From the IMG/VR virus record IMGVR_UViG_3300033273_000374, positions 64,001 to 128,000 of that record: a stretch of DNA of 64,000 nt, one strand, 5' to 3'. This DNA is from a virus. The notes beneath the pieces are model-generated. The model ran no database searches and was not told the DNA's origin. It worked only from the letters and a program-made list of their open reading frames with translations. Below, piece after piece: positions 1-64,000 of the stretch. The translations under genes and the position numbers were made by a program. Position 1 is the stretch's first letter. Each line of letters begins with the position of its first letter.

Positions 1-1005
1 TGCGTCAACTGATTGCTGAAGTTTTTTACGGTCTGCTGCTGGTAATGGAATTAGTCCTTTATCAATTGCAGTACCTTCGTCGCCAATAGTTCTTTCGCTA
101 ACAAACCATTGCACATATTGTTTTAGGTTTGGAATGCTGTTTAAGTGTTCTTTCTTTACATAAAAGTAAAGTGAACGGCTAACTTTGTACTTGCCACCTG
201 CAATGTTTTCAAATGTTGGTTGTGCACCTTCTACAGTTGCACCTTGAATCTTGTCAGTGTTGGCGTCTAGGAAACTAAAGCCAAACACGCCAAATGCTTT
301 TGGATTAGCCACTAGTTTTTGTACAATTAGGTTATCGTTTTCGCCTGCTTCAATAAAAGCACCATCTTCACGAAGTGTGTGTGCTATTGCTTTGAATGCT
401 TTTTTGTTGTCTTTGCGTAAGTCTTTTAGTTCTTTGATTTGTTTTGCTCCACCTTCCATTGCAATTTCTACAAATGCATCTCTTGTGCCTGATGTTGGTG
501 GCGGCCCTAAAACTTCAATCTGCTGGTTGGGGAGATCGCTACGCACGTCTTTCCATGTTTTGTATGGATTTGGTATCATTCCACCCTTACCATCTGGCAC
601 ATTCTTAGCTAGTGCTAGGAATACATCTTTAAGGGTCAGTGAAACCTTTTCACCCTGCTTTGAGTTAGCAATTACAATGCCGTCAAAACCAATTTTTACT
701 TCAAGTGGTGTAACGCCATTTGCCTTACATGTTTCAATTTCTTTTGCTTTTATTGCACGACTTGCATTTGTTAAGTCCGGGTGCTGTACGCCTATGCCAG
801 CACAAAATAGCTTCATGCCACCACCTGTGCCAGTCGATTCAATAATAGGTGCTTTGTTGCCGTTTTTGGCAAATGTTTCGGCAGCCACAGTTGCAAAAGG
901 AAAGACTGTAGATGAACCTACAGTCTTGATTTGTTCTCTTGCTACTGCTACTGTGGTTGTTGCAGCCAAAGTTAGTGCTGCTAATGTTACTAATAATTGT
1001 CTCAT
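1..1005 (-). CDS. pstS: Phosphate-binding periplasmic protein PstS (3' end beyond window)
   Basis: Substrate-binding protein of the PstSCAB phosphate ABC transporter. It would bind phosphate in the host periplasm and pass it to the host PstCA permease. The frame runs 335 codons from ATG at 1005 to the left edge without a stop, so the C-terminus is missing. Residues 1-22 form a Sec signal peptide ending AVA. GSSTVFPF (30-37), STGTGGG (57-63) and TSGTRDAF (171-178) are the family's phosphate-contact segments. An AGGGAG Shine-Dalgarno site precedes the ATG. The promoter region carries a Pho-box-like array (1051-1098), so induction by host PhoB under phosphate starvation is likely. Phage pstS genes are well known from marine T4-like phages. 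Confidence 0.95.
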   Translation of the reverse strand, partial: MRQLLVTLAALTLAATTTVAVAREQIKTVGSSTVFPFATVAAETFAKNGNKAPIIESTGTGGGMKLFCAGIGVQHPDLTNASRAIKAKEIETCKANGVTPLEVKIGFDGIVIANSKQGEKVSLTLKDVFLALAKNVPDGKGGMIPNPYKTWKDVRSDLPNQQIEVLGPPPTSGTRDAFVEIAMEGGAKQIKELKDLRKDNKKAFKAIAHTLREDGAFIEAGENDNLIVQKLVANPKAFGVFGFSFLDANTDKIQGATVEGAQPTFENIAGGKYKVSRSLYFYVKKEHLNSIPNLKQYVQWFVSERTIGDEGTAIDKGLIPLPAADRKKLQQSVDA

Positions 1006-1050
1006 ACCTGTGTCTCCCTTGTGTATGATGCAACTATTTAAACATAGGTA

Positions 1051-1098
1051 TGTTACAAACCTGTTACATTTTTGTTAAAGTTATGTTATTTTTTGTTA
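1051..1098 (-). promoter_or_regulatory. Pho-box-like array upstream of pstS
   Basis: On the plus strand the pentamer TGTTA begins at 1051, 1062, 1073, 1084 and 1094: five half-sites spaced 11, 11, 11 and 10 bp. Read toward pstS these are TAACA units. PhoB boxes are direct repeats of 7-bp half-sites at 11-bp pitch that replace the -35 element. The array ends 46 bp upstream of the pstS ATG, a suitable distance. It also lies between pstS and the divergent gene at 1129 and could act on both. Function is inferred from pattern and context. Confidence 0.75.
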
Positions 1099-1128
1099 GG
1101 TGTTTTCAAAAAACTTAAATAAAATATC

Positions 1129-3021
1129 ATGCATAATCTTTACCTTGTTCAAACTGTGGACAAATATGGTCCAAATAGTTTTCTACCATTGGCAATATCA
1201 TATCAATGGATGTTTGCACAAACCGACACCTGCGTTGCTGAAAATTTTGAAGTGGTAGATGTCTTAATTTCTAAAAAATCTCCGGCAAAATATGTACAAG
1301 AAATGCCATGCAAACCTGATGTAGTAGCTATGAGTTGTTATGTTTGGAATTGGTCATACAATCAACAGTTAGCCAAAGAAATAAAAAAAGTATACCCAGA
1401 CTGTTTAATTGTTGTAGGTGGACCAAATGTTGATAAACGTAATCATTTATTTTTCTCTGAATATCCAAATTTTGATATTGCAGTACTTGGCGAAGGTGAA
1501 CTAGCATTTAAGGAAATACTACTTAGATATCACCAAGGGCAAACCTATAAAAATATTCCACATGTATTTGTTAAGGGTGGAGAAATCTGCGAGCAACCGC
1601 AACGAATTTTAGATGTAAACAGTATTCCTAGTCCTATATTAAATGGTTTTTATGATAAAATTATAGAAAAAGTTGAACAGGAAATTGGTACACAACGCTG
1701 GCAAGTAACATATGAAACTCTAAGAGGCTGTCCGTATAGATGTAGTTTTTGTGATATTGGTGATACCTATTGGACTAAACTAACAAAATTTAATCTAGAC
1801 AGAGTGTTTGCAGAAATAGACTGGATGAGTGAAAAACAGATTGAGTATATAGGTGTTTGTGATAGTAATTGGGGCATGCTTGCAAGAGATAAAGAAATTA
1901 CAGAATATGTTATTCAAAAGAAATTAAGTACCGGTTACCCAATGGTATGGGATGTGACTTGGGCAAAATCTAATAGCAAACGAATCTACGAAATTGCGCA
2001 GGCTGATAAAAAGGCAAACACAAATCTATTCAAAGGTATTACTTTTGCTATGCAGAGTTTGAACAAACCCACGCAAGAAGCATCTCGCCGTACTAATCTA
2101 AAAAGCGACGAAGCTCTAGCCTATATGAAGTTATATGATAAAGAAAACATACCCACTTATAGTGAACTTATATGGCCTATGCCTAATGAAACCTACCAAA
2201 GTCTTAAGGAAAATATTCAAACATTAATTAGTATGGGACAGAAAAGTTTCCTAATGGTACATCCACTGGTACTCACTTATAACGCTGAAATGGGTGCAAA
2301 AGAATATCAAGACACTTATCATATGAAATGGAACGAAGTGCCTCTTGACACATATTACCTAAACATTGAAGATTTAGATGACTATATTATAGAAAAAACC
2401 ATGGCTGTCTATGAAACAAATACTGCTGACAGAGCGCAGTCTATACGTGGACACTTGTTTTCTTACTTGTTTATATTGATGTATTATTACGGATGGGGAC
2501 ATTTTATAATGGAATACATGTTTAACAAATATCAAGTAAAACATATAGATTTCATTGAAATTATGTTAAACTACTTTATAGCAAAAAATAGTCTCATAGG
2601 TAGTGAAATTAGACAAACTGAAAAAACTATGATTGATGTCTATCACGGTAATAGATTTTGGGGAAGGAAAGTTTTTAAGGACGATATTTTTTGGGAATAC
2701 AGAGGTGCAAGTAGTGTTGTTTTTCATAACCGTAGAAAGGAACTTGCAAAAGAGCTTAAAAAATTCTGCATTGATGTATTTAATATTAATATTTCAAATG
2801 TAGTAAAATTTAACATGGATATGTGTTTTGATAACACTATAGATTATCCAATCAGAAGAACTTACACCAACGATACACTAACCCATTGTGTTGGAGTTAA
2901 CAATAAAAAAACTGTTACAATTTCACACAGAAGTAAGAAACGTCTTAACGATAACGATTTCTACCACATCACTTATCATTATCAACGTAAAAACAGATAT
3001 TGGAAATGTGATATTATTTAG
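1129..3021 (+). CDS. B12-binding-domain radical SAM protein
   Basis: Likely a cobalamin-dependent radical SAM enzyme of 630 residues; the substrate cannot be read from sequence. The N-terminal third looks like a B12-binding fold, with VVGGPN near 95-100 and LGEGE near 120-124. The radical SAM cluster motif C201-x3-C205-x2-C208 sits in RGCPYRCSFCD. The long C-terminal part has no motif I recognise. It diverges from pstS across the Pho-like array and its 3' end overlaps the convergent gene at 3014 by 8 bp. A methyltransferase or another radical rearrangement enzyme are both possible. Confidence 0.85.
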   Translation: MHNLYLVQTVDKYGPNSFLPLAISYQWMFAQTDTCVAENFEVVDVLISKKSPAKYVQEMPCKPDVVAMSCYVWNWSYNQQLAKEIKKVYPDCLIVVGGPNVDKRNHLFFSEYPNFDIAVLGEGELAFKEILLRYHQGQTYKNIPHVFVKGGEICEQPQRILDVNSIPSPILNGFYDKIIEKVEQEIGTQRWQVTYETLRGCPYRCSFCDIGDTYWTKLTKFNLDRVFAEIDWMSEKQIEYIGVCDSNWGMLARDKEITEYVIQKKLSTGYPMVWDVTWAKSNSKRIYEIAQADKKANTNLFKGITFAMQSLNKPTQEASRRTNLKSDEALAYMKLYDKENIPTYSELIWPMPNETYQSLKENIQTLISMGQKSFLMVHPLVLTYNAEMGAKEYQDTYHMKWNEVPLDTYYLNIEDLDDYIIEKTMAVYETNTADRAQSIRGHLFSYLFILMYYYGWGHFIMEYMFNKYQVKHIDFIEIMLNYFIAKNSLIGSEIRQTEKTMIDVYHGNRFWGRKVFKDDIFWEYRGASSVVFHNRRKELAKELKKFCIDVFNINISNVVKFNMDMCFDNTIDYPIRRTYTNDTLTHCVGVNNKKTVTISHRSKKRLNDNDFYHITYHYQRKNRYWKCDII

Positions 3022-3289
3022 ATTCTAATTGTTTAATACGAGCTTCAAGCTCGTCAATCTTTGCTGTGATTCTAGGATACTTTAAACGCCAAGCATTTGG
3101 ATCATTTTGCAACCAAGTCCACCCCCAACGTATGGCCAATTGCTCTAGTATTCTATCAAATTTAGCAACTGCCCATATTGCCATCTTGGTGTCTTTGAAC
3201 CAAAACAAAAATGCAGCACCCAACAGTGAACCTGCTATCGCTGTGTAAATCCACAGCGTGTCAGCAAACATTTTACTGATCATTTCCAT
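3014..3289 (-). CDS. Small membrane protein with C-terminal coiled coil
   Basis: 91 residues, not recognised. One hydrophobic segment (about 13-31) is followed by a charged, Trp-rich region and a C-terminal helix of heptad type (KIDELEARIKQLES). It overlaps the preceding lipoprotein gene by 17 bp and closes the presumed lysis cluster, so a role at the envelope during lysis is possible. A short perfect inverted repeat (about 3040-3056) inside its 3' end may help terminate the convergent plus-strand transcript. Confidence 0.75.
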   Translation of the reverse strand: MEMISKMFADTLWIYTAIAGSLLGAAFLFWFKDTKMAIWAVAKFDRILEQLAIRWGWTWLQNDPNAWRLKYPRITAKIDELEARIKQLESK

Positions 3290-3695
3290 CAGTCTTCTTC
3301 TCCTCTGTTGGCTGTTTCATTGAGTCTTCGTAGTACACAATGATGTCATTTTGTTGGTTTATGTATCTACGTAAATCAGCAATGTTAAGTGCAAGATTTT
3401 CATAGCTGTCTATGCTCAATGAGACCACTGCAAACTCTCCATGCTTTGCAGTAAAGTCAGCAACAAACTGATCAATGTTGTCTTTGTTGACTACAAATAC
3501 CTGTACGTCAACTAGATCAATTGGCTTTGGTCTTGCTACTATTGGTACTGTTATCCGTTGAACCTGGGTTACTGTTTTGATCTCCGGCTCCGGTTTCTGC
3601 CAAAGGCTGCAACCACTCAGGATTAGGAGACTTGCTACCGGCAATGTTACCAGTTTCGCCCATGATTTCACGCCATAGTTTTGCTGTAGCGGCAT
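3273..3695 (-). CDS. Putative outer-membrane spanin lipoprotein (Rz1-like)
   Basis: 140 residues with a lipoprotein signal peptide: basic start, hydrophobic core VASLLIL and lipobox LSGC with the lipidated Cys at 29. A Pro-rich stretch follows, as in many o-spanins. The 5' part of the gene lies out of frame inside the 3' part of the coiled-coil membrane protein at 3517-4020, the classic nested Rz/Rz1 arrangement. Together they would join inner and outer membranes to finish lysis. The domain after about residue 60 is longer than in typical Rz1. Spanin function is inferred from architecture. Confidence 0.7.
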   Translation of the reverse strand: MPLQQNYGVKSWAKLVTLPVASLLILSGCSLWQKPEPEIKTVTQVQRITVPIVARPKPIDLVDVQVFVVNKDNIDQFVADFTAKHGEFAVVSLSIDSYENLALNIADLRRYINQQNDIIVYYEDSMKQPTEEKKTDGNDQ

Positions 3696-4020
3696 TCATA
3701 CGTCCTTCTAACTGTTTTGGATTTGCAAGTGCATCAGCATTCAAATCCAATTGTCTTAGTCTTTTGCGGAGATTGTCTCCGTATTGTTCTGCTGCCTGCA
3801 GTTTGCCTTGTAGTTCACTTGTAAGTTTTGCAGTTTGAACTGCTTGCTCCTGCAGTGCATTTATACTAGCTTCGCTGGTTTCGAGAGCTGTTTCTAATTT
3901 GGCATTGTTCTCTGCCAGTGTCTGTATTCTTTGCTGGGTATCTGTGTAGTATTTCCAAGCGCCAAGTCCTACGCCGCCTAGTAATCCAACTACCAACAAA
4001 AATATATAGACTCTTGTCAT
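3517..4020 (-). CDS. Putative inner-membrane spanin (Rz-like)
   Basis: 167 residues from ATG 4020: an N-terminal transmembrane anchor (IFLLVVGLLGGVGLGAW), then a periplasmic coiled coil to about residue 95 and a Ser/Thr/Asn-rich tail. This is the i-spanin plan, and the lipoprotein gene at 3273-3695 is nested in another frame over its end. I chose ATG 4020 over an upstream in-frame start at 4068 because it follows the preceding stop (4022-4024) by one base and places the anchor at the N-terminus. i-spanin is the best guess from architecture alone. Confidence 0.7.
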   Translation of the reverse strand: MTRVYIFLLVVGLLGGVGLGAWKYYTDTQQRIQTLAENNAKLETALETSEASINALQEQAVQTAKLTSELQGKLQAAEQYGDNLRKRLRQLDLNADALANPKQLEGRMNAATAKLWREIMGETGNIAGSKSPNPEWLQPLAETGAGDQNSNPGSTDNSTNSSKTKAN

Positions 4021-4021
4021 A

Positions 4022-4186
4022 TTAGTTTTCTCGTTTCCATAGTGTGTAAGCACCGTATGCAATTGCACCGTATGCTACAATACTTGCGATTGGTTTAAAG
4101 ATAAGAAACGCGATGCCTGCAGCAATTAGTACTGCACCATCTAGCGATGTGCGTTCGTTTAATCTGTCCATAATAAATTTTTTCAT
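4022..4186 (-). CDS. 54-residue membrane protein, holin-like context
   Basis: ATG 4186 to TAA 4022, preceded by a GGAGAG Shine-Dalgarno site. A charged N-terminus (MKKFIMDRLNER) leads into two hydrophobic stretches, AVLIAAGIAFLIF and IASIVAYGAIAYGAY, ending in WKREN. Two short membrane helices, a basic C-terminus and a position directly before the spanin pair fit a class II holin, but no family motif supports this. Translation is probably coupled to the next gene, whose ATG follows its stop by one base. Confidence 0.7.
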   Translation of the reverse strand: MKKFIMDRLNERTSLDGAVLIAAGIAFLIFKPIASIVAYGAIAYGAYTLWKREN

Positions 4187-4195
4187 AATACTCTC

Positions 4196-4348
4196 CTATT
4201 CACAATCATCACAACTACATAAATCACAGGATTTTATCTCATAAGATTCATGTTCATTAGAACGAACCTCCATCAAGTGAGGTGTTCCGCAGTGTTGTGG
4301 ATTACCACAATTTCTACATGTGTTTGATTGATAGTCTAATTGATTCAT
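4196..4348 (-). CDS. 50-residue Cys-rich protein, possible zinc binder
   Basis: ATG 4348 overlaps the stop of the upstream gene as ATGA, and the stop is at 4196. The short sequence carries CRNCGNPQHCG near the N-terminus and CDLCSCDDCE at the very end, eight Cys in 50 residues. A small zinc-ribbon or metal-binding protein is likely; no family is recognised. It sits in a run of overlapping small genes and is probably co-translated. Confidence 0.7.
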   Translation of the reverse strand: MNQLDYQSNTCRNCGNPQHCGTPHLMEVRSNEHESYEIKSCDLCSCDDCE

Positions 4349-4587
4349 GTCCAAGTTTTGTTAATGGTTGGCCCGCTAACTTTTAGATAATAACCGGTGC
4401 GAGCGTTATTAACACCCCATTTTACTGTGTGTCCCTTTGGCACACCAGGCATGATATAGGTGCGAATGTATCCATCTGCATCATCCCATCCGTGTTCCGC
4501 AGTTCTGTCTTTGCTTGCCCACCATGTGTCGATGGTAGATGTGTCTTGTGCTGTGATTGGGTTTACTGCTGCTCCTGCAAATGCCAT
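4345..4587 (-). CDS. Conserved-looking hypothetical protein, 80 aa
   Basis: Not recognised. A soluble, Trp-rich 80-residue protein with no signal peptide or membrane segment. Its ATG (4587) overlaps the upstream stop by one base and its stop overlaps the next ATG, so it belongs to the operon running from about 5643 to 3014. A minor virion component is possible from position only. Confidence 0.7.
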   Translation of the reverse strand: MAFAGAAVNPITAQDTSTIDTWWASKDRTAEHGWDDADGYIRTYIMPGVPKGHTVKWGVNNARTGYYLKVSGPTINKTWT

Positions 4588-5129
4588 TATGTTCTCTCCT
4601 TGGCCTTGTGTGTTTTAGCGACTGGCTTGAAAGGTACTCTAGCACTAATCATCATGCTCTCTAGAACATCACTTGCTGCTTTGCTGTCTCTGTATTTCTT
4701 TGGACTCAATGGTATACTTCTTGCGATGTTTTGTTCACTGAGTTCTACACTGTCTTCGTTGACAGCGTTTTTATAATACACCATGGTGTAATCACTTGGT
4801 TGTAGTCCTGTGAGGTTACTGATGTCTTCTACCATGCTTATGAACACACTAGGGAAACTGGTTCTACGTTCTGCTTCTACAAACACCACATAGTTGCCTT
4901 CACTGATTTCACCAGGTGATGTTTCTGCATCCAGTATCCAGTCGTAACCTTTTTCCATAAAGTTTTCTAAATCTTGTGCTGCAGTTTTACCATTTACTTT
5001 AAAACTAGCAACTATAACATTATCACTGTCGCCCATTTTAGGCACATATTCATCAAAGTGTACCACAGGTGTGACACGATCTTCTAGATCCATGTGTGAC
5101 AAACCTTCATCAAGTTGTTGCTTATTCAT
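4587..5129 (-). CDS. Hypothetical protein, possible virion component
   Basis: 180 residues from ATG 5129 (MNKQQLDEGLSHMD), which overlaps the end of the upstream gene by 8 bp. Soluble, mixed alpha/beta composition, with a Lys-rich tail (KTHKAKERT). No motif recognised. It lies behind the same late promoter as the gene at 5122-5643, which suggests late expression and perhaps a structural or assembly role. Confidence 0.75.
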   Translation of the reverse strand: MNKQQLDEGLSHMDLEDRVTPVVHFDEYVPKMGDSDNVIVASFKVNGKTAAQDLENFMEKGYDWILDAETSPGEISEGNYVVFVEAERRTSFPSVFISMVEDISNLTGLQPSDYTMVYYKNAVNEDSVELSEQNIARSIPLSPKKYRDSKAASDVLESMMISARVPFKPVAKTHKAKERT

Positions 5130-5643
5130 CTTCTTCACCTTCTGGAACGTTGTTGTTTGACGTAACATCACTTAGGTTTTGTTCATATGCATCGTCTAGA
5201 TCAGTCATGTCAATTTCACGACCTTCTAGTTCCATATAACCTTCGTTGACATCTTGGATAAGTTCTTTTGGCATACGGATTTCCAATACCCAAACATTAT
5301 CTTCACGGAGCTTCGGTTTGCGTGTGCCTGGACGGAAATCGTCGTAATCTTCTACTTTGACTGGTGTTGCTAGTTTTTCACGTTCGTACATGACTCTAGC
5401 ATTATATCCTAACAGTCTTTTTGCACCATCAGGATCTGGCATCAACTTGTGTGGCCACATAAATTTAGCAGTGACCCAGTGGCGGTCTACAATAGGACCT
5501 TCCACAAGTTCACCACGTTTCCAGTTTTCAAATGCATAGATATCTAGTTGATCTAGTACACGTTCAAAGTCAAGCAGCGTTTCAAGGCTACTTTCGCTCA
5601 TATAAATTTTCTTTGTATTTTTTACAATGTCTACAATATCCAT
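5122..5643 (-). CDS. Conserved hypothetical protein of marine T4-like phages
   Basis: 173 residues starting MDIVDIVKNTKKIY. From memory, similar proteins (FERVLDQLDIY, HWVTAKFMWP, MPDPDGAKRLLGY) occur widely in cyanophage and pelagiphage T4-like genomes, usually annotated only as hypothetical. No catalytic motif is visible and the C-terminus is acidic (EGEEDE). The late promoter at 5663-5669 lies 19 bp upstream of the ATG, so it is a late gene and probably a virion or assembly protein. Confidence 0.8.
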   Translation of the reverse strand: MDIVDIVKNTKKIYMSESSLETLLDFERVLDQLDIYAFENWKRGELVEGPIVDRHWVTAKFMWPHKLMPDPDGAKRLLGYNARVMYEREKLATPVKVEDYDDFRPGTRKPKLREDNVWVLEIRMPKELIQDVNEGYMELEGREIDMTDLDDAYEQNLSDVTSNNNVPEGEEDE

Positions 5644-5662
5644 GGATTACACCCTTATAGTG

Positions 5663-5669
5663 TATTTAT
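5663..5669 (-). promoter_or_regulatory. T4-type late promoter (ATAAATA)
   Basis: Minus-strand CATAAATAC lies 19 bp upstream of the ATG at 5643. It matches the T4 late promoter TATAAATA in seven of eight positions and leaves room for a short leader. Confidence 0.65.
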
Positions 5670-5890
5670 GGCCAGTACAACATTACCAGCATTGGAATGA
5701 TTATAAAGAACTGTGGCAAGAAGTTTAGTATGATTGCCTTTTCGTTCCAGCGCCAGCCTACATATATCCAGCCACTTGCACCCAGCATTTGTAGCATGCT
5801 GTTCCATGGAGTTATTCCTGCAACGTGCAGGACCATAGCACAAAGTATGGTCACTGCACTTGCATATTTTATAAAAATTATATGTTTCAT
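5666..5890 (-). CDS. Small membrane protein, 74 aa
   Basis: Three hydrophobic stretches: ASAVTILCAMVLHVAGI, SGWIYVGWRW and FLPQFFIIIPMLVMLYW. The middle motif followed by NEKAIILNF resembles small integral membrane proteins common in marine phages. Its start overlaps the stop of the upstream oxygenase gene by 4 bp, so it is co-transcribed with the tct genes. Function unknown. A second frame at 5655-5843 covers the same DNA but has no such topology. Confidence 0.7.
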   Translation of the reverse strand: MKHIIFIKYASAVTILCAMVLHVAGITPWNSMLQMLGASGWIYVGWRWNEKAIILNFLPQFFIIIPMLVMLYWP

Positions 5891-6552
5891 ATTTCTATCA
5901 CTTTGTTATAGGTTGAGAACAAACGCAGTGTTTGATCACTGGCAATGCCAGTTACTAGAAGTGTACAGCGTGGATTGTGTCCGGCATTTGCTGTACAATG
6001 AGGAACGTTGTACCAGTCAAAACTGTATATTTCTCCTGCACGATACCCTGTGTGAACAAAGTTTCCATACTGTATAAAATGTCCAGGTTCCCAGTCATTG
6101 AGCATTACCATAAAACGATATACACTGTGCGGATCATCCTTGTTCCATTTCTCAAGTTTATCTATGTGCAGATTCCATACCTGTCCAGGCAGTTGTATAT
6201 GCACACGACTTTGAATTGGTTTTTCAGTGTTAGACTTTAAACACAAAGCATCTGTCATTCGCTGAAATACTGGCAGTAAATCATATTCTAAATTAGTCAA
6301 TACTAAATTAGGATCAGCCCCACTACGAACTAAATCATACTCTTCAAGTTCTATTTCTAAACTTGTGCCGTCAATAGGATTGCGATTACGCCATGTAATT
6401 GCTTTACTACTTGAAATAGTTTGTGCTAGTTCTTTGCTCCAATCTCCTTTAAAGCGACCGGCATAGCGCATTGCATCATATGCCGGATCGCTCACAAAAG
6501 GATCAAAGTGATAGTCTGTCCTGGGCTTCAATTTGTCCCAGTTACTTTCCAT
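5887..6552 (-). CDS. 2-oxoglutarate/Fe(II)-dependent oxygenase-like protein
   Basis: 221 residues with a jelly-roll 2OG-Fe(II) signature: H129-x-D131 (LHIDK) and a distal H185 (NVPHCTANAG) followed by RCTLLVTG. YRFMVMLNDWEPGHF between them resembles JmjC or aspartyl-hydroxylase-like folds. Such enzymes hydroxylate proteins, nucleic acids or small molecules using Fe(II) and 2OG; the substrate is unknown. It is the last large gene of an operon with tctA and tctC (the start touches the tctC stop). The link to transported 2-oxoacids is only a suggestion. Confidence 0.75.
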   Translation of the reverse strand: MESNWDKLKPRTDYHFDPFVSDPAYDAMRYAGRFKGDWSKELAQTISSSKAITWRNRNPIDGTSLEIELEEYDLVRSGADPNLVLTNLEYDLLPVFQRMTDALCLKSNTEKPIQSRVHIQLPGQVWNLHIDKLEKWNKDDPHSVYRFMVMLNDWEPGHFIQYGNFVHTGYRAGEIYSFDWYNVPHCTANAGHNPRCTLLVTGIASDQTLRLFSTYNKVIEI

Positions 6553-7604
6553 TATTTTACTAGTTCTGGCTTATAAATGCTTTTTAGTCCTAGTGCTTCT
6601 TTGTTAAACTTAACTAGGTTTTTAAGTGCATCTTCTGTAACAAATGTCATTAGTGTATCACGCATTTGATCACCATCTACACCAATAAACCATTCATACT
6701 TGCCATTCTTTGCTTCAATAGCAGCCATTGATTCTGCATCATTTTTCATAGCATACATTGCTGCAATCATACGTTTGCGTAGTTTTTCATTGCCTTTGTT
6801 AACCCAGATAGCTTTTTGTAAGCCATCGCGGAAACTTTTTACAAGTTTGTATGCATCGTAAAACTCGCCACTTGGTTTCACATTCCAACGCTTTTCAAAG
6901 ATTTGTTCAACTTGATAACCAGCTGGATAGTTTGTATCATCTATGTGATTGCCTGTTTTTGGATCTAGTAGTCCGTGATGAAACCAAAGTTCTGCATTCT
7001 TGTCTGGCTCAACATGCTTTTGATATGTTGCTGGATTTTCACGAGTACCGTTTAAATCACCACGCTTGAATGCAAGGCGTCTTTCACTGCCGCTCATGCC
7101 TTTTACCCATGTAACCTTTTCTTTGAAACATGCAATGTATTCATCTACAGTTTTGTCTGGGCCGCACAACATCAGTGTTATTGCAAATGCTTCTGGTACC
7201 ATTCCTGATCCTGCTGGAAAACGTGGTTTGCTCATATCATCGCCAATGCGCTTGCCTGCAATGATGTTTAGATTCATAAGACCTACACTGTCATACTCAG
7301 CATAATTGTAGTCAACTTGCTCTTGCAAGAAACTTACACCATTACCGCCGTGTGTAACTACAATTGTATTTTCGTCAAATCGTAGTTTGTTGTGCCAGGC
7401 ATTGATTCCTGGAATGTCACGTGCGCCTGGAATAAGACGCAATGTAATTTTTTCACCGAGATGTTTTTCAAGTTCTTTTTTAACAATCTCAGCCCACACT
7501 GTGGTACCTTGTCCCGGCTTTTGCGGAACAACCATTGTCACTTCTGCCATTGCTGAAGTAAACATAAACAAGGATGCTACGATCCCTAGTACTAGATTTT
7601 TCAT
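6552..7604 (-). CDS. tctC: Tripartite tricarboxylate transporter receptor TctC
   Basis: Periplasmic substrate-binding protein of the TctC/Bug family, 350 residues. Residues 1-20 form a signal peptide (SLFMFTSAMAEV). VVPQKPGQGTTVWAEIV is the usual N-terminal binding strand and glycine loop of the family, and PGARDIPGINAWHN follows. It would capture a carboxylate in the periplasm for the TctA membrane subunit encoded just upstream (9-bp gap, Shine-Dalgarno GGAGAT). The small TctB subunit is missing here and might come from the host. The substrate (citrate, other carboxylates, terephthalate-like acids) is not predictable. Confidence 0.85.
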   Translation of the reverse strand: MKNLVLGIVASLFMFTSAMAEVTMVVPQKPGQGTTVWAEIVKKELEKHLGEKITLRLIPGARDIPGINAWHNKLRFDENTIVVTHGGNGVSFLQEQVDYNYAEYDSVGLMNLNIIAGKRIGDDMSKPRFPAGSGMVPEAFAITLMLCGPDKTVDEYIACFKEKVTWVKGMSGSERRLAFKRGDLNGTRENPATYQKHVEPDKNAELWFHHGLLDPKTGNHIDDTNYPAGYQVEQIFEKRWNVKPSGEFYDAYKLVKSFRDGLQKAIWVNKGNEKLRKRMIAAMYAMKNDAESMAAIEAKNGKYEWFIGVDGDQMRDTLMTFVTEDALKNLVKFNKEALGLKSIYKPELVK

Positions 7605-7613
7605 TTATATCTC

Positions 7614-9065
7614 CTAAACAAAATCTATTCTTGCTTTATTAAAAAATATTCCCCATATTGCAGCACAAACTGCCAAAGTTAGAAATATTAAAGGTAGTGG
7701 TTCAAGAAGCAAGTTACTCCAACCATAACCAAATGTGTTAAACTGAACCCAACTGGCTTCTAGTCTAGCACTTAAAATGTAGCCTATTAAAAAACTAACA
7801 CGGCTAAATTTAGTAAACTTTAATACCATACCTGCACAACAGCAAATTGCTAACATAGCATAATCGTTGAACATGCCTGTGTATTGTGTGCTTGCCCAAA
7901 TCAAACTAGCCAATATGGGCCAAAAGTAATAACGAAACGGAACGTTTGTTATGTAAACTGCATACTTGATAAAGCCATAACTTATAGGAAGTATGATTAA
8001 CAAACTCCATAGGTAACTACTAAGCAGTGTATCAAAAAATTGTTGATCTGCAAGTACACTTGGTGTACCTAGTTCAAGGCCCACATACATCAGCAGTCCC
8101 ATTACAATAACTTCAAAAGGTGCACCAGGTATACCAAACAACACTGTAGGAACATAACTGGTTGCTTTTTGTGCATTATTAGCACCTTCGCATCCAATAA
8201 CACCGCGGACATGTCCTTGGCCAACATTCTCGCCATCGCGTTTACCTAGTGCAACTGTTTGGCTGTATGCAAACCAATCTGCAATTGCACCGCCAATTCC
8301 AGGAATCAATCCAATGAAACCTCCAATAAAGCCGCCGCGCAATCCATCCCATTTATATTGCCAGGTATCCTTTACACCCTGTATTAACTGTGCTACAATA
8401 ACACCATTGGTGAGCTTTACACGTTCTGCCTTCATTTGGTATGCACTTAGTAATTCTGGAAATGCAAGAACACCTGCCATTATAGGAATTATCTGTACAC
8501 CATCACCTAGGTATTCCCATCCCATTGTCCAGCGTGGACTTGCTGTGTTAGGATCCATTCCTATGTGTCCTACAGCAACTCCTAATACAAGTGCAAGGGC
8601 GCCGCGAAACCAATACTTACTGCTAACGAATATCACACAAGTCATAGCAAATATCAAAAAGCTAAACATTTCTACTGTACCAAAATATAACACAATATTT
8701 GTATACCATGGCAAAAATAAGAACACCAACAGTCCCCATATTAGTCCATTAATCCAACTTGTGCTAATGGCTGCACTGAGTGCGCGAGCAGCTTCGCCAC
8801 GTCTGGACATTGGAAATCCATCTACCATGGTCGCTGCCGCTCCGCCTGCTCCTGGAATGTTCATTACAACACCACAGAAACTATCTCCTATGCTACTGGT
8901 CACAACAACTGCCGTGGTAAACACCACTAACATGTAAGGATCCTCAAAGTAGCCTACAAAACTGTAGATTGCAATAAGTCCTGTTGTAGCACCTGCTACG
9001 GGTATTAGTCCTACAAAGAAGCCGTAAAAGACTCCTAGTAGAAGTACAATGATATATGTGTCCAT
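7614..9065 (-). CDS. tctA: Tripartite tricarboxylate transporter permease TctA
   Basis: Large membrane subunit of a TctABC secondary transporter, 483 residues and full length for the family (about 500). Many hydrophobic helices are present. Diagnostic motifs are NIPGAGGAAATMVDGFPM with RRGEAARAL near residues 68-95, and the second repeat GLIPGIGGAIADW. I chose ATG 9065 because the frame upstream of it (to 9092) lacks a Shine-Dalgarno site and membrane character. It leads an operon tctA-tctC-oxygenase-membrane protein. A hairpin-forming region (9123-9166) lies upstream. Confidence 0.9.
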   Translation of the reverse strand: MDTYIIVLLLGVFYGFFVGLIPVAGATTGLIAIYSFVGYFEDPYMLVVFTTAVVVTSSIGDSFCGVVMNIPGAGGAAATMVDGFPMSRRGEAARALSAAISTSWINGLIWGLLVFLFLPWYTNIVLYFGTVEMFSFLIFAMTCVIFVSSKYWFRGALALVLGVAVGHIGMDPNTASPRWTMGWEYLGDGVQIIPIMAGVLAFPELLSAYQMKAERVKLTNGVIVAQLIQGVKDTWQYKWDGLRGGFIGGFIGLIPGIGGAIADWFAYSQTVALGKRDGENVGQGHVRGVIGCEGANNAQKATSYVPTVLFGIPGAPFEVIVMGLLMYVGLELGTPSVLADQQFFDTLLSSYLWSLLIILPISYGFIKYAVYITNVPFRYYFWPILASLIWASTQYTGMFNDYAMLAICCCAGMVLKFTKFSRVSFLIGYILSARLEASWVQFNTFGYGWSNLLLEPLPLIFLTLAVCAAIWGIFFNKARIDFV

Positions 9066-9122
9066 AGGAATACCGCAGGAGTACACCAGCACCCTGCGCC
9101 TTTTCTAGTTTTTTTAGGAAGT

Positions 9123-9166
9123 CAACAACTGAACTTACAGCATTCCGCTTTCACCGTTAGTTGTTG
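9123..9166 (-). promoter_or_regulatory. Hairpin-forming leader upstream of tctA
   Basis: An 8-bp perfect inverted repeat (CAACAACT / AGTTGTTG) closes a 28-nt loop; three further pairs form if one C is bulged, and an inner AGC/GCT stem is possible. No T-run follows, so it is not an ordinary terminator. It lies between the methyltransferase stop and the tctA start, in the expected 5' leader of the transporter operon. A regulatory role is only inferred. Confidence 0.4.
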
Positions 9167-9172
9167 TATGTT

Positions 9173-9874
9173 TTATTTAGTCCGCCAAACAAAGTACAAA
9201 CGATTTCTGTGTGTGTCTGTGCGTATATCCAGTATGTCAACACCCAATTGATCTGCACAATTCACAATAAAGTTACTGTCCCATGGATAAAAGTAAATCC
9301 AGCGACTGTGAGTTTTACCATCAGGTCTATCTGCTTCGTCATGTGCCAGTCCGGGGTTTGCCCTAAAGAACATAACAGCACCAGGATTACACAAACTCAC
9401 AGCATGTTCTAGTTCAGCAAAGATTTTGTCTGTGCTACCAAAGTTAATACTGCCAAGTGCAAGAGTAGCATCAAACTTTTCACTAGGCCTGTAGTCCAAT
9501 AGTTTTACTTCATAATCTGCAGCACTGTTGTAGGGATCAATGCCAACGATATTATCAATTTTGCCTTTGAACTCGTGATATCCGCAGCCAATGTCTAACA
9601 CACGACGTGGTTTTAAATTGTTAATCTCACCTATCAGTGCTGGTCCGCTGTACTTGTATTTGCTCATTTCGCCGTGCCAATGATGCCTAAAATATTTGTC
9701 CAGCACTTTATCGTCAATGCGGTCAACTAGTTCACCAATGTTGTTGTACTCAACATCATCAATTTCAATATCAAATGTGCCTTGTATAGCATGTCTAAGT
9801 TTTTGACTGTTACGCAACAGTTGTGGACTGGTGTGTAACATTTGCTCAAGTTTGTGAAGTATTTTATGATTCAT
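9173..9874 (-). CDS. SAM-dependent methyltransferase (class I-like)
   Basis: 233 residues from ATG 9874. RRVLDIGCGYHEFKG is a motif I SAM-binding loop, followed by an acidic strand end at IVGIDPYN and motif IV-like KFDATLALGSINFGS. Residues 1-75 form a separate helical region. The target is unknown. It overlaps the SGNH-type gene upstream by 11 bp and belongs to a set of genes that probably modify glycans, so methylation of a sugar is a reasonable guess. Confidence 0.75.
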   Translation of the reverse strand: MNHKILHKLEQMLHTSPQLLRNSQKLRHAIQGTFDIEIDDVEYNNIGELVDRIDDKVLDKYFRHHWHGEMSKYKYSGPALIGEINNLKPRRVLDIGCGYHEFKGKIDNIVGIDPYNSAADYEVKLLDYRPSEKFDATLALGSINFGSTDKIFAELEHAVSLCNPGAVMFFRANPGLAHDEADRPDGKTHSRWIYFYPWDSNFIVNCADQLGVDILDIRTDTHRNRLYFVWRTK

Positions 9875-10559
9875 TGTGTTGCTTCCATTGGTTATAAAAG
9901 TGGTCTGCATACCAACTGTTTGTTAGTTCATTCATGTGATGTCCATCTCTGTTGGTAAAAGTTTTACTGTCTTTTTTGCTACTAAAAAATGTCAACCCTT
10001 TCTGTTTGAAATATTCAATTTTGGTATTGCTATGACACCAATAAGGTATAATACTTTCGTATACATTGTCAAGTCTTTGTTGTTCAAAATATTCAAAATT
10101 TGTTGCATCATCATTGCCATCTACATAATTTGTAAACGTTCCATTTATATTTCTTCTGGCTAGGTAACTGTACATCACAAAACAATCTTGTACGTCAAAC
10201 ACGTTGCAGGCTCTTTTATATATAAGTCTTAGAGCATCATTGCCTGCGCCATTGAGTCCTAAATTTAGCACAGGATATTCAAAGTGTTTTGCTAGTTGTG
10301 ATGCCCAACTGTGTTTTATTGGACCCCCAAGGTTTACTGTAAAACTATCACCTAAACATATTATAACAGGTTTACCTATAAATTCGCTATATTCAGGTCC
10401 TCGAAATCCCCAATTATTAAAATTATAATCAAAGTTTTGTACAGGATACGAATGCCATTCGTGTACAGTAAGATTATTTTTACCAGGAGTATCAAATGCA
10501 AAAGTTTTATTCTTGAGATCTTTTACTCTCTCAAAGTACTTAAAATCTTCTATTAACAT
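9864..10559 (-). CDS. SGNH/GDSL-type hydrolase-like protein
   Basis: 231 residues. Block I is VIICLGDSFTVNLGG, with the nucleophile Ser in GDSFT, and block II-like NLGLNGAGNDALR follows. A late GHHMNE could supply the catalytic His. SGNH enzymes remove or transfer acyl groups on sugars and lipids. It sits between P-loop and methyltransferase genes and overlaps both neighbours, so the set is probably translated together. Another SGNH-type gene lies at 11844 on the opposite strand. Confidence 0.7.
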   Translation of the reverse strand: MLIEDFKYFERVKDLKNKTFAFDTPGKNNLTVHEWHSYPVQNFDYNFNNWGFRGPEYSEFIGKPVIICLGDSFTVNLGGPIKHSWASQLAKHFEYPVLNLGLNGAGNDALRLIYKRACNVFDVQDCFVMYSYLARRNINGTFTNYVDGNDDATNFEYFEQQRLDNVYESIIPYWCHSNTKIEYFKQKGLTFFSSKKDSKTFTNRDGHHMNELTNSWYADHFYNQWKQHNES

Positions 10560-11284
10560 TAAATCAAGCCTTGATTTATTTTTTTATAATGATTTGTAAA
10601 ATCTATACATTCTTTGTTTACACTGTAACCAAATGGTTCTAATAGACATTGTCCATTGGTGGCAATAATTTGTTTTAGATCACATGCTAAATCTGCAGCA
10701 TCGATATCAATATCTTTGCTGTTCTTGTAACCTCGATAAAGTTTTATACCATTCCAATCTACAGTTTGTGTACTTTGCCAAGTTTCTTCAAAGTCGTTAG
10801 ATATTTCTAATCCTGCACTAGCAAGTTCTTGTTTTTGAGTATCTTCTAAACTGGTTAACTGTTCGAATCTATCAATTATAGGCCAGTGATCTGCTGCAAT
10901 GTTGTTATAAATTCTAAGGATGTCAACAAACCTATCGTAATTATTTTCTCGCCATTTTCCTTGCCATGGGCCTGCTTGTTTTGCTCTTGCTAATTTGAAT
11001 TGTGTATCTATATCTGTATAAACAACCACTCGTGTGCCGGTTTGTTGATTCCAGTTTTGTGCATTAGGATTACAATGAAAATTTATATCTTTGCTGGCAT
11101 TATTGTCTGGCCATACCTCACTGTGTTTCCAGTGTTCTAGGTATTTAATATTCCAATTTTGATGGAAAATAGCATTACGATCTCTAGTATCGTTTTCAAA
11201 TACACAGTCTAAATCAGTGCCCAGCAGTAAAATCCATAAAGAATAAAATCCGCCAGCACCAAAGTAATAATTAAGATGAATCAT
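10559..11284 (-). CDS. Hypothetical protein, possibly sulfotransferase-like
   Basis: 241 residues, not securely recognised. The N-terminus (YYFGAGGFYSLWILLLG) could be a degenerate nucleotide-binding loop, and VVVYTDIDTQFKLARAKQ resembles a core strand of sulfotransferase-like P-loop folds. It overlaps the downstream SGNH gene by one base and the upstream P-loop gene by 4 bp. Its companions suggest work on glycans or phage-encoded surface polymers, but the assignment is weak. Confidence 0.55.
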   Translation of the reverse strand: MIHLNYYFGAGGFYSLWILLLGTDLDCVFENDTRDRNAIFHQNWNIKYLEHWKHSEVWPDNNASKDINFHCNPNAQNWNQQTGTRVVVYTDIDTQFKLARAKQAGPWQGKWRENNYDRFVDILRIYNNIAADHWPIIDRFEQLTSLEDTQKQELASAGLEISNDFEETWQSTQTVDWNGIKLYRGYKNSKDIDIDAADLACDLKQIIATNGQCLLEPFGYSVNKECIDFTNHYKKINQGLI

Positions 11285-11814
11285 GGTTTATAGATTGCTA
11301 TAAAAATATCTACATGTTTATAATGTTGTACCCATTGTAACATATGCTTCTGCCCAAAGTCAAGTATTAATTGATTTTGTTCTTGGATGCGTTGTTTCAT
11401 TCCAGCATCATCCTCGTACCAGTCATAGTTAGGATAGGTTATATCAAAACCACCTGCTTGCTTCCACCAATCAAAACTTGCTTCGTTGGGCCTATAAATT
11501 AGCTGAATCCATGCAGTAGGGTATCTTGCTATGATCTCATCAAAGTGGTAAGGCCATTCGTGACTCATAAGCAATTTGCATCCTGCATCCTGTGTAAATG
11601 GGCTGTCCAAATTAGCTTTGTCTAAACTGGTGTCAAACTCCATGCCTGTGCCAAAGTATGCATCACAGTGTCCGCTGTATTCTCCATGTTTGTAAATGCG
11701 ATGATCAGCTCTGTCTGAGGTGTTGTATGCACTGTCAAGTTTTATTTCTTGTGCAATACCACTCCAACGTGATCCTGGCACACCTGTAAAAAATATATAT
11801 TCTGGAAGTTTCAT
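11281..11814 (-). CDS. P-loop, sulfotransferase-like protein
   Basis: 177 residues from ATG 11814. FFTGVPGSRWSGIAQEI resembles the PAPS-binding loop of sulfotransferases, and WIQLIYRPNEASFDWWKQAGGF resembles the later 3'-phosphate binding strand and helix. The frame extends upstream to 11850, but a late promoter (11823-11830) occupies that stretch, so ATG 11814 is the better start and would give a nearly leaderless mRNA. It overlaps the next gene by 4 bp. Confidence 0.6.
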   Translation of the reverse strand: MKLPEYIFFTGVPGSRWSGIAQEIKLDSAYNTSDRADHRIYKHGEYSGHCDAYFGTGMEFDTSLDKANLDSPFTQDAGCKLLMSHEWPYHFDEIIARYPTAWIQLIYRPNEASFDWWKQAGGFDITYPNYDWYEDDAGMKQRIQEQNQLILDFGQKHMLQWVQHYKHVDIFIAIYKP

Positions 11815-11822
11815 ATCATAAG

Positions 11823-11830
11823 TATTTATA
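11823..11830 (-). promoter_or_regulatory. T4-type late promoter (TATAAATA)
   Basis: A perfect TATAAATA on the minus strand ends 8 bp before the ATG at 11814. The T4 start point is about 6 bp beyond this box, so the transcript would begin almost at the ATG. The box also decides the start of the gene. Confidence 0.7.
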
Positions 11831-11843
11831 AAGTACGCACATA

Positions 11844-12611
11844 ATGACAATATTAATTTCAGGCGGTGACAGTTTTACCTGGGGCAGTGAGCTTGCAGAC
11901 TGTGACACCAATCAACACAGTAACAACACATGGAGTGCATTACTTGCACAACAACTTGGCATGAGTTATGCTTGTGTGGCATTACCTGGGTCTAGCAACG
12001 GTAGCATTGCACGCCGTGTTATGAGAGCCTGCGAAAACAACAAACACAAGCATGATATTGCTGTGGCTGTGATGTGGACCTTTGCCAACAGATTTGAATT
12101 TAGGTTTAGACAAGACACAGGCGAACGTGACACACCATGGTATAGCATTACACCATGGACACACGAAAGTGCTGTGGATCGCATACTGTCACACTTTGTA
12201 AACAACAACGCAGAAATATTACAACATCATGTTGATCACAATCGCAAGATGCAACACAGTGGTATCAGTGACTTCGCAAAGAACTACTACATGCATGTTG
12301 GCGACAATGAAGTTTGGGAATACTACACCACCTACAAAGAAATATTGTTTTTACAACAGTATCTGGTGGCAAACAACATACCATATGTGTTCACACACGT
12401 TGAACCATTGTTTGTGGAACAAAGTGTTGATCCAGATCTAAGTGTGGTTCGTGATCAAATAGACCAAGAACGTTTCTATGCGTTTGATGGATTCTACAGA
12501 TGGGCCAGTGAAAACAACTATCAATTTGGCACAACCCATCCACTAGAGCCAGCACACATAGATTTTGCAAACAATCTTTTTTTACACTGTAAGACAAATA
12601 ACATACTATAA
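11844..12611 (+). CDS. SGNH/GDSL-type hydrolase-like protein
   Basis: 255 residues. The N-terminus ILISGGDSFTWGSEL is SGNH block I with its nucleophile Ser; ALPGSSNGSIARRV is block II/III-like and GTTHPLEPAHIDFA could hold the catalytic Asp/His. It is likely an acyl-esterase or transferase acting on glycans, parallel to the gene at 9864. It is transcribed divergently from the P-loop gene and has no clear Shine-Dalgarno site, so it may be translated from a leaderless or very short-leader mRNA. Confidence 0.75.
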   Translation: MTILISGGDSFTWGSELADCDTNQHSNNTWSALLAQQLGMSYACVALPGSSNGSIARRVMRACENNKHKHDIAVAVMWTFANRFEFRFRQDTGERDTPWYSITPWTHESAVDRILSHFVNNNAEILQHHVDHNRKMQHSGISDFAKNYYMHVGDNEVWEYYTTYKEILFLQQYLVANNIPYVFTHVEPLFVEQSVDPDLSVVRDQIDQERFYAFDGFYRWASENNYQFGTTHPLEPAHIDFANNLFLHCKTNNIL

Positions 12612-12612
12612 T
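12607..12612 (+). promoter_or_regulatory. TATAAT -10 element upstream of the phoH leader
   Basis: A consensus TATAAT lies at the end of the preceding gene, 44 bp before the leader peptide start. No good -35 element is seen at 17 bp, so it may be weak or need an activator. Confidence 0.4.
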
Positions 12613-12624
12613 GAATACACCACC

Positions 12625-12649
12625 TTTGTAAATAGCAGTAACAAAGGAG
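12625..12649 (+). promoter_or_regulatory. Hairpin masking the leader-peptide ribosome site
   Basis: CCTTTGT and ACAAAGG pair across an 11-nt loop. The 3' arm contains the Shine-Dalgarno site AAAGGAGG of the 19-codon ORF at 12656. It could limit translation of the leader peptide and, by coupling, of phoH. Seen by eye only. Confidence 0.4.
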
Positions 12650-12655
12650 GAGTGT

Positions 12656-12715
12656 ATGCTCCATAAAAAATTCTGGTTCACGTGCTCCTCATACATGCAA
12701 GGAGGCAGTGCATAA
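12656..12715 (+). CDS. Putative 19-residue leader peptide upstream of phoH
   Basis: ATG 12656 to TAA 12713-12715, encoding MLHKKFWFTCSSYMQGGSA, with a strong Shine-Dalgarno site (AAAGGAGG) inside a hairpin. Its stop is two bases before the phoH ATG. The phoH Shine-Dalgarno site (AAGGAGG, about 12699) lies inside this ORF, so translation of the two could be coupled. No similarity is known to me. It may instead be chance, but the ribosome site is better than that of most genes here. Confidence 0.45.
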   Translation: MLHKKFWFTCSSYMQGGSA

Positions 12716-12717
12716 AA

Positions 12718-13440
12718 ATGGGTCGGAAAGCAAGAAGACTAGCAAATCAAAATAACGTAGTTGAATTTTCCTTTAATGACAATAGGTACCGCAAAGAGGT
12801 ACTGTTAATACCCCGAAACTTAAATCAAGAAACTTACATAGAAAGACTTCTTAATCCAGAAGGCACCATTACATTTGGTGTAGGACCAGCAGGCACAGGT
12901 AAGACCATGTTAGCGGTGCTGGCAGCAATAAAATATCTCAAACAAGGTACCATAGATAAAATAATCGTCACACGCCCAGCAGTGGGTGTAGATGATGAAA
13001 AGCATGGCTTCTTGCCTGGAGATCTTAATGCGAAAATGGAGCCTTGGACCAAACCCATTTTTGACGTATTCTTAGAATACTACAATCCTAAAACCATACA
13101 ACAAATGATACAAGACAATGTGATTGAAATATCACCTTTGGCATTTATGCGTGGACGCACATTTAAAAAAGCCTACATCATAGCAGATGAAATGCAAAAT
13201 GCAACACCAAATCAAATGAAAATGTTGCTCACACGCATAGGAGATGGCTCACGCATGGCTGTAACAGGTGATATTGCACAAACAGACAAACGTGACAGAG
13301 ACAACGGACTGCTAGATTTTGAACACATATTCAACAGATACGAGCACAGTCGGTATGTTGATTTTGTTAAATTTAATCATGCAGACATTGAAAGACACCC
13401 TGCAGTTAGTGAAGTGCTAGACATGTATGGTGATAAATAA
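12718..13440 (+). CDS. phoH: PhoH-like P-loop ATPase
   Basis: 240 residues, the compact phage PhoH form. Walker A is GPAGTGKT (56-63) and Walker B is YIIADEMQN (D157, E158), followed by TGDIAQTD. The family has ATPase activity and has been linked to RNA metabolism; its role in phages is unsettled despite being a marker gene of marine phages. ATG 12718 is preferred to an in-frame start at 12682 because the basic MGRKARR N-terminus follows an AAGGAGG site. A late promoter for the next gene overlaps its stop codon. Confidence 0.92.
   Translation: MGRKARRLANQNNVVEFSFNDNRYRKEVLLIPRNLNQETYIERLLNPEGTITFGVGPAGTGKTMLAVLAAIKYLKQGTIDKIIVTRPAVGVDDEKHGFLPGDLNAKMEPWTKPIFDVFLEYYNPKTIQQMIQDNVIEISPLAFMRGRTFKKAYIIADEMQNATPNQMKMLLTRIGDGSRMAVTGDIAQTDKRDRDNGLLDFEHIFNRYEHSRYVDFVKFNHADIERHPAVSEVLDMYGDK
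13433..13439 (+). promoter_or_regulatory. T4-type late promoter (ATAAATA)
   Basis: GATAAATA overlaps the phoH stop and lies 28 bp upstream of the next ATG, which has its own CGGAG ribosome site. Confidence 0.65.
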
Positions 13441-13467
13441 AGTATAAGTTTATACGGAGAAGTTCAC

Positions 13468-14136
13468 ATGGCTGCAAAGACAAGTGTAGACTACTACTGG
13501 AGATTTGAATTCGTTCAAAGCCAAGCAGGTAGCGAAAACGCAAAAATTAAAATTGAACATTATCATTCACAGAGTGTTGATGATGGACAATGGGATATTG
13601 ATACACTAGTTGAAGAACTTGAAATCACAAGCACAGACAGTGCCAATCCAACTGTGTTCACACACATGTGTACAGGTTGCGATGCACCAGGTGTTAGAAG
13701 TTCAAGTGTGGATTCCTCATCAACAACTGCAAAGGCAGCCACTGCAGATACACAAGTACACAAATTCAAAGTCACACTATTAAATGATTACTATTTGGAC
13801 GCAGACAATGACCGTGCTGTAACATGGCAATGGGCAGGTTATGCTCCAAAGTGGATGTGGACCGGCGGCGATGGCGACGAAACCAAAGTGTACAAGGGTT
13901 CATTGAGTAATATTCCAAGCTCAACTGCAGATTATAACATTGGAAGTGATAGTAACTTTACAGCCTACACACCAGGCAGTGCTAAAGCAGATTATCAAGA
14001 GTGCTTTGGTGCTGCTTATGAAGGCGATTTTAATGGCACAGTCAACACCGAAGGTGGTTGGCATCCGTTGCTTATTAGCACAGACTATGTGTTGGCAAAT
14101 TTGCAAACACCTGCAGATGGTGTCTGGACTTACTAA
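13468..14136 (+). CDS. Putative virion structural protein
   Basis: 222 residues, acidic, rich in Ser, Thr, Asp and aromatic residues, with no signal peptide or membrane segment. This is the composition of many phage decoration or tail proteins, but no family is recognised. A late promoter lies just upstream and a strong bidirectional terminator downstream, so it is a single-gene late transcript, consistent with a highly expressed virion protein. Confidence 0.7.
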   Translation: MAAKTSVDYYWRFEFVQSQAGSENAKIKIEHYHSQSVDDGQWDIDTLVEELEITSTDSANPTVFTHMCTGCDAPGVRSSSVDSSSTTAKAATADTQVHKFKVTLLNDYYLDADNDRAVTWQWAGYAPKWMWTGGDGDETKVYKGSLSNIPSSTADYNIGSDSNFTAYTPGSAKADYQECFGAAYEGDFNGTVNTEGGWHPLLISTDYVLANLQTPADGVWTY

Positions 14137-14153
14137 CTAGGTTTTACATTGAC

Positions 14154-14183
14154 AAAAAAAGCAGCGGAAACGCTGCTTTTTTT
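14154..14183. terminator. Bidirectional intrinsic terminator
   Basis: GCAGCG-GAAA-CGCTGC forms a six-pair stem with a GNRA-type loop, flanked by seven A on the left and seven T on the right. It would end the plus-strand gene at 14136 and any minus-strand transcript running through the tRNA-Trp gene. Confidence 0.9.
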
Positions 14184-14189
14184 ATGAGT

Positions 14190-14263
14190 TGGCAGAGGAT
14201 GTAGGAGTCGAACCCACGCCTGCAGGGTTGGAGCCTGCTGTGCTACCATAACACTTATCCCCT
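14190..14263 (-). tRNA. tRNA-Trp (CCA)
   Basis: A full cloverleaf of 74 nt with encoded 3' CCA. The acceptor AGGGGAT pairs with ATCCTCT, the discriminator is G and the anticodon loop is CTCCAAC, giving CCA. The T loop is TTCGACT. It lies just downstream of the HAD-family gene on the same strand, ahead of the bidirectional terminator. Confidence 0.95.
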
Positions 14264-14331
14264 GAAGTACAGATCAATCATTATCATTGCACATGCAAGC
14301 CATACTGCTCTGTACATTATTTGTGTGCGAG

Positions 14332-14907
14332 TCATTGTGTGGACACCATTTCGTAAATTTCTTTCCAGTTTTTAGCAAGTGGAATGTCTGTGTTGTGCAT
14401 GTTAAACCCATGTTCCATCAGTATAGGTTTGAGCCCAATTTTTTGTCCAGCAATTGCATTCTCATATTTGTCTTCTACCCAATACAATCCACTGCCTGCA
14501 TATTTGGCTAGTGCTGCATCTTTGTTGGCACCTGTTGCTAAACACGTAACAGTTGCAAATGTACCTTTACCAAACAGTTTGTCCAAGTTCCTTCTGCGTA
14601 ACTTTTTAGCATATCTGTTTGTTGACAAACTAGTGATAGCGATGAATGTCCATCCTTCGTTTGCCATGCGAGTTACATATTCAATTGCATCACGCAGCGG
14701 AGGCAAATAACCAATTGCTGCACTTTCGTTAAAGATCCTAATCAGTTTACGACCTTGTTCTAGTGTGATGCCATAACGCTCGCCAATGTCGTAGATGCCA
14801 TTGTGTTCTTTTATTTTGGTAAATCCATGCTCTTCCATGAATATATCAAACGCATATTCCCAATTGAGAACTACACCATCACAGTCTACAAGTATCGTTT
14901 TTTTCAT
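14332..14907 (-). CDS. HAD-superfamily phosphatase, 5'(3')-nucleotidase-like
   Basis: 191 residues. Motif I is LVDCDGVVLNWE (nucleophile Asp in DCDGV), motif II is AITSLSTNRYA and motif III/IV is LYWVEDKYENA. The layout fits small HAD enzymes such as phage 5'-nucleotidases or polynucleotide phosphatases; the substrate is uncertain. A Shine-Dalgarno site AAGGAGAG precedes the ATG, and a TTGACA / TATATT promoter with a 16-bp spacer lies upstream. Confidence 0.8.
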   Translation of the reverse strand: MKKTILVDCDGVVLNWEYAFDIFMEEHGFTKIKEHNGIYDIGERYGITLEQGRKLIRIFNESAAIGYLPPLRDAIEYVTRMANEGWTFIAITSLSTNRYAKKLRRRNLDKLFGKGTFATVTCLATGANKDAALAKYAGSGLYWVEDKYENAIAGQKIGLKPILMEHGFNMHNTDIPLAKNWKEIYEMVSTQ

Positions 14908-14929
14908 TTTCTCTCCTTATTGTTTTATT

Positions 14930-14957
14930 AATATAGCACACAATTAAGGTTTGTCAA
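14930..14957 (-). promoter_or_regulatory. Sigma70-like promoter for the HAD gene
   Basis: -35 TTGACA at 14957-14952, -10 TATATT at 14935-14930, spacer 16 bp. It overlaps the end of the upstream coding region. The same box pair recurs at 15701, 32966 and 35660. Confidence 0.7.
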
Positions 14958-15663
14958 CCACTTTTACATAATTAAAAACAGTTTCTTTACCCTTGTGTTG
15001 ATTGCTAAGTTGATGTCTTTTGACTCTAGCACGAATGTTGTAGTTGTTACCTGATTCAAACAGTTCACCTTTGCCTGTGAAGAATACCACAAGATTGTTG
15101 TTTGTGTCCACAGCGTTTATAACATCACAACCAAGTTTGTTGATGTAGTTTTTACGCAACACATTGATCTGTAGATCAAGTGTGTCACCTACAGTGCCAA
15201 TAAAGTTGCTGTCATCACTGAGCGCACGTTGTTGTTTTTCCACACTGTCGCGTTCTATTGCCCGTTCATAACTTTTAGGTAATGCAGCAACCATACCAAA
15301 GTCAAAGGTTGGAACTTCTCCACTCCTAACAAAACTTAGTATTTTGCTTTCAAAATCGTTGATTTTGCTACCTAATGCTTTGATCATTAATCCTGTGTAG
15401 TATGTGATGATGTCTTTAGCACGTTGTACTTGTAACTCATCGGGTTCATTGTCAAACAAGTATATGCGATCTTCGTCTGCAGGAAAAGGCCTCAAATCCA
15501 TACTGTGCAGCATGATGTCTCGGTTGCTGTATGAAATTGGATTACCTCCGCCAACACGATAGGTGCTTTTGTTGTATCCTTCATTGAAATCATGTGCCAT
15601 TACAGCATATGCCATAACTGTTTGTAGGTCGTGAACTTGATGATAAGTATTTGTGTAAGACAT
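14944..15663 (-). CDS. Conserved-looking hypothetical protein, 239 aa
   Basis: Not recognised. The C-terminal half alternates strand-like segments (NNYNIRARVKRHQLSN), which could be an OB-like or other beta-rich fold; the N-terminal half is helical. Transcription would start at the near-consensus promoter 15701-15728. Early-type promoter and neighbours (clamp loader, HAD gene) suggest nucleic-acid metabolism, without direct evidence. Confidence 0.75.
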   Translation of the reverse strand: MSYTNTYHQVHDLQTVMAYAVMAHDFNEGYNKSTYRVGGGNPISYSNRDIMLHSMDLRPFPADEDRIYLFDNEPDELQVQRAKDIITYYTGLMIKALGSKINDFESKILSFVRSGEVPTFDFGMVAALPKSYERAIERDSVEKQQRALSDDSNFIGTVGDTLDLQINVLRKNYINKLGCDVINAVDTNNNLVVFFTGKGELFESGNNYNIRARVKRHQLSNQHKGKETVFNYVKVVDKP

Positions 15664-15700
15664 TTTTTTTGGGCCTTTGCCTTTTGTAAATTATGTATCT

Positions 15701-15728
15701 AATATAACACACATGCAAACATTGTCAA
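15701..15728 (-). promoter_or_regulatory. Sigma70-like promoter
   Basis: -35 TTGACA at 15728-15723, -10 TATATT at 15706-15701, spacer 16 bp. It reads toward the gene starting at 15663. The divergent plus-strand gene begins inside it (ATG 15713). Confidence 0.7.
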
Positions 15729-16345
15729 CTCCTAAATGGCTAGAATATAGACAATATACCATTGATTGCATACAGAGTGCAAGTGTGGTATGGGAACCTT
15801 ATTGGCATGTGCATCTACCACAAGTGTATCATCCAGAGCTGTTTGGACTCATAAACACACAATGGCCCAACTTTAACACTGTGTTGGCTGTGCATGAAAA
15901 CAGTGCAGAATTAAATCCTAACAGACGTTACATTATACCCAACAGAGAAGACTTGCCTTTTTGGAAACAGTTTAATGACAATATCATAGAGCACCCTGAC
16001 ATAATAGATGCAGTGTACAACCTAGAACAACTCAACAGAGAACACTGCACATGGGTCACTGCTAGTATATGGGAAGACTATAGAGGCTATGGCATTGGCA
16101 ATCACTATGACGCACACACCATTGACGTTGCTTGGCAAACCTACATCTATTGCGATGGAGGTGAACGTTGGGGGACAAGTCTAAACAATGAGCAAGGCGA
16201 ACTGAAAAAACGCATACCTTTTGTGCCCAATACAGGTTGGATAATGAATGTTGATGCTTACAGTTGGCACAGTGCAGACACCATAGAGTGTGACATGCGC
16301 CGCAGTGTAATGGTACGTTTTATGACACGTACTAGATCTGGCTAA
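15713..16345 (+). CDS. 2OG-Fe(II) oxygenase-like protein
   Basis: 210 residues from ATG 15713, chosen over an upstream in-frame start at 15677 because the latter lies in the divergent promoter region. NHYDAHTIDVAWQTYIYC holds a candidate H-x-D pair, and AYSWHSADTIECDMRRSVMVRF has the distal His and the Arg that binds 2-oxoglutarate. This is the pattern of prolyl-hydroxylase-like phage oxygenases. Target unknown. The 3' end overlaps the convergent clamp-loader gene by 14 bp. Confidence 0.7.
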   Translation: MQTLSTPKWLEYRQYTIDCIQSASVVWEPYWHVHLPQVYHPELFGLINTQWPNFNTVLAVHENSAELNPNRRYIIPNREDLPFWKQFNDNIIEHPDIIDAVYNLEQLNREHCTWVTASIWEDYRGYGIGNHYDAHTIDVAWQTYIYCDGGERWGTSLNNEQGELKKRIPFVPNTGWIMNVDAYSWHSADTIECDMRRSVMVRFMTRTRSG

Positions 16346-17249
16346 GTTCTACCAGTGTCGCTGCTAGATTGATCTCTTGATCTGCTACCATTGGAATGTT
16401 GCGTAAGCCTTTTGCAATGATTAAGATGGCAGCATCATGTTGTTCTTGTGTGCTGCCCCACAGTTCTAGGTTGTCATACATCCAACGAAACAGTTCATCC
16501 ATTTCTTCTGGACGCACTTGACTACACAACAGTTTGCGGGCATCCAGTATCTTGCCCTGTTTAAACAAGTCTACAACTGCTAACCTGTAGTCTGCTGTTG
16601 CACTGTCGCCTTCGTTTGGCTTTACAAGTTTGCCATCCACAGTGTTCATTTGCACCAAGTTCAAACACTTGCGCAGATCAGGATATGTTGCTTTTACATA
16701 ACTGTCAAGTGTTTCAAGATCTACGTCAACACCTTCTGTTACAAGCACAGTAGCAATACGGGCAGTGAACTCTGTGTGATCAATCTTTTCAATGTGAAAG
16801 CCTTGACATCTACTGTGCAGTGCTGGTATGATCTTGTTTGGATAGTTACAGGTTAGTATGAACCTTGCACTGGCATGATATGTTTCCATAACACCACGCA
16901 ATGCTGCTTGACCATTGGGTGAGATGTAGTCAGCTTCGTCAAGCAATACAACCTTAAACTCACCAAAGGGCATTGTTGCTACAAAGTTTGTAATCTTTTC
17001 TCTAACAGCGTCCACACTGTTTTCACGACTTGCGTTGATTTCAAGCACATCATACTCATTAACATCAAGCATGTTTATCAGCACTTTGGCCAATGTGGTC
17101 TTGCCTGTGCCAGGTGCACCACTAAACAACAGGTGTGGAATACTGCCGCTGTCTACCCATCCTTGCACTTGTTTGCGTTGTGCTTCATCACGGAACACAT
17201 AGTCAGTGATAGTTTTAGGTCTGTATTTTTCAGTCCAAAGTTCTTTCAT
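16332..17249 (-). CDS. 44: Sliding-clamp loader ATPase subunit (T4 gp44-like)
   Basis: 305 residues, AAA+ ATPase of the RFC/gp44 type. It opens the sliding clamp and loads it at primer junctions during phage DNA replication. Walker A GAPGTGKT (44-51), Walker B VVLLDEAD (D104, E105), sensor 1 TCN and the arginine-finger motif SRC (146-148) are all present. The N-terminus WTEKYRPK is characteristic of the family. Length is close to T4 gp44 (319). The small subunit (gp62) is not in this window. Confidence 0.93.
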   Translation of the reverse strand: MKELWTEKYRPKTITDYVFRDEAQRKQVQGWVDSGSIPHLLFSGAPGTGKTTLAKVLINMLDVNEYDVLEINASRENSVDAVREKITNFVATMPFGEFKVVLLDEADYISPNGQAALRGVMETYHASARFILTCNYPNKIIPALHSRCQGFHIEKIDHTEFTARIATVLVTEGVDVDLETLDSYVKATYPDLRKCLNLVQMNTVDGKLVKPNEGDSATADYRLAVVDLFKQGKILDARKLLCSQVRPEEMDELFRWMYDNLELWGSTQEQHDAAILIIAKGLRNIPMVADQEINLAATLVELSQI

Positions 17250-17260
17250 AGATTGCCCTT

Positions 17261-17701
17261 TTATAGACTATATTCATAGTTGTCAGTTGCAGTATTGTTC
17301 TGCAGTGTGACTGCTCCGTTGTTTAGATGAAATCGTCTTGCCATGTCAGTTTTTGGACTTAGTGTAACTAGGCGTTTGATGCCTTCTTTACCTCTGCAAA
17401 GATCAAGCAAACGGAAAACAATATCTCTACCTGCACGTGGTGCTTTACTCCAAACTGTATAAGCAATAGCAATGGAGCCATTGTCAACGCTCAATTGATC
17501 CAGTTCCTTTACAGTTGTAGGCACTTGATTGGTATAAGCTACACATATGGCTGCACGGTATTTGCCGTCTTGCTCTAGCACATAAATCTCTCGCCCAGCA
17601 TTTAATCTAAAGTCCAACGAAAGTTCCGGACGTACAGGATCATCACTCACATCAAATTCTAAAGAATCTGCATTTTCGTATGTCAGCTTAGTCAAGTTCA
17701 T
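17261..17701 (-). CDS. GNAT-type acetyltransferase-like protein
   Basis: 146 residues. IYVLEQDGKYRAAICVAY and the C-terminal RLVTLSPKTDMARRFHLNNGA follow the GNAT pattern (beta-strand, acetyl-CoA loop region, then a helix before the terminal strand). Only a weak CoA-binding motif is visible (SKAPRAGRDIVFRLL). The acceptor is unknown. It lies 11 bp upstream of the clamp-loader gene. Confidence 0.6.
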   Translation of the reverse strand: MNLTKLTYENADSLEFDVSDDPVRPELSLDFRLNAGREIYVLEQDGKYRAAICVAYTNQVPTTVKELDQLSVDNGSIAIAYTVWSKAPRAGRDIVFRLLDLCRGKEGIKRLVTLSPKTDMARRFHLNNGAVTLQNNTATDNYEYSL

Positions 17702-17785
17702 TTGTAACTTCCATCAATGTTGTAGTGTTTAGCATTGTACATGAAACAATTAGTTGCTGTCAATATTCCATATTGTTTGCGTAGT

Positions 17786-18523
17786 TTATTCCACCATGCC
17801 CAATAGTGTTTTATGTGTGTCACGCCAGTCTTTAACATGTATTGATTTTCCATTAACTATTGCATCTGCTAAGGGACGATCGTTTCCTGCAGGATCCATT
17901 TTGTCCCCAAAGAAGTAGATCATGTCTGTGTCTAAAAAGTCACGCAGTATCTGGCTTTTATCTCCGCCTTGTGGAAAAACGTCAATGCCAGTCTCGCCGC
18001 CAATTACTGCACAAACTTCTGGATAATGTGTTGTAATCATACGACTGAGTTTTTCACGTTCTTTATGCTCACAGTCCCATTCATAATAATTTTTGCGTTG
18101 TAGCCCAACTGCGCCACGACCTACAACACTAAAGTTTAGCATGCCAGTCCTTACTTCTACAGTTTTTCCATATTGGTAAGGGTATTGACTTAGATCAGCA
18201 ACTTGCATTAAAAAAGCTACCAGTTGCCCTGATGGTTTCCAATCACTGGTATAGGTATTTGTTTCGCCTTCCCACACCTCTGCACCGCTGCAGTTGTAAA
18301 CTCTTTTGCAAAGATTGTAAGTGTCTTCTCCAATTTGTTCAACTGTTTTGGGTTTATCGCTGCCAGTAACAAGGTAAACATTGTGTGACCGACAAAATGA
18401 GTTGAAGAAACTTTTAAATTCTTTGTCAATCTTACCTCTACTGGGTGTTAGAGTACCGTCAACATCAAATATATAATGAGTTTGCATGTTGTCAAAATGA
18501 TCTATGTCTTCTTGTGTGATCAT
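17786..18523 (-). CDS. Phosphomannomutase of the eukaryotic HAD type
   Basis: 245 residues. It should interconvert mannose-6-P and mannose-1-P for GDP-mannose synthesis. FDVDGTLTPSR (about 19-29) holds the nucleophile and acid Asp; VYNCSGAEVW, RTGMLNFSVVGR, IDVFPQGGDKSQ and FFGDKMDPAGNDRPL are the hallmark segments of PMM2-like enzymes (about 250 aa). The bacterial equivalent is usually the unrelated alpha-D-phosphohexomutase family. The ATG overlaps the stop of the cytidylyltransferase gene; a start at 18487 is also possible. Confidence 0.85.
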   Translation of the reverse strand: MITQEDIDHFDNMQTHYIFDVDGTLTPSRGKIDKEFKSFFNSFCRSHNVYLVTGSDKPKTVEQIGEDTYNLCKRVYNCSGAEVWEGETNTYTSDWKPSGQLVAFLMQVADLSQYPYQYGKTVEVRTGMLNFSVVGRGAVGLQRKNYYEWDCEHKEREKLSRMITTHYPEVCAVIGGETGIDVFPQGGDKSQILRDFLDTDMIYFFGDKMDPAGNDRPLADAIVNGKSIHVKDWRDTHKTLLGMVE

Positions 18524-18927
18524 TTTTCACACACTCTACGCCTAAGATCGCTGCTACTAAATCTGTGATCTCTTTTGTTAAAGTAGAGTTGTATGTCTCT
18601 TTTGCGACATATATCCTTGCCGGTAAACTCTTTGTCTCTGTATTCAACACCAAGTATACGCACATCAATATGATACATGCTGAGAATATCTTCTAGATCC
18701 TCTTCTGTAGCATAAGGAATAATTTCATCCACATAGCCAACTGCTTTAAGTTGTGTATAGCGTTCTACAATAGTTTGTATTGGGCTATTTTTTTCTGCCC
18801 TATCAACACTGGGATCAATTTGTAATCCGCATATGAGATAGTCACACTGTGCTTTTGCGTCTCGTAGCATTTGCACATGTCCAGCATGTAATAGATCAAA
18901 TGTGCTACATGTGAATCCTATTAACAA
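18520..18927 (-). CDS. Cytidylyltransferase-like nucleotidyltransferase
   Basis: 135 residues, the length of TagD-type glycerol-3-phosphate cytidylyltransferases. GFTCSTFDLLHAGHVQML contains the HAGH (HxGH) catalytic signature and HRFSSSDLRRR is the SSSxLR motif. It would join CTP or another NTP to a phosphorylated polyol or sugar. Translation is coupled to the phosphomannomutase gene by ATGA. Together they point to activated sugar or polyol precursors for surface glycans or modified DNA. Confidence 0.85.
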   Translation of the reverse strand: MLIGFTCSTFDLLHAGHVQMLRDAKAQCDYLICGLQIDPSVDRAEKNSPIQTIVERYTQLKAVGYVDEIIPYATEEDLEDILSMYHIDVRILGVEYRDKEFTGKDICRKRDIQLYFNKRDHRFSSSDLRRRVCEK

Positions 18928-18934
18928 TGTGCTT

Positions 18935-19330
18935 TTAAACCTCTAGTTTACCAACACTGACTTTGCCTTCGTAGGCACGAGTTTGGTGACCTGCAGTTGG
19001 ATTAAAGATTGTTGTTTCTGGTGCTTGATCTTGAACACCTAGCACATCATCTGGATCTACTGTGCGAACAGTTTCGCCATTTAGCTCAAAACCTCTGCTC
19101 CATCGTCCGTGTGCAACAAGCACATACTGTCCAACTACTACATCTTTTTGTTCGTTGCCAACAGCAATAACTTCGCCCCAGCGTGGATGAATGCCTGTGC
19201 TTTTACCATCATCGCTCATTACAATAAGTCCGCCGGCTGTGCGCTGCTCGCCAAACTCCATGTTGCGAACCAATATGCCTTTGCGCAACGGCTTGAAGGT
19301 TCCTGTTACTTTTGCGTTAAGTCCTGCCAT
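18935..19330 (-). CDS. GroES-like co-chaperonin (gp31 role)
   Basis: 131 residues, longer than bacterial GroES (about 97). GTFKPLRKGILVRNMEFGEQ is the N-terminal barrel strand and RTAGGLIVMSDD the mobile loop that contacts GroEL. GEVIAVGNE and DVLGVQ match the later barrel strands. In T4, gp31 replaces GroES so that the major capsid protein can fold; the same is expected here with the host GroEL. The ATG overlaps the stop of the upstream gene and a GGAGG site precedes it. Confidence 0.85.
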   Translation of the reverse strand: MAGLNAKVTGTFKPLRKGILVRNMEFGEQRTAGGLIVMSDDGKSTGIHPRWGEVIAVGNEQKDVVVGQYVLVAHGRWSRGFELNGETVRTVDPDDVLGVQDQAPETTIFNPTAGHQTRAYEGKVSVGKLEV

Positions 19331-19797
19331 TAAATCCTCCGTACACCATCTGCATCTTTGGTTGAAGTTGGGGTTTGTGCAGTGCTAGACACTGTCTGTT
19401 GCTGCTTTACTGCAGCAGCAAGACCACCACTTGGAGTTGCCTCTTCTTGTGTTGATTGTTCTTCAATCATGCGTCCAACATTAGTACCTTCTACTTTTGG
19501 TTCTTCTTTTGCTGGCTGAGGAACAGGTTCCCAATCTTGCCAATCATCTTCTTGAATCTGATTAGCACTGCTACCACCTTCAGGAATATCACCATCCTGT
19601 GGAACCATTGTGCTTAGATTGTGATACTCTTGCATGATTTGATTGCGGGTTTTTGTAATTGTGCCATCAGACAAAATTTCATCGCCACGTGCATTAACAC
19701 GCATGTTACCAATTGCTGGCACAGTTTCATTTTTAGTTAACATGGTGCTCATGTCTACTGTTGCACCTCTTGATGTTCTATAAACTCTTTTTGGCAT
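19330..19797 (-). CDS. Conserved hypothetical protein of marine T4-like phages
   Basis: 155 residues. The N-terminal half (RTSRGATVDMSTML, AIGNMRVNARGDEI) resembles, from memory, a hypothetical protein found beside groES in several marine myoviruses. The C-terminal half is low-complexity, rich in Gln, Glu and Thr, and probably disordered. An AGGAG site precedes the ATG. A scaffold or assembly role with the co-chaperonin is possible. Confidence 0.75.
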   Translation of the reverse strand: MPKRVYRTSRGATVDMSTMLTKNETVPAIGNMRVNARGDEILSDGTITKTRNQIMQEYHNLSTMVPQDGDIPEGGSSANQIQEDDWQDWEPVPQPAKEEPKVEGTNVGRMIEEQSTQEEATPSGGLAAAVKQQQTVSSTAQTPTSTKDADGVRRI

Positions 19798-19826
19798 TTC
19801 TTACTCCTATTAAGTGCGTATATTAC

Positions 19827-20354
19827 TTATCTTAAAAATTCTTCAATGTCTAAATCATAGTACATGCTATCAATTTTGTGTACACCTATCAAGTATAACA
19901 CATAACTGGCAACACTTGAACCTCTACCTACGCCCCATACTATGTTGTTTGAGCGCATTGTTTCTACAAAATAACGTAAAAAACACAGCAATGGCATCAT
20001 GTCACGTTCTTGATATAACAACAATTCTTTACCAACTCGTTGCAGTTGTGCATCTGTAGTACACTGCTTTAAGCACCATTCAGCAATATCAAACTGTGCA
20101 TACTCTGCAGGCATGTGCCAATTGTTTTGATTTTGTTTGTGGTAAACTTCAGGTGTACAATCCAGTGTTGTGCTTGTGCTCAATTGCAGATCAATGTGCA
20201 TCTCATAACAAGCACGGTTAAACTTTTCAACGTTGTCTAGTGTTAGGTTACTGACGTCTAAGCTAGGGTTACAGTACAACATTTGTACTGCATCTTGTTC
20301 AGTTAGTAACTGTCTGCTGTATTGGTCAAGATTCATCATCTTTATCGTTGTCAC
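19827..20354 (-). CDS. DnaE-like fragment (DNA polymerase III alpha, partial domain)
   Basis: 175 residues. The last third, VWGVGRGSSVASYVLYLIG followed by HKIDSMYYDLDIEEFL, resembles the start of the bacterial DnaE palm domain (GxGRGS...L.YDLxxERFL). Full DnaE is over 1,100 residues and the catalytic Asp triad lies beyond this point, so it cannot be a polymerase by itself. It overlaps the upstream gene by 29 bp. It may be a conserved phage module or a relic. Confidence 0.6.
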   Translation of the reverse strand: MTTIKMMNLDQYSRQLLTEQDAVQMLYCNPSLDVSNLTLDNVEKFNRACYEMHIDLQLSTSTTLDCTPEVYHKQNQNNWHMPAEYAQFDIAEWCLKQCTTDAQLQRVGKELLLYQERDMMPLLCFLRYFVETMRSNNIVWGVGRGSSVASYVLYLIGVHKIDSMYYDLDIEEFLR

Positions 20355-20943
20355 TTACCAATCTTGGCTTGAATCGTTTAGGTGCTTCGATGGCTTTGTG
20401 TTCGTACACCAAACCTTCTTTGTCCCAATTTTGTGTTTCAAATTTGATACCATTTGGGTGTAGTCTAATAAAGTTTACATTAGATGAGTACCAATAGTCA
20501 ACATATTCTTCTAGATCAGGATTGTCTATCAGTTCACGCAGTGTATCACCAGAGTCAGCAACATCTTCAAATGAGTGTGTGACACCTTGTCCTTGTGTGC
20601 TAGTAACACTCACACGTTCAACGATGAACACACCTTGTACCAGTGCTGTAATCTTTGTGTGTAATGCTATGGCCAACAAATGATCATATGGTTCGTCAGG
20701 TAATGTATGTATCACACCATTCAACCCCATGGCATTTTTGAACTTGCTTACACTGCTGGGCCCTATCAGTATGCTATCCTCAAACACATCTCTGAACACA
20801 ATGTTGATACGTTCGAGTGCAACAGTGTAATTCTTTTGTGTGCTGTTTGCAGGCTGTAGATTAATTTTTACATCAAATGTGTTTGGTAGCAGTTGTGTGT
20901 CAACAACTATACAACAACTGAATCTTTCTTCTATTGTTATCAT
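20326..20943 (-). CDS. Hypothetical protein, 205 aa
   Basis: Not recognised. A soluble protein with repeated beta-strand-like segments in the first 130 residues and a Lys/Asp-rich end. It is co-transcribed with the DnaE-like fragment (29-bp overlap) and a helical protein upstream (ATGA overlap). A replication-associated role is possible from context only. Confidence 0.7.
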   Translation of the reverse strand: MITIEERFSCCIVVDTQLLPNTFDVKINLQPANSTQKNYTVALERINIVFRDVFEDSILIGPSSVSKFKNAMGLNGVIHTLPDEPYDHLLAIALHTKITALVQGVFIVERVSVTSTQGQGVTHSFEDVADSGDTLRELIDNPDLEEYVDYWYSSNVNFIRLHPNGIKFETQNWDKEGLVYEHKAIEAPKRFKPRLVSDNDKDDES

Positions 20944-21191
20944 GATATGTCTATGCTATCCTTAAATTTGTCGTCGTCGCCATCAGATTGTTCTGCTAGT
21001 TTTTTGAGATGTTCTCTGTCTCGGCGAACTCGTTCTTCTTTCATTTCCTCTAACACCATGCCAACTTGTCTTATCAGTGCTGGATTTCCAAACCTATAAC
21101 TTTGGTTAAGTTTTTTTGTAAGTTCTGTTATTTTGTCTTGTAACTCGCCGTCTGTTAGACTGGTTACATCACCTAACAATGGATGGAACAT
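20940..21191 (-). CDS. Small helical hypothetical protein, 83 aa
   Basis: Predominantly charged helix (DKITELTKKLNQSYRFGNPALIRQV, shown in part), coiled-coil-like, with an acidic tail. Found from memory in T4-like marine phages without known function. ATG and stop codons overlap both neighbours. Confidence 0.7.
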   Translation of the reverse strand: MFHPLLGDVTSLTDGELQDKITELTKKLNQSYRFGNPALIRQVGMVLEEMKEERVRRDREHLKKLAEQSDGDDDKFKDSIDIS

Positions 21192-21388
21192 CAGTCATAA
21201 TCTCCTGCTGCTCGTTTGTGACAATATATATCAAAACTTTTCCAGTTTGACCAAACCAGGAACCAACCCAACATACTTAACCACATGTTTGGAGCAAATG
21301 CAAGGTTGATACTTAGCCAAATCAACAGTGCATAGATCATGACAACAACATGATCACGGGCTGTCATTTGTGGTCTAGAGGTCGCCAT
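21191..21388 (-). CDS. Small membrane protein, 65 aa
   Basis: ATG 21388 follows an AGAAAAG site inside the end of mazG. Two hydrophobic segments, VVVMIYALLIWLSINLAF and MWLSMLGWFLVW, form a hairpin with a charged tail. No family recognised. Its stop touches the next ATG. Confidence 0.65.
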   Translation of the reverse strand: MATSRPQMTARDHVVVMIYALLIWLSINLAFAPNMWLSMLGWFLVWSNWKSFDIYCHKRAAGDYD

Positions 21389-21779
21389 CTTTTCTGTTTT
21401 CGCTGTAGTAAGCATCAAACTCGCCACCTGGATAACGAGCTTTTAGTTTGTTAACATTTTCAGCAATAACGTCATTTGGGTCTAAGTTTAGTGCATGGCA
21501 TCCTTGGATCCAATACCATATGACATCGCCAAGTTCACGCTTCAGGTGAAAGATTGTTTCTTCATTCATAGGTTTGCCTTGGAACAAACACTTTTTTACA
21601 ATTTCACTGAATTCGCCTGTTTCGCTTGCAAGTCCAATACTTGCTGTAAGCAAACGTGGAACTATCACGTGTTTGGATAATTCACGCATACTTGCATCTA
21701 ATGCACTGCTACTTTTGCTTTCGTCACTGGTAACTGCAGTTACAAATTCTGCATATTTTTTAAGATCAATATTGTTCAT
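21375..21779 (-). CDS. mazG: MazG-like nucleotide pyrophosphohydrolase
   Basis: 134 residues, single MazG domain. GLASETGEFSEIVKK gives the ExxE metal site and HLKRELGDVIWYW the second acidic pair (ELGD). LKARYPGGEFD near the end is typical of the phage form. MazG enzymes hydrolyse (d)NTPs; in marine phages a role in nucleotide quality or ppGpp control has been proposed. The promoter at 21803-21831 has a consensus -10. Confidence 0.9.
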   Translation of the reverse strand: MNNIDLKKYAEFVTAVTSDESKSSSALDASMRELSKHVIVPRLLTASIGLASETGEFSEIVKKCLFQGKPMNEETIFHLKRELGDVIWYWIQGCHALNLDPNDVIAENVNKLKARYPGGEFDAYYSENRKDGDL

Positions 21780-21802
21780 GTTGCACCTTTAATGTTTCAT
21801 AC

Positions 21803-21831
21803 ATTATACGACAGGTAGATACAAAATGCAA
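21803..21831 (-). promoter_or_regulatory. Sigma70-like promoter for mazG
   Basis: -35 TTGCAT at 21831-21826, -10 TATAAT at 21808-21803, spacer 17 bp; the mazG ATG is 24 bp downstream. Confidence 0.7.
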
Positions 21832-21833
21832 TA

Positions 21834-22565
21834 TTAATATGCGGAGATTGCTGCTCTTTTCCAAATAACTGTTGAGCCATCGTATGTGCCAGTACAAACA
21901 TAAATGTAATTACTGTCCACAGCAACATTGCCTGCAACATCACCACTTTGTCCTGTGTTTGCAGGTGTGCGTACATCTGCTTTTACACGTGAACGTGTTA
22001 GATCATTTACAGCAACAGTTGTGCCTTGGTCGTCTGTAGTAAATTCAAAAATATAAGTACCAGTTGCATCAAAAGTAATAACTTTGGTTGCAGGTACAAT
22101 ACCTTGTAAACTGTCAGCACCAAGTGTAACAGCGGAAGGCAATGTCAATGTGTGCGATACACTAGCAATTGTTATTTCAAGTCGGATGGTGCCAACTTTT
22201 CCACTGGCTGGAAAGTTGCTAAATGCAAGAGTAATACTGCCACTTGTTGTAACAGTTTGATATGGACCTTCTGCATAGTTAAGAGTAACATTGCCTGATG
22301 TGGTACCTTTGGAAACTCGTGTACCACTCATGTCTTTTAATTCAAAGTCACTTAGTACACTACCACCACCTGAATTATCAAGTGTCTCGCCTGTTAAAGC
22401 ACTCTTTAGTACTGCCTTACTTTGTAGATCCTCGATCTCACTTTTTGCATTAGTGAAGTTGTTTTTGATGTTAGTGAAATTATCTCTAAAACCTTGACTG
22501 TCATTGTCTTGGCCTGCAATAGGATAAGTTCCATCAATATTGTTTGCATTGATATTACTTGCCAT
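21834..22565 (-). CDS. Tail-fibre-like structural protein
   Basis: 243 residues. The N-terminus (ANNIDGTYPIAGQDNDSQGF, DNFTNIKNNFTNAKSEIEDL) is an attachment-type head with a short coiled coil. The middle is beta-rich and the end (GDVAGNVAVDSNYIYVCTG, WKRAAISAY) matches the end of the gene at 25570. Such modular proteins form phage fibres or adhesins. It follows the 990-residue fibre gene directly (one-base overlap) and was probably produced by module duplication. Confidence 0.75.
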   Translation of the reverse strand: MASNINANNIDGTYPIAGQDNDSQGFRDNFTNIKNNFTNAKSEIEDLQSKAVLKSALTGETLDNSGGGSVLSDFELKDMSGTRVSKGTTSGNVTLNYAEGPYQTVTTSGSITLAFSNFPASGKVGTIRLEITIASVSHTLTLPSAVTLGADSLQGIVPATKVITFDATGTYIFEFTTDDQGTTVAVNDLTRSRVKADVRTPANTGQSGDVAGNVAVDSNYIYVCTGTYDGSTVIWKRAAISAY

Positions 22566-25537
22566 TATCTAAATACTCCGACCTGTGGAAACTTAATGTA
22601 TTTATCTTCATCGTCTTGGTACACAAATTTGTCTACACTTGCAAAGAAACGTGTGCTTTTTCCGTCAAAGTAAGTTTCGCCTATTATACTATCTTCAAGA
22701 TCTACTCTTAGATAGTTTGGTGCTGTTCTACCACCGCTTGGACGATTTTCGTAGAAATAGTCACCATTCAAGTATGTTACACGAACTTTCGCACCTAAGT
22801 CAATCTCTGTTTTGAATGTGCATACCAGCACACCGTTAACACTTTTTATATTCCATACACCACCACGTTGGTTTACACTTGCACTTCCTGCAAAGTACTT
22901 TTCAACATAGCCATCAATTGCTGTTGATTCGCTGAACGGTGTTCCGTCTTGGTCATACACATCACCAAAGTTTGCAGTTTCTAAGTTCCAACCATCATTG
23001 GTTTGTGTTGTAGCAGTGCTGCCAGTAAGTCCAGTTTGCTGTAGCCAGATAACATCTATACCATCACCTGCAAATTGGCTTATATCATTTACACCTTCTA
23101 TATAACCTGCTCTAACAATATCGCCTGCAATCTTGTTATTGATAGCATCAAACGCAATACCATCAACTGCAAAATCTACTGTGGCACTTATTCCTGTTGA
23201 TTTGTCAAGTTCACTGATATTAAGTGAATACAAGTCAAATGAGGTTTCTGCTGTTACTGTGTATTTTCCAGTTTCTTTGTTGTAGTATTTGCTAAGGTTG
23301 TTGTCAAGTATGTATCTGTCAACTTCAAAGCTAATGTTCTTAAGATCAATTGCTGTTCTTTGTTCTAGTAAATATTTGATCTTCTTGCTTGTCCCTGGTT
23401 TGCAGTACACAATTGGCACAGCCAGTGTCCAGCCAAGTATGCTGTTATCCTCTTGTTTACTTTGCATCCACTCAGGTAGTACCAAACGTTCAAGGATGAC
23501 TTCACCAATTGCACTTTTTAATCTGGCACGCATATTTTCAATTGCATTTGGATATGCAAGATAATCATTTCCAGAACTTGAACGATAGTTTCCACTATCA
23601 ACTGTGATGTAGTAATCCTCTCCTGCATCAACACTGAGAGGGTTGGTCCAATCATTGCTACTACGCAAGTCTACACGTTGACTTGCAGGTGCAGGTCTAT
23701 CAGTAGTTGGATCTGTTCCAACTGCTTTGTCAACCATTTCAATATACACCAGCTCGTAACGCACAGTGCCATCTGTGTTAAGAGCTCTTGCAGTTTTAAA
23801 ACTACCAAACCTTAACACATTGTTCCAATGATTTTGTGCAGCAGCTTCTACATAATCAGTTTCTGGTTTTGGATTCAATCCAGATGCTACTAGCATACGC
23901 ATATCTTTTTGTAGTCCAAAATTGAAGTCTGTGGGTCTATAGATATCTCGTTGTGGAATATCATCTGCGTTATAAATTAGACTATCGTATATTTCTCTTT
24001 GTGTCTGGTTAGGTAGTGCTTTAACATATAAACTTTCGTATGGTTTGATGCTGCTTGGTGTAACCTTTATAGTAAATGTTTCAAACGTGTCAATGGTTAA
24101 ATCTGAACTGAAGGCCCTTACTGTAAATGTGTAAGTTCTTTCCCAAACAGTTTCGTTATAGAATAGTGTTTCAACATCAAATGTGGTAGTGCCTGTATCA
24201 AACATCATTGTTTCAAAACTAACACGGCCTATAATCAAACCACTGCTATCTAGTGTAAGCCCTTGTGGCAAGGCTTGTGCATAACCTGCTTTAAGTTCAT
24301 ATTGTACACTTGCTCCACTACCAATTGTTGCTTTTACATCAAGTTCACTAACACTACCTGTTTCTATGGTTCCTAGGTCAGTGTTAGGCCAGGTAATTGT
24401 TTTGTCAACATCACCTTCAACTTTCATTGTAAAGTAAACCCAATCGCTTACACGATCCGTAGCATTCTTTTTCTTACAACGCACTGCCCAGTCATATTCT
24501 ACTGTAGTTGGAGTTAAACTTGGCAATGTTCCATAAAACCAGCCTGTGTCTGTGTCTAATACAAGTCCTGGAGGTGCATTGTACCCACTACCGCCATAGT
24601 CTACTGTATCAAATCCAACTCCATCTGCATCAAAACCTGATCCAACGTCGCTGGTAAGTTCAAAAACTATAGGATCATTGTCTAGATCTAATCCTTTGAA
24701 TTGGAATGCAAAATAGTTGTCGTGTTTGAATGTTCCAAGATCTTGTGATGGAGTTGTCATAAACGGATCACGCTGTGGAGTTTGATCTGCAGTTAATAGA
24801 ACATTAAGTTCACTGTCTGCTGCAAAGTTACTGGCTGAATCTGCTGTAAATACTTCATTATCAGCAGTAAGCAAGTTTCTACTGACCACAAACATTGTAT
24901 AAGTTCGTTGGTCAATTCTAAATCCATCACTTACTTGTGCAGTAAATTCATAGTTTTTGCTTACACTGCGAGTAGCAAAATCCCAAGCAGTTGTATCAAA
25001 CGCTTCTGCATCAAATCCTGGTGTGCTATTATCAGCAAGTTCTGGCAGTATATATCCACTGATTAATCCGCTTGTGCTTAATGTCAGGCCTGGTGGAAAA
25101 TTACCACCCACAATACTCCATGTAAGGTTTTGTCCTGGGTCTTCATCTGTAGCAGTGAGTTGTATGTTTATTATGCTTCCATCAAATACTGCACCTAATG
25201 CACTGGCAGGAAGTGTATCTATCACAGGATCATCTGGACCTGTAACAGTAATACTAAACACACGATCAGCAACTTGTCCGTCAACGCTGGTTGCTCTTAC
25301 TGTGAATTGATTAAATGTGTCTACAGCAACCTCTTGTGGAACACCTTGTATGTAGTCTGTGTTACTAGGATAGCCTTCTACTGATCCATCTGTTCTAATA
25401 ACAATACCATCAGGTAATCTACCACTATGGAACTTGTAGTTGGTTGCGTTTTCTGCACCCAGTTGTAGTTGGTAAAATTCACCTTCTACAATTGTCCCTA
25501 GGTCACCAGGTGGTGTTATCCACGATGGAGCGGCCAT
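22565..25537 (-). CDS. Large modular tail fibre with Ig-like domains
   Basis: 990 residues. At least four repeats of putative-Ig (He_PIG) type are visible, marked by LPDGIVIRTDGSVEGYPS, FPPGLTLSTSGLISGY, PPGLVLDTDTGWFYG and LPQGLTLDSSGLIIGR. The C-terminal half has unrelated beta-rich sequence. The N-terminus APSWITPPGDLGTIVEG opens the first domain. This is typical of long adhesive phage proteins and probably contributes to host binding. A late promoter (25558-25564) and an AGGAG site precede it. Confidence 0.85.
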   Translation of the reverse strand: MAAPSWITPPGDLGTIVEGEFYQLQLGAENATNYKFHSGRLPDGIVIRTDGSVEGYPSNTDYIQGVPQEVAVDTFNQFTVRATSVDGQVADRVFSITVTGPDDPVIDTLPASALGAVFDGSIINIQLTATDEDPGQNLTWSIVGGNFPPGLTLSTSGLISGYILPELADNSTPGFDAEAFDTTAWDFATRSVSKNYEFTAQVSDGFRIDQRTYTMFVVSRNLLTADNEVFTADSASNFAADSELNVLLTADQTPQRDPFMTTPSQDLGTFKHDNYFAFQFKGLDLDNDPIVFELTSDVGSGFDADGVGFDTVDYGGSGYNAPPGLVLDTDTGWFYGTLPSLTPTTVEYDWAVRCKKKNATDRVSDWVYFTMKVEGDVDKTITWPNTDLGTIETGSVSELDVKATIGSGASVQYELKAGYAQALPQGLTLDSSGLIIGRVSFETMMFDTGTTTFDVETLFYNETVWERTYTFTVRAFSSDLTIDTFETFTIKVTPSSIKPYESLYVKALPNQTQREIYDSLIYNADDIPQRDIYRPTDFNFGLQKDMRMLVASGLNPKPETDYVEAAAQNHWNNVLRFGSFKTARALNTDGTVRYELVYIEMVDKAVGTDPTTDRPAPASQRVDLRSSNDWTNPLSVDAGEDYYITVDSGNYRSSSGNDYLAYPNAIENMRARLKSAIGEVILERLVLPEWMQSKQEDNSILGWTLAVPIVYCKPGTSKKIKYLLEQRTAIDLKNISFEVDRYILDNNLSKYYNKETGKYTVTAETSFDLYSLNISELDKSTGISATVDFAVDGIAFDAINNKIAGDIVRAGYIEGVNDISQFAGDGIDVIWLQQTGLTGSTATTQTNDGWNLETANFGDVYDQDGTPFSESTAIDGYVEKYFAGSASVNQRGGVWNIKSVNGVLVCTFKTEIDLGAKVRVTYLNGDYFYENRPSGGRTAPNYLRVDLEDSIIGETYFDGKSTRFFASVDKFVYQDDEDKYIKFPQVGVFR

Positions 25538-25557
25538 TTAAATACTCCTCTTTGTAG

Positions 25558-25564
25558 TATTTAT
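25558..25564 (-). promoter_or_regulatory. T4-type late promoter (ATAAATA)
   Basis: GATAAATA on the minus strand, 20 bp upstream of the ATG at 25537, with an AGGAGT ribosome site between. Confidence 0.7.
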
Positions 25565-25569
25565 CGCTC

Positions 25570-26913
25570 TTACCAAGTTGCGATTGCTACACGCTTCCAT
25601 ACACTTGTGGCACCATCATAGTCTGCAGTGCAATAATAAATGTAACTAGAGTCAAAAGCAACATCACCTTGCTGATCGCCTGCAGCACCTATTGCACTTG
25701 CTGGTGTATATGTGTTTTCAACTCGTAATCTATCCCCTGAAACAACAACTTTGCCTGTACCTGCAGGATTTAGAATGATGTCTTCGTTGGTGCTAAGTGA
25801 TGAAATATTGTTATCTTCTAATCTTAAGCCGCTGGTTTCTAATTTGTCACCAGTTACTGTAGCAGTTGTGATGATCGTACTAGTAGCACTAATTGAAGTA
25901 GTGGTTAGTCCACCGTTAAACGCTGGAGCAGTTGTTGTGCTTGCTCCTCTACCTAATACACTGTCAATTGTGCTGGTGTTTGCAATAGTAAGCACATCAG
26001 CAGTGATGCTGGTGGTTATATCTGCTCCGCCAACAACACCTAATATTTCACCATTTTCAATAACATGAGCAGTGCTTGTATCATCAACTAGTGTTAGACT
26101 GTAGGTGTTTGAACTAATTTGTGTGTCAACATAGCCTTTGGTTGCTGCATCTTGAGTGTTGCTTGGATCACTGACATTAATAAGCAAATTACTATTGAAG
26201 TCAATGTTGCCTGCAGGATCAATCACAATGTTGCCGCTAGTGGTGCTGATAGTGTCAGCATCACCTATTGTGATGTTACCTCCTAGTGTGATGTTGCCTG
26301 TTACATCTACGTTACCACTAAAAGTACCATCTCTAGCACTAATATCTCTTGCATACAAATCACGCCATTTGAGTGTGGTACTACCTAGGTCGTTGTTTTG
26401 TGTAACACTAGGAACAATGCTGCTATCAACTCTACCAACAAAGGTAATAGTGTCTGCGCTACTATCACCTAAATCAACACTGCCGTTTGCTGTTAACAAT
26501 CCACCAATGGTAACAGCATTGGTTACTGTTAAATCACTAACAGTTGTGCTGCCTATAGTGATTGCACCAAACGTAGCAGCACCTGTTACAGACAGTGTGC
26601 CACCTATTTGTGCGTTGGCGTCTACTTGTAGATTGTTGCTACGGCTCTGGCCTGTGACAACAAGTGCGCCTCTGATCAGTGTATCAGCACTGATATCAAC
26701 TTCACCTGCACCACTTGGACTTAGCACAATGTCTTGGTTAGTGGTTTCTGTGCTGATTACATTTGCATTGAAACTTAAACTGCTTAGACTACTGCCACCA
26801 AGTTCGTTGTAGATTTCAGTAAAGTTTTCATTAACTTTATTGAAAGCGACCCTAAGGAGATCACCGGTGCCATCGTCTTGGTTAGTGCCAATGTTGATAG
26901 TTTGCTTAGCCAC
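25570..26913 (-). CDS. Tail-fibre-like protein, modular
   Basis: 447 residues. The N-terminus MAKQTINIGTNQDDGTGDLL with FNKVNENFTEIYNEL is shared with the gene at 26925. A long stretch of short beta repeats follows (GNITLGGNITIGDADTI, DAATKGYVDTQIS), as in long-tail-fibre shafts, and then an end module GDVAFDSSYIYYCTADYDG shared with the gene at 21834. It is probably a trimeric fibre component. Confidence 0.85.
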   Translation of the reverse strand: MAKQTINIGTNQDDGTGDLLRVAFNKVNENFTEIYNELGGSSLSSLSFNANVISTETTNQDIVLSPSGAGEVDISADTLIRGALVVTGQSRSNNLQVDANAQIGGTLSVTGAATFGAITIGSTTVSDLTVTNAVTIGGLLTANGSVDLGDSSADTITFVGRVDSSIVPSVTQNNDLGSTTLKWRDLYARDISARDGTFSGNVDVTGNITLGGNITIGDADTISTTSGNIVIDPAGNIDFNSNLLINVSDPSNTQDAATKGYVDTQISSNTYSLTLVDDTSTAHVIENGEILGVVGGADITTSITADVLTIANTSTIDSVLGRGASTTTAPAFNGGLTTTSISATSTIITTATVTGDKLETSGLRLEDNNISSLSTNEDIILNPAGTGKVVVSGDRLRVENTYTPASAIGAAGDQQGDVAFDSSYIYYCTADYDGATSVWKRVAIATW

Positions 26914-26924
26914 TGTAACTCTCC

Positions 26925-27494
26925 TTATGCGTTAGCGTAGTAAGGAATTACATACACACTGCCATCAATCTTTACTTTCATATACCCTGTTGGAGTTGCT
27001 GGTAGAGCATTTGCACCACCTGCTGCGCCTACAGTTGTTTGTGTAGATACATTGAAGTTAACTACACCAGTGCCACTTGGATCAAGTGTAATGTCTTGGT
27101 TACTGTTTGCTGTGCCAATTGTGCCAGCATGTATTGTAACATCTTCTGCTTGGAATGTTGAAGTAGTAGCATTCCAACTTAGTTTGCTGCTAAACTGGAT
27201 GTCACCGTCTGCATCGCTGTAAGCGATACCATTGTCTACATGATCAGTAAAACGTAGTTCAGCCGCAGTTGCAATAACAACTTTGCCTGTGCCGTTTGGA
27301 TCAAGTATGATGTTTCCGTTTGTGTTTTCACTGATTAAACTGTTGCCACTGATAGCAACATTGTTCCCGCTGCCTGCCGCAGAAACGCTGTACAACTCAG
27401 TGAAGTTGTCGTTAATTTTATCAAAAGCGGTACGAAGCGGATCGCCTGTACCGTCATTGGCGGCAGAACCAATGTTAATAGTTTGTTTTGCCAT
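26925..27494 (-). CDS. Tail-fibre-like protein, short paralogue
   Basis: 189 residues. Its first 40 residues closely match those of the neighbouring 447-residue protein (MAKQTINIG, DDGTGDPLR-like, NDNFTELY), and NGNIILDPNGTGKVVI is a repeat unit used in both. The C-terminus differs (VYVIPYYANA). A late promoter (27518-27525) and GGAGAT ribosome site precede it, making it first in the fibre operon. Confidence 0.8.
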   Translation of the reverse strand: MAKQTINIGSAANDGTGDPLRTAFDKINDNFTELYSVSAAGSGNNVAISGNSLISENTNGNIILDPNGTGKVVIATAAELRFTDHVDNGIAYSDADGDIQFSSKLSWNATTSTFQAEDVTIHAGTIGTANSNQDITLDPSGTGVVNFNVSTQTTVGAAGGANALPATPTGYMKVKIDGSVYVIPYYANA

Positions 27495-27517
27495 TTGAAT
27501 ATCTCCTTAGGACTGTG

Positions 27518-27525
27518 TATTTATA
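27518..27525 (-). promoter_or_regulatory. T4-type late promoter (TATAAATA)
   Basis: A perfect octamer 23 bp upstream of the ATG at 27494; likely drives the four-gene fibre operon. Confidence 0.75.
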
Positions 27526-27560
27526 GAACTTTTTTACTTAGCCTTGTGCTAAATATTTTT

Positions 27561-27824
27561 ATGATTTTGGATACCTCTAAGTTGCAAACTGTTTATTGGC
27601 GCAAACGCAATGGTAAAATGCACCAATGCTCAACCACTAAAACTGTATATCACATACGTTGTGATAGTTGTGAACAAGAGTTTACTAGAACAAGCAAGCA
27701 ATTGAATAAGAAAAGTGGTACTCATGTTTGTAGCAATTGCAATCAAAAAAGATTTGCTCAAACACAAAGCGCCACTTGGAAACGTTATAACAAACTTGAT
27801 GCTAGTGCAGGATATAAGTTGTGA
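27561..27824 (+). CDS. Zinc-ribbon protein, 87 aa
   Basis: ATG 27561 (MILDTSKLQTVYWRK). Two Cys pairs, CDSCEQEF and CSNCNQKR, 22 residues apart, form a zinc ribbon; the remainder is basic. Similar small proteins in phages are often nuclease-like or nucleic-acid-binding. TAAATA lies five bases before the ATG and could be a late promoter giving a leaderless mRNA. It ends where the convergent Fe-S carrier gene ends, with no gap. Confidence 0.65.
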   Translation: MILDTSKLQTVYWRKRNGKMHQCSTTKTVYHIRCDSCEQEFTRTSKQLNKKSGTHVCSNCNQKRFAQTQSATWKRYNKLDASAGYKL

Positions 27825-28130
27825 TTAGACTGCAAAACTTTCGCCACATCCACAACTAGATGCAGCATTTGGATTAATAACTTTTAGATATGAACCACCT
27901 AGTTCTGTAACGTAGTCTATGGTGCATCCTACCACAAACAATTCTGCCATTGGGTCAAGCACTAACACATCTTCATATGGCTCGCTCCAATTAACATCTG
28001 GCAGGTTCTTTTTAAAATCCCACACATAGGTAAAGCCGGAACAGCCACCACCCGACACTCCAAGTGTAACGTAATCGCCGTTCCGCACTTTATCTAGGTA
28101 TTTCTTTGCTTCTTCAGTTACGGTTATCAT
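27825..28130 (-). CDS. A-type Fe-S cluster carrier (IscA/ErpA/HesB-like)
   Basis: 101 residues from ATG 28130. Three conserved Cys are present: one in SGGGCSGFTYVW and two in SSCGCGESFAV at the end, the standard ligands. These carriers deliver 4Fe-4S or 2Fe-2S clusters to apo-enzymes. Two radical SAM enzymes in this window (1129 and 28242) need 4Fe-4S clusters, and the nearer one lies directly upstream, so supply to it is a reasonable inference. A late promoter lies at 28172-28178. Confidence 0.9.
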   Translation of the reverse strand: MITVTEEAKKYLDKVRNGDYVTLGVSGGGCSGFTYVWDFKKNLPDVNWSEPYEDVLVLDPMAELFVVGCTIDYVTELGGSYLKVINPNAASSCGCGESFAV

Positions 28131-28171
28131 GTTGACCCTCTTATACTTGTCTTGGCCCACTGTGTGTACTG

Positions 28172-28178
28172 TATTTAT
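28172..28178 (-). promoter_or_regulatory. T4-type late promoter (ATAAATA)
   Basis: CATAAATAC on the minus strand, between the tRNA-Glu 3' end and the Fe-S carrier gene (ATG at 28130). Confidence 0.6.
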
Positions 28179-28180
28179 GG

Positions 28181-28256
28181 TGGTGACCCCTACGGGACTC
28201 GAACCCGTGTTTCTGCCGTGAAAGGGCAGCGTCCTAGACCGCTAGACGAAGGGGCC
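28181..28256 (-). tRNA. tRNA-Glu (TTC)
   Basis: A 76-nt cloverleaf with encoded CCA. Acceptor GGCCCCT pairs with AGGGGTC, anticodon loop CTTTCAC gives TTC and the T loop is TTCGAGT. Its 5' end overlaps the last 15 bp of the radical SAM gene, whose stop codon lies inside the tRNA. Confidence 0.95.
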
Positions 28257-29624
28257 GGTGATTTCAGGAAGGTAATCCTGCAATTTGATATTTCTATTTA
28301 CGTCTAATTTATTGTTAAATTCAAAAAACATTTTCAATACATTGTAATCAATATCGTTATTTCTAACAGTGTCAAGTATGTGGTTTACACATGTGTTAAA
28401 ATTATGATCAGTTTTGTAACTAGACGTTGACACTAATTTTTCACAGTCTGTGATTACTGCAGTTTTGTTTGGGTGATTTCCAAACCACAAGTATGATGGT
28501 TCATCTACCCAGTTAATTAATACAGTGGCATTTGGATATTGTGTGTTTAAATAGTTAACCAATGGATATAGCCTAGCTACATTGTATATACTTACACTTA
28601 TATTGAAACAAACCACCCATTGACTGTTAAGTGTACGGACGTTTTTGGCTAGTTTATTCCAAGTTATTGGATAGCGTATGTAATACAGTGCATCTGCAAA
28701 TCCATCAACACTTACAATAAACTCAACATTAGTAAAGTGTTTAATTACATCCAAAAACTTTTTAGGTAAAACAAAGGCATTTGTGTTTATCTGCAATAAG
28801 AAATCAGTGCGGTTTTGTTCAATACATTCTTTTAAAAAGTTTATAAATTCATTGCTTATAACAGGCTCGCCTCCTGCAACATACAAACGTTTTACATTTG
28901 GTATATCTACAATTGCAAAATCTGTTGGAGGCGATAGTCCAACAAGAGTGTCTGTTAAGCCTAGGTTGTAAAACTCTTTGTCTAACATATGGCTATCGCC
29001 CGGGCAACAAATTCTGCACTGTGCATTACATCTATTGCCTGTGCGAATATCATAGTCTAACACAGTAGTGTTATCAATAAATTGCTCAACACTGCGAAAA
29101 CCTGTAAGTTCTACCATTTGTTTTGTTCTATGTTGACGTGGACTAGGTAAACTAGCAGTTTCTCGTGTGGTGCAAATTTCACAATGTGCAACAGGATTGC
29201 CTGCAATCATGTCCTGCCTAATACCATTCATTATATCATTGTTGTAGTTAAAACTTTTTGTTGTAAGCAGTTTGTTTTGATAGCAACAAAATCTGTATGC
29301 TTCTCCATCATGGTTTTGCACTAGAGCACCAAATGCTGCACCACAAAAACTTTTGTTTTCTTCAAGGTATTGCATCACAGGGTGCTGGCCTATGCTGGAC
29401 AAAAAAGCAGGATCAGCACTGTCAAGTTCAATCAACTGTGCATCACTTGCTATGTCAAGTAGTTCTTGACTAGTTATATCATAATGACTGGTATGATATA
29501 CACCTGCTTGTATTTTTGTGTGTGCATCGAGCACTCCACAATATTCTAAATTGTGACTATGTGCAATAGTTTGTGCAGAATAACCGGCTTGTTCACTGCC
29601 GTCACCTATACAAATTATTAGCAT
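28242..29624 (-). CDS. Radical SAM enzyme with extra Cys clusters
   Basis: 460 residues. The radical SAM motif C199-x3-C203-x2-C206 (RCNAQCRICC) and AGGEP (about 250-254) are clear. Before it lie C113-C114 and C148-x2-C151 (HCEIC), possible auxiliary-cluster ligands, as in SPASM/twitch peptide-modifying enzymes. The N-terminal 100 residues (IICIGDGSEQAGYSAQTIA) are unlike typical SPASM proteins. The substrate is unknown. An AGGAG site precedes the ATG, and the 3' end runs 15 bp into tRNA-Glu. Confidence 0.85.
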   Translation of the reverse strand: MLIICIGDGSEQAGYSAQTIAHSHNLEYCGVLDAHTKIQAGVYHTSHYDITSQELLDIASDAQLIELDSADPAFLSSIGQHPVMQYLEENKSFCGAAFGALVQNHDGEAYRFCCYQNKLLTTKSFNYNNDIMNGIRQDMIAGNPVAHCEICTTRETASLPSPRQHRTKQMVELTGFRSVEQFIDNTTVLDYDIRTGNRCNAQCRICCPGDSHMLDKEFYNLGLTDTLVGLSPPTDFAIVDIPNVKRLYVAGGEPVISNEFINFLKECIEQNRTDFLLQINTNAFVLPKKFLDVIKHFTNVEFIVSVDGFADALYYIRYPITWNKLAKNVRTLNSQWVVCFNISVSIYNVARLYPLVNYLNTQYPNATVLINWVDEPSYLWFGNHPNKTAVITDCEKLVSTSSYKTDHNFNTCVNHILDTVRNNDIDYNVLKMFFEFNNKLDVNRNIKLQDYLPEITGPFV

Positions 29625-29738
29625 TTATAGTTCTCCTGGGCACCATCCATTCAATTATTTTACCTGTTAAATGGAAAACAGGATTGTATTTAGTGGAAGT
29701 AAGCGAGATTAACTAACCTCTAGACAAAAGGGCTATTA

Positions 29739-29813
29739 TGGCTCCTCAAGATGGATTCGAACCACCGACCGGATGGTTAACAGCCGTCTGCTCTGCCACT
29801 GAGCTACTGAGGA
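29739..29813 (-). tRNA. tRNA-Asn (GTT)
   Basis: A 75-nt cloverleaf with encoded CCA. Acceptor TCCTCAG pairs with TTGAGGA, discriminator G, anticodon loop CTGTTAA gives GTT, T loop TTCGAAT. One A/C mismatch sits in the anticodon stem. Confidence 0.93.
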
Positions 29814-29821
29814 ATAAAACT

Positions 29822-29895
29822 TGGTGGAGAATAGGAGAGTCGAACTCCTGATTCTAGAATGCAAATCTAGCGTGATCCCACTTCACTAATTCCCC
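29822..29895 (-). tRNA. tRNA-Ala (TGC)
   Basis: A 74-nt cloverleaf with encoded CCA. Acceptor GGGGAAT pairs with ATTCTCC and contains the G3:U70 pair that defines alanine tRNAs. Anticodon loop TTTGCAT gives TGC. Confidence 0.92.
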
Positions 29896-29901
29896 ATTGT
29901 G

Positions 29902-30111
29902 TTATGTGTCTAGAGGAAGTTTGCTATGCTCATCAATCAAGGCTATAACTTCATCTAAACTGCCACAGATAATTTTTACACCTGCCCAATCTTCTTCACT
30001 GTTGCGACCACGTGCCTCAACAACGAAACCATTTGTTACACGCCTAACTTCAATGGTTTCATCTACTTTAACAAGGCCTTCTTGTTTAAGGCTGGTTGTG
30101 TTGTGTGACAT
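29902..30111 (-). CDS. Small hypothetical protein, 69 aa
   Basis: Soluble, acidic, beta-alpha-like pattern (VKVDETIEVRRVTNGFVVEARG, in part; LDEVIALIDEHSKL). No family recognised. A perfect late promoter (30122-30129) and a GGAG ribosome site precede the ATG. It is embedded in the tRNA cluster. Confidence 0.7.
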   Translation of the reverse strand: MSHNTTSLKQEGLVKVDETIEVRRVTNGFVVEARGRNSEEDWAGVKIICGSLDEVIALIDEHSKLPLDT

Positions 30112-30121
30112 TCGTTACTCC

Positions 30122-30129
30122 TATTTATA
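30122..30129 (-). promoter_or_regulatory. T4-type late promoter (TATAAATA)
   Basis: A perfect octamer 10 bp upstream of the ATG at 30111; starts immediately downstream of the tRNA-Asp 3' end. Confidence 0.7.
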
Positions 30130-30131
30130 TG

Positions 30132-30207
30132 TGGCGGGAATGACCGGGCTCGAACCGGCGACCTTTGGCGTGACAGGCCAACGCTCTAACCAATTCAGCA
30201 CACACCC
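30132..30207 (-). tRNA. tRNA-Asp (GTC), slightly irregular
   Basis: 76 nt with encoded CCA and the Asp discriminator G. Anticodon loop CTGTCAC gives GTC and the T loop is TTCGAGC. The acceptor GGGTGTG / CATTCCC has a T/T mismatch and a G/T wobble, and only one base joins the acceptor to the D stem. It may be functional but is less perfect than its neighbours. Confidence 0.85.
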
Positions 30208-30215
30208 ACAAATTG

Positions 30216-30293
30216 TGGTCTCGGTGGTAGGATTCGAACCTACGATCTCTTGCTCCCAAAGCAAGCGGATTAACCAGACTTTCCTACACCGAG
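30216..30293 (-). tRNA. tRNA-Pro (TGG)
   Basis: A 78-nt cloverleaf with encoded CCA and a perfect acceptor CTCGGTG / CACCGAG including the C1-G72 pair typical of Pro. Anticodon loop TTTGGGA gives TGG. Confidence 0.94.
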
Positions 30294-30295
30294 TT

Positions 30296-30388
30296 TGGCG
30301 GACAGGGAGGGATTCGAACCCTCGGAACGATTAACCATCGTTCAATGGATTAGCAATCCACCGCCTTCGACCACTCAGCCACCTATCC
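30296..30388 (-). tRNA. tRNA-Ser (GCT)
   Basis: 93 nt with the long variable arm of class II tRNAs. Acceptor GGATAGG / CCTGTCC, discriminator G, anticodon loop TTGCTAA gives GCT, CCA encoded. Confidence 0.94.
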
Positions 30389-30394
30389 TTGTTG

Positions 30395-30553
30395 TTAAGC
30401 CTTTGCTAGACTACGCAAAAGTTTATCTACTGCAGCCTGTGCTGTTTTACGATCTACACCTTCTGTGCGTTGTACAAATGCAACTGCTTTTTCAACACTC
30501 AATCGTAATCCGTATAGTGCTTCGTGTGCGGCATAATCAACATCTACGTGCAT
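30395..30553 (-). CDS. Small hypothetical protein, 52 aa
   Basis: ATG 30553 to TAA 30395, with a GGAGAT ribosome site. The sequence is helical and charged (HEALYGLRLSVEKAVAFVQ; ending RSLAKA). No family recognised. A TTGACA promoter lies upstream at 30580-30608 and the gene ends 7 bp before tRNA-Ser, so the tRNAs downstream may share its transcript. Confidence 0.7.
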   Translation of the reverse strand: MHVDVDYAAHEALYGLRLSVEKAVAFVQRTEGVDRKTAQAAVDKLLRSLAKA

Positions 30554-30579
30554 AACAATCTCCTAATGTTTATTGTATT

Positions 30580-30608
30580 ATAATACAACAGAAAGTAAGA
30601 GATGTCAA
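30580..30608 (-). promoter_or_regulatory. Sigma70-like promoter in the tRNA cluster
   Basis: -35 TTGACA at 30608-30603, -10 TATTAT at 30585-30580, spacer 17 bp. It would transcribe the 52-residue gene and then tRNA-Ser, Pro and Asp. Confidence 0.6.
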
Positions 30609-30618
30609 TAGAAAAATT

Positions 30619-30651
30619 TGGTGCCTGTAGAGAGGATCAAACTCTCACTCA
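30619..30651 (-). pseudogene. 3' fragment of a tRNA-Leu-like gene
   Basis: 33 nt matching the 3' end (T arm, acceptor strand, CCA) of the complete tRNA-Leu that begins 10 bp upstream on the same strand, with about six differences. It has a T stem (GAGAG / CTCTC) and a TACAGGC-A-CCA end but no D arm or anticodon arm. It looks like a partial tandem duplication or the scar of a recombination event. Confidence 0.75.
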
Positions 30652-30660
30652 AAGCAAATA

Positions 30661-30745
30661 TGGTGCCCGTAGAGAGAATTGAACTCCCACTCCGTAAGGA
30701 AACGGTACCTAAAACCGTCGCGTCTACCTATTCCGCCATACGGGC
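30661..30745 (-). tRNA. tRNA-Leu (TAG)
   Basis: 85 nt, class II with a long variable arm, encoded CCA. Acceptor GCCCGTA / TACGGGC, anticodon loop TTTAGGT gives TAG, discriminator A as expected for Leu. Confidence 0.94.
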
Positions 30746-30796
30746 ATGTGTGGTGTGTTTGACCCTAGTATAGTGTGGTTGGCCCTATTAAAATTA

Positions 30797-30873
30797 TGGT
30801 GCTGGTGGAGAGACTCGAACTCCCAACATTCTGATTACAAAACAGACGCTCTACCAATTGGAGCTACACCAGC
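30797..30873 (-). tRNA. tRNA-Thr (TGT)
   Basis: A 77-nt cloverleaf, encoded CCA, acceptor GCTGGTG / CACCAGC, anticodon loop TTTGTAA gives TGT, T loop TTCGAGT. It lies 6 bp downstream of the endolysin stop. Confidence 0.95.
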
Positions 30874-30878
30874 ATATG

Positions 30879-31391
30879 TTAAATCATATGTAATGCAGCC
30901 TCTGTGGTTTCGTCAACACGACGTGTCCAGCCTCGGCCAAATGTTTCAAATGTACTTAAACTTTCGTAATAGCTTTGACGTTCCGCTTGAAAGTTACGAA
31001 TAGTTTGCTTAATACCGTGCTCGTCAATGTATTCGCCTAACTTTTTAAGTGTATTAGGACCAATGCCGCCGTCAGCAACAGTACCAATCATAGACTGTAG
31101 ATACTTTGCACTCCTACCGGTACCGGCATTAACACCAAAATCAAAAACACAAAGGTCAAGTCCACTGGGCAAATTATCGCCTTTGAGACGGTCCCAGTAG
31201 TTCTTTTTATAAATTGGCTCAACATCTTCGCGTACAAGATCTTTCATGTCTTTGGTGCCACCAAAATCTTCATACACTCGTTTGGTTACACCTAGATTAG
31301 TTTCACCACCTGGATCTGCAGGATGGTTTACATAACCACCTTCGTGATGCAGAATCATTTCCAAACAGGTTACATAGTTTTCAGCAGCCAT
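30879..31391 (-). CDS. Endolysin, GH108 family muramidase
   Basis: 170 residues. ILHHEGGYVNHPADPGGETN then LGVT is the GH108 signature, with Glu17 as the catalytic acid. VFDFGVNAGTGRSAKYLQ and GGIGPNTL belong to the C-terminal peptidoglycan-binding part. It should cut peptidoglycan glycan strands during lysis. No signal peptide is visible, so export would need a holin. A late promoter lies at 31420-31426. Confidence 0.9.
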   Translation of the reverse strand: MAAENYVTCLEMILHHEGGYVNHPADPGGETNLGVTKRVYEDFGGTKDMKDLVREDVEPIYKKNYWDRLKGDNLPSGLDLCVFDFGVNAGTGRSAKYLQSMIGTVADGGIGPNTLKKLGEYIDEHGIKQTIRNFQAERQSYYESLSTFETFGRGWTRRVDETTEAALHMI

Positions 31392-31419
31392 TACAATTTC
31401 CCATTATGTGCGTATATTA

Positions 31420-31426
31420 TATTTAT
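31420..31426 (-). promoter_or_regulatory. T4-type late promoter (ATAAATA)
   Basis: CATAAATAT, 28 bp upstream of the endolysin ATG; followed by TATACGCACATAAT, a sequence also seen near other starts. Confidence 0.65.
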
Positions 31427-31428
31427 GA

Positions 31429-31632
31429 TCACCTAGCACTGTGGCTAGGCATTTTGGTCTCAACAAACCAAACATGCTCACGCTTACCTGGATGATACTT
31501 ACGCATACGCAACTTCCTGTCGTTGCGAATTTCATTTAGTGTTTTAGGATATACAAAGTGAAAACTAGCATTGCTGCGAGTCTCACCTTCTGGTATCATC
31601 AATACTTTGTTGTTTTTATTTTTCTTTGCCAT
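31429..31632 (-). CDS. Small basic protein, 67 aa
   Basis: Not recognised. Strongly basic (MAKKNKNNK; NEIRNDRKLRMRKYHPGKRE). Likely binds nucleic acid or an acidic partner. It overlaps the upstream small gene by 17 bp. Confidence 0.7.
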   Translation of the reverse strand: MAKKNKNNKVLMIPEGETRSNASFHFVYPKTLNEIRNDRKLRMRKYHPGKREHVWFVETKMPSHSAR

Positions 31633-31765
31633 TGGGGTCTTTGCCTTTATAAAAATATCCGAAGTGTTCTACTCCACCACCATAGGTATCATAATCAAAT
31701 ACATCTTTTTGTGGTACTTCTTTTTTAGACTCTTCTTCAAACTTTAGTGGCGTGTTGTTGTCCAT
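31616..31765 (-). CDS. Small acidic/basic protein, 49 aa
   Basis: ATG 31765 (MDNNTPLKFEEESKKEV) to TAA 31616, with a GGGGGAG ribosome site. Contains DVFDYDTYGGGVEHFGYFY. No family recognised. It overlaps the next gene by 17 bp and belongs to a run of small genes down from 32923. Confidence 0.65.
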   Translation of the reverse strand: MDNNTPLKFEEESKKEVPQKDVFDYDTYGGGVEHFGYFYKGKDPNGKEK

Positions 31766-31798
31766 TGTTTACTCCCCCTGTAAAAACTAAGATATCCG

Positions 31799-31960
31799 TT
31801 ACCCTCGGTCATTGTATATATCACCTGCTAGTGCCTGTATATCATCAATTTGGATTTGAACTTCTTGAGGTGACAAGTTGGCTTGCTCTTTTTCGAGCTG
31901 TTGTGCTTTTTGTTGCATGACGTTGATTTTATCTAGCACTTGTTGGATACTGTGATACAT
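31799..31960 (-). CDS. Small coiled-coil protein, 53 aa
   Basis: ATG 31960 overlaps the upstream stop by one base. Nearly all helix with heptad-like spacing (IQQVLDKINVMQQKAQQLEK). Function unknown. Confidence 0.7.
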   Translation of the reverse strand: MYHSIQQVLDKINVMQQKAQQLEKEQANLSPQEVQIQIDDIQALAGDIYNDRG

Positions 31961-32130
31961 TAGTAATCTCGGCTGGACAGCAGTTCTTTGATTCTAGAAC
32001 CAATCCATTTATCTACAGCTTCTGCTTCTTGTTCTGTTAGATCCCAACGCTTCTGTTTATCTGCAATTTGGTAATTATTGAGTTCCCATTGTAGGGCATG
32101 TAAAAGATGGATTCCAACAGTGTCTAACAA
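31960..32130 (-). CDS. Small helical protein, 56 aa, TTG start
   Basis: The frame has no ATG. TTG at 32130 follows GGAGG by five bases, and that Shine-Dalgarno site lies in the last codons of the upstream gene. The sequence is helical and acidic (LTEQEAEAVDKWIGSRIKEL). Its stop overlaps the next ATG as TAATG. Function unknown. Confidence 0.65.
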   Translation of the reverse strand: MLDTVGIHLLHALQWELNNYQIADKQKRWDLTEQEAEAVDKWIGSRIKELLSSRDY

Positions 32131-32132
32131 AG

Positions 32133-32504
32133 CTACCTCCGCATATGAGCAATTTCTATGGCTGCATTACTATCCTTGCGAATAGGTACAGCATTTGATT
32201 TGTGCATTGTGGCAATGCCAACTATTTCATCACCAGTGTACACATTTTGTTTTTTAGCAAAACCGTTACCAACACCATTACTTAGCATCGGAAGCTCAAC
32301 ATCGCTCTTGTAGCTAGGAATTTGATTCAAACTAGAACGTTTGCTTTTTGCCTTATCTGCTAGTTGGTCAGGGTGTACACCATGCTTGCGCAGAAACTTT
32401 GCGTGTTTTGCATCTGCGGCAATCTGGCTTTTACTTTTCTTCTTTGCCTTGCGCGGCTTGTAGTTGGTAGTGGTCATGTAAGGACCAACAAGATGCATAG
32501 TCAT
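32133..32504 (-). CDS. Basic hypothetical protein of marine phages
   Basis: 123 residues from ATG 32504, two bases after the upstream stop; ATG 32477 is an alternative. The N-terminus is very basic (KPRKAKKKSKSQIAADAKHA) and the end (YTGDEIVGIATMHKSNAVPI) resembles, from memory, a hypothetical protein shared by many marine phages. A DNA- or RNA-binding role is possible. Confidence 0.75.
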   Translation of the reverse strand: MTMHLVGPYMTTTNYKPRKAKKKSKSQIAADAKHAKFLRKHGVHPDQLADKAKSKRSSLNQIPSYKSDVELPMLSNGVGNGFAKKQNVYTGDEIVGIATMHKSNAVPIRKDSNAAIEIAHMRR

Positions 32505-32506
32505 TG

Positions 32507-32923
32507 TTAGTTAACTCGTTGTCCATTACCAATCCGGTATGCTCGCTCTTCAAGTATACGTTGCTCACGTGCAATACGGTCTGCAATACCTCTTTCACAT
32601 GCTGCTCTTGCTGCTGGATTGTAATCATATACAGAACATTCGTTTTGCACTCTACGTGGTGGTAACGTTGCTGCAGCAGGAGCTTGATGTACTACAACCT
32701 GTTGCGGACGATCCATGTTAGCACCAACTGCGCCACCAACAGCAGTACCAATCACTGCACCTACACCAGTGGCAACTAGCCTTCCTGTACCTTTACCAAT
32801 TGTAGCACCAAGCAAAGCACCAGATGCTCCGCCTACTACTGCACCAGTGTTCTGGTTAGTTGTGTTGCAAGCAGCAAGACCTGCTACTAACAATGGTACA
32901 AAGATTAAGTTGCGCTTTTTCAT
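32507..32923 (-). CDS. Glycine-zipper lipoprotein
   Basis: 138 residues. A lipoprotein signal peptide (VPLLVAGLAAC, lipidated Cys at 19) precedes a glycine-zipper region (VVGGASGALLGATIGKGTG and GVGAVIGTAVGGAVGANM), as in 17-kDa surface antigen-like proteins. The remainder is soluble. It would be anchored in the host outer membrane, perhaps to change surface properties or exclude other phages. The promoter at 32966-32993 is of the early type. Confidence 0.8.
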   Translation of the reverse strand: MKKRNLIFVPLLVAGLAACNTTNQNTGAVVGGASGALLGATIGKGTGRLVATGVGAVIGTAVGGAVGANMDRPQQVVVHQAPAAATLPPRRVQNECSVYDYNPAARAACERGIADRIAREQRILEERAYRIGNGQRVN

Positions 32924-32965
32924 AACTATTGATCCTTTGTGTTACTGTTGTCTAACTTATACATT

Positions 32966-32993
32966 AATATAACATGTTTACAGCGTGTGTCAA
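32966..32993 (-). promoter_or_regulatory. Sigma70-like promoter
   Basis: -35 TTGACA at 32993-32988, -10 TATATT at 32971-32966, spacer 16 bp; upstream of the lipoprotein gene. Confidence 0.7.
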
Positions 32994-33000
32994 CCTTTTT

Positions 33001-33282
33001 TTACACACCTTTCATTAAATCTTCAAATTCCCAATTAACATCTGCAATGGCAGCACTGTTTGATGATCTAATAACAAGCAGTGGTTGATTGGTATACATA
33101 AGGTGTGCGCTTTCGTGTCGCTCTAGTTTGTGAAGATGGTGTGGCAGTATGCCGTGTCGTTCAGTGAGGTTATGTATCTCTATATTAGGACTGTATTTAA
33201 GTTTTACCATTAGGCATTGTTCTTCTGTCATGACAACATTGTCATTTTTGCCCTTGATGGTTACACTATAAACCTGTTCCAT
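33001..33282 (-). CDS. Hypothetical protein, 93 aa
   Basis: Not recognised. Soluble; contains HGILPHHLHKLERHESAH, a His-rich stretch without a clear metal motif. Start and upstream stop overlap by one base. Part of the early cluster below the promoter at 33750-33777. Confidence 0.65.
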   Translation of the reverse strand: MEQVYSVTIKGKNDNVVMTEEQCLMVKLKYSPNIEIHNLTERHGILPHHLHKLERHESAHLMYTNQPLLVIRSSNSAAIADVNWEFEDLMKGV

Positions 33283-33566
33283 TAGTGCTTCAGTGTGGTG
33301 TCTATGCCCGAAAAAGGATCTTGATCCTCTTTAAAAGCCTCTAGCACATGATCTTGTATTTCTTCAACTTCGTCGCTGATGGTCTTTAGCAGTTTCTTAA
33401 CATCATCTGCGCCCAACAGTTGTGTATACAATACCATGCTCAGTTTCATCAGCACACTAGCAGCATACATAGCATCGTCTTCGTTTTGACTGTTGTTGCG
33501 CATGAACTCGTAGAGTTGTGACTCCATGTCCATGAGCTTTTCTTTTTGTACGTCGCCTTTACTCAT
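33282..33566 (-). CDS. Helical hypothetical protein, 94 aa
   Basis: ATG 33566 (MSKGDVQKEKLMDME) overlaps the upstream stop. Mostly helical and acidic; contains VLMKLSMVLYTQLLGADDVK. Function unknown. Confidence 0.65.
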   Translation of the reverse strand: MSKGDVQKEKLMDMESQLYEFMRNNSQNEDDAMYAASVLMKLSMVLYTQLLGADDVKKLLKTISDEVEEIQDHVLEAFKEDQDPFSGIDTTLKH

Positions 33567-33720
33567 TTGTCCAACCACTGGCTCCGGTTACCTTAGGCAA
33601 ACTCCACACTATCAAGGCAATACCAGCAGTGCCAAATCCTAGGATATTCCACGCACTTGCAGTTTCGCTTACACTCGCTGCTAAGATACACAACACTACA
33701 CCAATGCAAAAGCGAATCAT
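33559..33720 (-). CDS. Small membrane protein, 53 aa
   Basis: ATG 33720 with a CGGAG ribosome site. The frame extends upstream to 33777, but that stretch is the promoter 33750-33777. Hydrophobic segments FCIGVVLCILAASVS and ILGFGTAGIALIVW. Function unknown. Confidence 0.65.
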   Translation of the reverse strand: MIRFCIGVVLCILAASVSETASAWNILGFGTAGIALIVWSLPKVTGASGWTNE

Positions 33721-33749
33721 TGTCAACTCCGTGTTTTCTAACTGTACAC

Positions 33750-33777
33750 ATAATAACATGTTATGTGTTGTTGTCAA
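33750..33777 (-). promoter_or_regulatory. Sigma70-like promoter within a 34-bp repeat
   Basis: -35 TTGACA at 33777-33772, -10 TATTAT at 33755-33750, spacer 16 bp. The 34 bp at 33745-33778 are identical to 34326-34359. The spacer contains the palindrome TAACATGTTA, a possible operator. Confidence 0.7.
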
Positions 33778-33784
33778 CCAAAAG

Positions 33785-34309
33785 TTACTCTTTTAAACCT
33801 GCAAGTTCTCTCAGTCTGCTAATAAACCCATGATCATTGCGTTCAGATTCAAAAACAAAAGTATTTGCTTTTTTGTTATTTCTTAACTTGGTATATAATA
33901 CACCTAGTTTGCCAGGCTGTATTGGACCTAGTGCAAAGTCGCTACCATCATTGTTAATAATTCTAGTTCCAGAGCTGTCCTTGACTAATACAGCATCCTG
34001 ATCCCATTGATTACCTAGTTTATGAATGGTTTCTGCGAAAGAATCTGAACTAGAAGGAGCTATTACAAAAATGCTGTCTTCTGATACTTTGCGTTCGTTT
34101 TCAGTTCCTTGGTTTTCAATCCAATACCCATCAACATAAAAGAATCCATATCCTTTTTTGCGTAAATCTGCTGCAAGTGTTTTATTTCTAGCAACATTCT
34201 CTTCGTAGGTATACTCACCTCTGAACGCTGTTAATATAGCAACATTCCTGTCAGGATCGTTGAAGTGTTGCCATACTCTACTTAGGCTGGATTCATTAAT
34301 ATTAATCAT
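33785..34309 (-). CDS. Hypothetical protein, 174 aa
   Basis: Not securely recognised. NVAILTAFRGEYTYEENVAR, GYGFFYVDGYWIEN and SIFVIAPSSS suggest an alpha/beta fold that I recall from other phages without a known function. It is driven by the promoter at 34331-34358 and followed at once by another copy of that promoter. Confidence 0.7.
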   Translation of the reverse strand: MININESSLSRVWQHFNDPDRNVAILTAFRGEYTYEENVARNKTLAADLRKKGYGFFYVDGYWIENQGTENERKVSEDSIFVIAPSSSDSFAETIHKLGNQWDQDAVLVKDSSGTRIINNDGSDFALGPIQPGKLGVLYTKLRNNKKANTFVFESERNDHGFISRLRELAGLKE

Positions 34310-34330
34310 AATCTATTCCTTACTATACAC

Positions 34331-34358
34331 ATAATAACATGTTATGTGTTGTTGTCAA
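34331..34358 (-). promoter_or_regulatory. Sigma70-like promoter, second copy of the 34-bp repeat
   Basis: -35 TTGACA at 34358-34353, -10 TATTAT at 34336-34331, spacer 16 bp; 34 bp identical to the copy at 33745-33778. Confidence 0.7.
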
Positions 34359-34617
34359 CTCCTAACCGCGACATTTTTTTATTGATTTCGTTGATACGTT
34401 GCTGTTGTAGAGCAATTTTACGCTCAAGTGCTTGCACATAATGATAACTTGGTAGTTTGTTTTGAGTGCCATCTTCACCTAAGCTGATGAAATGATCAGC
34501 ACCTGCCCCTTTGATACCGCCAGCAACACGATTTGGATTCTTGTTGTTACTAGGCTGCTTTTGTGCTGGCTTCGTTGAGTATTGTCGTTGTATGTTGTTC
34601 ATAATCATATTTAGCAT
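34342..34617 (-). CDS. Hypothetical protein, about 86-91 aa
   Basis: Gln/Asn/Lys-rich N-terminus, a central SLGEDGTQNKLPSYHYVQAL and a C-terminal helix (RKIALQQQRINEINKKMSRL). In-frame ATGs at 34617, 34608 and 34602 are all possible; none has a clear Shine-Dalgarno site. The start lies inside the 3' end of uvdE. Function unknown. Confidence 0.6.
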   Translation of the reverse strand: MLNMIMNNIQRQYSTKPAQKQPSNNKNPNRVAGGIKGAGADHFISLGEDGTQNKLPSYHYVQALERKIALQQQRINEINKKMSRLGVDNNT

Positions 34618-35653
34618 TTACATTCTGTTGATACATTTGATTGTACAAACCAATGCTGGCAATCTGCTTGCATTTGCTTTCGCACATGATGTCAAACTGT
34701 TCGTTGAAACTCGTAGCCCATTCATTGACTGCATCATTCCAGAACATGTCACTGTGTGCTCTCAGTTTCTGCTTTTTGTAACCTTGTTCTAGTAGGTCTA
34801 CCAAAACCGGTCTATGGTCTTGTCTATAGCCGACGAGATAATCCTCACGACTGACGCTATAATGAATGACAGGCCTAACACCACGCCAACTGTCAATAAC
34901 ACGTCTAACACGATCATCCTCCACTTCTATGTATTCGCCACTGTTTATCCAATGGTGATGTATGTCCAGCACCAATGCTACATGTTCAGCAAGTTCTAGG
35001 CTTGCATCAAGCCCCCATTTGTTTTCGTCGTTCTCTATGGTAAGACAGTTGAGTGCTTCAGGTGATAGTTTGGGCAGTATGTGTTTGATACCTTCTGGCC
35101 CACGTCTACCTGATATGTGGACGTTGCATTTGAAGTCTTGCCAGTTTTTACCATAGCCCATCCACCTTGCAACATCAATATGGTATTCGTATTCTTCAAT
35201 GCTACGCTTTACAATATCATCATTGTCACTGGCAAGCACAACAAACTGGCCAGGGTGTGTACTAAGTCTCACATCGAGACGTCTAGCCAGTTCGCCAACC
35301 TTTGCGAAATGCTTTTCACAATAGTCAATCACATCAGGTAGGCGCCAAAAATAACTCCAGCTGGGCTCAGTATACACAGGAAGTACACCACTTCCAATTC
35401 TAACCATTCTAAGTTCATGAGGCAAACTACCTGTAAATTCTACCAAGTTGTAGTAGGCTTGGATATTGTATTCCATAATATCCCAAAGACGTTGCTCAGC
35501 AACTTCTCTAGTTTGTCTATTCAGCCACGTGACAGTTGTAGCACGACCATTGAGAGGTTGCTCAATCTCCTGCAACAGTTTTTTAGGACGCACCTCTTCT
35601 GGGTGCATGTACTTGCAGGCATAGCCTATGCGTTTTACATCTTGTCTAAACAT
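34550..35653 (-). CDS. uvdE: UV-damage endonuclease UvdE
   Basis: 367 residues, TIM-barrel UVDE. It nicks DNA 5' to UV photoproducts and other lesions using metal ions, starting repair. RIGYACKYM opens the barrel; RIGSGVLP, RLSTHPGQFVVLASDN, CLTIENDENKWG, ALVLDIHHHWIN and RAHSDMFWN carry metal-ligand His, Glu and Asp in family order. ATG 35653 is preferred to 35659, which lies in the -10 box of the promoter; the mRNA would then be leaderless. Confidence 0.92.
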   Translation of the reverse strand: MFRQDVKRIGYACKYMHPEEVRPKKLLQEIEQPLNGRATTVTWLNRQTREVAEQRLWDIMEYNIQAYYNLVEFTGSLPHELRMVRIGSGVLPVYTEPSWSYFWRLPDVIDYCEKHFAKVGELARRLDVRLSTHPGQFVVLASDNDDIVKRSIEEYEYHIDVARWMGYGKNWQDFKCNVHISGRRGPEGIKHILPKLSPEALNCLTIENDENKWGLDASLELAEHVALVLDIHHHWINSGEYIEVEDDRVRRVIDSWRGVRPVIHYSVSREDYLVGYRQDHRPVLVDLLEQGYKKQKLRAHSDMFWNDAVNEWATSFNEQFDIMCESKCKQIASIGLYNQMYQQNVNAKYDYEQHTTTILNEASTKAA

Positions 35654-35659
35654 ACACAC

Positions 35660-35687
35660 AATATAACAGGTTATAAACTGTTGTCAA
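35660..35687 (-). promoter_or_regulatory. Sigma70-like promoter for uvdE
   Basis: -35 TTGACA at 35687-35682, -10 TATATT at 35665-35660, spacer 16 bp. Six bases separate the -10 box from the ATG at 35653, so transcription would start at or next to the initiation codon. Confidence 0.7.
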
Positions 35688-35688
35688 C

Positions 35689-37065
35689 CTAGTATTTGCC
35701 TGTGTAGTTGCCTAGGAAATGCTGTAGGTCTTCTGGTGTGCCCAATCCCCACATGCCTGATCCTTCAATGTTTTTAACACGGATCTTACCGCCGTCTTCA
35801 ACTAATTCATTGAACACAGGACACACATAAAATTCGTTATTGGTGCGTATGTTCTTTTCAATCATACGTTCGGCACTAGAAACATATACACTACCATGTG
35901 CCCAATAATAGATACCAACAGTGGCATTAGTTGAGATGGGTTGTTTTTCAGCGACCTCACATACAAAACCATCTTCATCCAACTTGGCGTAACTCCACTT
36001 CGGATGCGTACTCTGGAAAGTGAGTATTCCTCCATCAACTCCTTCTGTGGTAAAAGCATAGAGAACTTCGTTTGAGTTCCATTCCACGAACTGGTCGCTG
36101 TTGGCAATGACAAGCGGTTCTTCATTGTTGATATACTCCTTTGCTAACAGTGTTGTACAGGCAGCACCTTCTGTGATGCCTTCAGTTTGCACAATGGTAC
36201 ATCCTGGTGCTACCATATTTAACACAGTTTCTAGATTGTATTTGTTGTAGTGTTCTTTCTGTACAATGAATATGTAGTTGGCGTCAATGTTCAAATTGTC
36301 CACAACTACCTGTATCATAGGTTTGTTGCCTACTTCTATCAATGGTTTGGGAAAGGTATATCCTTGTTCAGCAAAGCGACTGCCTGCGCCTGCCATTGGT
36401 ATTAGTACATTCATTGTTTTGCTCCGCCATGGTATACGTTGTTTGGGTTGTTCGTCATATTCTTCTATTGCATCCAGCACACGACTTAAACTTACATCAT
36501 GTGTGTCTGCTACTGCCAATAGGTGTGCACCTGCATCAAGCACAGCCTGTCTGCCTATGTGTGAATCCTCAATGATGAGTGTTTCACTGGGTTTAGCATT
36601 TGCTTTTAACATACATTCAAAGTACATTTCAAAGTGTGGCTTGGGTCTATTTACATCTTCGTTGCTGTACCAAAAGTCAAAGTATTCTATTATGCCTAGT
36701 TGTAGCAAACTCATTTTAACAGTGTCACGCACTGCGTTGCTGGCACACACCAATGTGTAGCCTCTGTCTTTGATTTCTCTACACATGTCCACAAAGTCTT
36801 GACGTGGTTGTACAGTTTCCTTTAGTATTTCAACAGTGTGCTTTTGCTTTGCTCTAGCAATTTCAGCATGACGGTCAGTGGGCAATCCTTTGCGCTCTGT
36901 GAGCATGTTCAGCTTGGACCTGGTGGGCAACCCGTCATAGGTGCTCAAATGTTCTTCTATTGTGATAGCATACTGTTTGCCCAATGCTCTGTTGAGTGCT
37001 TCATAGTGTGTTTGCTTGCTATCAATCAGCACGCCATCTAAATCAAATACTATCAGTTTGATCAT
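35689..37065 (-). CDS. Fusion of HAD phosphatase and sugar nucleotidyltransferase
   Basis: 458 residues, two domains. Residues 1-210 are a beta-phosphoglucomutase-like HAD enzyme: VFDLDGVLIDSK, VCASNA, RPKPHFEMY and IIEDSHIG. From about 228 a nucleotidyltransferase begins: NVLIPMAGAGSRFAEQGYTF with PKPLIEVGNKPM, then VIANSDQF and GIYYWAHG. It should remove or move a phosphate and activate a sugar-1-phosphate with an NTP. The neighbouring genes are glycan-related. Confidence 0.85.
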   Translation of the reverse strand: MIKLIVFDLDGVLIDSKQTHYEALNRALGKQYAITIEEHLSTYDGLPTRSKLNMLTERKGLPTDRHAEIARAKQKHTVEILKETVQPRQDFVDMCREIKDRGYTLVCASNAVRDTVKMSLLQLGIIEYFDFWYSNEDVNRPKPHFEMYFECMLKANAKPSETLIIEDSHIGRQAVLDAGAHLLAVADTHDVSLSRVLDAIEEYDEQPKQRIPWRSKTMNVLIPMAGAGSRFAEQGYTFPKPLIEVGNKPMIQVVVDNLNIDANYIFIVQKEHYNKYNLETVLNMVAPGCTIVQTEGITEGAACTTLLAKEYINNEEPLVIANSDQFVEWNSNEVLYAFTTEGVDGGILTFQSTHPKWSYAKLDEDGFVCEVAEKQPISTNATVGIYYWAHGSVYVSSAERMIEKNIRTNNEFYVCPVFNELVEDGGKIRVKNIEGSGMWGLGTPEDLQHFLGNYTGKY

Positions 37066-37492
37066 TCTTATACCGTTCTATATAATCACTGCATACACCA
37101 TCAAATGCATTTACGTCTATGTTGTCTATCTCTGGCATCACTGCTATAGTTCGTTTGTTTCCTATCTTGTTTGGGTATGCCCAAATCCAGCCTTTACTAG
37201 TTACTGTATAATCATCTTCCTGATGCCAAAAACAATGTATGTCCATGTTAAGTAATGCTTGTAATGCATCATAGTTTTTTGCATGACACCATAGTCTCTC
37301 ATCATGCAGGAAACTCCATTGCTTTACCAAGTATTGCGGTTCGTCATGTCCAAGGTAAAATTCTCTATCAATAAACCATAAATCTATTTCGCAATGGTAA
37401 CCTTTTGCCAGTGCTTGGTCTATGTATTCAATTGTGTTTTCACGTTCTGGCTGTTTTCCTGTGAGATTACCTCTGTGTGATATGTAGATCAT
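37043..37492 (-). CDS. Glycerophosphodiester phosphodiesterase-like protein
   Basis: 149 residues. ISHRGNLTGKQPERENT and CEIDLWFIDREFYLGHD reproduce the GDPD core (HRG...ENT...EID...HD). The domain is shorter than full GDPDs (about 240), so activity on glycerophosphodiesters is uncertain; a sugar-phosphate role is possible. The 3' end overlaps the HAD-transferase gene by 23 bp and the 5' end overlaps the upstream gene by 26 bp. Confidence 0.75.
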   Translation of the reverse strand: MIYISHRGNLTGKQPERENTIEYIDQALAKGYHCEIDLWFIDREFYLGHDEPQYLVKQWSFLHDERLWCHAKNYDALQALLNMDIHCFWHQEDDYTVTSKGWIWAYPNKIGNKRTIAVMPEIDNIDVNAFDGVCSDYIERYKNDQTDSI

Positions 37493-38093
37493 TTATCATG
37501 TCCTTTGTATCTTGAAACATCACTGTTGATATTTCGTCCCATGCCATTGGTTTTCTCCAGTCACTTATATTGGGCTGGCAAAACAAGAAAGTTGTTTTGA
37601 AAAAAGTTACAAACAACAGATTAAACTGCAGTATCCAAAAACTAGGATCTATTGCATGATGATCACTGCTCCAATAATTTGGTGTGTCTTTGTAAATATT
37701 ATTGTGTTTGCCTTCTGTGCTATAAAAGTCATGTCCAATCATGATGCATATGTCTGCACCTTGTTTGCAAGCAAGATGTACCGCATGCAATCCACTGCCC
37801 CAATGAAAATGTTTTGTCCATTTGTGCATTTGTTGATCCCACACAAAATCAGGTAGTTTTTTTACTTGGGGAGTTGCAAAATCTGCAAACCAGTCTGGTC
37901 GTGTGTGAATGTTTCCTGTGTAACCATTGTATAGTGCTTCTTGCACCATGCGTTTGTCACAACACACAAGTTCATCACATGTTATATCTCTGTGAATAGC
38001 ATTTGAACCATACAGTTTTCCGTATGATTTAAACTGTTCTAAATCTAAATCTTTTCTACTTTCGCCATTGCCAATACAAAATGCTATGTTCAT
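37467..38093 (-). CDS. Glycan-related protein, DUF115/glycosyltransferase-like
   Basis: 208 residues from ATG 38093 (MNIAFCIGNGESRKDLDLEQ), which overlaps the upstream stop as ATGA. The opening GNGESR followed by YGSNAIHRD resembles DUF115-type proteins linked to motility-associated glycosylation; GADICIMIGHDFYS follows. Substrate unknown. Confidence 0.6.
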   Translation of the reverse strand: MNIAFCIGNGESRKDLDLEQFKSYGKLYGSNAIHRDITCDELVCCDKRMVQEALYNGYTGNIHTRPDWFADFATPQVKKLPDFVWDQQMHKWTKHFHWGSGLHAVHLACKQGADICIMIGHDFYSTEGKHNNIYKDTPNYWSSDHHAIDPSFWILQFNLLFVTFFKTTFLFCQPNISDWRKPMAWDEISTVMFQDTKDMINDLHITQR

Positions 38094-39175
38094 TGCACAA
38101 CTCCAAAGCCACTCCAGCGTATACCATCCAAGCACACCCAACCAATTGGGTTGCCTTGTGTGGGTTTACTGTTGAGCACAATGTCTCCTTTCTTAGCGGC
38201 ATATCCAGGAACACTTGCACTTTCGCTGATGGTGCGTCCAAGTAGTTCTAGTTTGCTGATTGCCACACTACCATCACTGCGCACAGTAATACCCACTTTG
38301 TTGTTTGCTCCTATGTTGATGTCTTGTCGTCTACGTGTGCCAATGTACCCTTCTTGTGCTTTGTGTTTACCTATCACAACTTCAGTTTCTTGATCCCACA
38401 CTGTGAGTGCATCAGTAGGGTCCATGGTGTTGATACCAACCCTACGATTTCCTGGTGTAGTATACAGCACATCACTGAGCAGTGTTTCTCCACTAACTTC
38501 TAGTTCGTTGAAGTTTCCTGCTTTGGACTGTGATAGTTTTGTTTCTAATCTATTAATTTCTTCGTCATAACTACGTGGCACAGGAACACTAACCAATATG
38601 TCGTGTTTGATACTGTCGTATGTTTCTACATCAAGTTCCAAGTGCTTGACACTTAGATTGTTTACACTTATGCTGTCTGCAACCAGTTTATTTTCAACAA
38701 CAACATTATTATCAAGCACAGTCAGCTGAACATCTTTTGTAAAACTTTCAATACCGTCTATACGCAATTTGTCAACACCTTCAAGTCTGTTGATGTTGCA
38801 TCCTGTAAAATCTATTGCATCATGATTGATACTTGCTTGAGGAAATGTAAAACTTTTAACAAGTTGGTCTATGGTTTGTGTTAGTATTTTGTCTACTCTA
38901 TCACGCACATATTGTTGCATCTGTGGAGTATAACTGTTTACAGCCGCAGCACTGCGTTCTTCTAAACGTTTGCTGGCTGCATCGTTAATTGCAATAGCAT
39001 CAACTGCTTGACGTATCTGTGCATTGATATACTGTTGCAGACGAGGATCATCCATGCGCTGTTGCACCATGTTGCTTACAGCACCTGTGATATCATATGT
39101 TTCTAGTTCTGCTTGCAGTTGTTGTTGTATCAACTGCTCAATTTGTTCTTGAGCGGCTTCTCTTAGCCTATCCAT
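38090..39175 (-). CDS. Structural, fibre-like protein
   Basis: 361 residues. The N-terminal 120 residues are Gln-rich helix (coiled coil). A beta-rich middle uses terms seen in other phage fibres (NELEVSGETLLSDVLY; RRVGINTMDPTDALTVWD), and the end is SGFGVVQ. Probably a trimeric appendage protein. It lies downstream of a methyltransferase-like gene and upstream of the glycan genes. Confidence 0.75.
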   Translation of the reverse strand: MDRLREAAQEQIEQLIQQQLQAELETYDITGAVSNMVQQRMDDPRLQQYINAQIRQAVDAIAINDAASKRLEERSAAAVNSYTPQMQQYVRDRVDKILTQTIDQLVKSFTFPQASINHDAIDFTGCNINRLEGVDKLRIDGIESFTKDVQLTVLDNNVVVENKLVADSISVNNLSVKHLELDVETYDSIKHDILVSVPVPRSYDEEINRLETKLSQSKAGNFNELEVSGETLLSDVLYTTPGNRRVGINTMDPTDALTVWDQETEVVIGKHKAQEGYIGTRRRQDINIGANNKVGITVRSDGSVAISKLELLGRTISESASVPGYAAKKGDIVLNSKPTQGNPIGWVCLDGIRWSGFGVVQ

Positions 39176-39184
39176 TGATTTCTC

Positions 39185-39859
39185 CTAGAAGGAGATGTAA
39201 ACTATGTAGTCCTGATTCTTACTAAAGAGACTTTTGTACATCAACTTCTTTTCTACTTGAAAGTTTTTACTACCTAGGTCACTGGCAAACTTAGCCAGTT
39301 GCTTGAAATACATTGTACGTTTTGTCTGTTTGCTTACATGCACCAACTCATTGTCTTTGATTACGTGTGCTGTTTCTATCCACTGTTGTCTATCCTGTCC
39401 ATTCCACTGACGATGTTTTAATAGTATAGCATCACCATTTGAAATTTTCAACTGAAAAGGTTCATAAAATGTTCTTTGATTATAGGTCATGTTTTTGTAA
39501 TCTTTGATTGTGGTAAAGAAACCCATGCAGCAAAGTTTACTCAACATGGCCAACTTATCACGTTGCTCATCCTCTGTTTCGGCAACAGTTAGCCATTCGT
39601 CAGCAGCAATCACATAGTCAAAAGTTTCACCAGCAGCCAATAACTGTCCTGGATCACTTTCGCAGTCAACACAATCATAACCCAACTTGCGCAAGCCATG
39701 GCCCAAAAAATTTGTGCCTATGTTTAAAAACTTGCAATCTTTATCAAGTATCATAGTGCTTGGTCCAGCACTAAGAATTGTTTTGACTTTGACTTCGCTT
39801 GCTTCTGTCAATTGCTCAACATTGTCTACCATGCTGTAGACAAACTTATCAAAGTTCAT
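39185..39859 (-). CDS. SAM-methyltransferase-like protein
   Basis: 224 residues. CKFLNIGTNFLGHGLRKLG is a weak motif I, CVDCES a possible acidic strand and TFDYVIAADEWLT a motif IV-like strand. The GxGxG loop is degenerate, so activity is uncertain. The upstream region (39860-39969) carries the late promoter at 39899-39905. Confidence 0.6.
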   Translation of the reverse strand: MNFDKFVYSMVDNVEQLTEASEVKVKTILSAGPSTMILDKDCKFLNIGTNFLGHGLRKLGYDCVDCESDPGQLLAAGETFDYVIAADEWLTVAETEDEQRDKLAMLSKLCCMGFFTTIKDYKNMTYNQRTFYEPFQLKISNGDAILLKHRQWNGQDRQQWIETAHVIKDNELVHVSKQTKRTMYFKQLAKFASDLGSKNFQVEKKLMYKSLFSKNQDYIVYISF

Positions 39860-39898
39860 TCAATATTTTTCCAATTCGTATAGTAATATTCTTACACA

Positions 39899-39905
39899 TA
39901 TTTAT
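39899..39905 (-). promoter_or_regulatory. T4-type late promoter (ATAAATA)
   Basis: GATAAATA, 39 bp upstream of the ATG at 39859, in the divergent intergenic region. Confidence 0.6.
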
Positions 39906-39954
39906 CGTTATCTACAACTTATCATTCTAAATTTTATCCATCATTAAGTACGCA

Positions 39955-39962
39955 TATAAATA
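39955..39962 (+). promoter_or_regulatory. T4-type late promoter (TATAAATA)
   Basis: A perfect octamer that ends 7 bp before the ATG at 39970; the predicted start is one or two bases before the ATG. Confidence 0.7.
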
Positions 39963-39969
39963 TTCTACA

Positions 39970-41133
39970 ATGGATATTGAAACTTATCTCTCCTACAAAA
40001 TTTACAGCGAACACCTCAACAATAGAAGTCTAATACTAGATTTCCCTTCAGTTCAAAAAGACGGAACACAAACAGGACACAAGCCACACAACAATGGAGA
40101 ATCTGGCCCGGGTTTTTGGAGTGTACCGTATGTATATGGAAGATACAAACACACAACTATTACCGACAAATATTTTGCCACACAAGATTATAACAACTGG
40201 ATAAGTGTACAAAACAAAAAAATTTTTTTAAATCACAGTTACGAACCTGTTGACTATGTAAATGACCAGTTCTTCTGGAATCCAGATTTTATTAAACCAA
40301 AAGATCTATTTTGTAATGCAAATGAAGATACTAACGATCGGATATTTTTACTACACAGTGAAAAAAACAGCAAAGATGTTGAAATTGCTATAGAAAATGT
40401 TTCATCTAGTTTGCAAATAACACCTGTGCATTGGTGTGCAAATGGTTATGTGTGTGCAGAACATTGGTACAAAAACTTTGGTATAGATATGTTTGCAGAC
40501 TGGCGTAGGCCTATAAAACACAAGTATGTGTGTATGGCACGTCAGTTTAATTCAGCAAAAAAATACAGACTTGAATTTTTAAATATGATCGATACCACAA
40601 AAGGCTGTTATAGTTTGCTAGAACGTTGTCTAGAAACAGGCATGACACCCAATGATGTTTTACCCAGCAACACTGTTTCTCCTTACAGTTTTGACGATCA
40701 CGGCAACGACAGTGCCTACATTGAAATGCGATTTGAAACACCTGTTAACACAAGTTTTTTGCATGTGGTTATGGAGAGTGTGTTTGATTGTACCAAACAA
40801 TATCTCACAGAAAAAATATTTAAACCAATAGTGCTGCAACAACCGTTTGTGTTAGTTGGACCTGCACATAATCTTGAATATCTACGTGAGTATGGGTTTC
40901 AAACTTTTGACCAATGGTGGGACGAAAGTTATGATACTATAGAAGATCCGCAAGAAAGATTGCATGCTTGTGCTAAAATTGTAAATAACATTGCTAACAT
41001 GGACACAGCAGATCTATATGAACTGCGTGAAAAAATGAGTAGTGTGCTAGAACACAACAGACGTCATTTCTACACACAGTTTGGTGACATTGTTTGGAAA
41101 GAACTAGGCTCTAACCTTTCTGCTGTTCTTTAA
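39970..41133 (+). CDS. Glycosyltransferase-like protein (GT10-like C-terminus)
   Basis: 387 residues. The C-terminal SFLHVVMESVFDCTKQYLTE followed by KIFKPIVLQQPFVLVGP resembles the donor-binding motif of fucosyltransferase-like GT10 enzymes. The N-terminal half has no clear motif. It would add a sugar to a phage or host glycan. It has no Shine-Dalgarno site but starts next to a late promoter. The 3' end overlaps the convergent small gene by 23 bp. Confidence 0.7.
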   Translation: MDIETYLSYKIYSEHLNNRSLILDFPSVQKDGTQTGHKPHNNGESGPGFWSVPYVYGRYKHTTITDKYFATQDYNNWISVQNKKIFLNHSYEPVDYVNDQFFWNPDFIKPKDLFCNANEDTNDRIFLLHSEKNSKDVEIAIENVSSSLQITPVHWCANGYVCAEHWYKNFGIDMFADWRRPIKHKYVCMARQFNSAKKYRLEFLNMIDTTKGCYSLLERCLETGMTPNDVLPSNTVSPYSFDDHGNDSAYIEMRFETPVNTSFLHVVMESVFDCTKQYLTEKIFKPIVLQQPFVLVGPAHNLEYLREYGFQTFDQWWDESYDTIEDPQERLHACAKIVNNIANMDTADLYELREKMSSVLEHNRRHFYTQFGDIVWKELGSNLSAVL

Positions 41134-41287
41134 CTGTTTTCTTAGCAATACGATATGCAATCCGTGCTGCATTGCGTAGTGCGCCACGATACTCTGTGCT
41201 AGGACGACCTTTATCTGTAGGTGACTTGTAATAACGATCCATAAAGTCACTGATCTTGTTAAAATTCTTTGCAGGTCCTTGATACAT
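41111..41287 (-). CDS. Small basic protein, 58 aa
   Basis: ATG 41287 (MYQGPAKNFNKISDFMDRYY) to TAG 41111. Basic; ends RIAYRIAKKTVKEQQKG. No family recognised. It overlaps the end of the convergent glycosyltransferase gene and lies 2 bp downstream of the next minus-strand stop. Confidence 0.65.
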   Translation of the reverse strand: MYQGPAKNFNKISDFMDRYYKSPTDKGRPSTEYRGALRNAARIAYRIAKKTVKEQQKG

Positions 41288-41289
41288 GT

Positions 41290-41646
41290 TTAGTCCTTTT
41301 CTATGTAACCAGTCCAGTTGTCTGGCAGTTTTTGTTTTTTGAATTGTTGCGCTCTTGCATACAAGTCTATATAGAAACTTTCTAGTTCACCTCCCCAACG
41401 ATTGCGGCAGTGTTCTATCATTTGTTCTACAAACGCAAAGTTACGCTTGTGATAATTTTCTATAATTTTATTGTGATTGTTACGCCAATGATCCAACTGT
41501 GTTAACTCTTCCAGCGGAATGCTTTTGGCATCTAACATACAATAACTGGGTATTTCCATACCATTGATAACAAGAGTATCAAGTTTCAGCATTATGTACT
41601 GATCCTTGAAAGCTTCGTATTGTTCTTCGCCTAATATTATATTCAT
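41290..41646 (-). CDS. Hypothetical protein, 118 aa
   Basis: Soluble and helical, rich in Tyr, Trp and His (HWRNNHNKIIENYHKRNFAF). No family recognised. The -10 box of its promoter (41653-41658) is six bases from the ATG, predicting a leaderless mRNA. Confidence 0.7.
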   Translation of the reverse strand: MNIILGEEQYEAFKDQYIMLKLDTLVINGMEIPSYCMLDAKSIPLEELTQLDHWRNNHNKIIENYHKRNFAFVEQMIEHCRNRWGGELESFYIDLYARAQQFKKQKLPDNWTGYIEKD

Positions 41647-41652
41647 AGTGCT

Positions 41653-41682
41653 ATTATATATACACTTTAACGCATGGTCAAT
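41653..41682 (-). promoter_or_regulatory. Sigma70-like promoter with consensus -10
   Basis: -35 TTGACC at 41682-41677, -10 TATAAT at 41658-41653, spacer 18 bp. The ATG at 41646 is at the expected start point. Confidence 0.7.
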
Positions 41683-41689
41683 ATAAATA
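41682..41689 (+). promoter_or_regulatory. T4-type late promoter (TATAAATA)
   Basis: A perfect octamer 22 bp upstream of the 30-residue membrane protein, with GAGGGG as ribosome site. It shares bases with the divergent early promoter. Confidence 0.75.
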
Positions 41690-41711
41690 CACTATTGAGG
41701 GGACAAAATAA

Positions 41712-41804
41712 ATGAGTTGCATTCATCGTGTGAATATGATGGGAGCATTTTTGGTAGGCACTGTATTGGGAACAATGCTTGGTGCGATCTTTTGCGCACT
41801 ATAA
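41712..41804 (+). CDS. 30-residue membrane microprotein
   Basis: ATG 41712 to TAA 41802-41804. A short charged start (MSCIHRVNMM) leads into one transmembrane helix with glycine zipper (GAFLVGTVLGTMLGAIF). The perfect late promoter and good Shine-Dalgarno site argue that this small ORF is real. It heads a run of small membrane proteins. Confidence 0.65.
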   Translation: MSCIHRVNMMGAFLVGTVLGTMLGAIFCAL

Positions 41805-41816
41805 TATTATAATAGC

Positions 41817-41823
41817 ATAAATA
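41817..41823 (+). promoter_or_regulatory. T4-type late promoter (ATAAATA)
   Basis: CATAAATAG, 20 bp before the ATG at 41844, followed by the purine-rich ribosome site GAGAGAG. Confidence 0.6.
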
Positions 41824-41843
41824 GCTACGAAGAGAGAGAATCG

Positions 41844-42122
41844 ATGGACTTTTTGACTCTAGTAGCAGAGGTAGGCTTCCCAATTGCTGGCGCAATAGCA
41901 GCTGGTATATTTGTGTTTATCACACTAAAGTTTATCCTCGCAGGCGTTACAGACAGCGTAAACACACTTAAAAATATTATTGCACAACTAGATAATAGGG
42001 TGCAAACAATGAACAATGACTTGGTTAAGATTGATACTTTGCTAAGTTATGTGCTTAATGTTCGTCCAAACATTGATCGCATTGCAGCCAATGAAGGCAA
42101 GGAAGATGCAAGGAGAGATTAA
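41844..42122 (+). CDS. Membrane protein with coiled coil (paralogue A)
   Basis: 92 residues: one transmembrane segment (VGFPIAGAIAAGIFVFITLKF), then an amphipathic helix (TLKNIIAQLDNRVQTMNNDL). It shares this plan and the GFPI motif with the gene at 42387. I recall similar small proteins in marine T4-like phages. A role in lysis timing or virion-membrane contact is possible. Confidence 0.7.
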   Translation: MDFLTLVAEVGFPIAGAIAAGIFVFITLKFILAGVTDSVNTLKNIIAQLDNRVQTMNNDLVKIDTLLSYVLNVRPNIDRIAANEGKEDARRD

Positions 42123-42328
42123 TGAGTGGTCTTAAATCATGGATAGATTACACTATACAACAAGATCCAAATGGTGATTTAACTGTGGTGCCTGATACAA
42201 ACTGGCCCACTGAATTGTTAGATAAAAAGTTATTTGAAGTTGGAGACATTTTTGTAGTCAACGAAACTGGCAAACTTGTTAAGATGGACAAATTAACAAA
42301 ATGGTTTATTAAAGGACAGTGGAAATGA
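42122..42328 (+). CDS. Hypothetical protein, 68 aa
   Basis: Soluble (WIDYTIQQDPNGDLTVVPDT; ending WFIKGQWK). Not recognised. Its ATG overlaps the stop of the preceding gene, so the two are co-translated. Confidence 0.65.
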   Translation: MSGLKSWIDYTIQQDPNGDLTVVPDTNWPTELLDKKLFEVGDIFVVNETGKLVKMDKLTKWFIKGQWK

Positions 42329-42386
42329 AACGAGTCAAAAAAAGTTAGTAAGTTCGAGTAGATAATGTTGAGAGAGGGGCAACGAC

Positions 42387-42722
42387 GTGGAATTGGATAT
42401 CGTAGGAGCGATTAAGGACTATGGATTTCCTATTGTAGCAGCAATGGGAATGGGCTATTTTATTTTCTTCATATGGAAATGGGTAACTGAAACAATTGAT
42501 CCTGTTATAGGTGCGACAATGATGACACTGATTAAGTTGGTTGATCGTGTTCGCATGCTTGACAATGACTTAATCAGACTAAATCAAAAACTTGCAATGG
42601 TACTAGAGTACAAGGAAGAAATTTCTCAAAAACATCCCGAACTGGCTGAGAGTTTAGATAAAGTTCTCAAAGAAAATAGAACACACAGTTCTAGTTTTGA
42701 CAGCACAGGAGCAAACAAATGA
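42387..42722 (+). CDS. Membrane protein with coiled coil (paralogue B), GTG start
   Basis: 111 residues from GTG 42387, preceded by GAGAGGGG. YGFPIVAAMGMGYFIFFIWK is the membrane segment and LIKLVDRVRMLDNDLIRLNQ the helix; both align with paralogue A at 41844. A longer charged tail follows. Function unknown. Confidence 0.7.
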   Translation: MELDIVGAIKDYGFPIVAAMGMGYFIFFIWKWVTETIDPVIGATMMTLIKLVDRVRMLDNDLIRLNQKLAMVLEYKEEISQKHPELAESLDKVLKENRTHSSSFDSTGANK

Positions 42723-42880
42723 GTAATTTTACCAGTTGGCTTGACCAACAAAACTCAGCTACACAAGCATATTTTAGACAACATCCTGTATGGAGCAACG
42801 AACACATGTATTTTGGGATTAGTTGTGGTTTTGTATGTGGTGTACTTGTAACTTGGTTACTGATGTCTATTTTGAAGTAG
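42719..42880 (+). CDS. Small membrane protein, 53 aa
   Basis: ATG 42719 overlaps the upstream stop as ATGA. Polar N-terminal half (WLDQQNSATQAYFRQHPVW) and one C-terminal transmembrane helix (ISCGFVCGVLVTWLLMSIL). The 3' end overlaps the convergent cyclase gene by 14 bp. Function unknown. Confidence 0.65.
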   Translation: MSNFTSWLDQQNSATQAYFRQHPVWSNEHMYFGISCGFVCGVLVTWLLMSILK

Positions 42881-44879
42881 CGTGGTATACGCCTGACCAA
42901 TCTGCAGGTTTTCCAGCACTCATACGCTCAGTCATTTTGTCATAATACTCAGACATACTAGGTGCTGCTGACTTGTATTTTTCTACGTCACGGAACACTA
43001 CATCCCATTTGCCTGCATAATAGTTTTTGAGGAATTCCTTGTGCTGCTTGGTTTCTTTGTGCAGTGTGTAAATGCGCAGAGGAAGTTCTTTACCTTTAAC
43101 GGCAATATTATCTAACTCCCACCAATCAAAATCATCACTGGTCGCAGCAACAGTGTCTGGTCCTGCGATCATTAGCACACCATAACTTTTTGTTTGTGAT
43201 TCTAATCGTGCTGCTACACTAACTGGATCTCCCAAACAGTCATAGCCCATTTTACGGTCACTGCCAATGTTGCCCACAAGTATTAGTCCTGTGTTTATAC
43301 CTGCACCCATTCCAACCGGAGGCTTGCCGTCCTGTGCTAGTTCAAGATTAAATTGTTCAACTGCATCCAGCATGTCTTTGATTGTGCGCACACCATCATA
43401 GGCATGACGCTCATTGTCTAAAGGTGCACCGTGTATGTGCATACTAGCATCACCAATAAACTTGATAAGTGTGCCATTGTTATCAAGCACAGGGTTGGCA
43501 ATAGCAGTCATATAGCGATTCATTACAGTTGTAAATCCTTCAACGTCTGCACCATAACTTTCGCCAAGTCCTGTGAAGTTGCGCATGTCAGTCATTACAC
43601 AAGTGAGCATTTTTTCTTCGCCGCCCAGTCGTATTAGGCTTGGATCTTTTTGCAGTTGTTCAACCACTGTTGGATTTACATATGTTCCAAACTGCTTTTT
43701 GATCTGTTGCTTTTGGAAAAACTCTAATACAAATCTGTTGAACACTGCATGGAAGCCTGTGAGCACAGTTGTAACAAGTGGCATAGTGCCATCAATCAAA
43801 AACAGTTTGGTTGTCCAAGCATAGTAAGGTGCATATATTACACCTCCTGCAAACACAAGTATTGCGCCGCCTACAAACCAATATGGTGTAAAACGTGCAA
43901 GAATGACCAATAACAATCCTAGTATGCCTGTTGCTGCTAGTTCAGCGATGTTGCCCCACCATGGACGTGTGATTTGATCACCGTCTATCATAGTTTGCAG
44001 TGTGATTGCTGTTGGAATAAAACTAAACTTTTCACCTACAGGTGTTGCAACCAGTGTGGTTGTGCCTGCTGCAGTGGGTGCAATTATGACTGTGCGTCCA
44101 GCAAACGAACTAAAGTCATCATTGGCAGCACTGATTGTTTCAAAGTCTTTGTTGTAACGTAACCATATTCTAGTAAATGGATCTGTGTTAACAATAGGAT
44201 ATCCAGGTATGCGGATCTTTTCAACACCTGCTGGAGAACTTTTGATTTGATAACTTGGTGCACCTGTTGCAACACGAATAACTTCTACAGCCAATGAAGG
44301 ATATGTTTCTTCACCAATACGCATTATAAGAGGAACACGACGCACAACACCATCAATTTCAGATGCAGTGTTGGCAACACCAACACCTGGTGCGTTCAAC
44401 CCTAACAGTGGAATAGGACCTAACATACCATCCCATTCGTATAGGAAAGGCAATGGGTCACCTATTTTAGCAACACCACGTGGTACACCATTACGGTTTA
44501 TGTCTGTGCTGCCTGTTTGTGCAATAACAATTGCATTATCAACCAGTGCTTCTGCAAGTGCTTGGTCACCACCCAATCTATCTTCTTCACTCATTATAAC
44601 TGGTAGCACAATAACGCCTGCACCCTGTTCGCGCAACTTCCAAATTATGTCTGCCAGTTGACTACGATTCCAAGGCCATTGGCCATACTTTTCTATTGCT
44701 GCTTCGTCTATAGCAACAACGCCAATGTCTTTGCTTGTTTGTGGAGTATCTGTTTGTTGTAGTAAATCAAACTGTTTGAGTCTGAGTGTTTCTACTACTG
44801 TGCTGTCTTGATAGTGTACAAACAGTAGCAGCAACGCTGTGATTGCTGCTACTGTCCAGTGTGTGATTACTTTAAACAT
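42867..44879 (-). CDS. CHASE2-domain adenylate cyclase
   Basis: 670 residues. It would make cAMP from ATP in the host cytoplasm in response to a periplasmic signal. An N-terminal helix (about 10-24), a CHASE2 sensor (about 30-305) and three helices (about 312-385) precede a class III cyclase (about 422-610). Metal Asp431 (TDMRNFT) and Asp477 (KFIGDA) and both adenine-specifying residues, Lys473 and Asp547 (YDCLG), are present. Arg558 is kept, but the transition-state Asn is Ser554 (DPVSVAARLE). It is the last gene of the curli-like operon. Confidence 0.92.
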   Translation of the reverse strand: MFKVITHWTVAAITALLLLFVHYQDSTVVETLRLKQFDLLQQTDTPQTSKDIGVVAIDEAAIEKYGQWPWNRSQLADIIWKLREQGAGVIVLPVIMSEEDRLGGDQALAEALVDNAIVIAQTGSTDINRNGVPRGVAKIGDPLPFLYEWDGMLGPIPLLGLNAPGVGVANTASEIDGVVRRVPLIMRIGEETYPSLAVEVIRVATGAPSYQIKSSPAGVEKIRIPGYPIVNTDPFTRIWLRYNKDFETISAANDDFSSFAGRTVIIAPTAAGTTTLVATPVGEKFSFIPTAITLQTMIDGDQITRPWWGNIAELAATGILGLLLVILARFTPYWFVGGAILVFAGGVIYAPYYAWTTKLFLIDGTMPLVTTVLTGFHAVFNRFVLEFFQKQQIKKQFGTYVNPTVVEQLQKDPSLIRLGGEEKMLTCVMTDMRNFTGLGESYGADVEGFTTVMNRYMTAIANPVLDNNGTLIKFIGDASMHIHGAPLDNERHAYDGVRTIKDMLDAVEQFNLELAQDGKPPVGMGAGINTGLILVGNIGSDRKMGYDCLGDPVSVAARLESQTKSYGVLMIAGPDTVAATSDDFDWWELDNIAVKGKELPLRIYTLHKETKQHKEFLKNYYAGKWDVVFRDVEKYKSAAPSMSEYYDKMTERMSAGKPADWSGVYHATSK

Positions 44880-44889
44880 ACACTATTTA

Positions 44890-46914
44890 CTAGAATTTGA
44901 TGTTAATCCCTGCTGTAATTGAATTGCTTGAACCAAGATCAGTTTGTATTCTTGAAGCATTGACACCAATTGTACTACCATTATCCATAACAGTCTTGTT
45001 AATACCAACTGATGCTTCTGTTGTTCCATCTGTGTGATATAAACCAGTTATATCAACTAAATCAAATAGATTTGCAGTTGCACCAAATGTACCATAGTTG
45101 TACATGTCAGTATCGCCTGCAACAGTTCTTGCACTTTGTATTGATCCTGTTTCTGCGTATCCATCTAGTTTGGTGCGTCCTACTGTATACCCAACAATCG
45201 GTTGTATGATATAACCTTTTGCTTTGAACTGTAGGTTTACACTTGAATCTGTGCCACTGGTTGCTGCACTGTTATTGAAGTCACCAATGGTTCTAAGTGA
45301 TGTATAATCAGTCATAGCGTGAGTTGCTTTTAGAACAATATCAGCATTTGGAAAACTTTTACCAACCTTTAATTGTCCTGCACGAGTTGTTGCACTAGCA
45401 CGATCAGCACCATTTTTAATTTTGGTTTCAACTGCTGCAAAACCTGCACCAATGATAATACCACTTTCAGTTACTTTGGTTCCGCCTGCGGTAAAACCTT
45501 TACTGTCACCTTTCATGCCATTGTCAAACTTGTTCTTTTTACCAATAGCAGTAACACCATTAAAGTCAAGTCCTTTGATAGTGGCACTTACACTATCTTG
45601 CGCAGTTGCAATCTGATCAATGCGTCCTGTAAATGAACCAGGATCAGTTACAGTTGTTACGCTGTCATTGCGAACTACAGTCGTGCTTGTGCTTTCGCCA
45701 TCTGTAACAGTTTCACTACCATCACTATATGTTGTAGTTGTGCGATCAAAACTTGTAGTTGTTACATTAACTGGTGTTGTAACAGTTGTAGTTTTTTCTC
45801 TAGCAATAGTTTGTATAGCACCTGCTTCACTTGCTTCGTGGTGTGTAATGCTTGCTGTTAGTACAGGAAGTGTAGTACTTGTTGCTTCACTAGTGCTAGT
45901 AATAGTTTCTGTAGTTGTGCTAACAACTGTAGGTGTTGTACTACCAGTTGCACCACTTTCTGCTGCATCAGTAGCACTACCAACGTCCGACACTGTTCCC
46001 CAACTGTCTGTGGTTGTAGTGTCACCGCCACCAGCGCCGCCGTCAACAGCATCTTCTGCTGCATCAAATGCGCTTGGACCAAAAATGTATGCGTAACTTG
46101 CTGTTAGGATATCACCTGAGCTAACGCCTGTCCATGTCCAACTAATACCAATAGTATCGTCGCCGTTGCCGTATAATACATTGTTACCATCTGCGTCTGT
46201 ATAGTTTGTTCCGTTGTATGCATCAGCATCTGTTTCCCAACCATTGATACCTGCTGTTACGTTTGTATCTGTTGTGTAGATACCAAGTGCATAGCGGCTT
46301 TCAGTTGCTTCACTAAATGCAAGGTTTGTGCTTGGAATAACACCGTAGCCTAGCACGTTATCTGTGCTAGAACTGTCGCCAGGCATACCTTGGCTGTCTG
46401 GGTCAATGAACTTACCAAAACTTACACTGTCTGCATCTACACTCATTGTTATTGAACTTGTAACATCAATAAATGGCGTATTGTCTGCAAGACTGTAACT
46501 ATTGGTGATATCAAAAACACTTGATACTCCACCGGTCCAACTTAGTGTGTCAGTACCATCTGTAAGTCCATTACCATCGCCTGTAATACCTGTACTACCT
46601 GTGTTGTTGTTTGTGTAGTTAGTACCATCTACCTTAACACTAAAACCATCAAATGGTGATCCTGGTGTTAGATAGTCATAACTTGAATTAAATGTTCCTG
46701 TTCCATTTGGATCAAAAAGTAGTCCTGGGCTTGTGTTGCCCCCGGAACCAAATGTTCCCGTGTTACCGTTCACACCTGCTTTGACCCATTCGTTTTCAAG
46801 CACACCCATACCTGTTGCGGTTGTGCTCATACTACTAGTATCAGCCAACGATACGGTGGTCAGGCTGGTACTAGCAAGTAACGTCGCTAAAAGCGACACT
46901 TGCATGATTTTCAT
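44890..46914 (-). CDS. Putative outer-membrane beta-barrel surface protein
   Basis: 674 residues from ATG 46914, with a signal peptide (VSLLATLLASTSLTTVSLA). Residues 30-290 are Gly/Asn/Asp/Thr-rich beta sequence, then a Thr/Ser-rich linker (about 300-420). The C-terminal 230 residues alternate polar and hydrophobic residues and end in NIKF, the terminal-Phe signature of outer-membrane barrels. The plan resembles an autotransporter. It lies between a curlin-like gene and the cyclase (10-bp gap). Confidence 0.7.
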   Translation of the reverse strand: MKIMQVSLLATLLASTSLTTVSLADTSSMSTTATGMGVLENEWVKAGVNGNTGTFGSGGNTSPGLLFDPNGTGTFNSSYDYLTPGSPFDGFSVKVDGTNYTNNNTGSTGITGDGNGLTDGTDTLSWTGGVSSVFDITNSYSLADNTPFIDVTSSITMSVDADSVSFGKFIDPDSQGMPGDSSSTDNVLGYGVIPSTNLAFSEATESRYALGIYTTDTNVTAGINGWETDADAYNGTNYTDADGNNVLYGNGDDTIGISWTWTGVSSGDILTASYAYIFGPSAFDAAEDAVDGGAGGGDTTTTDSWGTVSDVGSATDAAESGATGSTTPTVVSTTTETITSTSEATSTTLPVLTASITHHEASEAGAIQTIAREKTTTVTTPVNVTTTSFDRTTTTYSDGSETVTDGESTSTTVVRNDSVTTVTDPGSFTGRIDQIATAQDSVSATIKGLDFNGVTAIGKKNKFDNGMKGDSKGFTAGGTKVTESGIIIGAGFAAVETKIKNGADRASATTRAGQLKVGKSFPNADIVLKATHAMTDYTSLRTIGDFNNSAATSGTDSSVNLQFKAKGYIIQPIVGYTVGRTKLDGYAETGSIQSARTVAGDTDMYNYGTFGATANLFDLVDITGLYHTDGTTEASVGINKTVMDNGSTIGVNASRIQTDLGSSNSITAGINIKF

Positions 46915-47041
46915 GTTCAATCTCTCTCTTCTTCCCTATCTCAGAGTGATTGAAAAAAAAACTATTTTATTTTTTAAGAGGTTATAAATTGAATGTTGGT
47001 ATGTTCCAGGATACGTCGCCTCTTATGCTTCGACTGTGTAT

Positions 47042-47380
47042 TTAGTTTTGTGTTACAGTTACTGAACATCCACCTTGCGTAGTGCAATATTGAGTTACTG
47101 TTGCACTAAAATTATCACCATTTTGGTAAACGTTAGTAGTTGTTGGTTGTGTTCCTGTTTGTTCTATTGTAAAAGTGTTATAATTGCCATCTTGTACTAC
47201 ATTAACTGTATTATAATTACCATTGACATAAACATCTAAATCGTTGTCTTGCCCATTTTTTTGTATAAGAGATAGTTCTATGCTATCTCCGTATGCCTCT
47301 AAGAATATATCATTGGCCCACACACTACCACCAAATAGTATTAGAACGATGCTACTGCTTTTGACGAATCGTGATAACAT
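47042..47380 (-). CDS. Curlin-repeat protein (CsgA/CsgB-like, short)
   Basis: 112 residues. Signal peptide (SSIVLILFGGSVWA), then curlin-type repeats of the S-x5-Q-x-G-x2-N kind: LSLIQKNGQDNDLDVYVNG, VVQDGNYNTFTIEQTG and NVYQNGDNFSATV. Curlins polymerise into amyloid fibres outside the cell after export through CsgG. It ends VTVTQN, and its start overlaps the end of the FecR-domain gene by 29 bp. A minor or nucleating subunit (CsgB role) is plausible. Confidence 0.8.
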   Translation of the reverse strand: MLSRFVKSSSIVLILFGGSVWANDIFLEAYGDSIELSLIQKNGQDNDLDVYVNGNYNTVNVVQDGNYNTFTIEQTGTQPTTTNVYQNGDNFSATVTQYCTTQGGCSVTVTQN

Positions 47381-48479
47381 TGTTTGGTGCTGCTCCTGTG
47401 TCTAAACTCAATGTATAGTTCTCAATTATACTACCATTTTGATCAATGTTAAGTGTATAATCATAACTTTGACTTAAGGTTAATCTAATATAGTTGCCTG
47501 TGCCATCATCACGTATGACCACAAAGTCTGGATCTTGATTGAGTATTGAAATGTTTTTGTCTGCTTTGTAGCCAAATATTTCCTCTTTGGCAATGTCTGC
47601 AAATTCGCTTTTTAAAAGTGCTGCTAGTTCAGCGTTGCTGCGATCTAGTGCATCAAACAAAAACTCCAATGCCAATGGATCATAATCTAATTCTGTATAC
47701 CAAGTTTCTTTTTCGTCAATACCCAGTAAATCTTGATCCAATCCATCAAACTCTAAAAAATCTAAACCCAATACATCTACTAAATCATTGACTCTTGCTC
47801 GTTCTTCTTCTTCATCTATATATACTGGTTTGCGTACAATAATCAAATTGCTAATAAATGTTTCATCTGGATCTAACAGCAAGGGTCTCTGTGGAGCCGA
47901 ATCAACGGCGGAAACGGTAGTGGCTTGGAAGGCTTGGTTGAGAACTACCTGTCCCACATCCGACTCCACAGAGATTTCTCCAACTGTACACAGAGCTTTG
48001 CTCCCTATTTGTGTACAACTGGGTAACAGTATGACAGTACTTTGACCAATCTCATCAACACTCATACTAAAGTCTGTGCCTCGCACAGCAATAGTTGCAG
48101 TGGGAGTTCTGATCTTAATGTTCTGTCTTGAATTCTTTGCTATTTGACCACTGGCATATCTCACAGTGCCAAGTGCTGCTTTGATACTAAGAGCACCAGT
48201 CTTAGTATTAGGATCGTAAACAAACTCGTCTATGAGCAGTTTACTGTGTTCAGTGACATCCACTCTTGTGTCATCAACAAACTGTATTGAAGTACGACCT
48301 CTTGCTGTTTTAACAGTATCATAACTTTCTACATCTGTGCCTTTGTCCACCGTCAAAGCCTCGCCTCCTTTGCGTTCAATCATGGTATTGCCCTTTTGTT
48401 CAATAACATCACCTATAGAGGCAAGGCTTTGCGTGGTTGAGAGAACTAACAATGCTAGGGTTATGAATACTTTATACAT
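47352..48479 (-). CDS. FecR-domain periplasmic protein
   Basis: 375 residues, signal peptide 1-20. Residues 25-150 form a FecR domain (VESYDTVKTARGRTSIQFVD; TPTATIAVRGTDFSMSV). The acidic C-terminal region (about 215-290) and the final LDTGAAPNNVITIRQ, rich in curlin-like Q/N strands, are unusual. FecR domains usually act in signalling or bind extracellular polymers. Lying between two curlin genes, it may bind fibre subunits or sense them for the cyclase. Confidence 0.82.
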   Translation of the reverse strand: MYKVFITLALLVLSTTQSLASIGDVIEQKGNTMIERKGGEALTVDKGTDVESYDTVKTARGRTSIQFVDDTRVDVTEHSKLLIDEFVYDPNTKTGALSIKAALGTVRYASGQIAKNSRQNIKIRTPTATIAVRGTDFSMSVDEIGQSTVILLPSCTQIGSKALCTVGEISVESDVGQVVLNQAFQATTVSAVDSAPQRPLLLDPDETFISNLIIVRKPVYIDEEEERARVNDLVDVLGLDFLEFDGLDQDLLGIDEKETWYTELDYDPLALEFLFDALDRSNAELAALLKSEFADIAKEEIFGYKADKNISILNQDPDFVVIRDDGTGNYIRLTLSQSYDYTLNIDQNGSIIENYTLSLDTGAAPNNVITIRQKQ

Positions 48480-48481
48480 TG

Positions 48482-49201
48482 TTAGTCGCTCTGTGTTATA
48501 TCAACATCAAAACTATCACCATTGATGGTTAGGTCAACAGTATTGTCATAGACACCACTTTGTGTGATATCAACAGTACCGCCGCCACCGGTGACATCTA
48601 AGTCAATGGTATGTCCTGCACTATCACCGTTGCCGTCTACATCGATTGTAACTGCAACACCTTCGTCGCTGTTTGCACTTGTTGTTGCTAGACTTGAACT
48701 GTTGTCAACAGCCACTGTGATATTAGCATTGGTACCATCTAAACTGGTGTTGATAATGTTGTTGTCGCCTGTGACTGTAAATGCCACAGTCGCACTATCA
48801 GCATCACTGGTTTCACCAATGTTGATTGTGTAATCGTTGTCACTACCGGTGTTTGTTACATTAAGTGTAACAGTATCACAGTTTCCTGCGGCTGAGCTAC
48901 TACACAACAATGCAATACTGTTGCTGTCACCTGTAATACTCCAAGTACCTGTGTAGGTTGCTCCTTTGATGGTTGCTGCTATGGTATTGTAACTACCTGT
49001 TTGGGTAATTGCAAATGTCATATTATCACCATTTAAGGTTACACCTGTAGTTGAAGTTCCGATTACGTTGTCCTGTCCATCTTGTGTGATATCTAAGTCC
49101 AAACTATCGCCACTTTGCGTAATGTATATGTCATTAGCAAATGTGACAGTTGCAAAAAATAGAATACTCAAGACAGCGAACAATTCTACTGCGCTTCTCA
49201 T
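48482..49201 (-). CDS. Curlin-repeat protein (CsgA-like, long)
   Basis: 239 residues. Signal peptide (ELFAVLSILFFATVTFA), then DIYITQSGDSLDLDITQDGQ and many further D/Q/N-G-N strands (MTFAITQTGSYNTIAATIKG; VDITQSGVYDNTVDLTING). This is the Q-x-G-x2-N curlin pattern, in about eight degenerate copies. It should be the main fibre subunit. It follows csgG with a 4-bp ATGA overlap and precedes the FecR gene by 2 bp. Confidence 0.82.
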   Translation of the reverse strand: MRSAVELFAVLSILFFATVTFANDIYITQSGDSLDLDITQDGQDNVIGTSTTGVTLNGDNMTFAITQTGSYNTIAATIKGATYTGTWSITGDSNSIALLCSSSAAGNCDTVTLNVTNTGSDNDYTINIGETSDADSATVAFTVTGDNNIINTSLDGTNANITVAVDNSSSLATTSANSDEGVAVTIDVDGNGDSAGHTIDLDVTGGGGTVDITQSGVYDNTVDLTINGDSFDVDITQSD

Positions 49202-50043
49202 TTTTTCTCTCCTGCAGTATTAGGCTTACCGTTAGGATAATATCCTATGACCTTGTTGCCATAGTATTTTCCTTTGAATTTCCAGAAGCCTTTAATTTCT
49301 CCCTGTTTTACTAGTTCTGCAACCGCTGCCTCGATTGCTGCTTTTACTGCATAACTAGTAGGTTCATTCACTGCATACCCTGCCTCAACCTCCAGGGCTT
49401 TAGTACCTAAATCAAGGAACCTAAATACATCTCCGCCAGTGCTATGGCTGAGAATTGTTTTTTGTGTGAGTACAGTGAGCAATATCTCACCTGTTTGCAC
49501 ACTTACAATGCGCATGGCTATTGTAATCTGATCTACTCTATATTGTGTGTTGGCACCAATGCCAAAGTACCTAGCACCAATACCACCTGATTGTGTGTTG
49601 CTGTCATACCCAACAACACCACCATCGATGAGCAGTCCAGCGTATTTTAATGCTTTGAGAGGACTTTTACCATCATTAAAGGTTTCTGCTGTACTGCGTA
49701 TGAGTTGTCGTTCTTTTGTAAGATTTTGTAGTCCACCACGTTCTAGCACTGTGAACCACGTTTCATTGCCTATGTTTTTTAAGGCCTCTATAACATAAAC
49801 TTCACTGCCTTGTGTAACAGCACTGCTCAGTTGACTAAAACGTTCGTTGGGTTTACGCTGTCCAGTTTTGTCTGTAAACTCGTAAACAGCAATAGGAATT
49901 TTTGGGCCATCTAGTTCTGGAATTTCTGCTATCACAGGAACAGGGGCTGGTGCTAGTTCGGGTTGTTTGTTCACGTCATTGTGTGCACCGCATCCTGCAA
50001 GTGCCAGACCAATGACGATGATTGGTAAAAGACGCTTGAACAT
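49198..50043 (-). CDS. csgG: Curli secretion channel CsgG
   Basis: 281 residues, full length (E. coli 277). The lipobox LAGC (Cys at 18) anchors it in the outer membrane, where nine subunits form the curlin export pore. Family segments are very clear: IAVYEFTDKTGQRKPNERFS, VLERGGLQNLTKERQLIR, GIGARYFGIGANTQYRVDQI, TKTILS-like TQKTILSHS and GYAVNEPTS. Upstream is csgF (3-bp gap), downstream curlin genes. It allows curlin secretion if CsgE-like help is not needed or is host-supplied. Confidence 0.95.
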   Translation of the reverse strand: MFKRLLPIIVIGLALAGCGAHNDVNKQPELAPAPVPVIAEIPELDGPKIPIAVYEFTDKTGQRKPNERFSQLSSAVTQGSEVYVIEALKNIGNETWFTVLERGGLQNLTKERQLIRSTAETFNDGKSPLKALKYAGLLIDGGVVGYDSNTQSGGIGARYFGIGANTQYRVDQITIAMRIVSVQTGEILLTVLTQKTILSHSTGGDVFRFLDLGTKALEVEAGYAVNEPTSYAVKAAIEAAVAELVKQGEIKGFWKFKGKYYGNKVIGYYPNGKPNTAGEKK

Positions 50044-50046
50044 TGT

Positions 50047-50493
50047 TTAAAATCCAAACCCTGACAGTGGAACTGTAAGTTCAGTCACTGTGCCATCTGC
50101 TTCTAAAATAGAAACTGTAATGGTGTCGGATGTTATGTCTTTGACCCAGTTAATGGTAGCACCTTCAATTTCTGCAGTGCCACTTGTAGCACCATCTTCT
50201 GTAAACATACCATCAACGAGACTTTTACTGATGTTAGCGTAGATTCTACTTTCCACGTTCTTAAGAAATTTTGCTAGTGTAGAATTCTCAGCTTCACGCT
50301 CTTCTTGACGCAATGCTGCTTCTTCTTTTTCTATTATTTCTTTTTTACGTGTGGTTTGTAATTGATCTATAGCAAGCACATGGTTACTGTAACCATTGCC
50401 GCTGAATGCAGGGTTCTTAAATCCAAACGTTACTTCGCTTGCTTGTGCCTGTCCAAATGCAAATACCCCCAACAATACAATGAGATATTTCAT
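50047..50493 (-). CDS. csgF: Curli assembly factor CsgF
   Basis: 148 residues, near the E. coli length of 138. Signal peptide ending AQA-S at about 18, then VTFGFKNPAFSGNGYSNHVL, the conserved CsgF N-terminus that plugs into the CsgG pore. A helical middle and C-terminal strand DTITVSILEADGTVTELTV follow. CsgF couples secretion to nucleation at the cell surface. First gene of the operon, with a GGAGAGGG site and a structured leader. Confidence 0.9.
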   Translation of the reverse strand: MKYLIVLLGVFAFGQAQASEVTFGFKNPAFSGNGYSNHVLAIDQLQTTRKKEIIEKEEAALRQEEREAENSTLAKFLKNVESRIYANISKSLVDGMFTEDGATSGTAEIEGATINWVKDITSDTITVSILEADGTVTELTVPLSGFGF

Positions 50494-50700
50494 AGTTTAG
50501 CCCTCTCCAAGAGCCTTACTAGTTAAACGCCCACTCTCACCTAGGCTTTAGACCCCTAATCGAGACATCACGAATGCCAGCTGAGAACTAGTCTACAACC
50601 GGAAAAGTGATATCTCGAAAACGCCTAACTAACTAGAAGTCTCTCCTCTTCCAGTAATATTTAGGTCAAATTGTAGTAGGATTAAAACTGTATATAATTA
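50494..50700 (-). promoter_or_regulatory. Structured 5' leader of the curli-like operon
   Basis: 207 bp without a gene. In the minus-strand RNA, 50607-50617 pairs with 50561-50571 (11 pairs, one G/U), enclosing a 35-nt loop with a further six-pair stem; 50630-50636 pairs with 50519-50525 (seven pairs) around the whole. A short CTCT/AGAG hairpin covers part of the csgF ribosome site. It does not match a riboswitch class known to me. Possible -10-like TATATA lies near 50692. Confidence 0.55.
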
Positions 50701-51786
50701 TTATTGAATTTTGGCTTTGTTGAGTGTGAGTTGAGCCCATTGCTCACGTCCAGCACCTGCTTGTGTTGGAACAATACTGATGCTGGTAGCATTGGCATGT
50801 CCACTGTTTCTAAATGCTGTAAGGTCTGCTGCATTCTTGATCATGCCTGATTTTAGATTTGGGAAGCTGATTAATAAAAGTGCATCAAAATCATCTCTGT
50901 CTTTATACCATGCAAAGTTTTGTTCTAGATATGCTTTTTCAATTACACCAGGATCTTCACTGTTTGCTATAGCATCAGCAACAGGTCCTGTAAAGCCTTC
51001 CATGTCCATTGTTAACAATTCAGTAGCAATCTGTTTGCGCAACTGTTTGTTTTCTGCAGCATTAGGTCCTGATATGGGTAAGTCTGCATTAAGTCCGTTA
51101 ATAAAACCTGAAAAACCTAAACTGCCACCTGTGCCGCCAATGTTTGCTACAACAGTTGGAATACGAGCTGCAAATTTATCTATCACATTACGTTTTGCTT
51201 TTTGTGAGCCACCACCATACCCAATGCGTCCACCTGCACTACCAAGTGCTGCTTTGAGTTCTACCTTGCCTATGCCGTCAATTTCTAAGTCACCTTCGCC
51301 ACTTGCAAGGCGTATTTTGTTACTGAGCATGGCAAGTGCAAACTCACCTGGGCCTTTTTGTTTTACACCTACTCCATAACGTGCAAGAGCAGTGAATGCT
51401 TTTACAGCAATTGGGTCGTTGTCAAATACAGCATTGAGGCTAGACAAAGGTTTGCTAAGAGCACCTATGTTTACAACACCGCCACCTTCTAGCCTTTTAA
51501 GGAATGCATTTAAACTTTTGTAGTCACTGTCTAGACCTGCAATGATCTTTGTTACTTCTTGTCTGTGTCTAGCAAGCTCTTGTTGGTTCATGTTTTCATC
51601 TGCACTAGGTGGTGTAAGTGCAGTTTCAATGTTTGCGCCAATTGTGCCTGTGTTTAGCAGTTTGTAGATACGATCCAACAGGGCAGCATCATCTGCATTA
51701 TCAGCACTGAGGCCAGAAATTTTAGCAATAATGTTTTGCTTTTCTTGTTCTAGATTGTCGTATTCAAACAGGTGCTTTAGTAACAT
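50701..51786 (-). CDS. Hypothetical protein, possible virion-packaged protein
   Basis: 361 residues. No motif recognised; Gly-rich middle (GGRIGYGGGSQKAKRN; NIGGTGGSLGFSGF). The N-terminus MLLKHLFE resembles that of the metallopeptidase at 58676 (MLLRELTE) and could be a shared targeting signal. A late promoter (51794-51800) ends 7 bp from its ATG. Confidence 0.7.
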   Translation of the reverse strand: MLLKHLFEYDNLEQEKQNIIAKISGLSADNADDAALLDRIYKLLNTGTIGANIETALTPPSADENMNQQELARHRQEVTKIIAGLDSDYKSLNAFLKRLEGGGVVNIGALSKPLSSLNAVFDNDPIAVKAFTALARYGVGVKQKGPGEFALAMLSNKIRLASGEGDLEIDGIGKVELKAALGSAGGRIGYGGGSQKAKRNVIDKFAARIPTVVANIGGTGGSLGFSGFINGLNADLPISGPNAAENKQLRKQIATELLTMDMEGFTGPVADAIANSEDPGVIEKAYLEQNFAWYKDRDDFDALLLISFPNLKSGMIKNAADLTAFRNSGHANATSISIVPTQAGAGREQWAQLTLNKAKIQ

Positions 51787-51792
51787 AGTATG

Positions 51793-52491
51793 TTATTTAT
51801 CGAGAATCTCAAACGTAGGCCAACTGTAAAAATTGATTTGATCTCGACTGTGTTCTGTGCGTGTGCCAACAACTGTGATTGTGTTTTGTATTAGGCTCTG
51901 CCAGATGTTGCGAAATGGATTGTCCATGTCCATTTCAATTAGGTTTGCTCTGTTATTTTCGTCTTCAAACCAATAGCACAAATATTCTTTTCTGTCTTTG
52001 CTTTTGCTTATGCGTCTTGTTTTTTTGACATGCATACCTAAGAATGTAAGCAATGAACGTGTATCACGTGGACGTGTTGTTTGCAATTGTTTGTTAGTAA
52101 ATTCTTCAGTGTTGCACTGATACTTGATATCTTCTAGTGTTTTATCTTCCATGTACATTCTCGGTAGACTCATCAATTGTCTTATTTCAGTGGTAACATA
52201 TGTTTGTTTATTTTCGCTCAACAGTGCCAGCAGATCACGTCTAAAGGTGGTGTTTAACACACCCTTTATGCTATACATCATGTATTTGTTTTTATAAAAC
52301 TTACGTATCTCTTTTGCTTGGTAAACAAAGTCAGGCATTTCCATGTCATGATGTTCGCACAATTGGTTACTTGCTTCATTATCAAATATCATACGTGCTG
52401 GTTCTAAATCTAAATAGTGCATCAGCAGTGCAACTGCAATTGGATCGTAATCGTATTCACCGGGTTGACTGTTTAGGTCAAACAGCATCAT
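51793..52491 (-). CDS. Hypothetical protein, 232 aa
   Basis: Soluble, Lys/Arg/Met-rich, with FDLNSQPGEYDYDPIAVALL at the N-terminus and a Lys-rich middle (HVKKTRRISKSKDRKEY). No family recognised; ATG 52488 is an alternative start. It overlaps the end of guaC by 4 bp and shares its early-type transcript. Confidence 0.7.
   Translation of the reverse strand: MMLFDLNSQPGEYDYDPIAVALLMHYLDLEPARMIFDNEASNQLCEHHDMEMPDFVYQAKEIRKFYKNKYMMYSIKGVLNTTFRRDLLALLSENKQTYVTTEIRQLMSLPRMYMEDKTLEDIKYQCNTEEFTNKQLQTTRPRDTRSLLTFLGMHVKKTRRISKSKDRKEYLCYWFEDENNRANLIEMDMDNPFRNIWQSLIQNTITVVGTRTEHSRDQINFYSWPTFEILDK
51794..51800 (-). promoter_or_regulatory. T4-type late promoter (ATAAATA)
   Basis: GATAAATA, 7 bp from the ATG at 51786 and overlapping the stop of the upstream gene; predicted mRNA nearly leaderless. 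Confidence 0.65.
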
Positions 52492-53573
52492 TCAAAAATC
52501 CTGTTGTGTGTATCTACACACCTAATAAATGTTGCGCACTTAGGCAGATGTTTTAGTTTTGCAGCACCTACATATGTACAACTACTTCGCACACCTCCCA
52601 ATAGATCTTGTACTGTTTTTGCAATATTACCCTTGAAAGGCACTAGTACTTCTCTACCTTCGCTGCTACGGTAATCTTTGAGACCGCCAAAGTGTTTTTT
52701 ATTAGCAGCATCAGAACTCATTCCATAGAACTGTACAAACTGCTTTCTCTCAATGACATTCTTTTCAGTGTCTTTGTCAATTTCGTTGGTTTGATAAAAT
52801 TTAGTAATTACTTCTCCGCCGCCTTCGAGGTGTCCTGCGAGCATTCCTCCGAGCATGACGAAGTCTGCACCGCCCGCAAATGCCTTAGCAACATCGCCAG
52901 GGCAAGTACAACCACCATCTGCAATAATGTGACCTCCCAAGCCGTGGGCGGCATCAGCGCACTCAATGACAGCAGATAACTGAGGATAACCCACGCCAGT
53001 TTGAATACGAGTAGTACATACACTACCGGGACCAATACCAACTTTAACAATGTCTGCTCCTCTTAGTATAAGTTCTTGTGTTTGGTCTGCTGTTACAACA
53101 TTACCTGCAATGATTGTAATCTTAGGATACTCTTCGCGAAATTGTGCAACAAAATTTAAGAAGCGTTCACTGTAGCCATTTGCTACATCAATGCACACAT
53201 ATTTTATGCTACGTGTACCTGCGTTAACTGCACGGAACTTTGCAGCATCTTCGTCTGTGATACCCATACTGTATGCTGCGTATTCTGCCCTTTGCGGGTG
53301 AAATTCCGTAAAAAAATCTACCAGTTCTGCAATACTGTAGGTTTTAACCAAACAGGTAAACAGTCCTAGTTTGCCCAATTCATCTGCTATTTCAAACGTA
53401 CCAACACCATCCATGTTTGCTGCCATGATTGGAATACGTTCAAATGTTTGTGTGCTGTTTCTAAATGAGTGCATGCGTTCTAATCGCACTTCTTTGCGTG
53501 AACTGAGTGTGCTACGTTTTGGGCGTAAAAGCACGCCACTGTAATCTAGTTTTACATCCTGTTCTATGTTCAT
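52488..53573 (-). CDS. guaC: GMP reductase
   Basis: 361 residues (E. coli GuaC 347). It converts GMP to IMP and ammonia with NADPH. Catalytic Cys186 lies in GIGPGSVCTTR at the same number as in E. coli, and GGCTCPGDVAKAFAGGADFV, MLGGMLAGH and FYGMSS are family segments. No CBS domain is present, and the sequence is closer to GuaC than to IMP dehydrogenase. In a phage it could rebalance purines from degraded host nucleic acid. Promoter at 53597-53625. Confidence 0.93.
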   Translation of the reverse strand: MNIEQDVKLDYSGVLLRPKRSTLSSRKEVRLERMHSFRNSTQTFERIPIMAANMDGVGTFEIADELGKLGLFTCLVKTYSIAELVDFFTEFHPQRAEYAAYSMGITDEDAAKFRAVNAGTRSIKYVCIDVANGYSERFLNFVAQFREEYPKITIIAGNVVTADQTQELILRGADIVKVGIGPGSVCTTRIQTGVGYPQLSAVIECADAAHGLGGHIIADGGCTCPGDVAKAFAGGADFVMLGGMLAGHLEGGGEVITKFYQTNEIDKDTEKNVIERKQFVQFYGMSSDAANKKHFGGLKDYRSSEGREVLVPFKGNIAKTVQDLLGGVRSSCTYVGAAKLKHLPKCATFIRCVDTHNRIFE

Positions 53574-53596
53574 TGATATGCCCTTATGCTATGTTG

Positions 53597-53625
53597 ATAA
53601 TAGCATCTCTTGAACGCTGTGTCAA
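53597..53625 (-). promoter_or_regulatory. Sigma70-like promoter for guaC
   Basis: -35 TTGACA at 53625-53620, -10 TATTAT at 53602-53597, spacer 17 bp; starts just after the clpS stop. Confidence 0.7.
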
Positions 53626-53627
53626 GT

Positions 53628-53939
53628 CTATTCAGATGGTTCTAGTCTAACTTCAAGCGGAAACCCTTCGTTACGAGCTCGCAACAGTACCTCTACACCT
53701 TTCTGTTCTGCTATTTCAAATGGCATAACAGCAACAACACCTGCACCACTTTCGCTTATTTCCATTGCTTTATCAACTGCTGGATCTTGCATGTAGTCAA
53801 ATGTTGTCTGTAAAGTATCAATTACAAACTCAAAAGTGGTTTGGTCATCATTGAGATAGATAACCTTGTAATCACTAGGTGGTTGTAATTCAATGCTGCG
53901 TTCTCTTACTTGGGTTTTCGTCAATTCTTGTTGACTCAT
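53628..53939 (-). CDS. clpS: ClpS-like Clp protease adaptor
   Basis: 103 residues from ATG 53939. ClpS docks on ClpA and delivers proteins with destabilising N-terminal residues. PPSDYKVIYLNDDQTTFEFV matches the family, with Asn30, Asp31 and Asp32 of the N-degron pocket. FEIAEQKGVEVLLRARNEGF follows. The His that contacts the substrate amino group (E. coli His66) is replaced by Ser62. It is preceded by an AGGAG site and a strong hairpin, downstream of hsp20. Confidence 0.9.
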   Translation of the reverse strand: MSQQELTKTQVRERSIELQPPSDYKVIYLNDDQTTFEFVIDTLQTTFDYMQDPAVDKAMEISESGAGVVAVMPFEIAEQKGVEVLLRARNEGFPLEVRLEPSE

Positions 53940-53955
53940 TTTCACTCCTGTTGTA

Positions 53956-53983
53956 ACAGTAGGAGAGTTTCCCCTCCTACTGT
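53956..53983 (-). promoter_or_regulatory. 10-bp hairpin in the hsp20-clpS gap
   Basis: ACAGTAGGAG and CTCCTACTGT pair perfectly across an 8-nt loop, immediately upstream of the clpS ribosome site. No T-run follows, so it may be an RNA-processing, stability or attenuation element. Confidence 0.55.
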
Positions 53984-53995
53984 ACTTATCAAAAA

Positions 53996-54424
53996 TTAGC
54001 CGTCAATTGCAATCTTGCGCGGTTTCTTTTCTTCAGGAATAATACGCTCTAGTGCAATATAGAGCATACCGTTCTCAAGTTTAGCACCGTTAACGACTAC
54101 ATCATCTGCTAGGGTAAAATTGCGCTTGAACTTGCGTTGTGCAATACCACGATGTATAAAGCCAATTTTTTCATCATTGTCTTGTGGTTCGTGAGTGATT
54201 GTTAACACGCCTTCTGCAACTTCAATTTCCAAGTCTTCCAGTTTTACACCTGCTAGTGCAATTTCAATTTGGAAATTGTTACCGTCTTTTACAATGTTGT
54301 AAGGTGGGTATCCACTGCTGGTGGCTTGATGTTCTAGATAACGATGCATGTTATCAAACATACGATCAAAGCCTACAGCGTAAGGTGTTAGTTTATTGAT
54401 GTCGAGTGAAGTTAATCTTGTCAT
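53996..54424 (-). CDS. Small heat-shock protein Hsp20/IbpA-like
   Basis: 142 residues. The alpha-crystallin domain (about 42-132) includes YNIVKDGNNFQIEIALAGV, VAEGVLTITHE, FIHRGIAQRKFKRNFTLAD and the conserved LENGMLYIALER. ATP-independent holdase that keeps unfolded proteins soluble. Its leader carries a ROSE-like thermometer hairpin at the ribosome site (54428-54455). Behind a late promoter (54539-54545) and downstream of rpsU. Confidence 0.93.
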   Translation of the reverse strand: MTRLTSLDINKLTPYAVGFDRMFDNMHRYLEHQATSSGYPPYNIVKDGNNFQIEIALAGVKLEDLEIEVAEGVLTITHEPQDNDEKIGFIHRGIAQRKFKRNFTLADDVVVNGAKLENGMLYIALERIIPEEKKPRKIAIDG

Positions 54425-54427
54425 TTG

Positions 54428-54455
54428 TATATCTCCTTATAAAGCAAGATTATAT
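54428..54455 (-). promoter_or_regulatory. ROSE-like RNA thermometer hairpin of hsp20
   Basis: In the RNA, ATCTTGCTT pairs with the Shine-Dalgarno arm AAGGAGAT around a UAU loop, with one G bulged and one U/G pair. The UUGCU opposite AGGA with a bulged G is the hallmark of ROSE elements that control small heat-shock genes in alphaproteobacteria. TAT/ATA extends the stem. A second hairpin (AGTGG/CCACT, about 54487-54506) lies upstream, as in multi-hairpin ROSE leaders. Confidence 0.75.
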
Positions 54456-54538
54456 GTTTTAGACCCCCTAAGGCAGTCCAGTGTTTAGTGGCTAACCGTT
54501 GACCACTGCGTGTGTATTAAGGCACAACCCTCCAGAAA

Positions 54539-54545
54539 TATTTAT
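54539..54545 (-). promoter_or_regulatory. T4-type late promoter (ATAAATA)
   Basis: GATAAATA just before the end of rpsU; gives hsp20 a leader of about 105 nt, enough for the thermometer. Confidence 0.6.
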
Positions 54546-54547
54546 CT

Positions 54548-54772
54548 CTATTGATTGTCAATTTGAGCTTTTTTCTTAAGCCAGCGTTTGCGACCTGCTG
54601 CTTTTGCACGTTTACGTTGTTCACTAGGCTTCACATAGTGCGTTCTATCACGCAATTCCTGCAACACGCCTTCGTCTTGTAAACGGCGTTTGAGCTTTCG
54701 CCACGCACGGTTGATGTCGTTGTTGCGAACTTCAACAGTCAACCCTTGCTTTGCTCTTGGTTCTCTAGCCAT
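54548..54772 (-). CDS. rpsU: Ribosomal protein bS21
   Basis: 74 residues, typical bS21 length. VRNNDINRAWRKLKRRLQDE and KPSEQRKRAKAAGRKRWLKK match the family. bS21 sits near the anti-Shine-Dalgarno region of 16S rRNA and affects initiation. Phage bS21 genes, including in pelagiphages, have been reported and may enter host ribosomes. A consensus promoter (54860-54888) lies in the upstream gene, 87 bp before the ATG, so rpsU can be expressed early and strongly. Confidence 0.93.
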   Translation of the reverse strand: MAREPRAKQGLTVEVRNNDINRAWRKLKRRLQDEGVLQELRDRTHYVKPSEQRKRAKAAGRKRWLKKKAQIDNQ

Positions 54773-55129
54773 TTATTCCTCGTTGTCCAGCAACTTTAAA
54801 ACAAAGTCACTAGCATTATATATCGTATTCACGTTTATACTCTTCAAATTGTTAACACTATTATAATAGAAAGTGTTGGGTTTGTCAATAAAAAAACCTG
54901 TAAAAAAGTCATTTTGTTGACAGTCTAATATTATATAGTCTGATTGTGAACCTACGTTACAAGTCCAGGCCACACTGCTTTGGCCAGTTGCCCAGTACAC
55001 AGTCCAAGTTTGTTTGCTTTTTGCAAACAATTCCATCACTAGATCAGCTTCTTTGCTGTCTGCAACAAACAGCACACGTTGTTGGTCAGCAACATACACA
55101 TCTGGCTCTGTGATCAGTATGTTATTCAT
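54773..55129 (-). CDS. Hypothetical protein, 118 aa
   Basis: ATG 55129 (MNNILITEPDVYVADQQRVL) overlaps the upstream stop by 8 bp. Mixed alpha/beta, with RVLFVADSKEADLVMELFAK and SDYIILDCQQND, strand patterns of a Rossmann-like fold but without a nucleotide loop. It contains the rpsU promoter. Function unknown. Confidence 0.7.
   Translation of the reverse strand: MNNILITEPDVYVADQQRVLFVADSKEADLVMELFAKSKQTWTVYWATGQSSVAWTCNVGSQSDYIILDCQQNDFFTGFFIDKPNTFYYNSVNNLKSINVNTIYNASDFVLKLLDNEE
54860..54888 (-). promoter_or_regulatory. Consensus sigma70 promoter for rpsU
   Basis: -35 TTGACA at 54888-54883, -10 TATAAT at 54865-54860, spacer 17 bp: a perfect match in both boxes and spacing, inside the coding region upstream of rpsU. 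Confidence 0.8.
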
Positions 55130-55322
55130 TATACAGTTCGGCTCTTTCGTCGTCAGTGAGATCGTCTGGATCAATTTTGCCAGTGGCAACATCACTGCGT
55201 AGTTTTTCTATATAACCATCATTGTCTAGATACACACTGGTTTGCTGTTTGTTTATTTCAAACCATTTGTCGCCATCATACCTAAATATTTTATGCGGCA
55301 ATACATCTACTCTTGTAAACAC
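55122..55322 (-). CDS. C-terminal domain ORF, GTG start or -1 frameshift extension
   Basis: 66 residues from GTG 55322, preceded by AAAGG. The same frame stays open upstream past the stop of the 654-residue membrane protein (55418), encoding protein-like sequence (NAHFGTSFPTHANKGDVFTR). So it may be translated alone or as a frameshift extension of that protein via the A7 run near 55433-55439. KGDVFTRVDVLPHKIFRYDG resembles tails of marine phage membrane proteins, from memory. Confidence 0.6.
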   Translation of the reverse strand: MFTRVDVLPHKIFRYDGDKWFEINKQQTSVYLDNDGYIEKLRSDVATGKIDPDDLTDDERAELYNE

Positions 55323-55417
55323 ATCACCTTTGTTTGCGTGGGTAGGAAAGCTGGTTCCAAAGTGTGCATTGGCTGCAATTATATTAGCAGAGTCCTCAAC
55401 AACAGCCGTGTTAGGAG

Positions 55418-57382
55418 TTAGGACTCGTTGTCTTTTTTTGGTTCTGTCTGCTGCACGGCAGCGTCTGCAACTAAATCAGCACCAAAACTGTCTTTTTCTA
55501 CCAGCTGATACTTTTCTGCCATTTTCATAACAACAGCATCGCGACGTTCAATTTCTTTTTCTAACTCGCTAATCTTGTTTAGTAATTCTTCAATGCGTGT
55601 GTGTTGGGCACCTACACCTGCTTCAATTTCATCTATTTTACACTTGTATTGATCACGCTCTGCTTCTGTAGCAACAACTTTATCTATAAGTGTGTCTGAC
55701 TCTTCTTTCATGCTTGCAACAGCAGCCGCTAGTTCATCACGCTCCACAAGTAGTCTATCACGTTCACTGACTATTTCACCGTGCTTGGCAGGATCAACGT
55801 TGGCAAGATTGCCATCCAATAGTTTTTCAATCTCTGCTAGTACCTCATTATGTTTTTGTAGTTCCATTTCTAGTTCCTCTAATCTTGGATCGTTTACCCT
55901 GATAATTTTTTGTTTAGGTTTGTTAAGTCCACGTTCTTGTCTATACCAACTTATGGTCATTGTGCCTGCAAGCACCAGACACACTGCTAATGGATCAAAC
56001 ACTGCAACAATAATCATTATAACCCAACGCACTGCAGTTTCTAATGCATTGCGATCAGCATCTTTGTAAATCAGTTCTGCAATATATTTAACAGGTCCTA
56101 CTTCTGCTTCCAGTGTGCGTTGTGTTGCTTGAAGTTTATATTTTTCATCTACCAACTTGTCTATTTCATTGTTGGCAGTGCGTATGCGCTGTTGCTGTTC
56201 ATCAATGATTGCTTGTGCATCTGCATCCTCACCTACTGTAATTTTACTACGCAATTGTGCAATAAGAGTTTGACTGTTTTGTACCTGCTGATTAGCACTT
56301 TCATTTAGTCTTTTGATTTCTGCTCTTGCATTAATTATGGTTGGCGATTCAGTTGCATTTACTTTTTCAATTTGTGCTAGTATTTCTTTTTTGCGTGTTT
56401 CTATACCAGCAACATCGTCACTGCGTATTTTGTTAATAAGCCCTCTGATGCGATCACGTTCTGTGTTCTGTTGCCCTTCCCATTCAGTGGTGATGCTGGT
56501 CATTTGACTGGCTAATTCACGTAATTTTCTATCATTGCCTTCACGCCATTCGGTGGTCTTCTTTGCAGTGTCAGATCCAAAGATGCCATCGCTCTTGATG
56601 CCTAGTTGTTTTTGGAATTCGCTGATTGCTTGTCTGTTGCCTGCACTTACCAATTGATCTAGTTTTGCAATTTCTGCATTTATCTGATCAACTTGGTTCT
56701 GATATGGTTTTAGTTTAGCAACCAAAGCACTGCGGTCTTTGCCAACTTCTAAAAGTTTGCCTTCATACTCATTGGCTTGTTTTGTTAGTTCAAGTATTTG
56801 TTCGTCTAGTTGTGCTATTTGATCCAAGTAAGGCTGTGCTTTGTTATTATCGTTGGCAGTTGCTTCTTGAATGATTTTGTTTTGTGCTGCAATTAAAGGT
56901 TGGATACGACTGTATGCACTGTCAATTCTGCCTTGTTCTTTGTCTATCTGTGCTTGGATGGTATCGTTGGCATTGCCCTGTGAACTTTCAGCACTTTCAA
57001 TTTTTAGTTCAGCACGTGCAATGTTTGCTTTGTTACGGGCAATTTCACTGTCTATGCGTTCAATCTGACTAGCACCTTCTACGCTGAGTGCAGTTTGTTC
57101 AATGTGTGCTTTTGACAAAAATCCAAACACGCCCATGCTGGTAATAAACATCAACACAATCACAGCCATGGTTAGATAAAATTTGATTATACCAGGTGCT
57201 CGATGCCAGTTTTGGTGTAGCCAAATTGTAGTAAAAATTTTACCTACTTCAAGCACACTGCCCATGAGCACAATAGGCAAAAATGCTGCAGCAAAAATTG
57301 CTACCAGTCCTAGTATACTATAGTAAGCAGCGATAGCACTAATACACAGTGCAACAAGAAGAGTTATAATTCCCAAAAACAT
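55418..57382 (-). CDS. Membrane protein with long coiled coils
   Basis: 654 residues. Four N-terminal hydrophobic segments (about 3-30, 32-52, 72-90 and one near 430) flank a long coiled coil (about 100-400), and a second coiled coil runs to 630. KQLGIKSDGIFGSDTAKK (near 250) looks like a peptidoglycan-binding insert. No exact family recognised. Function may be at the host inner membrane. The promoter (57389-57418) predicts a leaderless mRNA, and a possible -1 frameshift site lies at the 3' end. Confidence 0.8.
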   Translation of the reverse strand: MFLGIITLLVALCISAIAAYYSILGLVAIFAAAFLPIVLMGSVLEVGKIFTTIWLHQNWHRAPGIIKFYLTMAVIVLMFITSMGVFGFLSKAHIEQTALSVEGASQIERIDSEIARNKANIARAELKIESAESSQGNANDTIQAQIDKEQGRIDSAYSRIQPLIAAQNKIIQEATANDNNKAQPYLDQIAQLDEQILELTKQANEYEGKLLEVGKDRSALVAKLKPYQNQVDQINAEIAKLDQLVSAGNRQAISEFQKQLGIKSDGIFGSDTAKKTTEWREGNDRKLRELASQMTSITTEWEGQQNTERDRIRGLINKIRSDDVAGIETRKKEILAQIEKVNATESPTIINARAEIKRLNESANQQVQNSQTLIAQLRSKITVGEDADAQAIIDEQQQRIRTANNEIDKLVDEKYKLQATQRTLEAEVGPVKYIAELIYKDADRNALETAVRWVIMIIVAVFDPLAVCLVLAGTMTISWYRQERGLNKPKQKIIRVNDPRLEELEMELQKHNEVLAEIEKLLDGNLANVDPAKHGEIVSERDRLLVERDELAAAVASMKEESDTLIDKVVATEAERDQYKCKIDEIEAGVGAQHTRIEELLNKISELEKEIERRDAVVMKMAEKYQLVEKDSFGADLVADAAVQQTEPKKDNES

Positions 57383-57388
57383 CTGTGT

Positions 57389-57418
57389 ATTATACTACCT
57401 TTTAGACAGGATTGTCAA
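57389..57418 (-). promoter_or_regulatory. Sigma70-like promoter, ATG at the start point
   Basis: -35 TTGACA at 57418-57413, -10 TATAAT at 57394-57389, spacer 18 bp. Six bases follow before the ATG at 57382. Confidence 0.75.
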
Positions 57419-57453
57419 CTAATACTAGATCAAAGAAATACTTTTCACTCATG

Positions 57454-57909
57454 TTATGTCCAAGGACGACCTTGTGTGAGGTTGCCGCTATCGCCTGTGT
57501 TGTCTGTAACAGTGTCACCAACATAGCGTGTTGGCAACAGTGTTCTGTCATGTGTGTTTCCAGTGCGATAGTAAGGCTTTGTTGTATCACCACCGGCAGT
57601 TCGTTTTAATGCTGCAATGTCCAGCATCATAAGTTGACTGCGCTCACGTGTGGTTTGGCTTCTATCTGATGCTACAGTGATAACATCACCTGCTACTATG
57701 CCAGCACTTACTAGTGTAGTACTTGCACTGTCTGTACTATCCGTCACTGAGCCATTTTTATGAATACTAACACGACCGTAGTAGTAACTTTGTAAACCTT
57801 CATCTGCAATAATAGCAGTGCGAAGTTGTGCCATTGTTTGTCCATTGTCAATGGTCAAGTCATTTAACAGGCCTGTTAGACCTTTGTACTTAATCGTGAT
57901 GTTTGCCAC
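57454..57909 (-). CDS. Putative structural protein, ubiquitin-like N-terminus
   Basis: 151 residues. The first 80 residues (ANITIKYKGLTGLLNDLTID; AGIVAGDVITVASD) read as a beta-grasp-like domain. The last 60 are Thr/Arg-rich and end LTQGRPWT. Likely a virion component from context, without a known family. Overlaps the upstream gene by 20 bp. Confidence 0.65.
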   Translation of the reverse strand: MANITIKYKGLTGLLNDLTIDNGQTMAQLRTAIIADEGLQSYYYGRVSIHKNGSVTDSTDSASTTLVSAGIVAGDVITVASDRSQTTRERSQLMMLDIAALKRTAGGDTTKPYYRTGNTHDRTLLPTRYVGDTVTDNTGDSGNLTQGRPWT

Positions 57910-58213
57910 GTTCCCACTCCAATTGTGTTAGTGTGCTGTATAAGCTGTGACTTTGGTCTGTGCGGAGATCCGCTGGATGTTTTGGCCCATTCACACCCCC
58001 ACCTGCATGATCAGTCACAGCATCTATATCAGCATACTTTTCTTCTGGGGTGTTACTGTATTGTTTACCTGCACCACAGCCACAGCCACAATCATCACTG
58101 TGTAGATCTTCTATCTGCTTGAAGTGATTTTCATCAGCAGAATAGCTTTCGCCCTCTGATTGTATCTGGGCTAAAAACTGTTTTAGGTTTTGTAAAAGTT
58201 CTAATCCGTGCAT
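57890..58213 (-). CDS. Hypothetical protein with Cys-rich centre
   Basis: 107 residues from ATG 58213. An in-frame extension to 58255 is excluded because it runs through a late promoter and terminator. A helical N-terminus, then DDCGCGCGAGKQYSN and an acidic end. Function unknown; late expression. Confidence 0.7.
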   Translation of the reverse strand: MHGLELLQNLKQFLAQIQSEGESYSADENHFKQIEDLHSDDCGCGCGAGKQYSNTPEEKYADIDAVTDHAGGGVNGPKHPADLRTDQSHSLYSTLTQLEWERGKHHD

Positions 58214-58217
58214 AACA

Positions 58218-58225
58218 TATTTATA
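58218..58225 (-). promoter_or_regulatory. T4-type late promoter (TATAAATA)
   Basis: A perfect octamer with only 4 bp before the ATG at 58213, immediately after the T-run of the upstream terminator. Confidence 0.75.
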
Positions 58226-58226
58226 T

Positions 58227-58264
58227 AAAAAAAATGCAAGGGCGTCCGTCAACAAACCCTTGCA
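58227..58264 (-). terminator. Intrinsic terminator
   Basis: TGCAAGGG / CCCTTGCA, eight perfect pairs with a 14-nt loop followed by eight T on the minus strand. It ends the transcript of the small membrane protein at 58298. Confidence 0.9.
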
Positions 58265-58297
58265 TGAGTTGTTTTTATTATTATAATTTTTTAATTA

Positions 58298-58537
58298 TTA
58301 TTTTGCTTTATTTTTGAAAATGTGATATAAAATCCAAATAGCAACAAGGCCGATCAAACCCTGCTCACTGAAACCAGCGAGTATACCTTGTACATTGCCA
58401 ATCACTGAAATGTTTGGCCAGAACGGAATGCCCTGTCCATTGAAAAGCACCTCAGCGACAACACCTAAAGCAATAAGTGTAACACCAAGATCTGTAAGGC
58501 CTGCGGCCCAAGTTTTTATTGATTTTATAATATCCAT
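58298..58537 (-). CDS. Small two-helix membrane protein
   Basis: 79 residues. Two hydrophobic segments (GVTLIALGVVAEVLF and GLIGLVAIWILYHIF) with a short linker and Lys-rich end, the layout of a class II holin, but unassigned. It has its own structured leader (58538-58660) and its own terminator, so expression appears tightly framed. Confidence 0.7.
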   Translation of the reverse strand: MDIIKSIKTWAAGLTDLGVTLIALGVVAEVLFNGQGIPFWPNISVIGNVQGILAGFSEQGLIGLVAIWILYHIFKNKAK

Positions 58538-58660
58538 TTTTGGGTTCCTTTCTTGTTAAGAAAGCCGGCTATACAGTCCAAAATGTTGGACCGTGTGTTA
58601 TTTACAGCATGTAAATTATGCCATTAAAACACCACATTTGGTGCTAGATACCTTGTGAAG
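58538..58660 (-). promoter_or_regulatory. Structured leader with three hairpins
   Basis: A stretch without a gene. In the RNA, CACCA/TGGTG, GTCCAA/TTGGAC and CTTTCTT/AAGAAAG can form in order. The last (three-base loop) includes the start of the ribosome site AAGAAAGGA of the gene at 58537 and could limit its translation. Confidence 0.5.
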
Positions 58661-58675
58661 GGGTATTTTTTTTAA

Positions 58676-59374
58676 TTATATGCTACTATTATAATAATCT
58701 GCAGTGTATTTTAGCAGTTGACGCATCTCTTTTGAGTTTGGTTCAAACACTTCACGATAGCGTTGGTAGCTTGGTAAATCTTGTATGTGTGCTTCTGGAT
58801 TGCGCAAAACTTGCTCAGGATTGTCAAGGTCTTTGATTTCACTTGCAAGGTCACTGGCGTAAGCCATTAGTTCATGTGGATCAGCAAGGTAATCTCTCAG
58901 CCAGTCTTTTGGGTCACCAGTCTTGGCCATTTTCTCTTGACCTTTTTGATGTCCACTTTTAATAGTGTCTATCTTGTCAAGTCCAATCTTTTTGTATTGG
59001 TTCCAGTGTATGGTTTCGTGTGCCAGCATACGCATCACAATTTGTTTGAATGTTTTAGGACCATAACGTCCTTCTAAATTTTTAGAAAACAAATAAACTT
59101 CCATGAACGGACCTTTTTTGTCAATGCCAGCCATGGCACTGATCCATTCATTTGGGTCTTTTCTTTCTTGGTCACTGGCAATAAACTCTATAGGCAGGTC
59201 ATTGTCATTGTTGCTATTGAGTATTTCTTCAAGCTCAAAGATGTCATCTTCGTCATTGTTGTCTTCTAGATACTCAGCATATTCTTCGATGCTGGCATCA
59301 AGAATGTCCTCTACCTGATTCATAAATTCTACATCAGGTGATACTCTTGCTTCTGTGAGTTCTCTTAATAGCAT
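58676..59374 (-). CDS. HExxH zinc metallopeptidase-like protein
   Basis: 232 residues. MLAHETIHWNQYKK carries the HExxH zinc motif, with a possible third ligand Glu in DPHELMAYA, as in gluzincin-like peptidases. Very acidic N-terminal region (EYLEDNNDEDDIFELEE). The first residues MLLRELTEA resemble those of the gene at 50701. Target unknown; processing of a virion or host protein is possible. A late promoter lies 4 bp from the ATG. Confidence 0.75.
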   Translation of the reverse strand: MLLRELTEARVSPDVEFMNQVEDILDASIEEYAEYLEDNNDEDDIFELEEILNSNNDNDLPIEFIASDQERKDPNEWISAMAGIDKKGPFMEVYLFSKNLEGRYGPKTFKQIVMRMLAHETIHWNQYKKIGLDKIDTIKSGHQKGQEKMAKTGDPKDWLRDYLADPHELMAYASDLASEIKDLDNPEQVLRNPEAHIQDLPSYQRYREVFEPNSKEMRQLLKYTADYYNSSI

Positions 59375-59378
59375 ATGG

Positions 59379-59385
59379 TATTTAT
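59379..59385 (-). promoter_or_regulatory. T4-type late promoter (ATAAATA)
   Basis: AATAAATA with 4 bp before the ATG at 59374; overlaps the stop region of the upstream oxygenase gene. Confidence 0.65.
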
Positions 59386-60140
59386 TGCTGCACCGGACTT
59401 GGACCGTTGGTGTCTTTTTGATAAAACCAGCCTGCTAGGCTGTAACGAGGATACGGAGCAATGTAACTCACCGGTGAGATAAAATGTTTGTTAACACGTT
59501 TACCTGCTGTTTCACTGACATCCATTATGGCAAGTCTATTGCCAAAAGGCTCAATGCTGTCACGTATTGTGGTTTCATCTTCATTCATAATACACAACTG
59601 TCCGCCCCAATGCGCTTTCCAGTCTGGATTGAAGTAAAAGATATATGCACACCAACGGGCAGGATCATGGTGTGGATTGAGCCAATGGTCATGTGCATAG
59701 TAACTGTAACTGGGCTGTTTGGTTTCCATGTTGGTAAAGCCTGTGATGTCACTGACAATGTCGTGAAAGGTTACATCAGGTTTGCCCAAACTATAATCCT
59801 CACACACAACCCGAGTAAACTCTGTGCTCAATGGGTACTGTAGTGGAAATACACAGTCTTGTTCTGTGTGTATCCATTTGGCTCTGTGCCAATATCCAAA
59901 CTGCTTGCTGGCTTCCTCTTTGTATTCGTCACGTATAGCATCATGGTCCAGTGTGAGCATTTTTGCTTGTGATATTTTTTGATGGGTGTGCCCAGCACAA
60001 CCCCAATAGCCATAGTCAAGTTTACGCACACTGCGATACAGTTCTTTGATGTAACGTTCTTCTAGTATGTCGTCAACATAACAATAGCGATGTTGTTCAA
60101 AATGTTCTTTTGCACGTTGTACGTTTGCTGTATTAAACAT
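59382..60140 (-). CDS. 2OG-Fe(II) oxygenase (Ofd1/prolyl-hydroxylase type)
   Basis: 252 residues. The iron site H157-x-D159 region (LNPHHDPARWCAYIFYFNPD), WGGQLCIMNED and a distal H219 (VNKHFISPV) with R232 (PRYSLAGWFY) give the complete 2OG-Fe(II) set. Such phage oxygenases may hydroxylate proteins. The substrate is unknown. Co-transcribed with the cell-wall hydrolase upstream, whose stop it overlaps by one base. Confidence 0.82.
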   Translation of the reverse strand: MFNTANVQRAKEHFEQHRYCYVDDILEERYIKELYRSVRKLDYGYWGCAGHTHQKISQAKMLTLDHDAIRDEYKEEASKQFGYWHRAKWIHTEQDCVFPLQYPLSTEFTRVVCEDYSLGKPDVTFHDIVSDITGFTNMETKQPSYSYYAHDHWLNPHHDPARWCAYIFYFNPDWKAHWGGQLCIMNEDETTIRDSIEPFGNRLAIMDVSETAGKRVNKHFISPVSYIAPYPRYSLAGWFYQKDTNGPSPVQQ

Positions 60141-60685
60141 CAGTCCCAGCGATAAAAGATATGATCATCAACTTTGGTAACAAGTGTGATGCTTTTGTTC
60201 CATACAGGATCTACATAATCTGCATGATAGTGTGTAGCACCTTCTACAACACCAACATACTTATCTAGCACCAATACTTCAACTGCAACATCTTGGGCTA
60301 GTCGCCATGCAATGTTGTTTTCTTTGTTTGGAATCTCATCGCTTTTGCCATCACAGTACCAACTAAACTGACACTTGTTGCGTACCATAACCAACTTGTT
60401 TGGGTCTTTCCAACTTTGTCTAACAGGTCCTTCATAGATTACTTCGCACACAGTATCTGGAAAACGTGAGTCATACATACGGTTTACCACAACTCGTGCA
60501 ACAGCAATCATGCCTAGTTTGCTTTGATTCTTACTTTCGTGGTATATGTTTAGTGCCATACACCCAAGATCATCGTACACTGGCTCTGTTGTTGCTCTTT
60601 GATTGTTAGCATAGCTGATACCCATGCTTACAGCAACAGCAACAACTGCTATACCACAGTGCTTGACTAGTTTGACAAATCGCAT
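60140..60685 (-). CDS. Cell-wall hydrolase, SleB/CwlJ family
   Basis: 181 residues from ATG 60685, with AGGAATAAC as ribosome site; the frame reaches 60748 but through the promoter. Signal peptide (GIAVVAVAVSMGISYA), then the Hydrolase_2 domain: CMALNIYHESKNQSKLGMIA with the catalytic Glu, VVVNRM, QFSWYCDGK and ATHYHADYVDPVW. It should cut peptidoglycan from the periplasm, distinct from the GH108 endolysin. Confidence 0.9.
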   Translation of the reverse strand: MRFVKLVKHCGIAVVAVAVSMGISYANNQRATTEPVYDDLGCMALNIYHESKNQSKLGMIAVARVVVNRMYDSRFPDTVCEVIYEGPVRQSWKDPNKLVMVRNKCQFSWYCDGKSDEIPNKENNIAWRLAQDVAVEVLVLDKYVGVVEGATHYHADYVDPVWNKSITLVTKVDDHIFYRWD

Positions 60686-60720
60686 TGTTATTCCTGATAA
60701 AGTTTTGAGCAACTTTAGAC

Positions 60721-60748
60721 AGTATACACTGTTCATTGGATCTGTCAA
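60721..60748 (-). promoter_or_regulatory. Sigma70-like promoter
   Basis: -35 TTGACA at 60748-60743, -10 TATACT at 60726-60721, spacer 16 bp; upstream of the cell-wall hydrolase and overlapping the end of the nuclease gene. Confidence 0.7.
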
Positions 60749-61206
60749 CCGTTGATTAGTTTATCATACTCTGCTTTATTGACAACACCTTCGCGCAATA
60801 GTTTTTCTCTATTAACCATGTGCTTTGCTTGAATTTCTTCTTTTGATCCGCCAAAGTATGGTACACAATGGCCTTCTTCTATTAATATTTCTGTTACAAG
60901 ACGCCCATCTGCTACACGGAAATTGCCAAGGATACGTCCAAATTTGCCTTTCACATCCTCGCCACTTTTGTCTTCTGTGGTAATGAGTTTACCGCCTTTT
61001 TTGAGCAGTTCTTTGAGTCTGTTTTTGGCTGCTGTGCCAAACAGTTTCTCTACTTTATCACTGGTGCGTGATTCGGGTGTGTCTATGCCCATAATACGCA
61101 CACGTTCGTCTTTTAACCATATGCCAAAGCCTAGGTCAATGTCCACGTCTACAGTATCTCCGTCTACACATTTTAGTAGAACGACATCATATTCGTTTTG
61201 TTGCAT
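60745..61206 (-). CDS. Thermonuclease-like (SNase) nuclease
   Basis: 153 residues. CVDGDTVDVDIDLGFGIWLK, RVRIMGIDTPESR and GKFGRILGNF match the staphylococcal nuclease fold with its Arg/Asp/Glu active-site set (Arg in VRIMG, Glu in TPES, Arg in FGRILG). No signal peptide, so it would act in the cytoplasm, possibly on host DNA or RNA. Confidence 0.9.
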   Translation of the reverse strand: MQQNEYDVVLLKCVDGDTVDVDIDLGFGIWLKDERVRIMGIDTPESRTSDKVEKLFGTAAKNRLKELLKKGGKLITTEDKSGEDVKGKFGRILGNFRVADGRLVTEILIEEGHCVPYFGGSKEEIQAKHMVNREKLLREGVVNKAEYDKLING

Positions 61207-61243
61207 ATGGTTCTCTCTCCTCCAACTGCAAGTTAAGTTTTAA

Positions 61244-61396
61244 TTATTTTCCTTGTCCTCGATAACGTTTCCAACTGCGACGCTTGTGTTTGTTCATTGA
61301 TTTTAATGTAAATGTACCAAGACGGCGTTTGCGGCCTTGTGATGTTTTTTTGATTACGGCGATGTGTGGAACGAAGCCTTTGACTTTTTGTGCCAT
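61244..61396 (-). CDS. Small very basic protein beside the tmRNA
   Basis: 50 residues: ATG 61396 to TAA 61244, with a GAGGAG ribosome site and a perfect late promoter (61417-61424). About a third of the residues are Lys or Arg (KKTSQGRKRRLGTF; NKHKRRSWKRYRGQGK), like ribosomal or nucleic-acid-binding proteins. It directly follows the tmRNA terminator on the same strand. No family recognised. Confidence 0.75.
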   Translation of the reverse strand: MAQKVKGFVPHIAVIKKTSQGRKRRLGTFTLKSMNKHKRRSWKRYRGQGK

Positions 61397-61416
61397 ATTT
61401 GAAACTCCTCTAATGG

Positions 61417-61424
61417 TATTTATA
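61417..61424 (-). promoter_or_regulatory. T4-type late promoter (TATAAATA)
   Basis: A perfect octamer 20 bp upstream of the ATG at 61396. Confidence 0.7.
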
Positions 61425-61427
61425 AAG

Positions 61428-61452
61428 AAAAAGCACCCATTAAGGGTGCTTT
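61428..61452 (-). terminator. Intrinsic terminator of the tmRNA gene
   Basis: AAAGCACCC / GGGTGCTTT, nine pairs with a five-base loop; the 3' arm runs into five T on the minus strand. Confidence 0.9.
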
Positions 61453-61718
61453 AGGTGCCGGATTCTGTTTCGAGGCTCCGGCGGGCCCAGTGGATTATGC
61501 CGCTAAAGGCATATCCTCATCTGCAAAATTATCGTTTGCGTTTGTTTTGTTTGCTTGATTTACGGTCATCGCCTACCGGTAACTCCACGTTCTCTATTGC
61601 ATCAGTCGATCCCTATCACCCCCTCAAAGCACACTCAGCGAATGTGTTTTAAGTGAATGGTGGAGGTGGGGAGAATTGAACTCCCGTCCTGCCTGCCGTC
61701 AATTGGCTTCAACGTTAC
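61430..61718 (-). ncRNA. ssrA: Circularly permuted two-piece tmRNA
   Basis: The tRNA 3' part comes first: T arm GGGAG-TTCAATT-CTCCC, acceptor CACCTCC, A, CCA ending at 61658. After a 34-nt spacer (61624-61657) the coding piece begins at 61623 with GGGGGTG, which pairs with CACCTCC through a G3:U70 alanine pair. The tag frame ends TAA at 61495-61497 and encodes ANDNFADEDMPLAA (or five residues more if the first GCA, 61554, is the resume codon). The order is that of alphaproteobacterial permuted tmRNAs. It rescues stalled ribosomes and tags proteins for Clp proteases. Late promoter at 61724-61731, terminator at 61428. Confidence 0.93.
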
Positions 61719-61723
61719 AAGTA

Positions 61724-61731
61724 TATTTATA
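61724..61731 (-). promoter_or_regulatory. T4-type late promoter of the tmRNA
   Basis: A perfect TATAAATA; the start point would be near 61718, giving a precursor of about 290 nt. Confidence 0.7.
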
Positions 61732-61754
61732 GCAGATAATTACATCTTAGTCAA

Positions 61755-61761
61755 ATAAATA
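61755..61761 (+). promoter_or_regulatory. T4-type late promoter (ATAAATA)
   Basis: AATAAATA with 5 bp before the ATG at 61767; divergent from the tmRNA promoter. Confidence 0.65.
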
Positions 61762-61766
61762 TTTTG

Positions 61767-62153
61767 ATGTTACAGCGTATAAAGAAATGGTTCACCATAG
61801 ATCATGTGGTTGATCTCACAATTGATATACTGCTAATGGTATGGGATGTTATCACTAGTCCTGTGCTAATTGTGGTGCGCATACTGCGACACTTTATAGG
61901 TGAATACATCACAGATAAAATTAAAGCAGGTATACGTTGGATAGCACATTGGTTTGAACGCAAACGTGCTTACAGACTAGAACATGGACATGGAATATTT
62001 CGCACCTACTGGTGGCTTATAATAGGCAGTCCATTGCTCATTGTTGGTATTATTACCATTGTACTTGTGTTTGCAGGTTTTGCCACAGTTGTAGATTGGT
62101 TCATTGAAGAATTAGAAATTGAGTTTGGCTATGGTGAAGATGATGATTATTAA
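61767..62153 (+). CDS. Membrane protein, 128 aa
   Basis: ATG 61767; a TTG one codon earlier is less likely. A helical N-terminus (amphipathic, VDLTIDILLMVWDVITSPVL), a basic centre (FERKRAYRLEHGHG) and a C-terminal transmembrane segment (LLIVGIITIVLVFAGFATVV) with an acidic tail (GYGEDDDY). Function unknown; late expression and leaderless mRNA expected. Confidence 0.75.
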   Translation: MLQRIKKWFTIDHVVDLTIDILLMVWDVITSPVLIVVRILRHFIGEYITDKIKAGIRWIAHWFERKRAYRLEHGHGIFRTYWWLIIGSPLLIVGIITIVLVFAGFATVVDWFIEELEIEFGYGEDDDY

Positions 62154-62281
62154 AAATCTACATCTCTACCATTGATGCTGTATGTACTGCCGTTAAAACC
62201 TGCATCCATTTTTTCAATATCAGTCATATTTTCACTGTTTTTGCGAATGTGAGGTTTAGTCTTGTTGGTTAGTGCGGACAC
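62150..62281 (-). CDS. Small hypothetical protein, 43 aa, GTG start
   Basis: GTG 62281 inside the end of the zinc-ribbon gene, stop at 62150. The sequence (TKPHIRKNSENMTDIEKMDA; ending SINGRDVDF) resembles a short conserved phage protein from memory. A longer ATG start at 62353 would cover the zinc-ribbon gene and looks less protein-like. Convergent with the membrane protein gene (4-bp overlap). Confidence 0.55.
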   Translation of the reverse strand: MSALTNKTKPHIRKNSENMTDIEKMDAGFNGSTYSINGRDVDF

Positions 62282-62429
62282 TTTTCGTTTCAAAGTCCGT
62301 TTGATATTTTCCACAATGTGGACAATACATTTTTTTAGGCTTGTAATTTTCATGACTTTTAATACTCCACCATCCTAAACAACTGTCGCAACTAAAATTC
62401 CAAATGTATTCTATTGCTGCACGTATCAT
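62256..62429 (-). CDS. Small zinc-ribbon protein, 57 aa
   Basis: ATG 62429 overlaps the stop of the structural gene as ATGA; TAA at 62256. Two Cys pairs, CDSC and CPHC, form a zinc ribbon, with a Trp-rich spacer (LGWWSIKSHENYKPKKMY). Possibly nucleic-acid-binding. Confidence 0.7.
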   Translation of the reverse strand: MIRAAIEYIWNFSCDSCLGWWSIKSHENYKPKKMYCPHCGKYQTDFETKSVRTNQQD

Positions 62430-63997
62430 CTAGGCACGCCTCCGGAAAATTTTGCTTGGTTTTCAACTATGTGATGGTAGTTTGAACTTTCAGTTACATA
62501 TGCATGTATGTATTCACCAGTGCTGTCGCCTGTGTTCATTGCAGTATTTGCAAGTCCATACAAAAATTCTCTGTCTCTAGCATCAAGTGCCAGTGATCCT
62601 TCGATGCTGTTGATAAAACCTAGTGCATAATTTTTATCATTCATTCTATCATTGAGATATAAATCAAAGTTTGATTCAATACTTTTTTCCAATGCACACT
62701 TGGCTGCTACTGTTTCCCATGCCACAACAGCATCTGTTATTGTGCTGTTTATGTTTTCTTTGCTCATTAGACTGACCAACTCATCTGTAAAAGCATCTAA
62801 TTGAAGTTGAACCGCTGTGTTTTTTACAGCAGGTGCAACATACACATCTTGTGCAGCATCAATCACTGCCTGTGCAGCATTGTATAGTGCTGTGAGTTCA
62901 CCTGTGGTGTATAATTCATCAATTGCTGTTTTGTAAGCATCAACTGCATCTGATATACCAATACCAGCAACAGTGCCCATTAGATCATCTAGGTAGAGGC
63001 TTCTTCCTTGGTACAAGTATACATTTGCCACAGTGTCGTTGTTATTACCAAGCACTGGGTGTGTTTCATTGCCACGTGTAGGCATAGTAGGTATCAACAG
63101 TGTGTTTAGGAAGTTTCCAAACTGTAGTGGTGTTTCAAATGCACCAAGTTCTAGATCTTGCAGATCTTGTTGTAGTTCTGCTAATGTGTTTGCTACAAGC
63201 TCGCTGTTGTTAGGAAACAGTTTGTTAAAATCAGCAATTTCTGACAACTTGGTAATTTGTATATTTGTAATTTTGAGCATGTCTTTTGTGACACGCACTG
63301 CTTCTTGGTTTGTTATTTCTGCAAGTGCTGCAATCACCTGATCGTTATACTTGGGCAGATCCAGTTGATTTATAGGAACTCCAGCAAGTCCTTGATTTAT
63401 AAGTGCTACATCAAGTTGTATCAAACTTGCAAATTCTAAGTTATTGATTGCTTGACACAGTTGACCTGGGTTGCCAAAAGTTGCTGGTCTAGTCAAATCA
63501 AATGCATTGCCTAAACCTATAAAGTCATTGGCTGTGTTTGTAAAGTTGTTGTTGAAAACAATACTGTTATACCCATTAAGTGTCATATCAATGGGGTTGT
63601 TGATTGTGTTTCCTAAGTAGTAGTGTGAACTGTTGTAGGCTGTGACATCATTTTCAGCTGGATTACTGCCAAAAAATGTGTTACTGGCTTGGCTCAATAT
63701 TGGTTGCAATATACGACTGTTTTCTACAATACCTGTTGCATTTTGAATTGCCTGTGTCATAAACAATGCATTTGTTCCAAACAATCTACTGGTATGTGCT
63801 TGCACTGCGTTGTGTAAGTGTCCAGTGCCAATGCTGGTGCTTGGTCCAGGCACCACAGTTGAGAATGCACCACTACCAAATTCTCTGTTGTTGCCAAGTG
63901 TTTGTAATGTTTCTATTAATTCTCTATCTACATCAGTGAGTGCGTCATATCCGGGTGTTCCGGGATCGCCAACATTGTCTAGCAGAACGCTGTACAT
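62426..63997 (-). CDS. Large structural-type protein (5' end at window edge)
   Basis: 523 residues from the first ATG in the window (63997). The frame is open to the edge, so the true start may lie beyond. Asn/Thr/Ala-rich with alternating helices (AALAEITNQEAVRVTKDMLK; NTLAELQQDLQDLELGAF) and no motif recognised. The composition is that of virion proteins such as tail or neck components. Its stop overlaps the zinc-ribbon ATG. Confidence 0.6.
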   Translation of the reverse strand: MYSVLLDNVGDPGTPGYDALTDVDRELIETLQTLGNNREFGSGAFSTVVPGPSTSIGTGHLHNAVQAHTSRLFGTNALFMTQAIQNATGIVENSRILQPILSQASNTFFGSNPAENDVTAYNSSHYYLGNTINNPIDMTLNGYNSIVFNNNFTNTANDFIGLGNAFDLTRPATFGNPGQLCQAINNLEFASLIQLDVALINQGLAGVPINQLDLPKYNDQVIAALAEITNQEAVRVTKDMLKITNIQITKLSEIADFNKLFPNNSELVANTLAELQQDLQDLELGAFETPLQFGNFLNTLLIPTMPTRGNETHPVLGNNNDTVANVYLYQGRSLYLDDLMGTVAGIGISDAVDAYKTAIDELYTTGELTALYNAAQAVIDAAQDVYVAPAVKNTAVQLQLDAFTDELVSLMSKENINSTITDAVVAWETVAAKCALEKSIESNFDLYLNDRMNDKNYALGFINSIEGSLALDARDREFLYGLANTAMNTGDSTGEYIHAYVTESSNYHHIVENQAKFSGGVPR

Positions 63998-64000
63998 TTC

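Follow-up and report, generated by a model that had tools for sequence, protein, structure and literature searches.

The minus strand at 61754-61425 of the window (the whole 64-kb stretch of DNA analysed, corresponding to bases 64001-128000 of a 202,913-base virus record) had been described as carrying a phage-encoded, circularly permuted tmRNA in two pieces, transcribed late in infection of an alphaproteobacterial host. The locus raises the questions of whether this gene is complete, how it is transcribed, where its parts came from and what it says of the host.

A complete circularly permuted tmRNA gene was found. ARAGORN and Infernal with the Rfam alpha_tmRNA model (RF01849) had been proposed as checks and both recovered it: ARAGORN called one permuted tmRNA on the minus strand (61404-61752) with the tag ANDNFADEDMPLAA, and RF01849 scored 76.5 bits (gathering 50). 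The model for permuted tmRNA, RF04321 (tmRNA_permuted), matched over its full length of 213 positions at 61718-61495 with 110.3 bits (gathering 47, E 1.2e-20), which together with the ARAGORN call bears out the permuted two-piece order. The beta_tmRNA model (RF01850) reached 85.8 bits (gathering 84), so that alpha and beta alike exceed their own cut-offs, and the cyanobacterial tmRNA model gave 27.8 bits, under its gathering score of 70. Genes for a T4-type terminase, a clamp loader and a baseplate are present in the virus record, which supports the gene being phage-encoded.

The locus as a whole very probably represents a functional tmRNA gene in permuted order, belonging to an aquatic jumbo phage of the T4 type, equipped with a promoter and a terminator of its own and mosaic in descent. 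The gene is intact in all testable respects, and a two-piece phage tmRNA is a kind already known; new are the mosaic origin and, more importantly, the genes nested in the spacers of relatives. As a relative of the PA5oct group of jumbo phages, the virus adds a clean example of a two-piece tmRNA borne by a phage.

Parts and helices of the gene

All parts are read on the minus strand. The promoter region has a -35 box of sigma70 type, TTGACT (61749-61754), and 17 nt from it the octamer TATAAATA (61724-61731), which contains the -10 box (TATAAA, 61731-61726) and is also an exact fit to the T4 late-promoter octamer. The acceptor piece (61658-61718) consists of the GUAAC strand of the long helix, the T arm, CACCUCC, the discriminator A and an encoded CCA (61660-61658). 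It is followed by an intervening spacer of exactly 34 nt (61624-61657), a hairpin with a fold z of -3.2 in which no nested ORF was found. The 5' part of the coding piece (61540-61623) contains GGGGGUG, a D-loop-like GGGAUCGAC, the GUUAC strand, the first pseudoknot stem (CGGU/ACCG) and a leader to the resume codon. The tag frame (61495-61539) encodes ANDNFADEDMPLAA in codons 61539-61498 and ends with TAA at 61497-61495, and the 3' domain (61453-61494) forms the hairpin GCCGGA/TCCGGC, with an AACAGAA loop (GCCTCGAAACAGAA). The gene ends in an intrinsic terminator (61425-61452), the hairpin of which (61452-61430) has a 9-bp stem and a 5-nt loop and is followed by a T-rich tail (z -4.4). The RNA from 61722 to 61428 folded better than 200 of 200 shuffles (z -2.8).

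The CCA, the 34-nt spacer, GGGGGTG, the G3:U70 pair, the tag frame and the terminator all lie where the preliminary description had put them. The acceptor and coding pieces do pair: GGGGGTG (61623-61617) matches CACCTCC at all seven positions, with G3:U70 as the third pair. The T stem of the window's copy has five of five pairs, and the helix within the long stem adjoining GUAAC has two mismatches relative to the Rfam model.

Viral contigs were scanned with the spacer motif of the window's copy, giving 23 loci, hereafter called lineage A relatives. An alignment of 13 distinct sequences (the window, eight of the 23 loci, and L018, L042, L048 and L082) was used to assess covariation. Standard pairs were formed in 95.4 % of the cells of the named helices and 11 pairs had changed on both sides; none of 500 shuffles reached the observed value on any of five measures, and slid controls were all far lower. 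In the T stem four of the five pairs had changed on both sides with 100 % of the cells paired, and the seven acceptor pairs were invariant and hold no covariation information, since the sequences had been found by that motif. A scan of viral contigs for permuted tmRNAs gave at least 120 matches. Among the matches listed, a 3' hairpin with an AACAGAA-type loop was present at 101 of 140 viral loci, with 54 different stem pairs, the 39 loci lacking it including chance pattern matches and contig ends.

The window's copy shares with the tmRNAs of RF04321, RF01849 and RF01850 the permuted order, the acceptor and T arm, the tag frame and the 3' hairpin with its AACAGAA loop, and differs from the alpha and beta two-piece tmRNAs of cells in residing in a phage. 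In the available text of the report on the Methylophilales phage Melnitz, 53 of 133 phage tmRNA structures from 18,146 genomes are two-piece, 50 of them being marine or aquatic (PMC9004378, 2022); the available text of a tmRNA database paper gives 79 phage tmRNAs (PMC11915505). Melnitz likewise encodes a two-piece tmRNA, and its record scored 113.4 bits with RF04321. It is a 141-kb phage in which, according to the same available text (PMC9004378), the tmRNA precedes a transcription coactivator and a glutamine riboswitch is reported, whereas the tmRNA of the window precedes a thermonuclease gene in a 203-kb record.

Promoter and predicted action

The preliminary description had placed a perfect octamer under the heading of a late promoter. 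The exact TATAAATA is present at 61731-61724, and that part of the description stands; the word late is unsupported, since a TTGAC(A/T) box 16-17 nt before the -10 box was found in all 24 members compared (the window plus 23 lineage loci, many of them near-copies, with some ten different upstream sequences as judged by eye), whereas the exact octamer was found in 11 of the 24. The octamer alone is a weak signal, with eight copies in the window against 4.6 expected. The arrangement TTGAC-18-TATAAA occurs once in the window, against 0.05 expected, and of the eight octamers only the one preceding the tmRNA has a -35 box. Such conservation marks a sigma70-type promoter, of which TATAAATA forms the -10 part, with a possible T4-late element overlapping it.

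Transcription from a T4-type late promoter, with TATAAATA read by a late sigma factor of the phage and the tmRNA serving late-stage ribosome rescue, is thus an unlikely reading, even with the exact octamer in front of the gene. A T4-type late promoter has this octamer and lacks a -35 box, and here TTGACT lies 17 nt upstream. Among the matches listed, TATAAATA was found upstream at 37 of 140 viral places, and at 34 of these 37 TTGAC is also present at promoter spacing, which again speaks against a late promoter. The earlier proposal of late-stage rescue depended on the late promoter and is left unsupported with it. The phage may nevertheless use promoters of the late type elsewhere, as other copies of TATAAATA without a -35 box stand just before genes in the window, and this counts in favour of the late reading. 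One such copy on the minus strand (27525-27518) is just before a tail-fibre-like gene and another (61424-61417) just before the gene of a 50-aa basic protein downstream of the tmRNA; both are candidate T4-type late promoters. The latter belongs to the next gene (61396-61244), which has its own octamer past the terminator, and the tmRNA is therefore a unit by itself.

Host RNA polymerase is predicted to start at about 61719 from the sigma70-type promoter, the timing being likewise a prediction. Host tRNA-processing enzymes would, as in known two-piece tmRNAs, cut after CCA and before GGGGGUG and so drop the 34-nt hairpin spacer, and the two pieces would stay together through the 7-bp acceptor stem and the long helix, the pairing of which was observed. 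If the known pathway applies, host AlaRS would charge the tmRNA via G3:U70, host SmpB would deliver it to stalled ribosomes and ANDNFADEDMPLAA would mark the broken protein for host proteases. The likely benefit is that ribosomes are kept available while infection damages mRNAs. SmpB was found neither in the phage's own record nor in 21 phage records, mostly of tmRNA carriers, and host SmpB must therefore serve.

A phage record without SmpB would also suit a decoy, an RNA whose tRNA-like part sequesters host SmpB or AlaRS and blocks trans-translation in the host, and a precedent exists in the tRNA-like-only RNA of phage DS6A (available text of PMC4131195 and PMC11915505). The DS6A RNA is likewise a phage-borne relative of tmRNA, but it lacks the tag part, whereas the window's copy is complete (available text of PMC4131195). 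A decoy needs no open tag frame ending in AA, no resume codon and no covarying 3' hairpin, all of which are kept here and in relatives, making this function quite improbable. Slightly less probable still is a drifting passenger copied from a host genome. Phages do pick up tRNA-type genes, and cellular permuted tmRNAs exist, one of which was seen here: a scan of genome contigs with the motif gave a single match, a chromosomal permuted tmRNA of Holosporaceae, but with a different tag. Against a drifting passenger are the compensatory changes in the helices and the sharing of the gene by related phage contigs. A search for a cellular DNA source gave matches in 57 of 398 Pseudomonadota genomes (E 0.01), a thin sampling of possible hosts, and in none of them did the match cover more than a short stretch, in most cases of about 37 nt. 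These matches lie mostly around the T arm and acceptor and were set aside as homology of that arm only.

Relatives, host and mosaic descent

The terminase is nearest to that of Pseudomonas jumbo phages of the PA5oct group (53.8 %), followed by Sinorhizobium phage Phosso (51.4 %) and Agrobacterium phage Atu_ph07 (50.9 %), and the clamp loader is also nearest to the PA5oct group (57.2 %). Among seven related isolate records, permuted tmRNAs were found in Xanthomonas phage XacN1 (two copies) and in Phosso and were absent from PA5oct, RAS14, Atu_ph07, Paride and Callisto; with five of seven lacking one, the permuted tmRNA is not essential to this phage group. One-piece tmRNA matches in the seven records were all below the cut-off. 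A search with the tmRNA DNA for isolate relatives returned seven of 50,697 records, with matches of 35-43 bases or less, and was uninformative.

The alphaproteobacterial host proposed earlier does not follow from the gene. Cut-offs are exceeded with the alpha as well as the beta model, the isolates with the closest terminases infect Pseudomonas, and permuted tmRNAs are found also in XacN1 and in Melnitz, so that carrying one does not tell the host. The tmRNA of Xanthomonas itself is one-piece, and XacN1 thus shows that a phage with a permuted tmRNA need not have an alphaproteobacterial host. It is plausible that the phage tag differs from the tags of its host.

The tRNA-like part is closest to that of L087 and L123, with L087 93.9 % identical over 61734-61523; L087, though, has the tag ANENFALAA and a different 3' domain. 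Exact copies of a 20-mer from the 3' domain (61479-61460) were found in 74 other viral contigs, and the tmRNAs sharing this 20-mer, hereafter lineage B, mostly have the acceptor GGGGGCG and often the tag ANDNFAPEMRLAA. A comparison by segments, with cuts shifted 2 nt from the true borders, gave for the acceptor piece 62/63 (98 %) to L123 of lineage A against 47/63 (75 %) to the best of lineage B, and for the coding piece before the tag 79/82 (96 %) to L128 of lineage A against 65/82 (79 %). The spacer is identical to that of L132 of lineage A (34/34, 100 %; best of lineage B 24/34, 71 %) and the 3' domain is closest to L179 of lineage B (36/39, 92 %; best of lineage A 17/39, 44 %), identities that are inflated because loci were collected by patterns in these two segments; the telling ones are those of the segments outside the collection patterns. 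The tag segment is intermediate (78 and 82 %). Most likely the tRNA-like part derives from lineage A and the 3' domain from lineage B, the split between the segments placing the presumed recombination in or near the tag. Recombination there would let tags change while the ribosome-binding part stays.

Even closely related tmRNAs of lineage A have different tags (ANENFALAA, one of 24 aa, one of 30 aa and ANENFASEDLRLAA), and a degenerate pattern for ANDNFADEDMPLAA found no match in other viral contigs. Among the matches listed, ARAGORN called 92 of 139 viral loci (L002-L140), giving 55 distinct tags, 54 of which end in AA. By length the viral tags form two classes, one of 8-14 and one of 22-30 aa, an example being ANDKALDNVSFVNFGEQKDVRLSEDFALAA. 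Many permuted phage tmRNAs escape ARAGORN: of the 47 uncalled loci 32 have a genuine T-arm context, L087, L003, L071 and L018 among them.

The surroundings of the gene vary. In L003, L018 and L087 the tmRNA follows a 5'-nucleotidase gene, and in L018 nucleotidase, tmRNA and thermonuclease stand in a row; in the window a 5'-nucleotidase gene and a tRNA-Trp lie together at 14190-14907, 47 kb from the tmRNA. The permuted tmRNA of L018, with a thermonuclease 75 % identical, is about 0.7 kb before the thermonuclease gene. A partnership of tmRNA and thermonuclease, which lie near each other in the window, in L018 and at several other loci, was considered and set aside, as the Melnitz nuclease is about 34 kb away. 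Elsewhere in the window there are metabolic and chaperone genes, resembling those of GMP reductase (52488-53573), Hsp20 (53996-54424) and heptose adenylyltransferase (18520-18927).

Nested ORFs in the spacers of related tmRNAs

Lineage B loci had spacers far longer than needed, with ORFs in them, and two further viral scans were made on that account. At least 444 loci were examined, 401 of which have a full T stem, acceptor stem and TCGA motif. Among the matches listed there were 207 distinct spacers of at least 70 nt (266 loci), and an ATG ORF took up 70 % or more of the spacer in 76 of these 207, dinucleotide shuffles giving 12.6 and the reverse strand 10; the 76 of 207 is not a prevalence, as most long-spacer loci had been fetched for their long spacers. 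In nine ORF families, chosen by motif from the same data and without a formal test, pN/pS was 0.00-0.45 in the ORF frame and 0.47-1.57 in the other two frames in eight of the families, the ninth (two sequences) giving no value.

The ends of ORF-bearing spacers pair through at least six Watson-Crick pairs in 77 of 84 cases, against 29 % with swapped partners. All ten ORF-bearing loci examined with RF04321 passed, and the longest ORF matched PHROGs at seven of ten loci, nine of which are shared with the RF04321-tested ten. Small ORFs nested within the closing stem were seen in L190, L228, L410, L188, L432, L263, L202, L215, L371 and L381, with spacers of 107-267 nt, and in others. L203 has a 471-nt spacer with a homing-endonuclease-like ORF (phrog_655, E 1.8e-11), and its tmRNA still passes RF04321 (79.9 bits). 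The spacer ORF of L208 is related to a phage family whose function is unknown (phrog_16066, E 6.9e-10). Eight of ten spacer ORFs searched had no match, and for two spacer-ORF families no match was found in isolate phages. Some of the ORFs stop inside the spacer and others 13 nt into the coding piece, in which case cutting by RNase P would remove the stop codon.

We lean towards reading the permuted tmRNAs of aquatic phages as a modular platform and not as passengers, with an exchanged tag and 3' domain and a spacer that nests small genes, the transcript serving as both precursor and mRNA. A ribosome-binding site may often accompany the nested ORFs, which fall into many families without relation to one another; a membrane protein and a fragment of a homing endonuclease are among them. 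An mRNA left without a stop by RNase P could have its product tagged by the same tmRNA, amounting to a built-in sensor of tmRNA activity, a logic comparable to that of ArfA. The 34-nt hairpin spacer of the window would, on the modular reading, be the empty form. If true, the nesting is a new form of gene packing and could couple small phage proteins to tmRNA maturation or ribosome rescue. No report of protein genes nested in permuted tmRNA spacers was found in the open-licence literature; the available text of PMC11915505 names as spacer contents a tRNA gene and a repetitive element, and uses neither 'open reading frame' nor 'ORF'. A loose long-spacer pattern applied to cells matched in 122 of 385 Alphaproteobacteria genomes, most of the matches shown having the appearance of G+C-rich chance.

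Among isolates, the jumbo phages XacN1 and Phosso resemble the window in carrying permuted tmRNAs (RF04321, 123.2 and 113.3 bits) and differ from it in their tags, that of XacN1 being ANANTFDYALAA, and in their much longer spacers. The Phosso gene (349596-350198, L153/L167), with a spacer of several hundred nt, is unannotated and was missed by ARAGORN. At 34500-40500 in XacN1 (L166/L152) a permuted tmRNA and a GOLLD RNA (227 bits), both unannotated, lie beside two tRNAs with the anticodon CUA.
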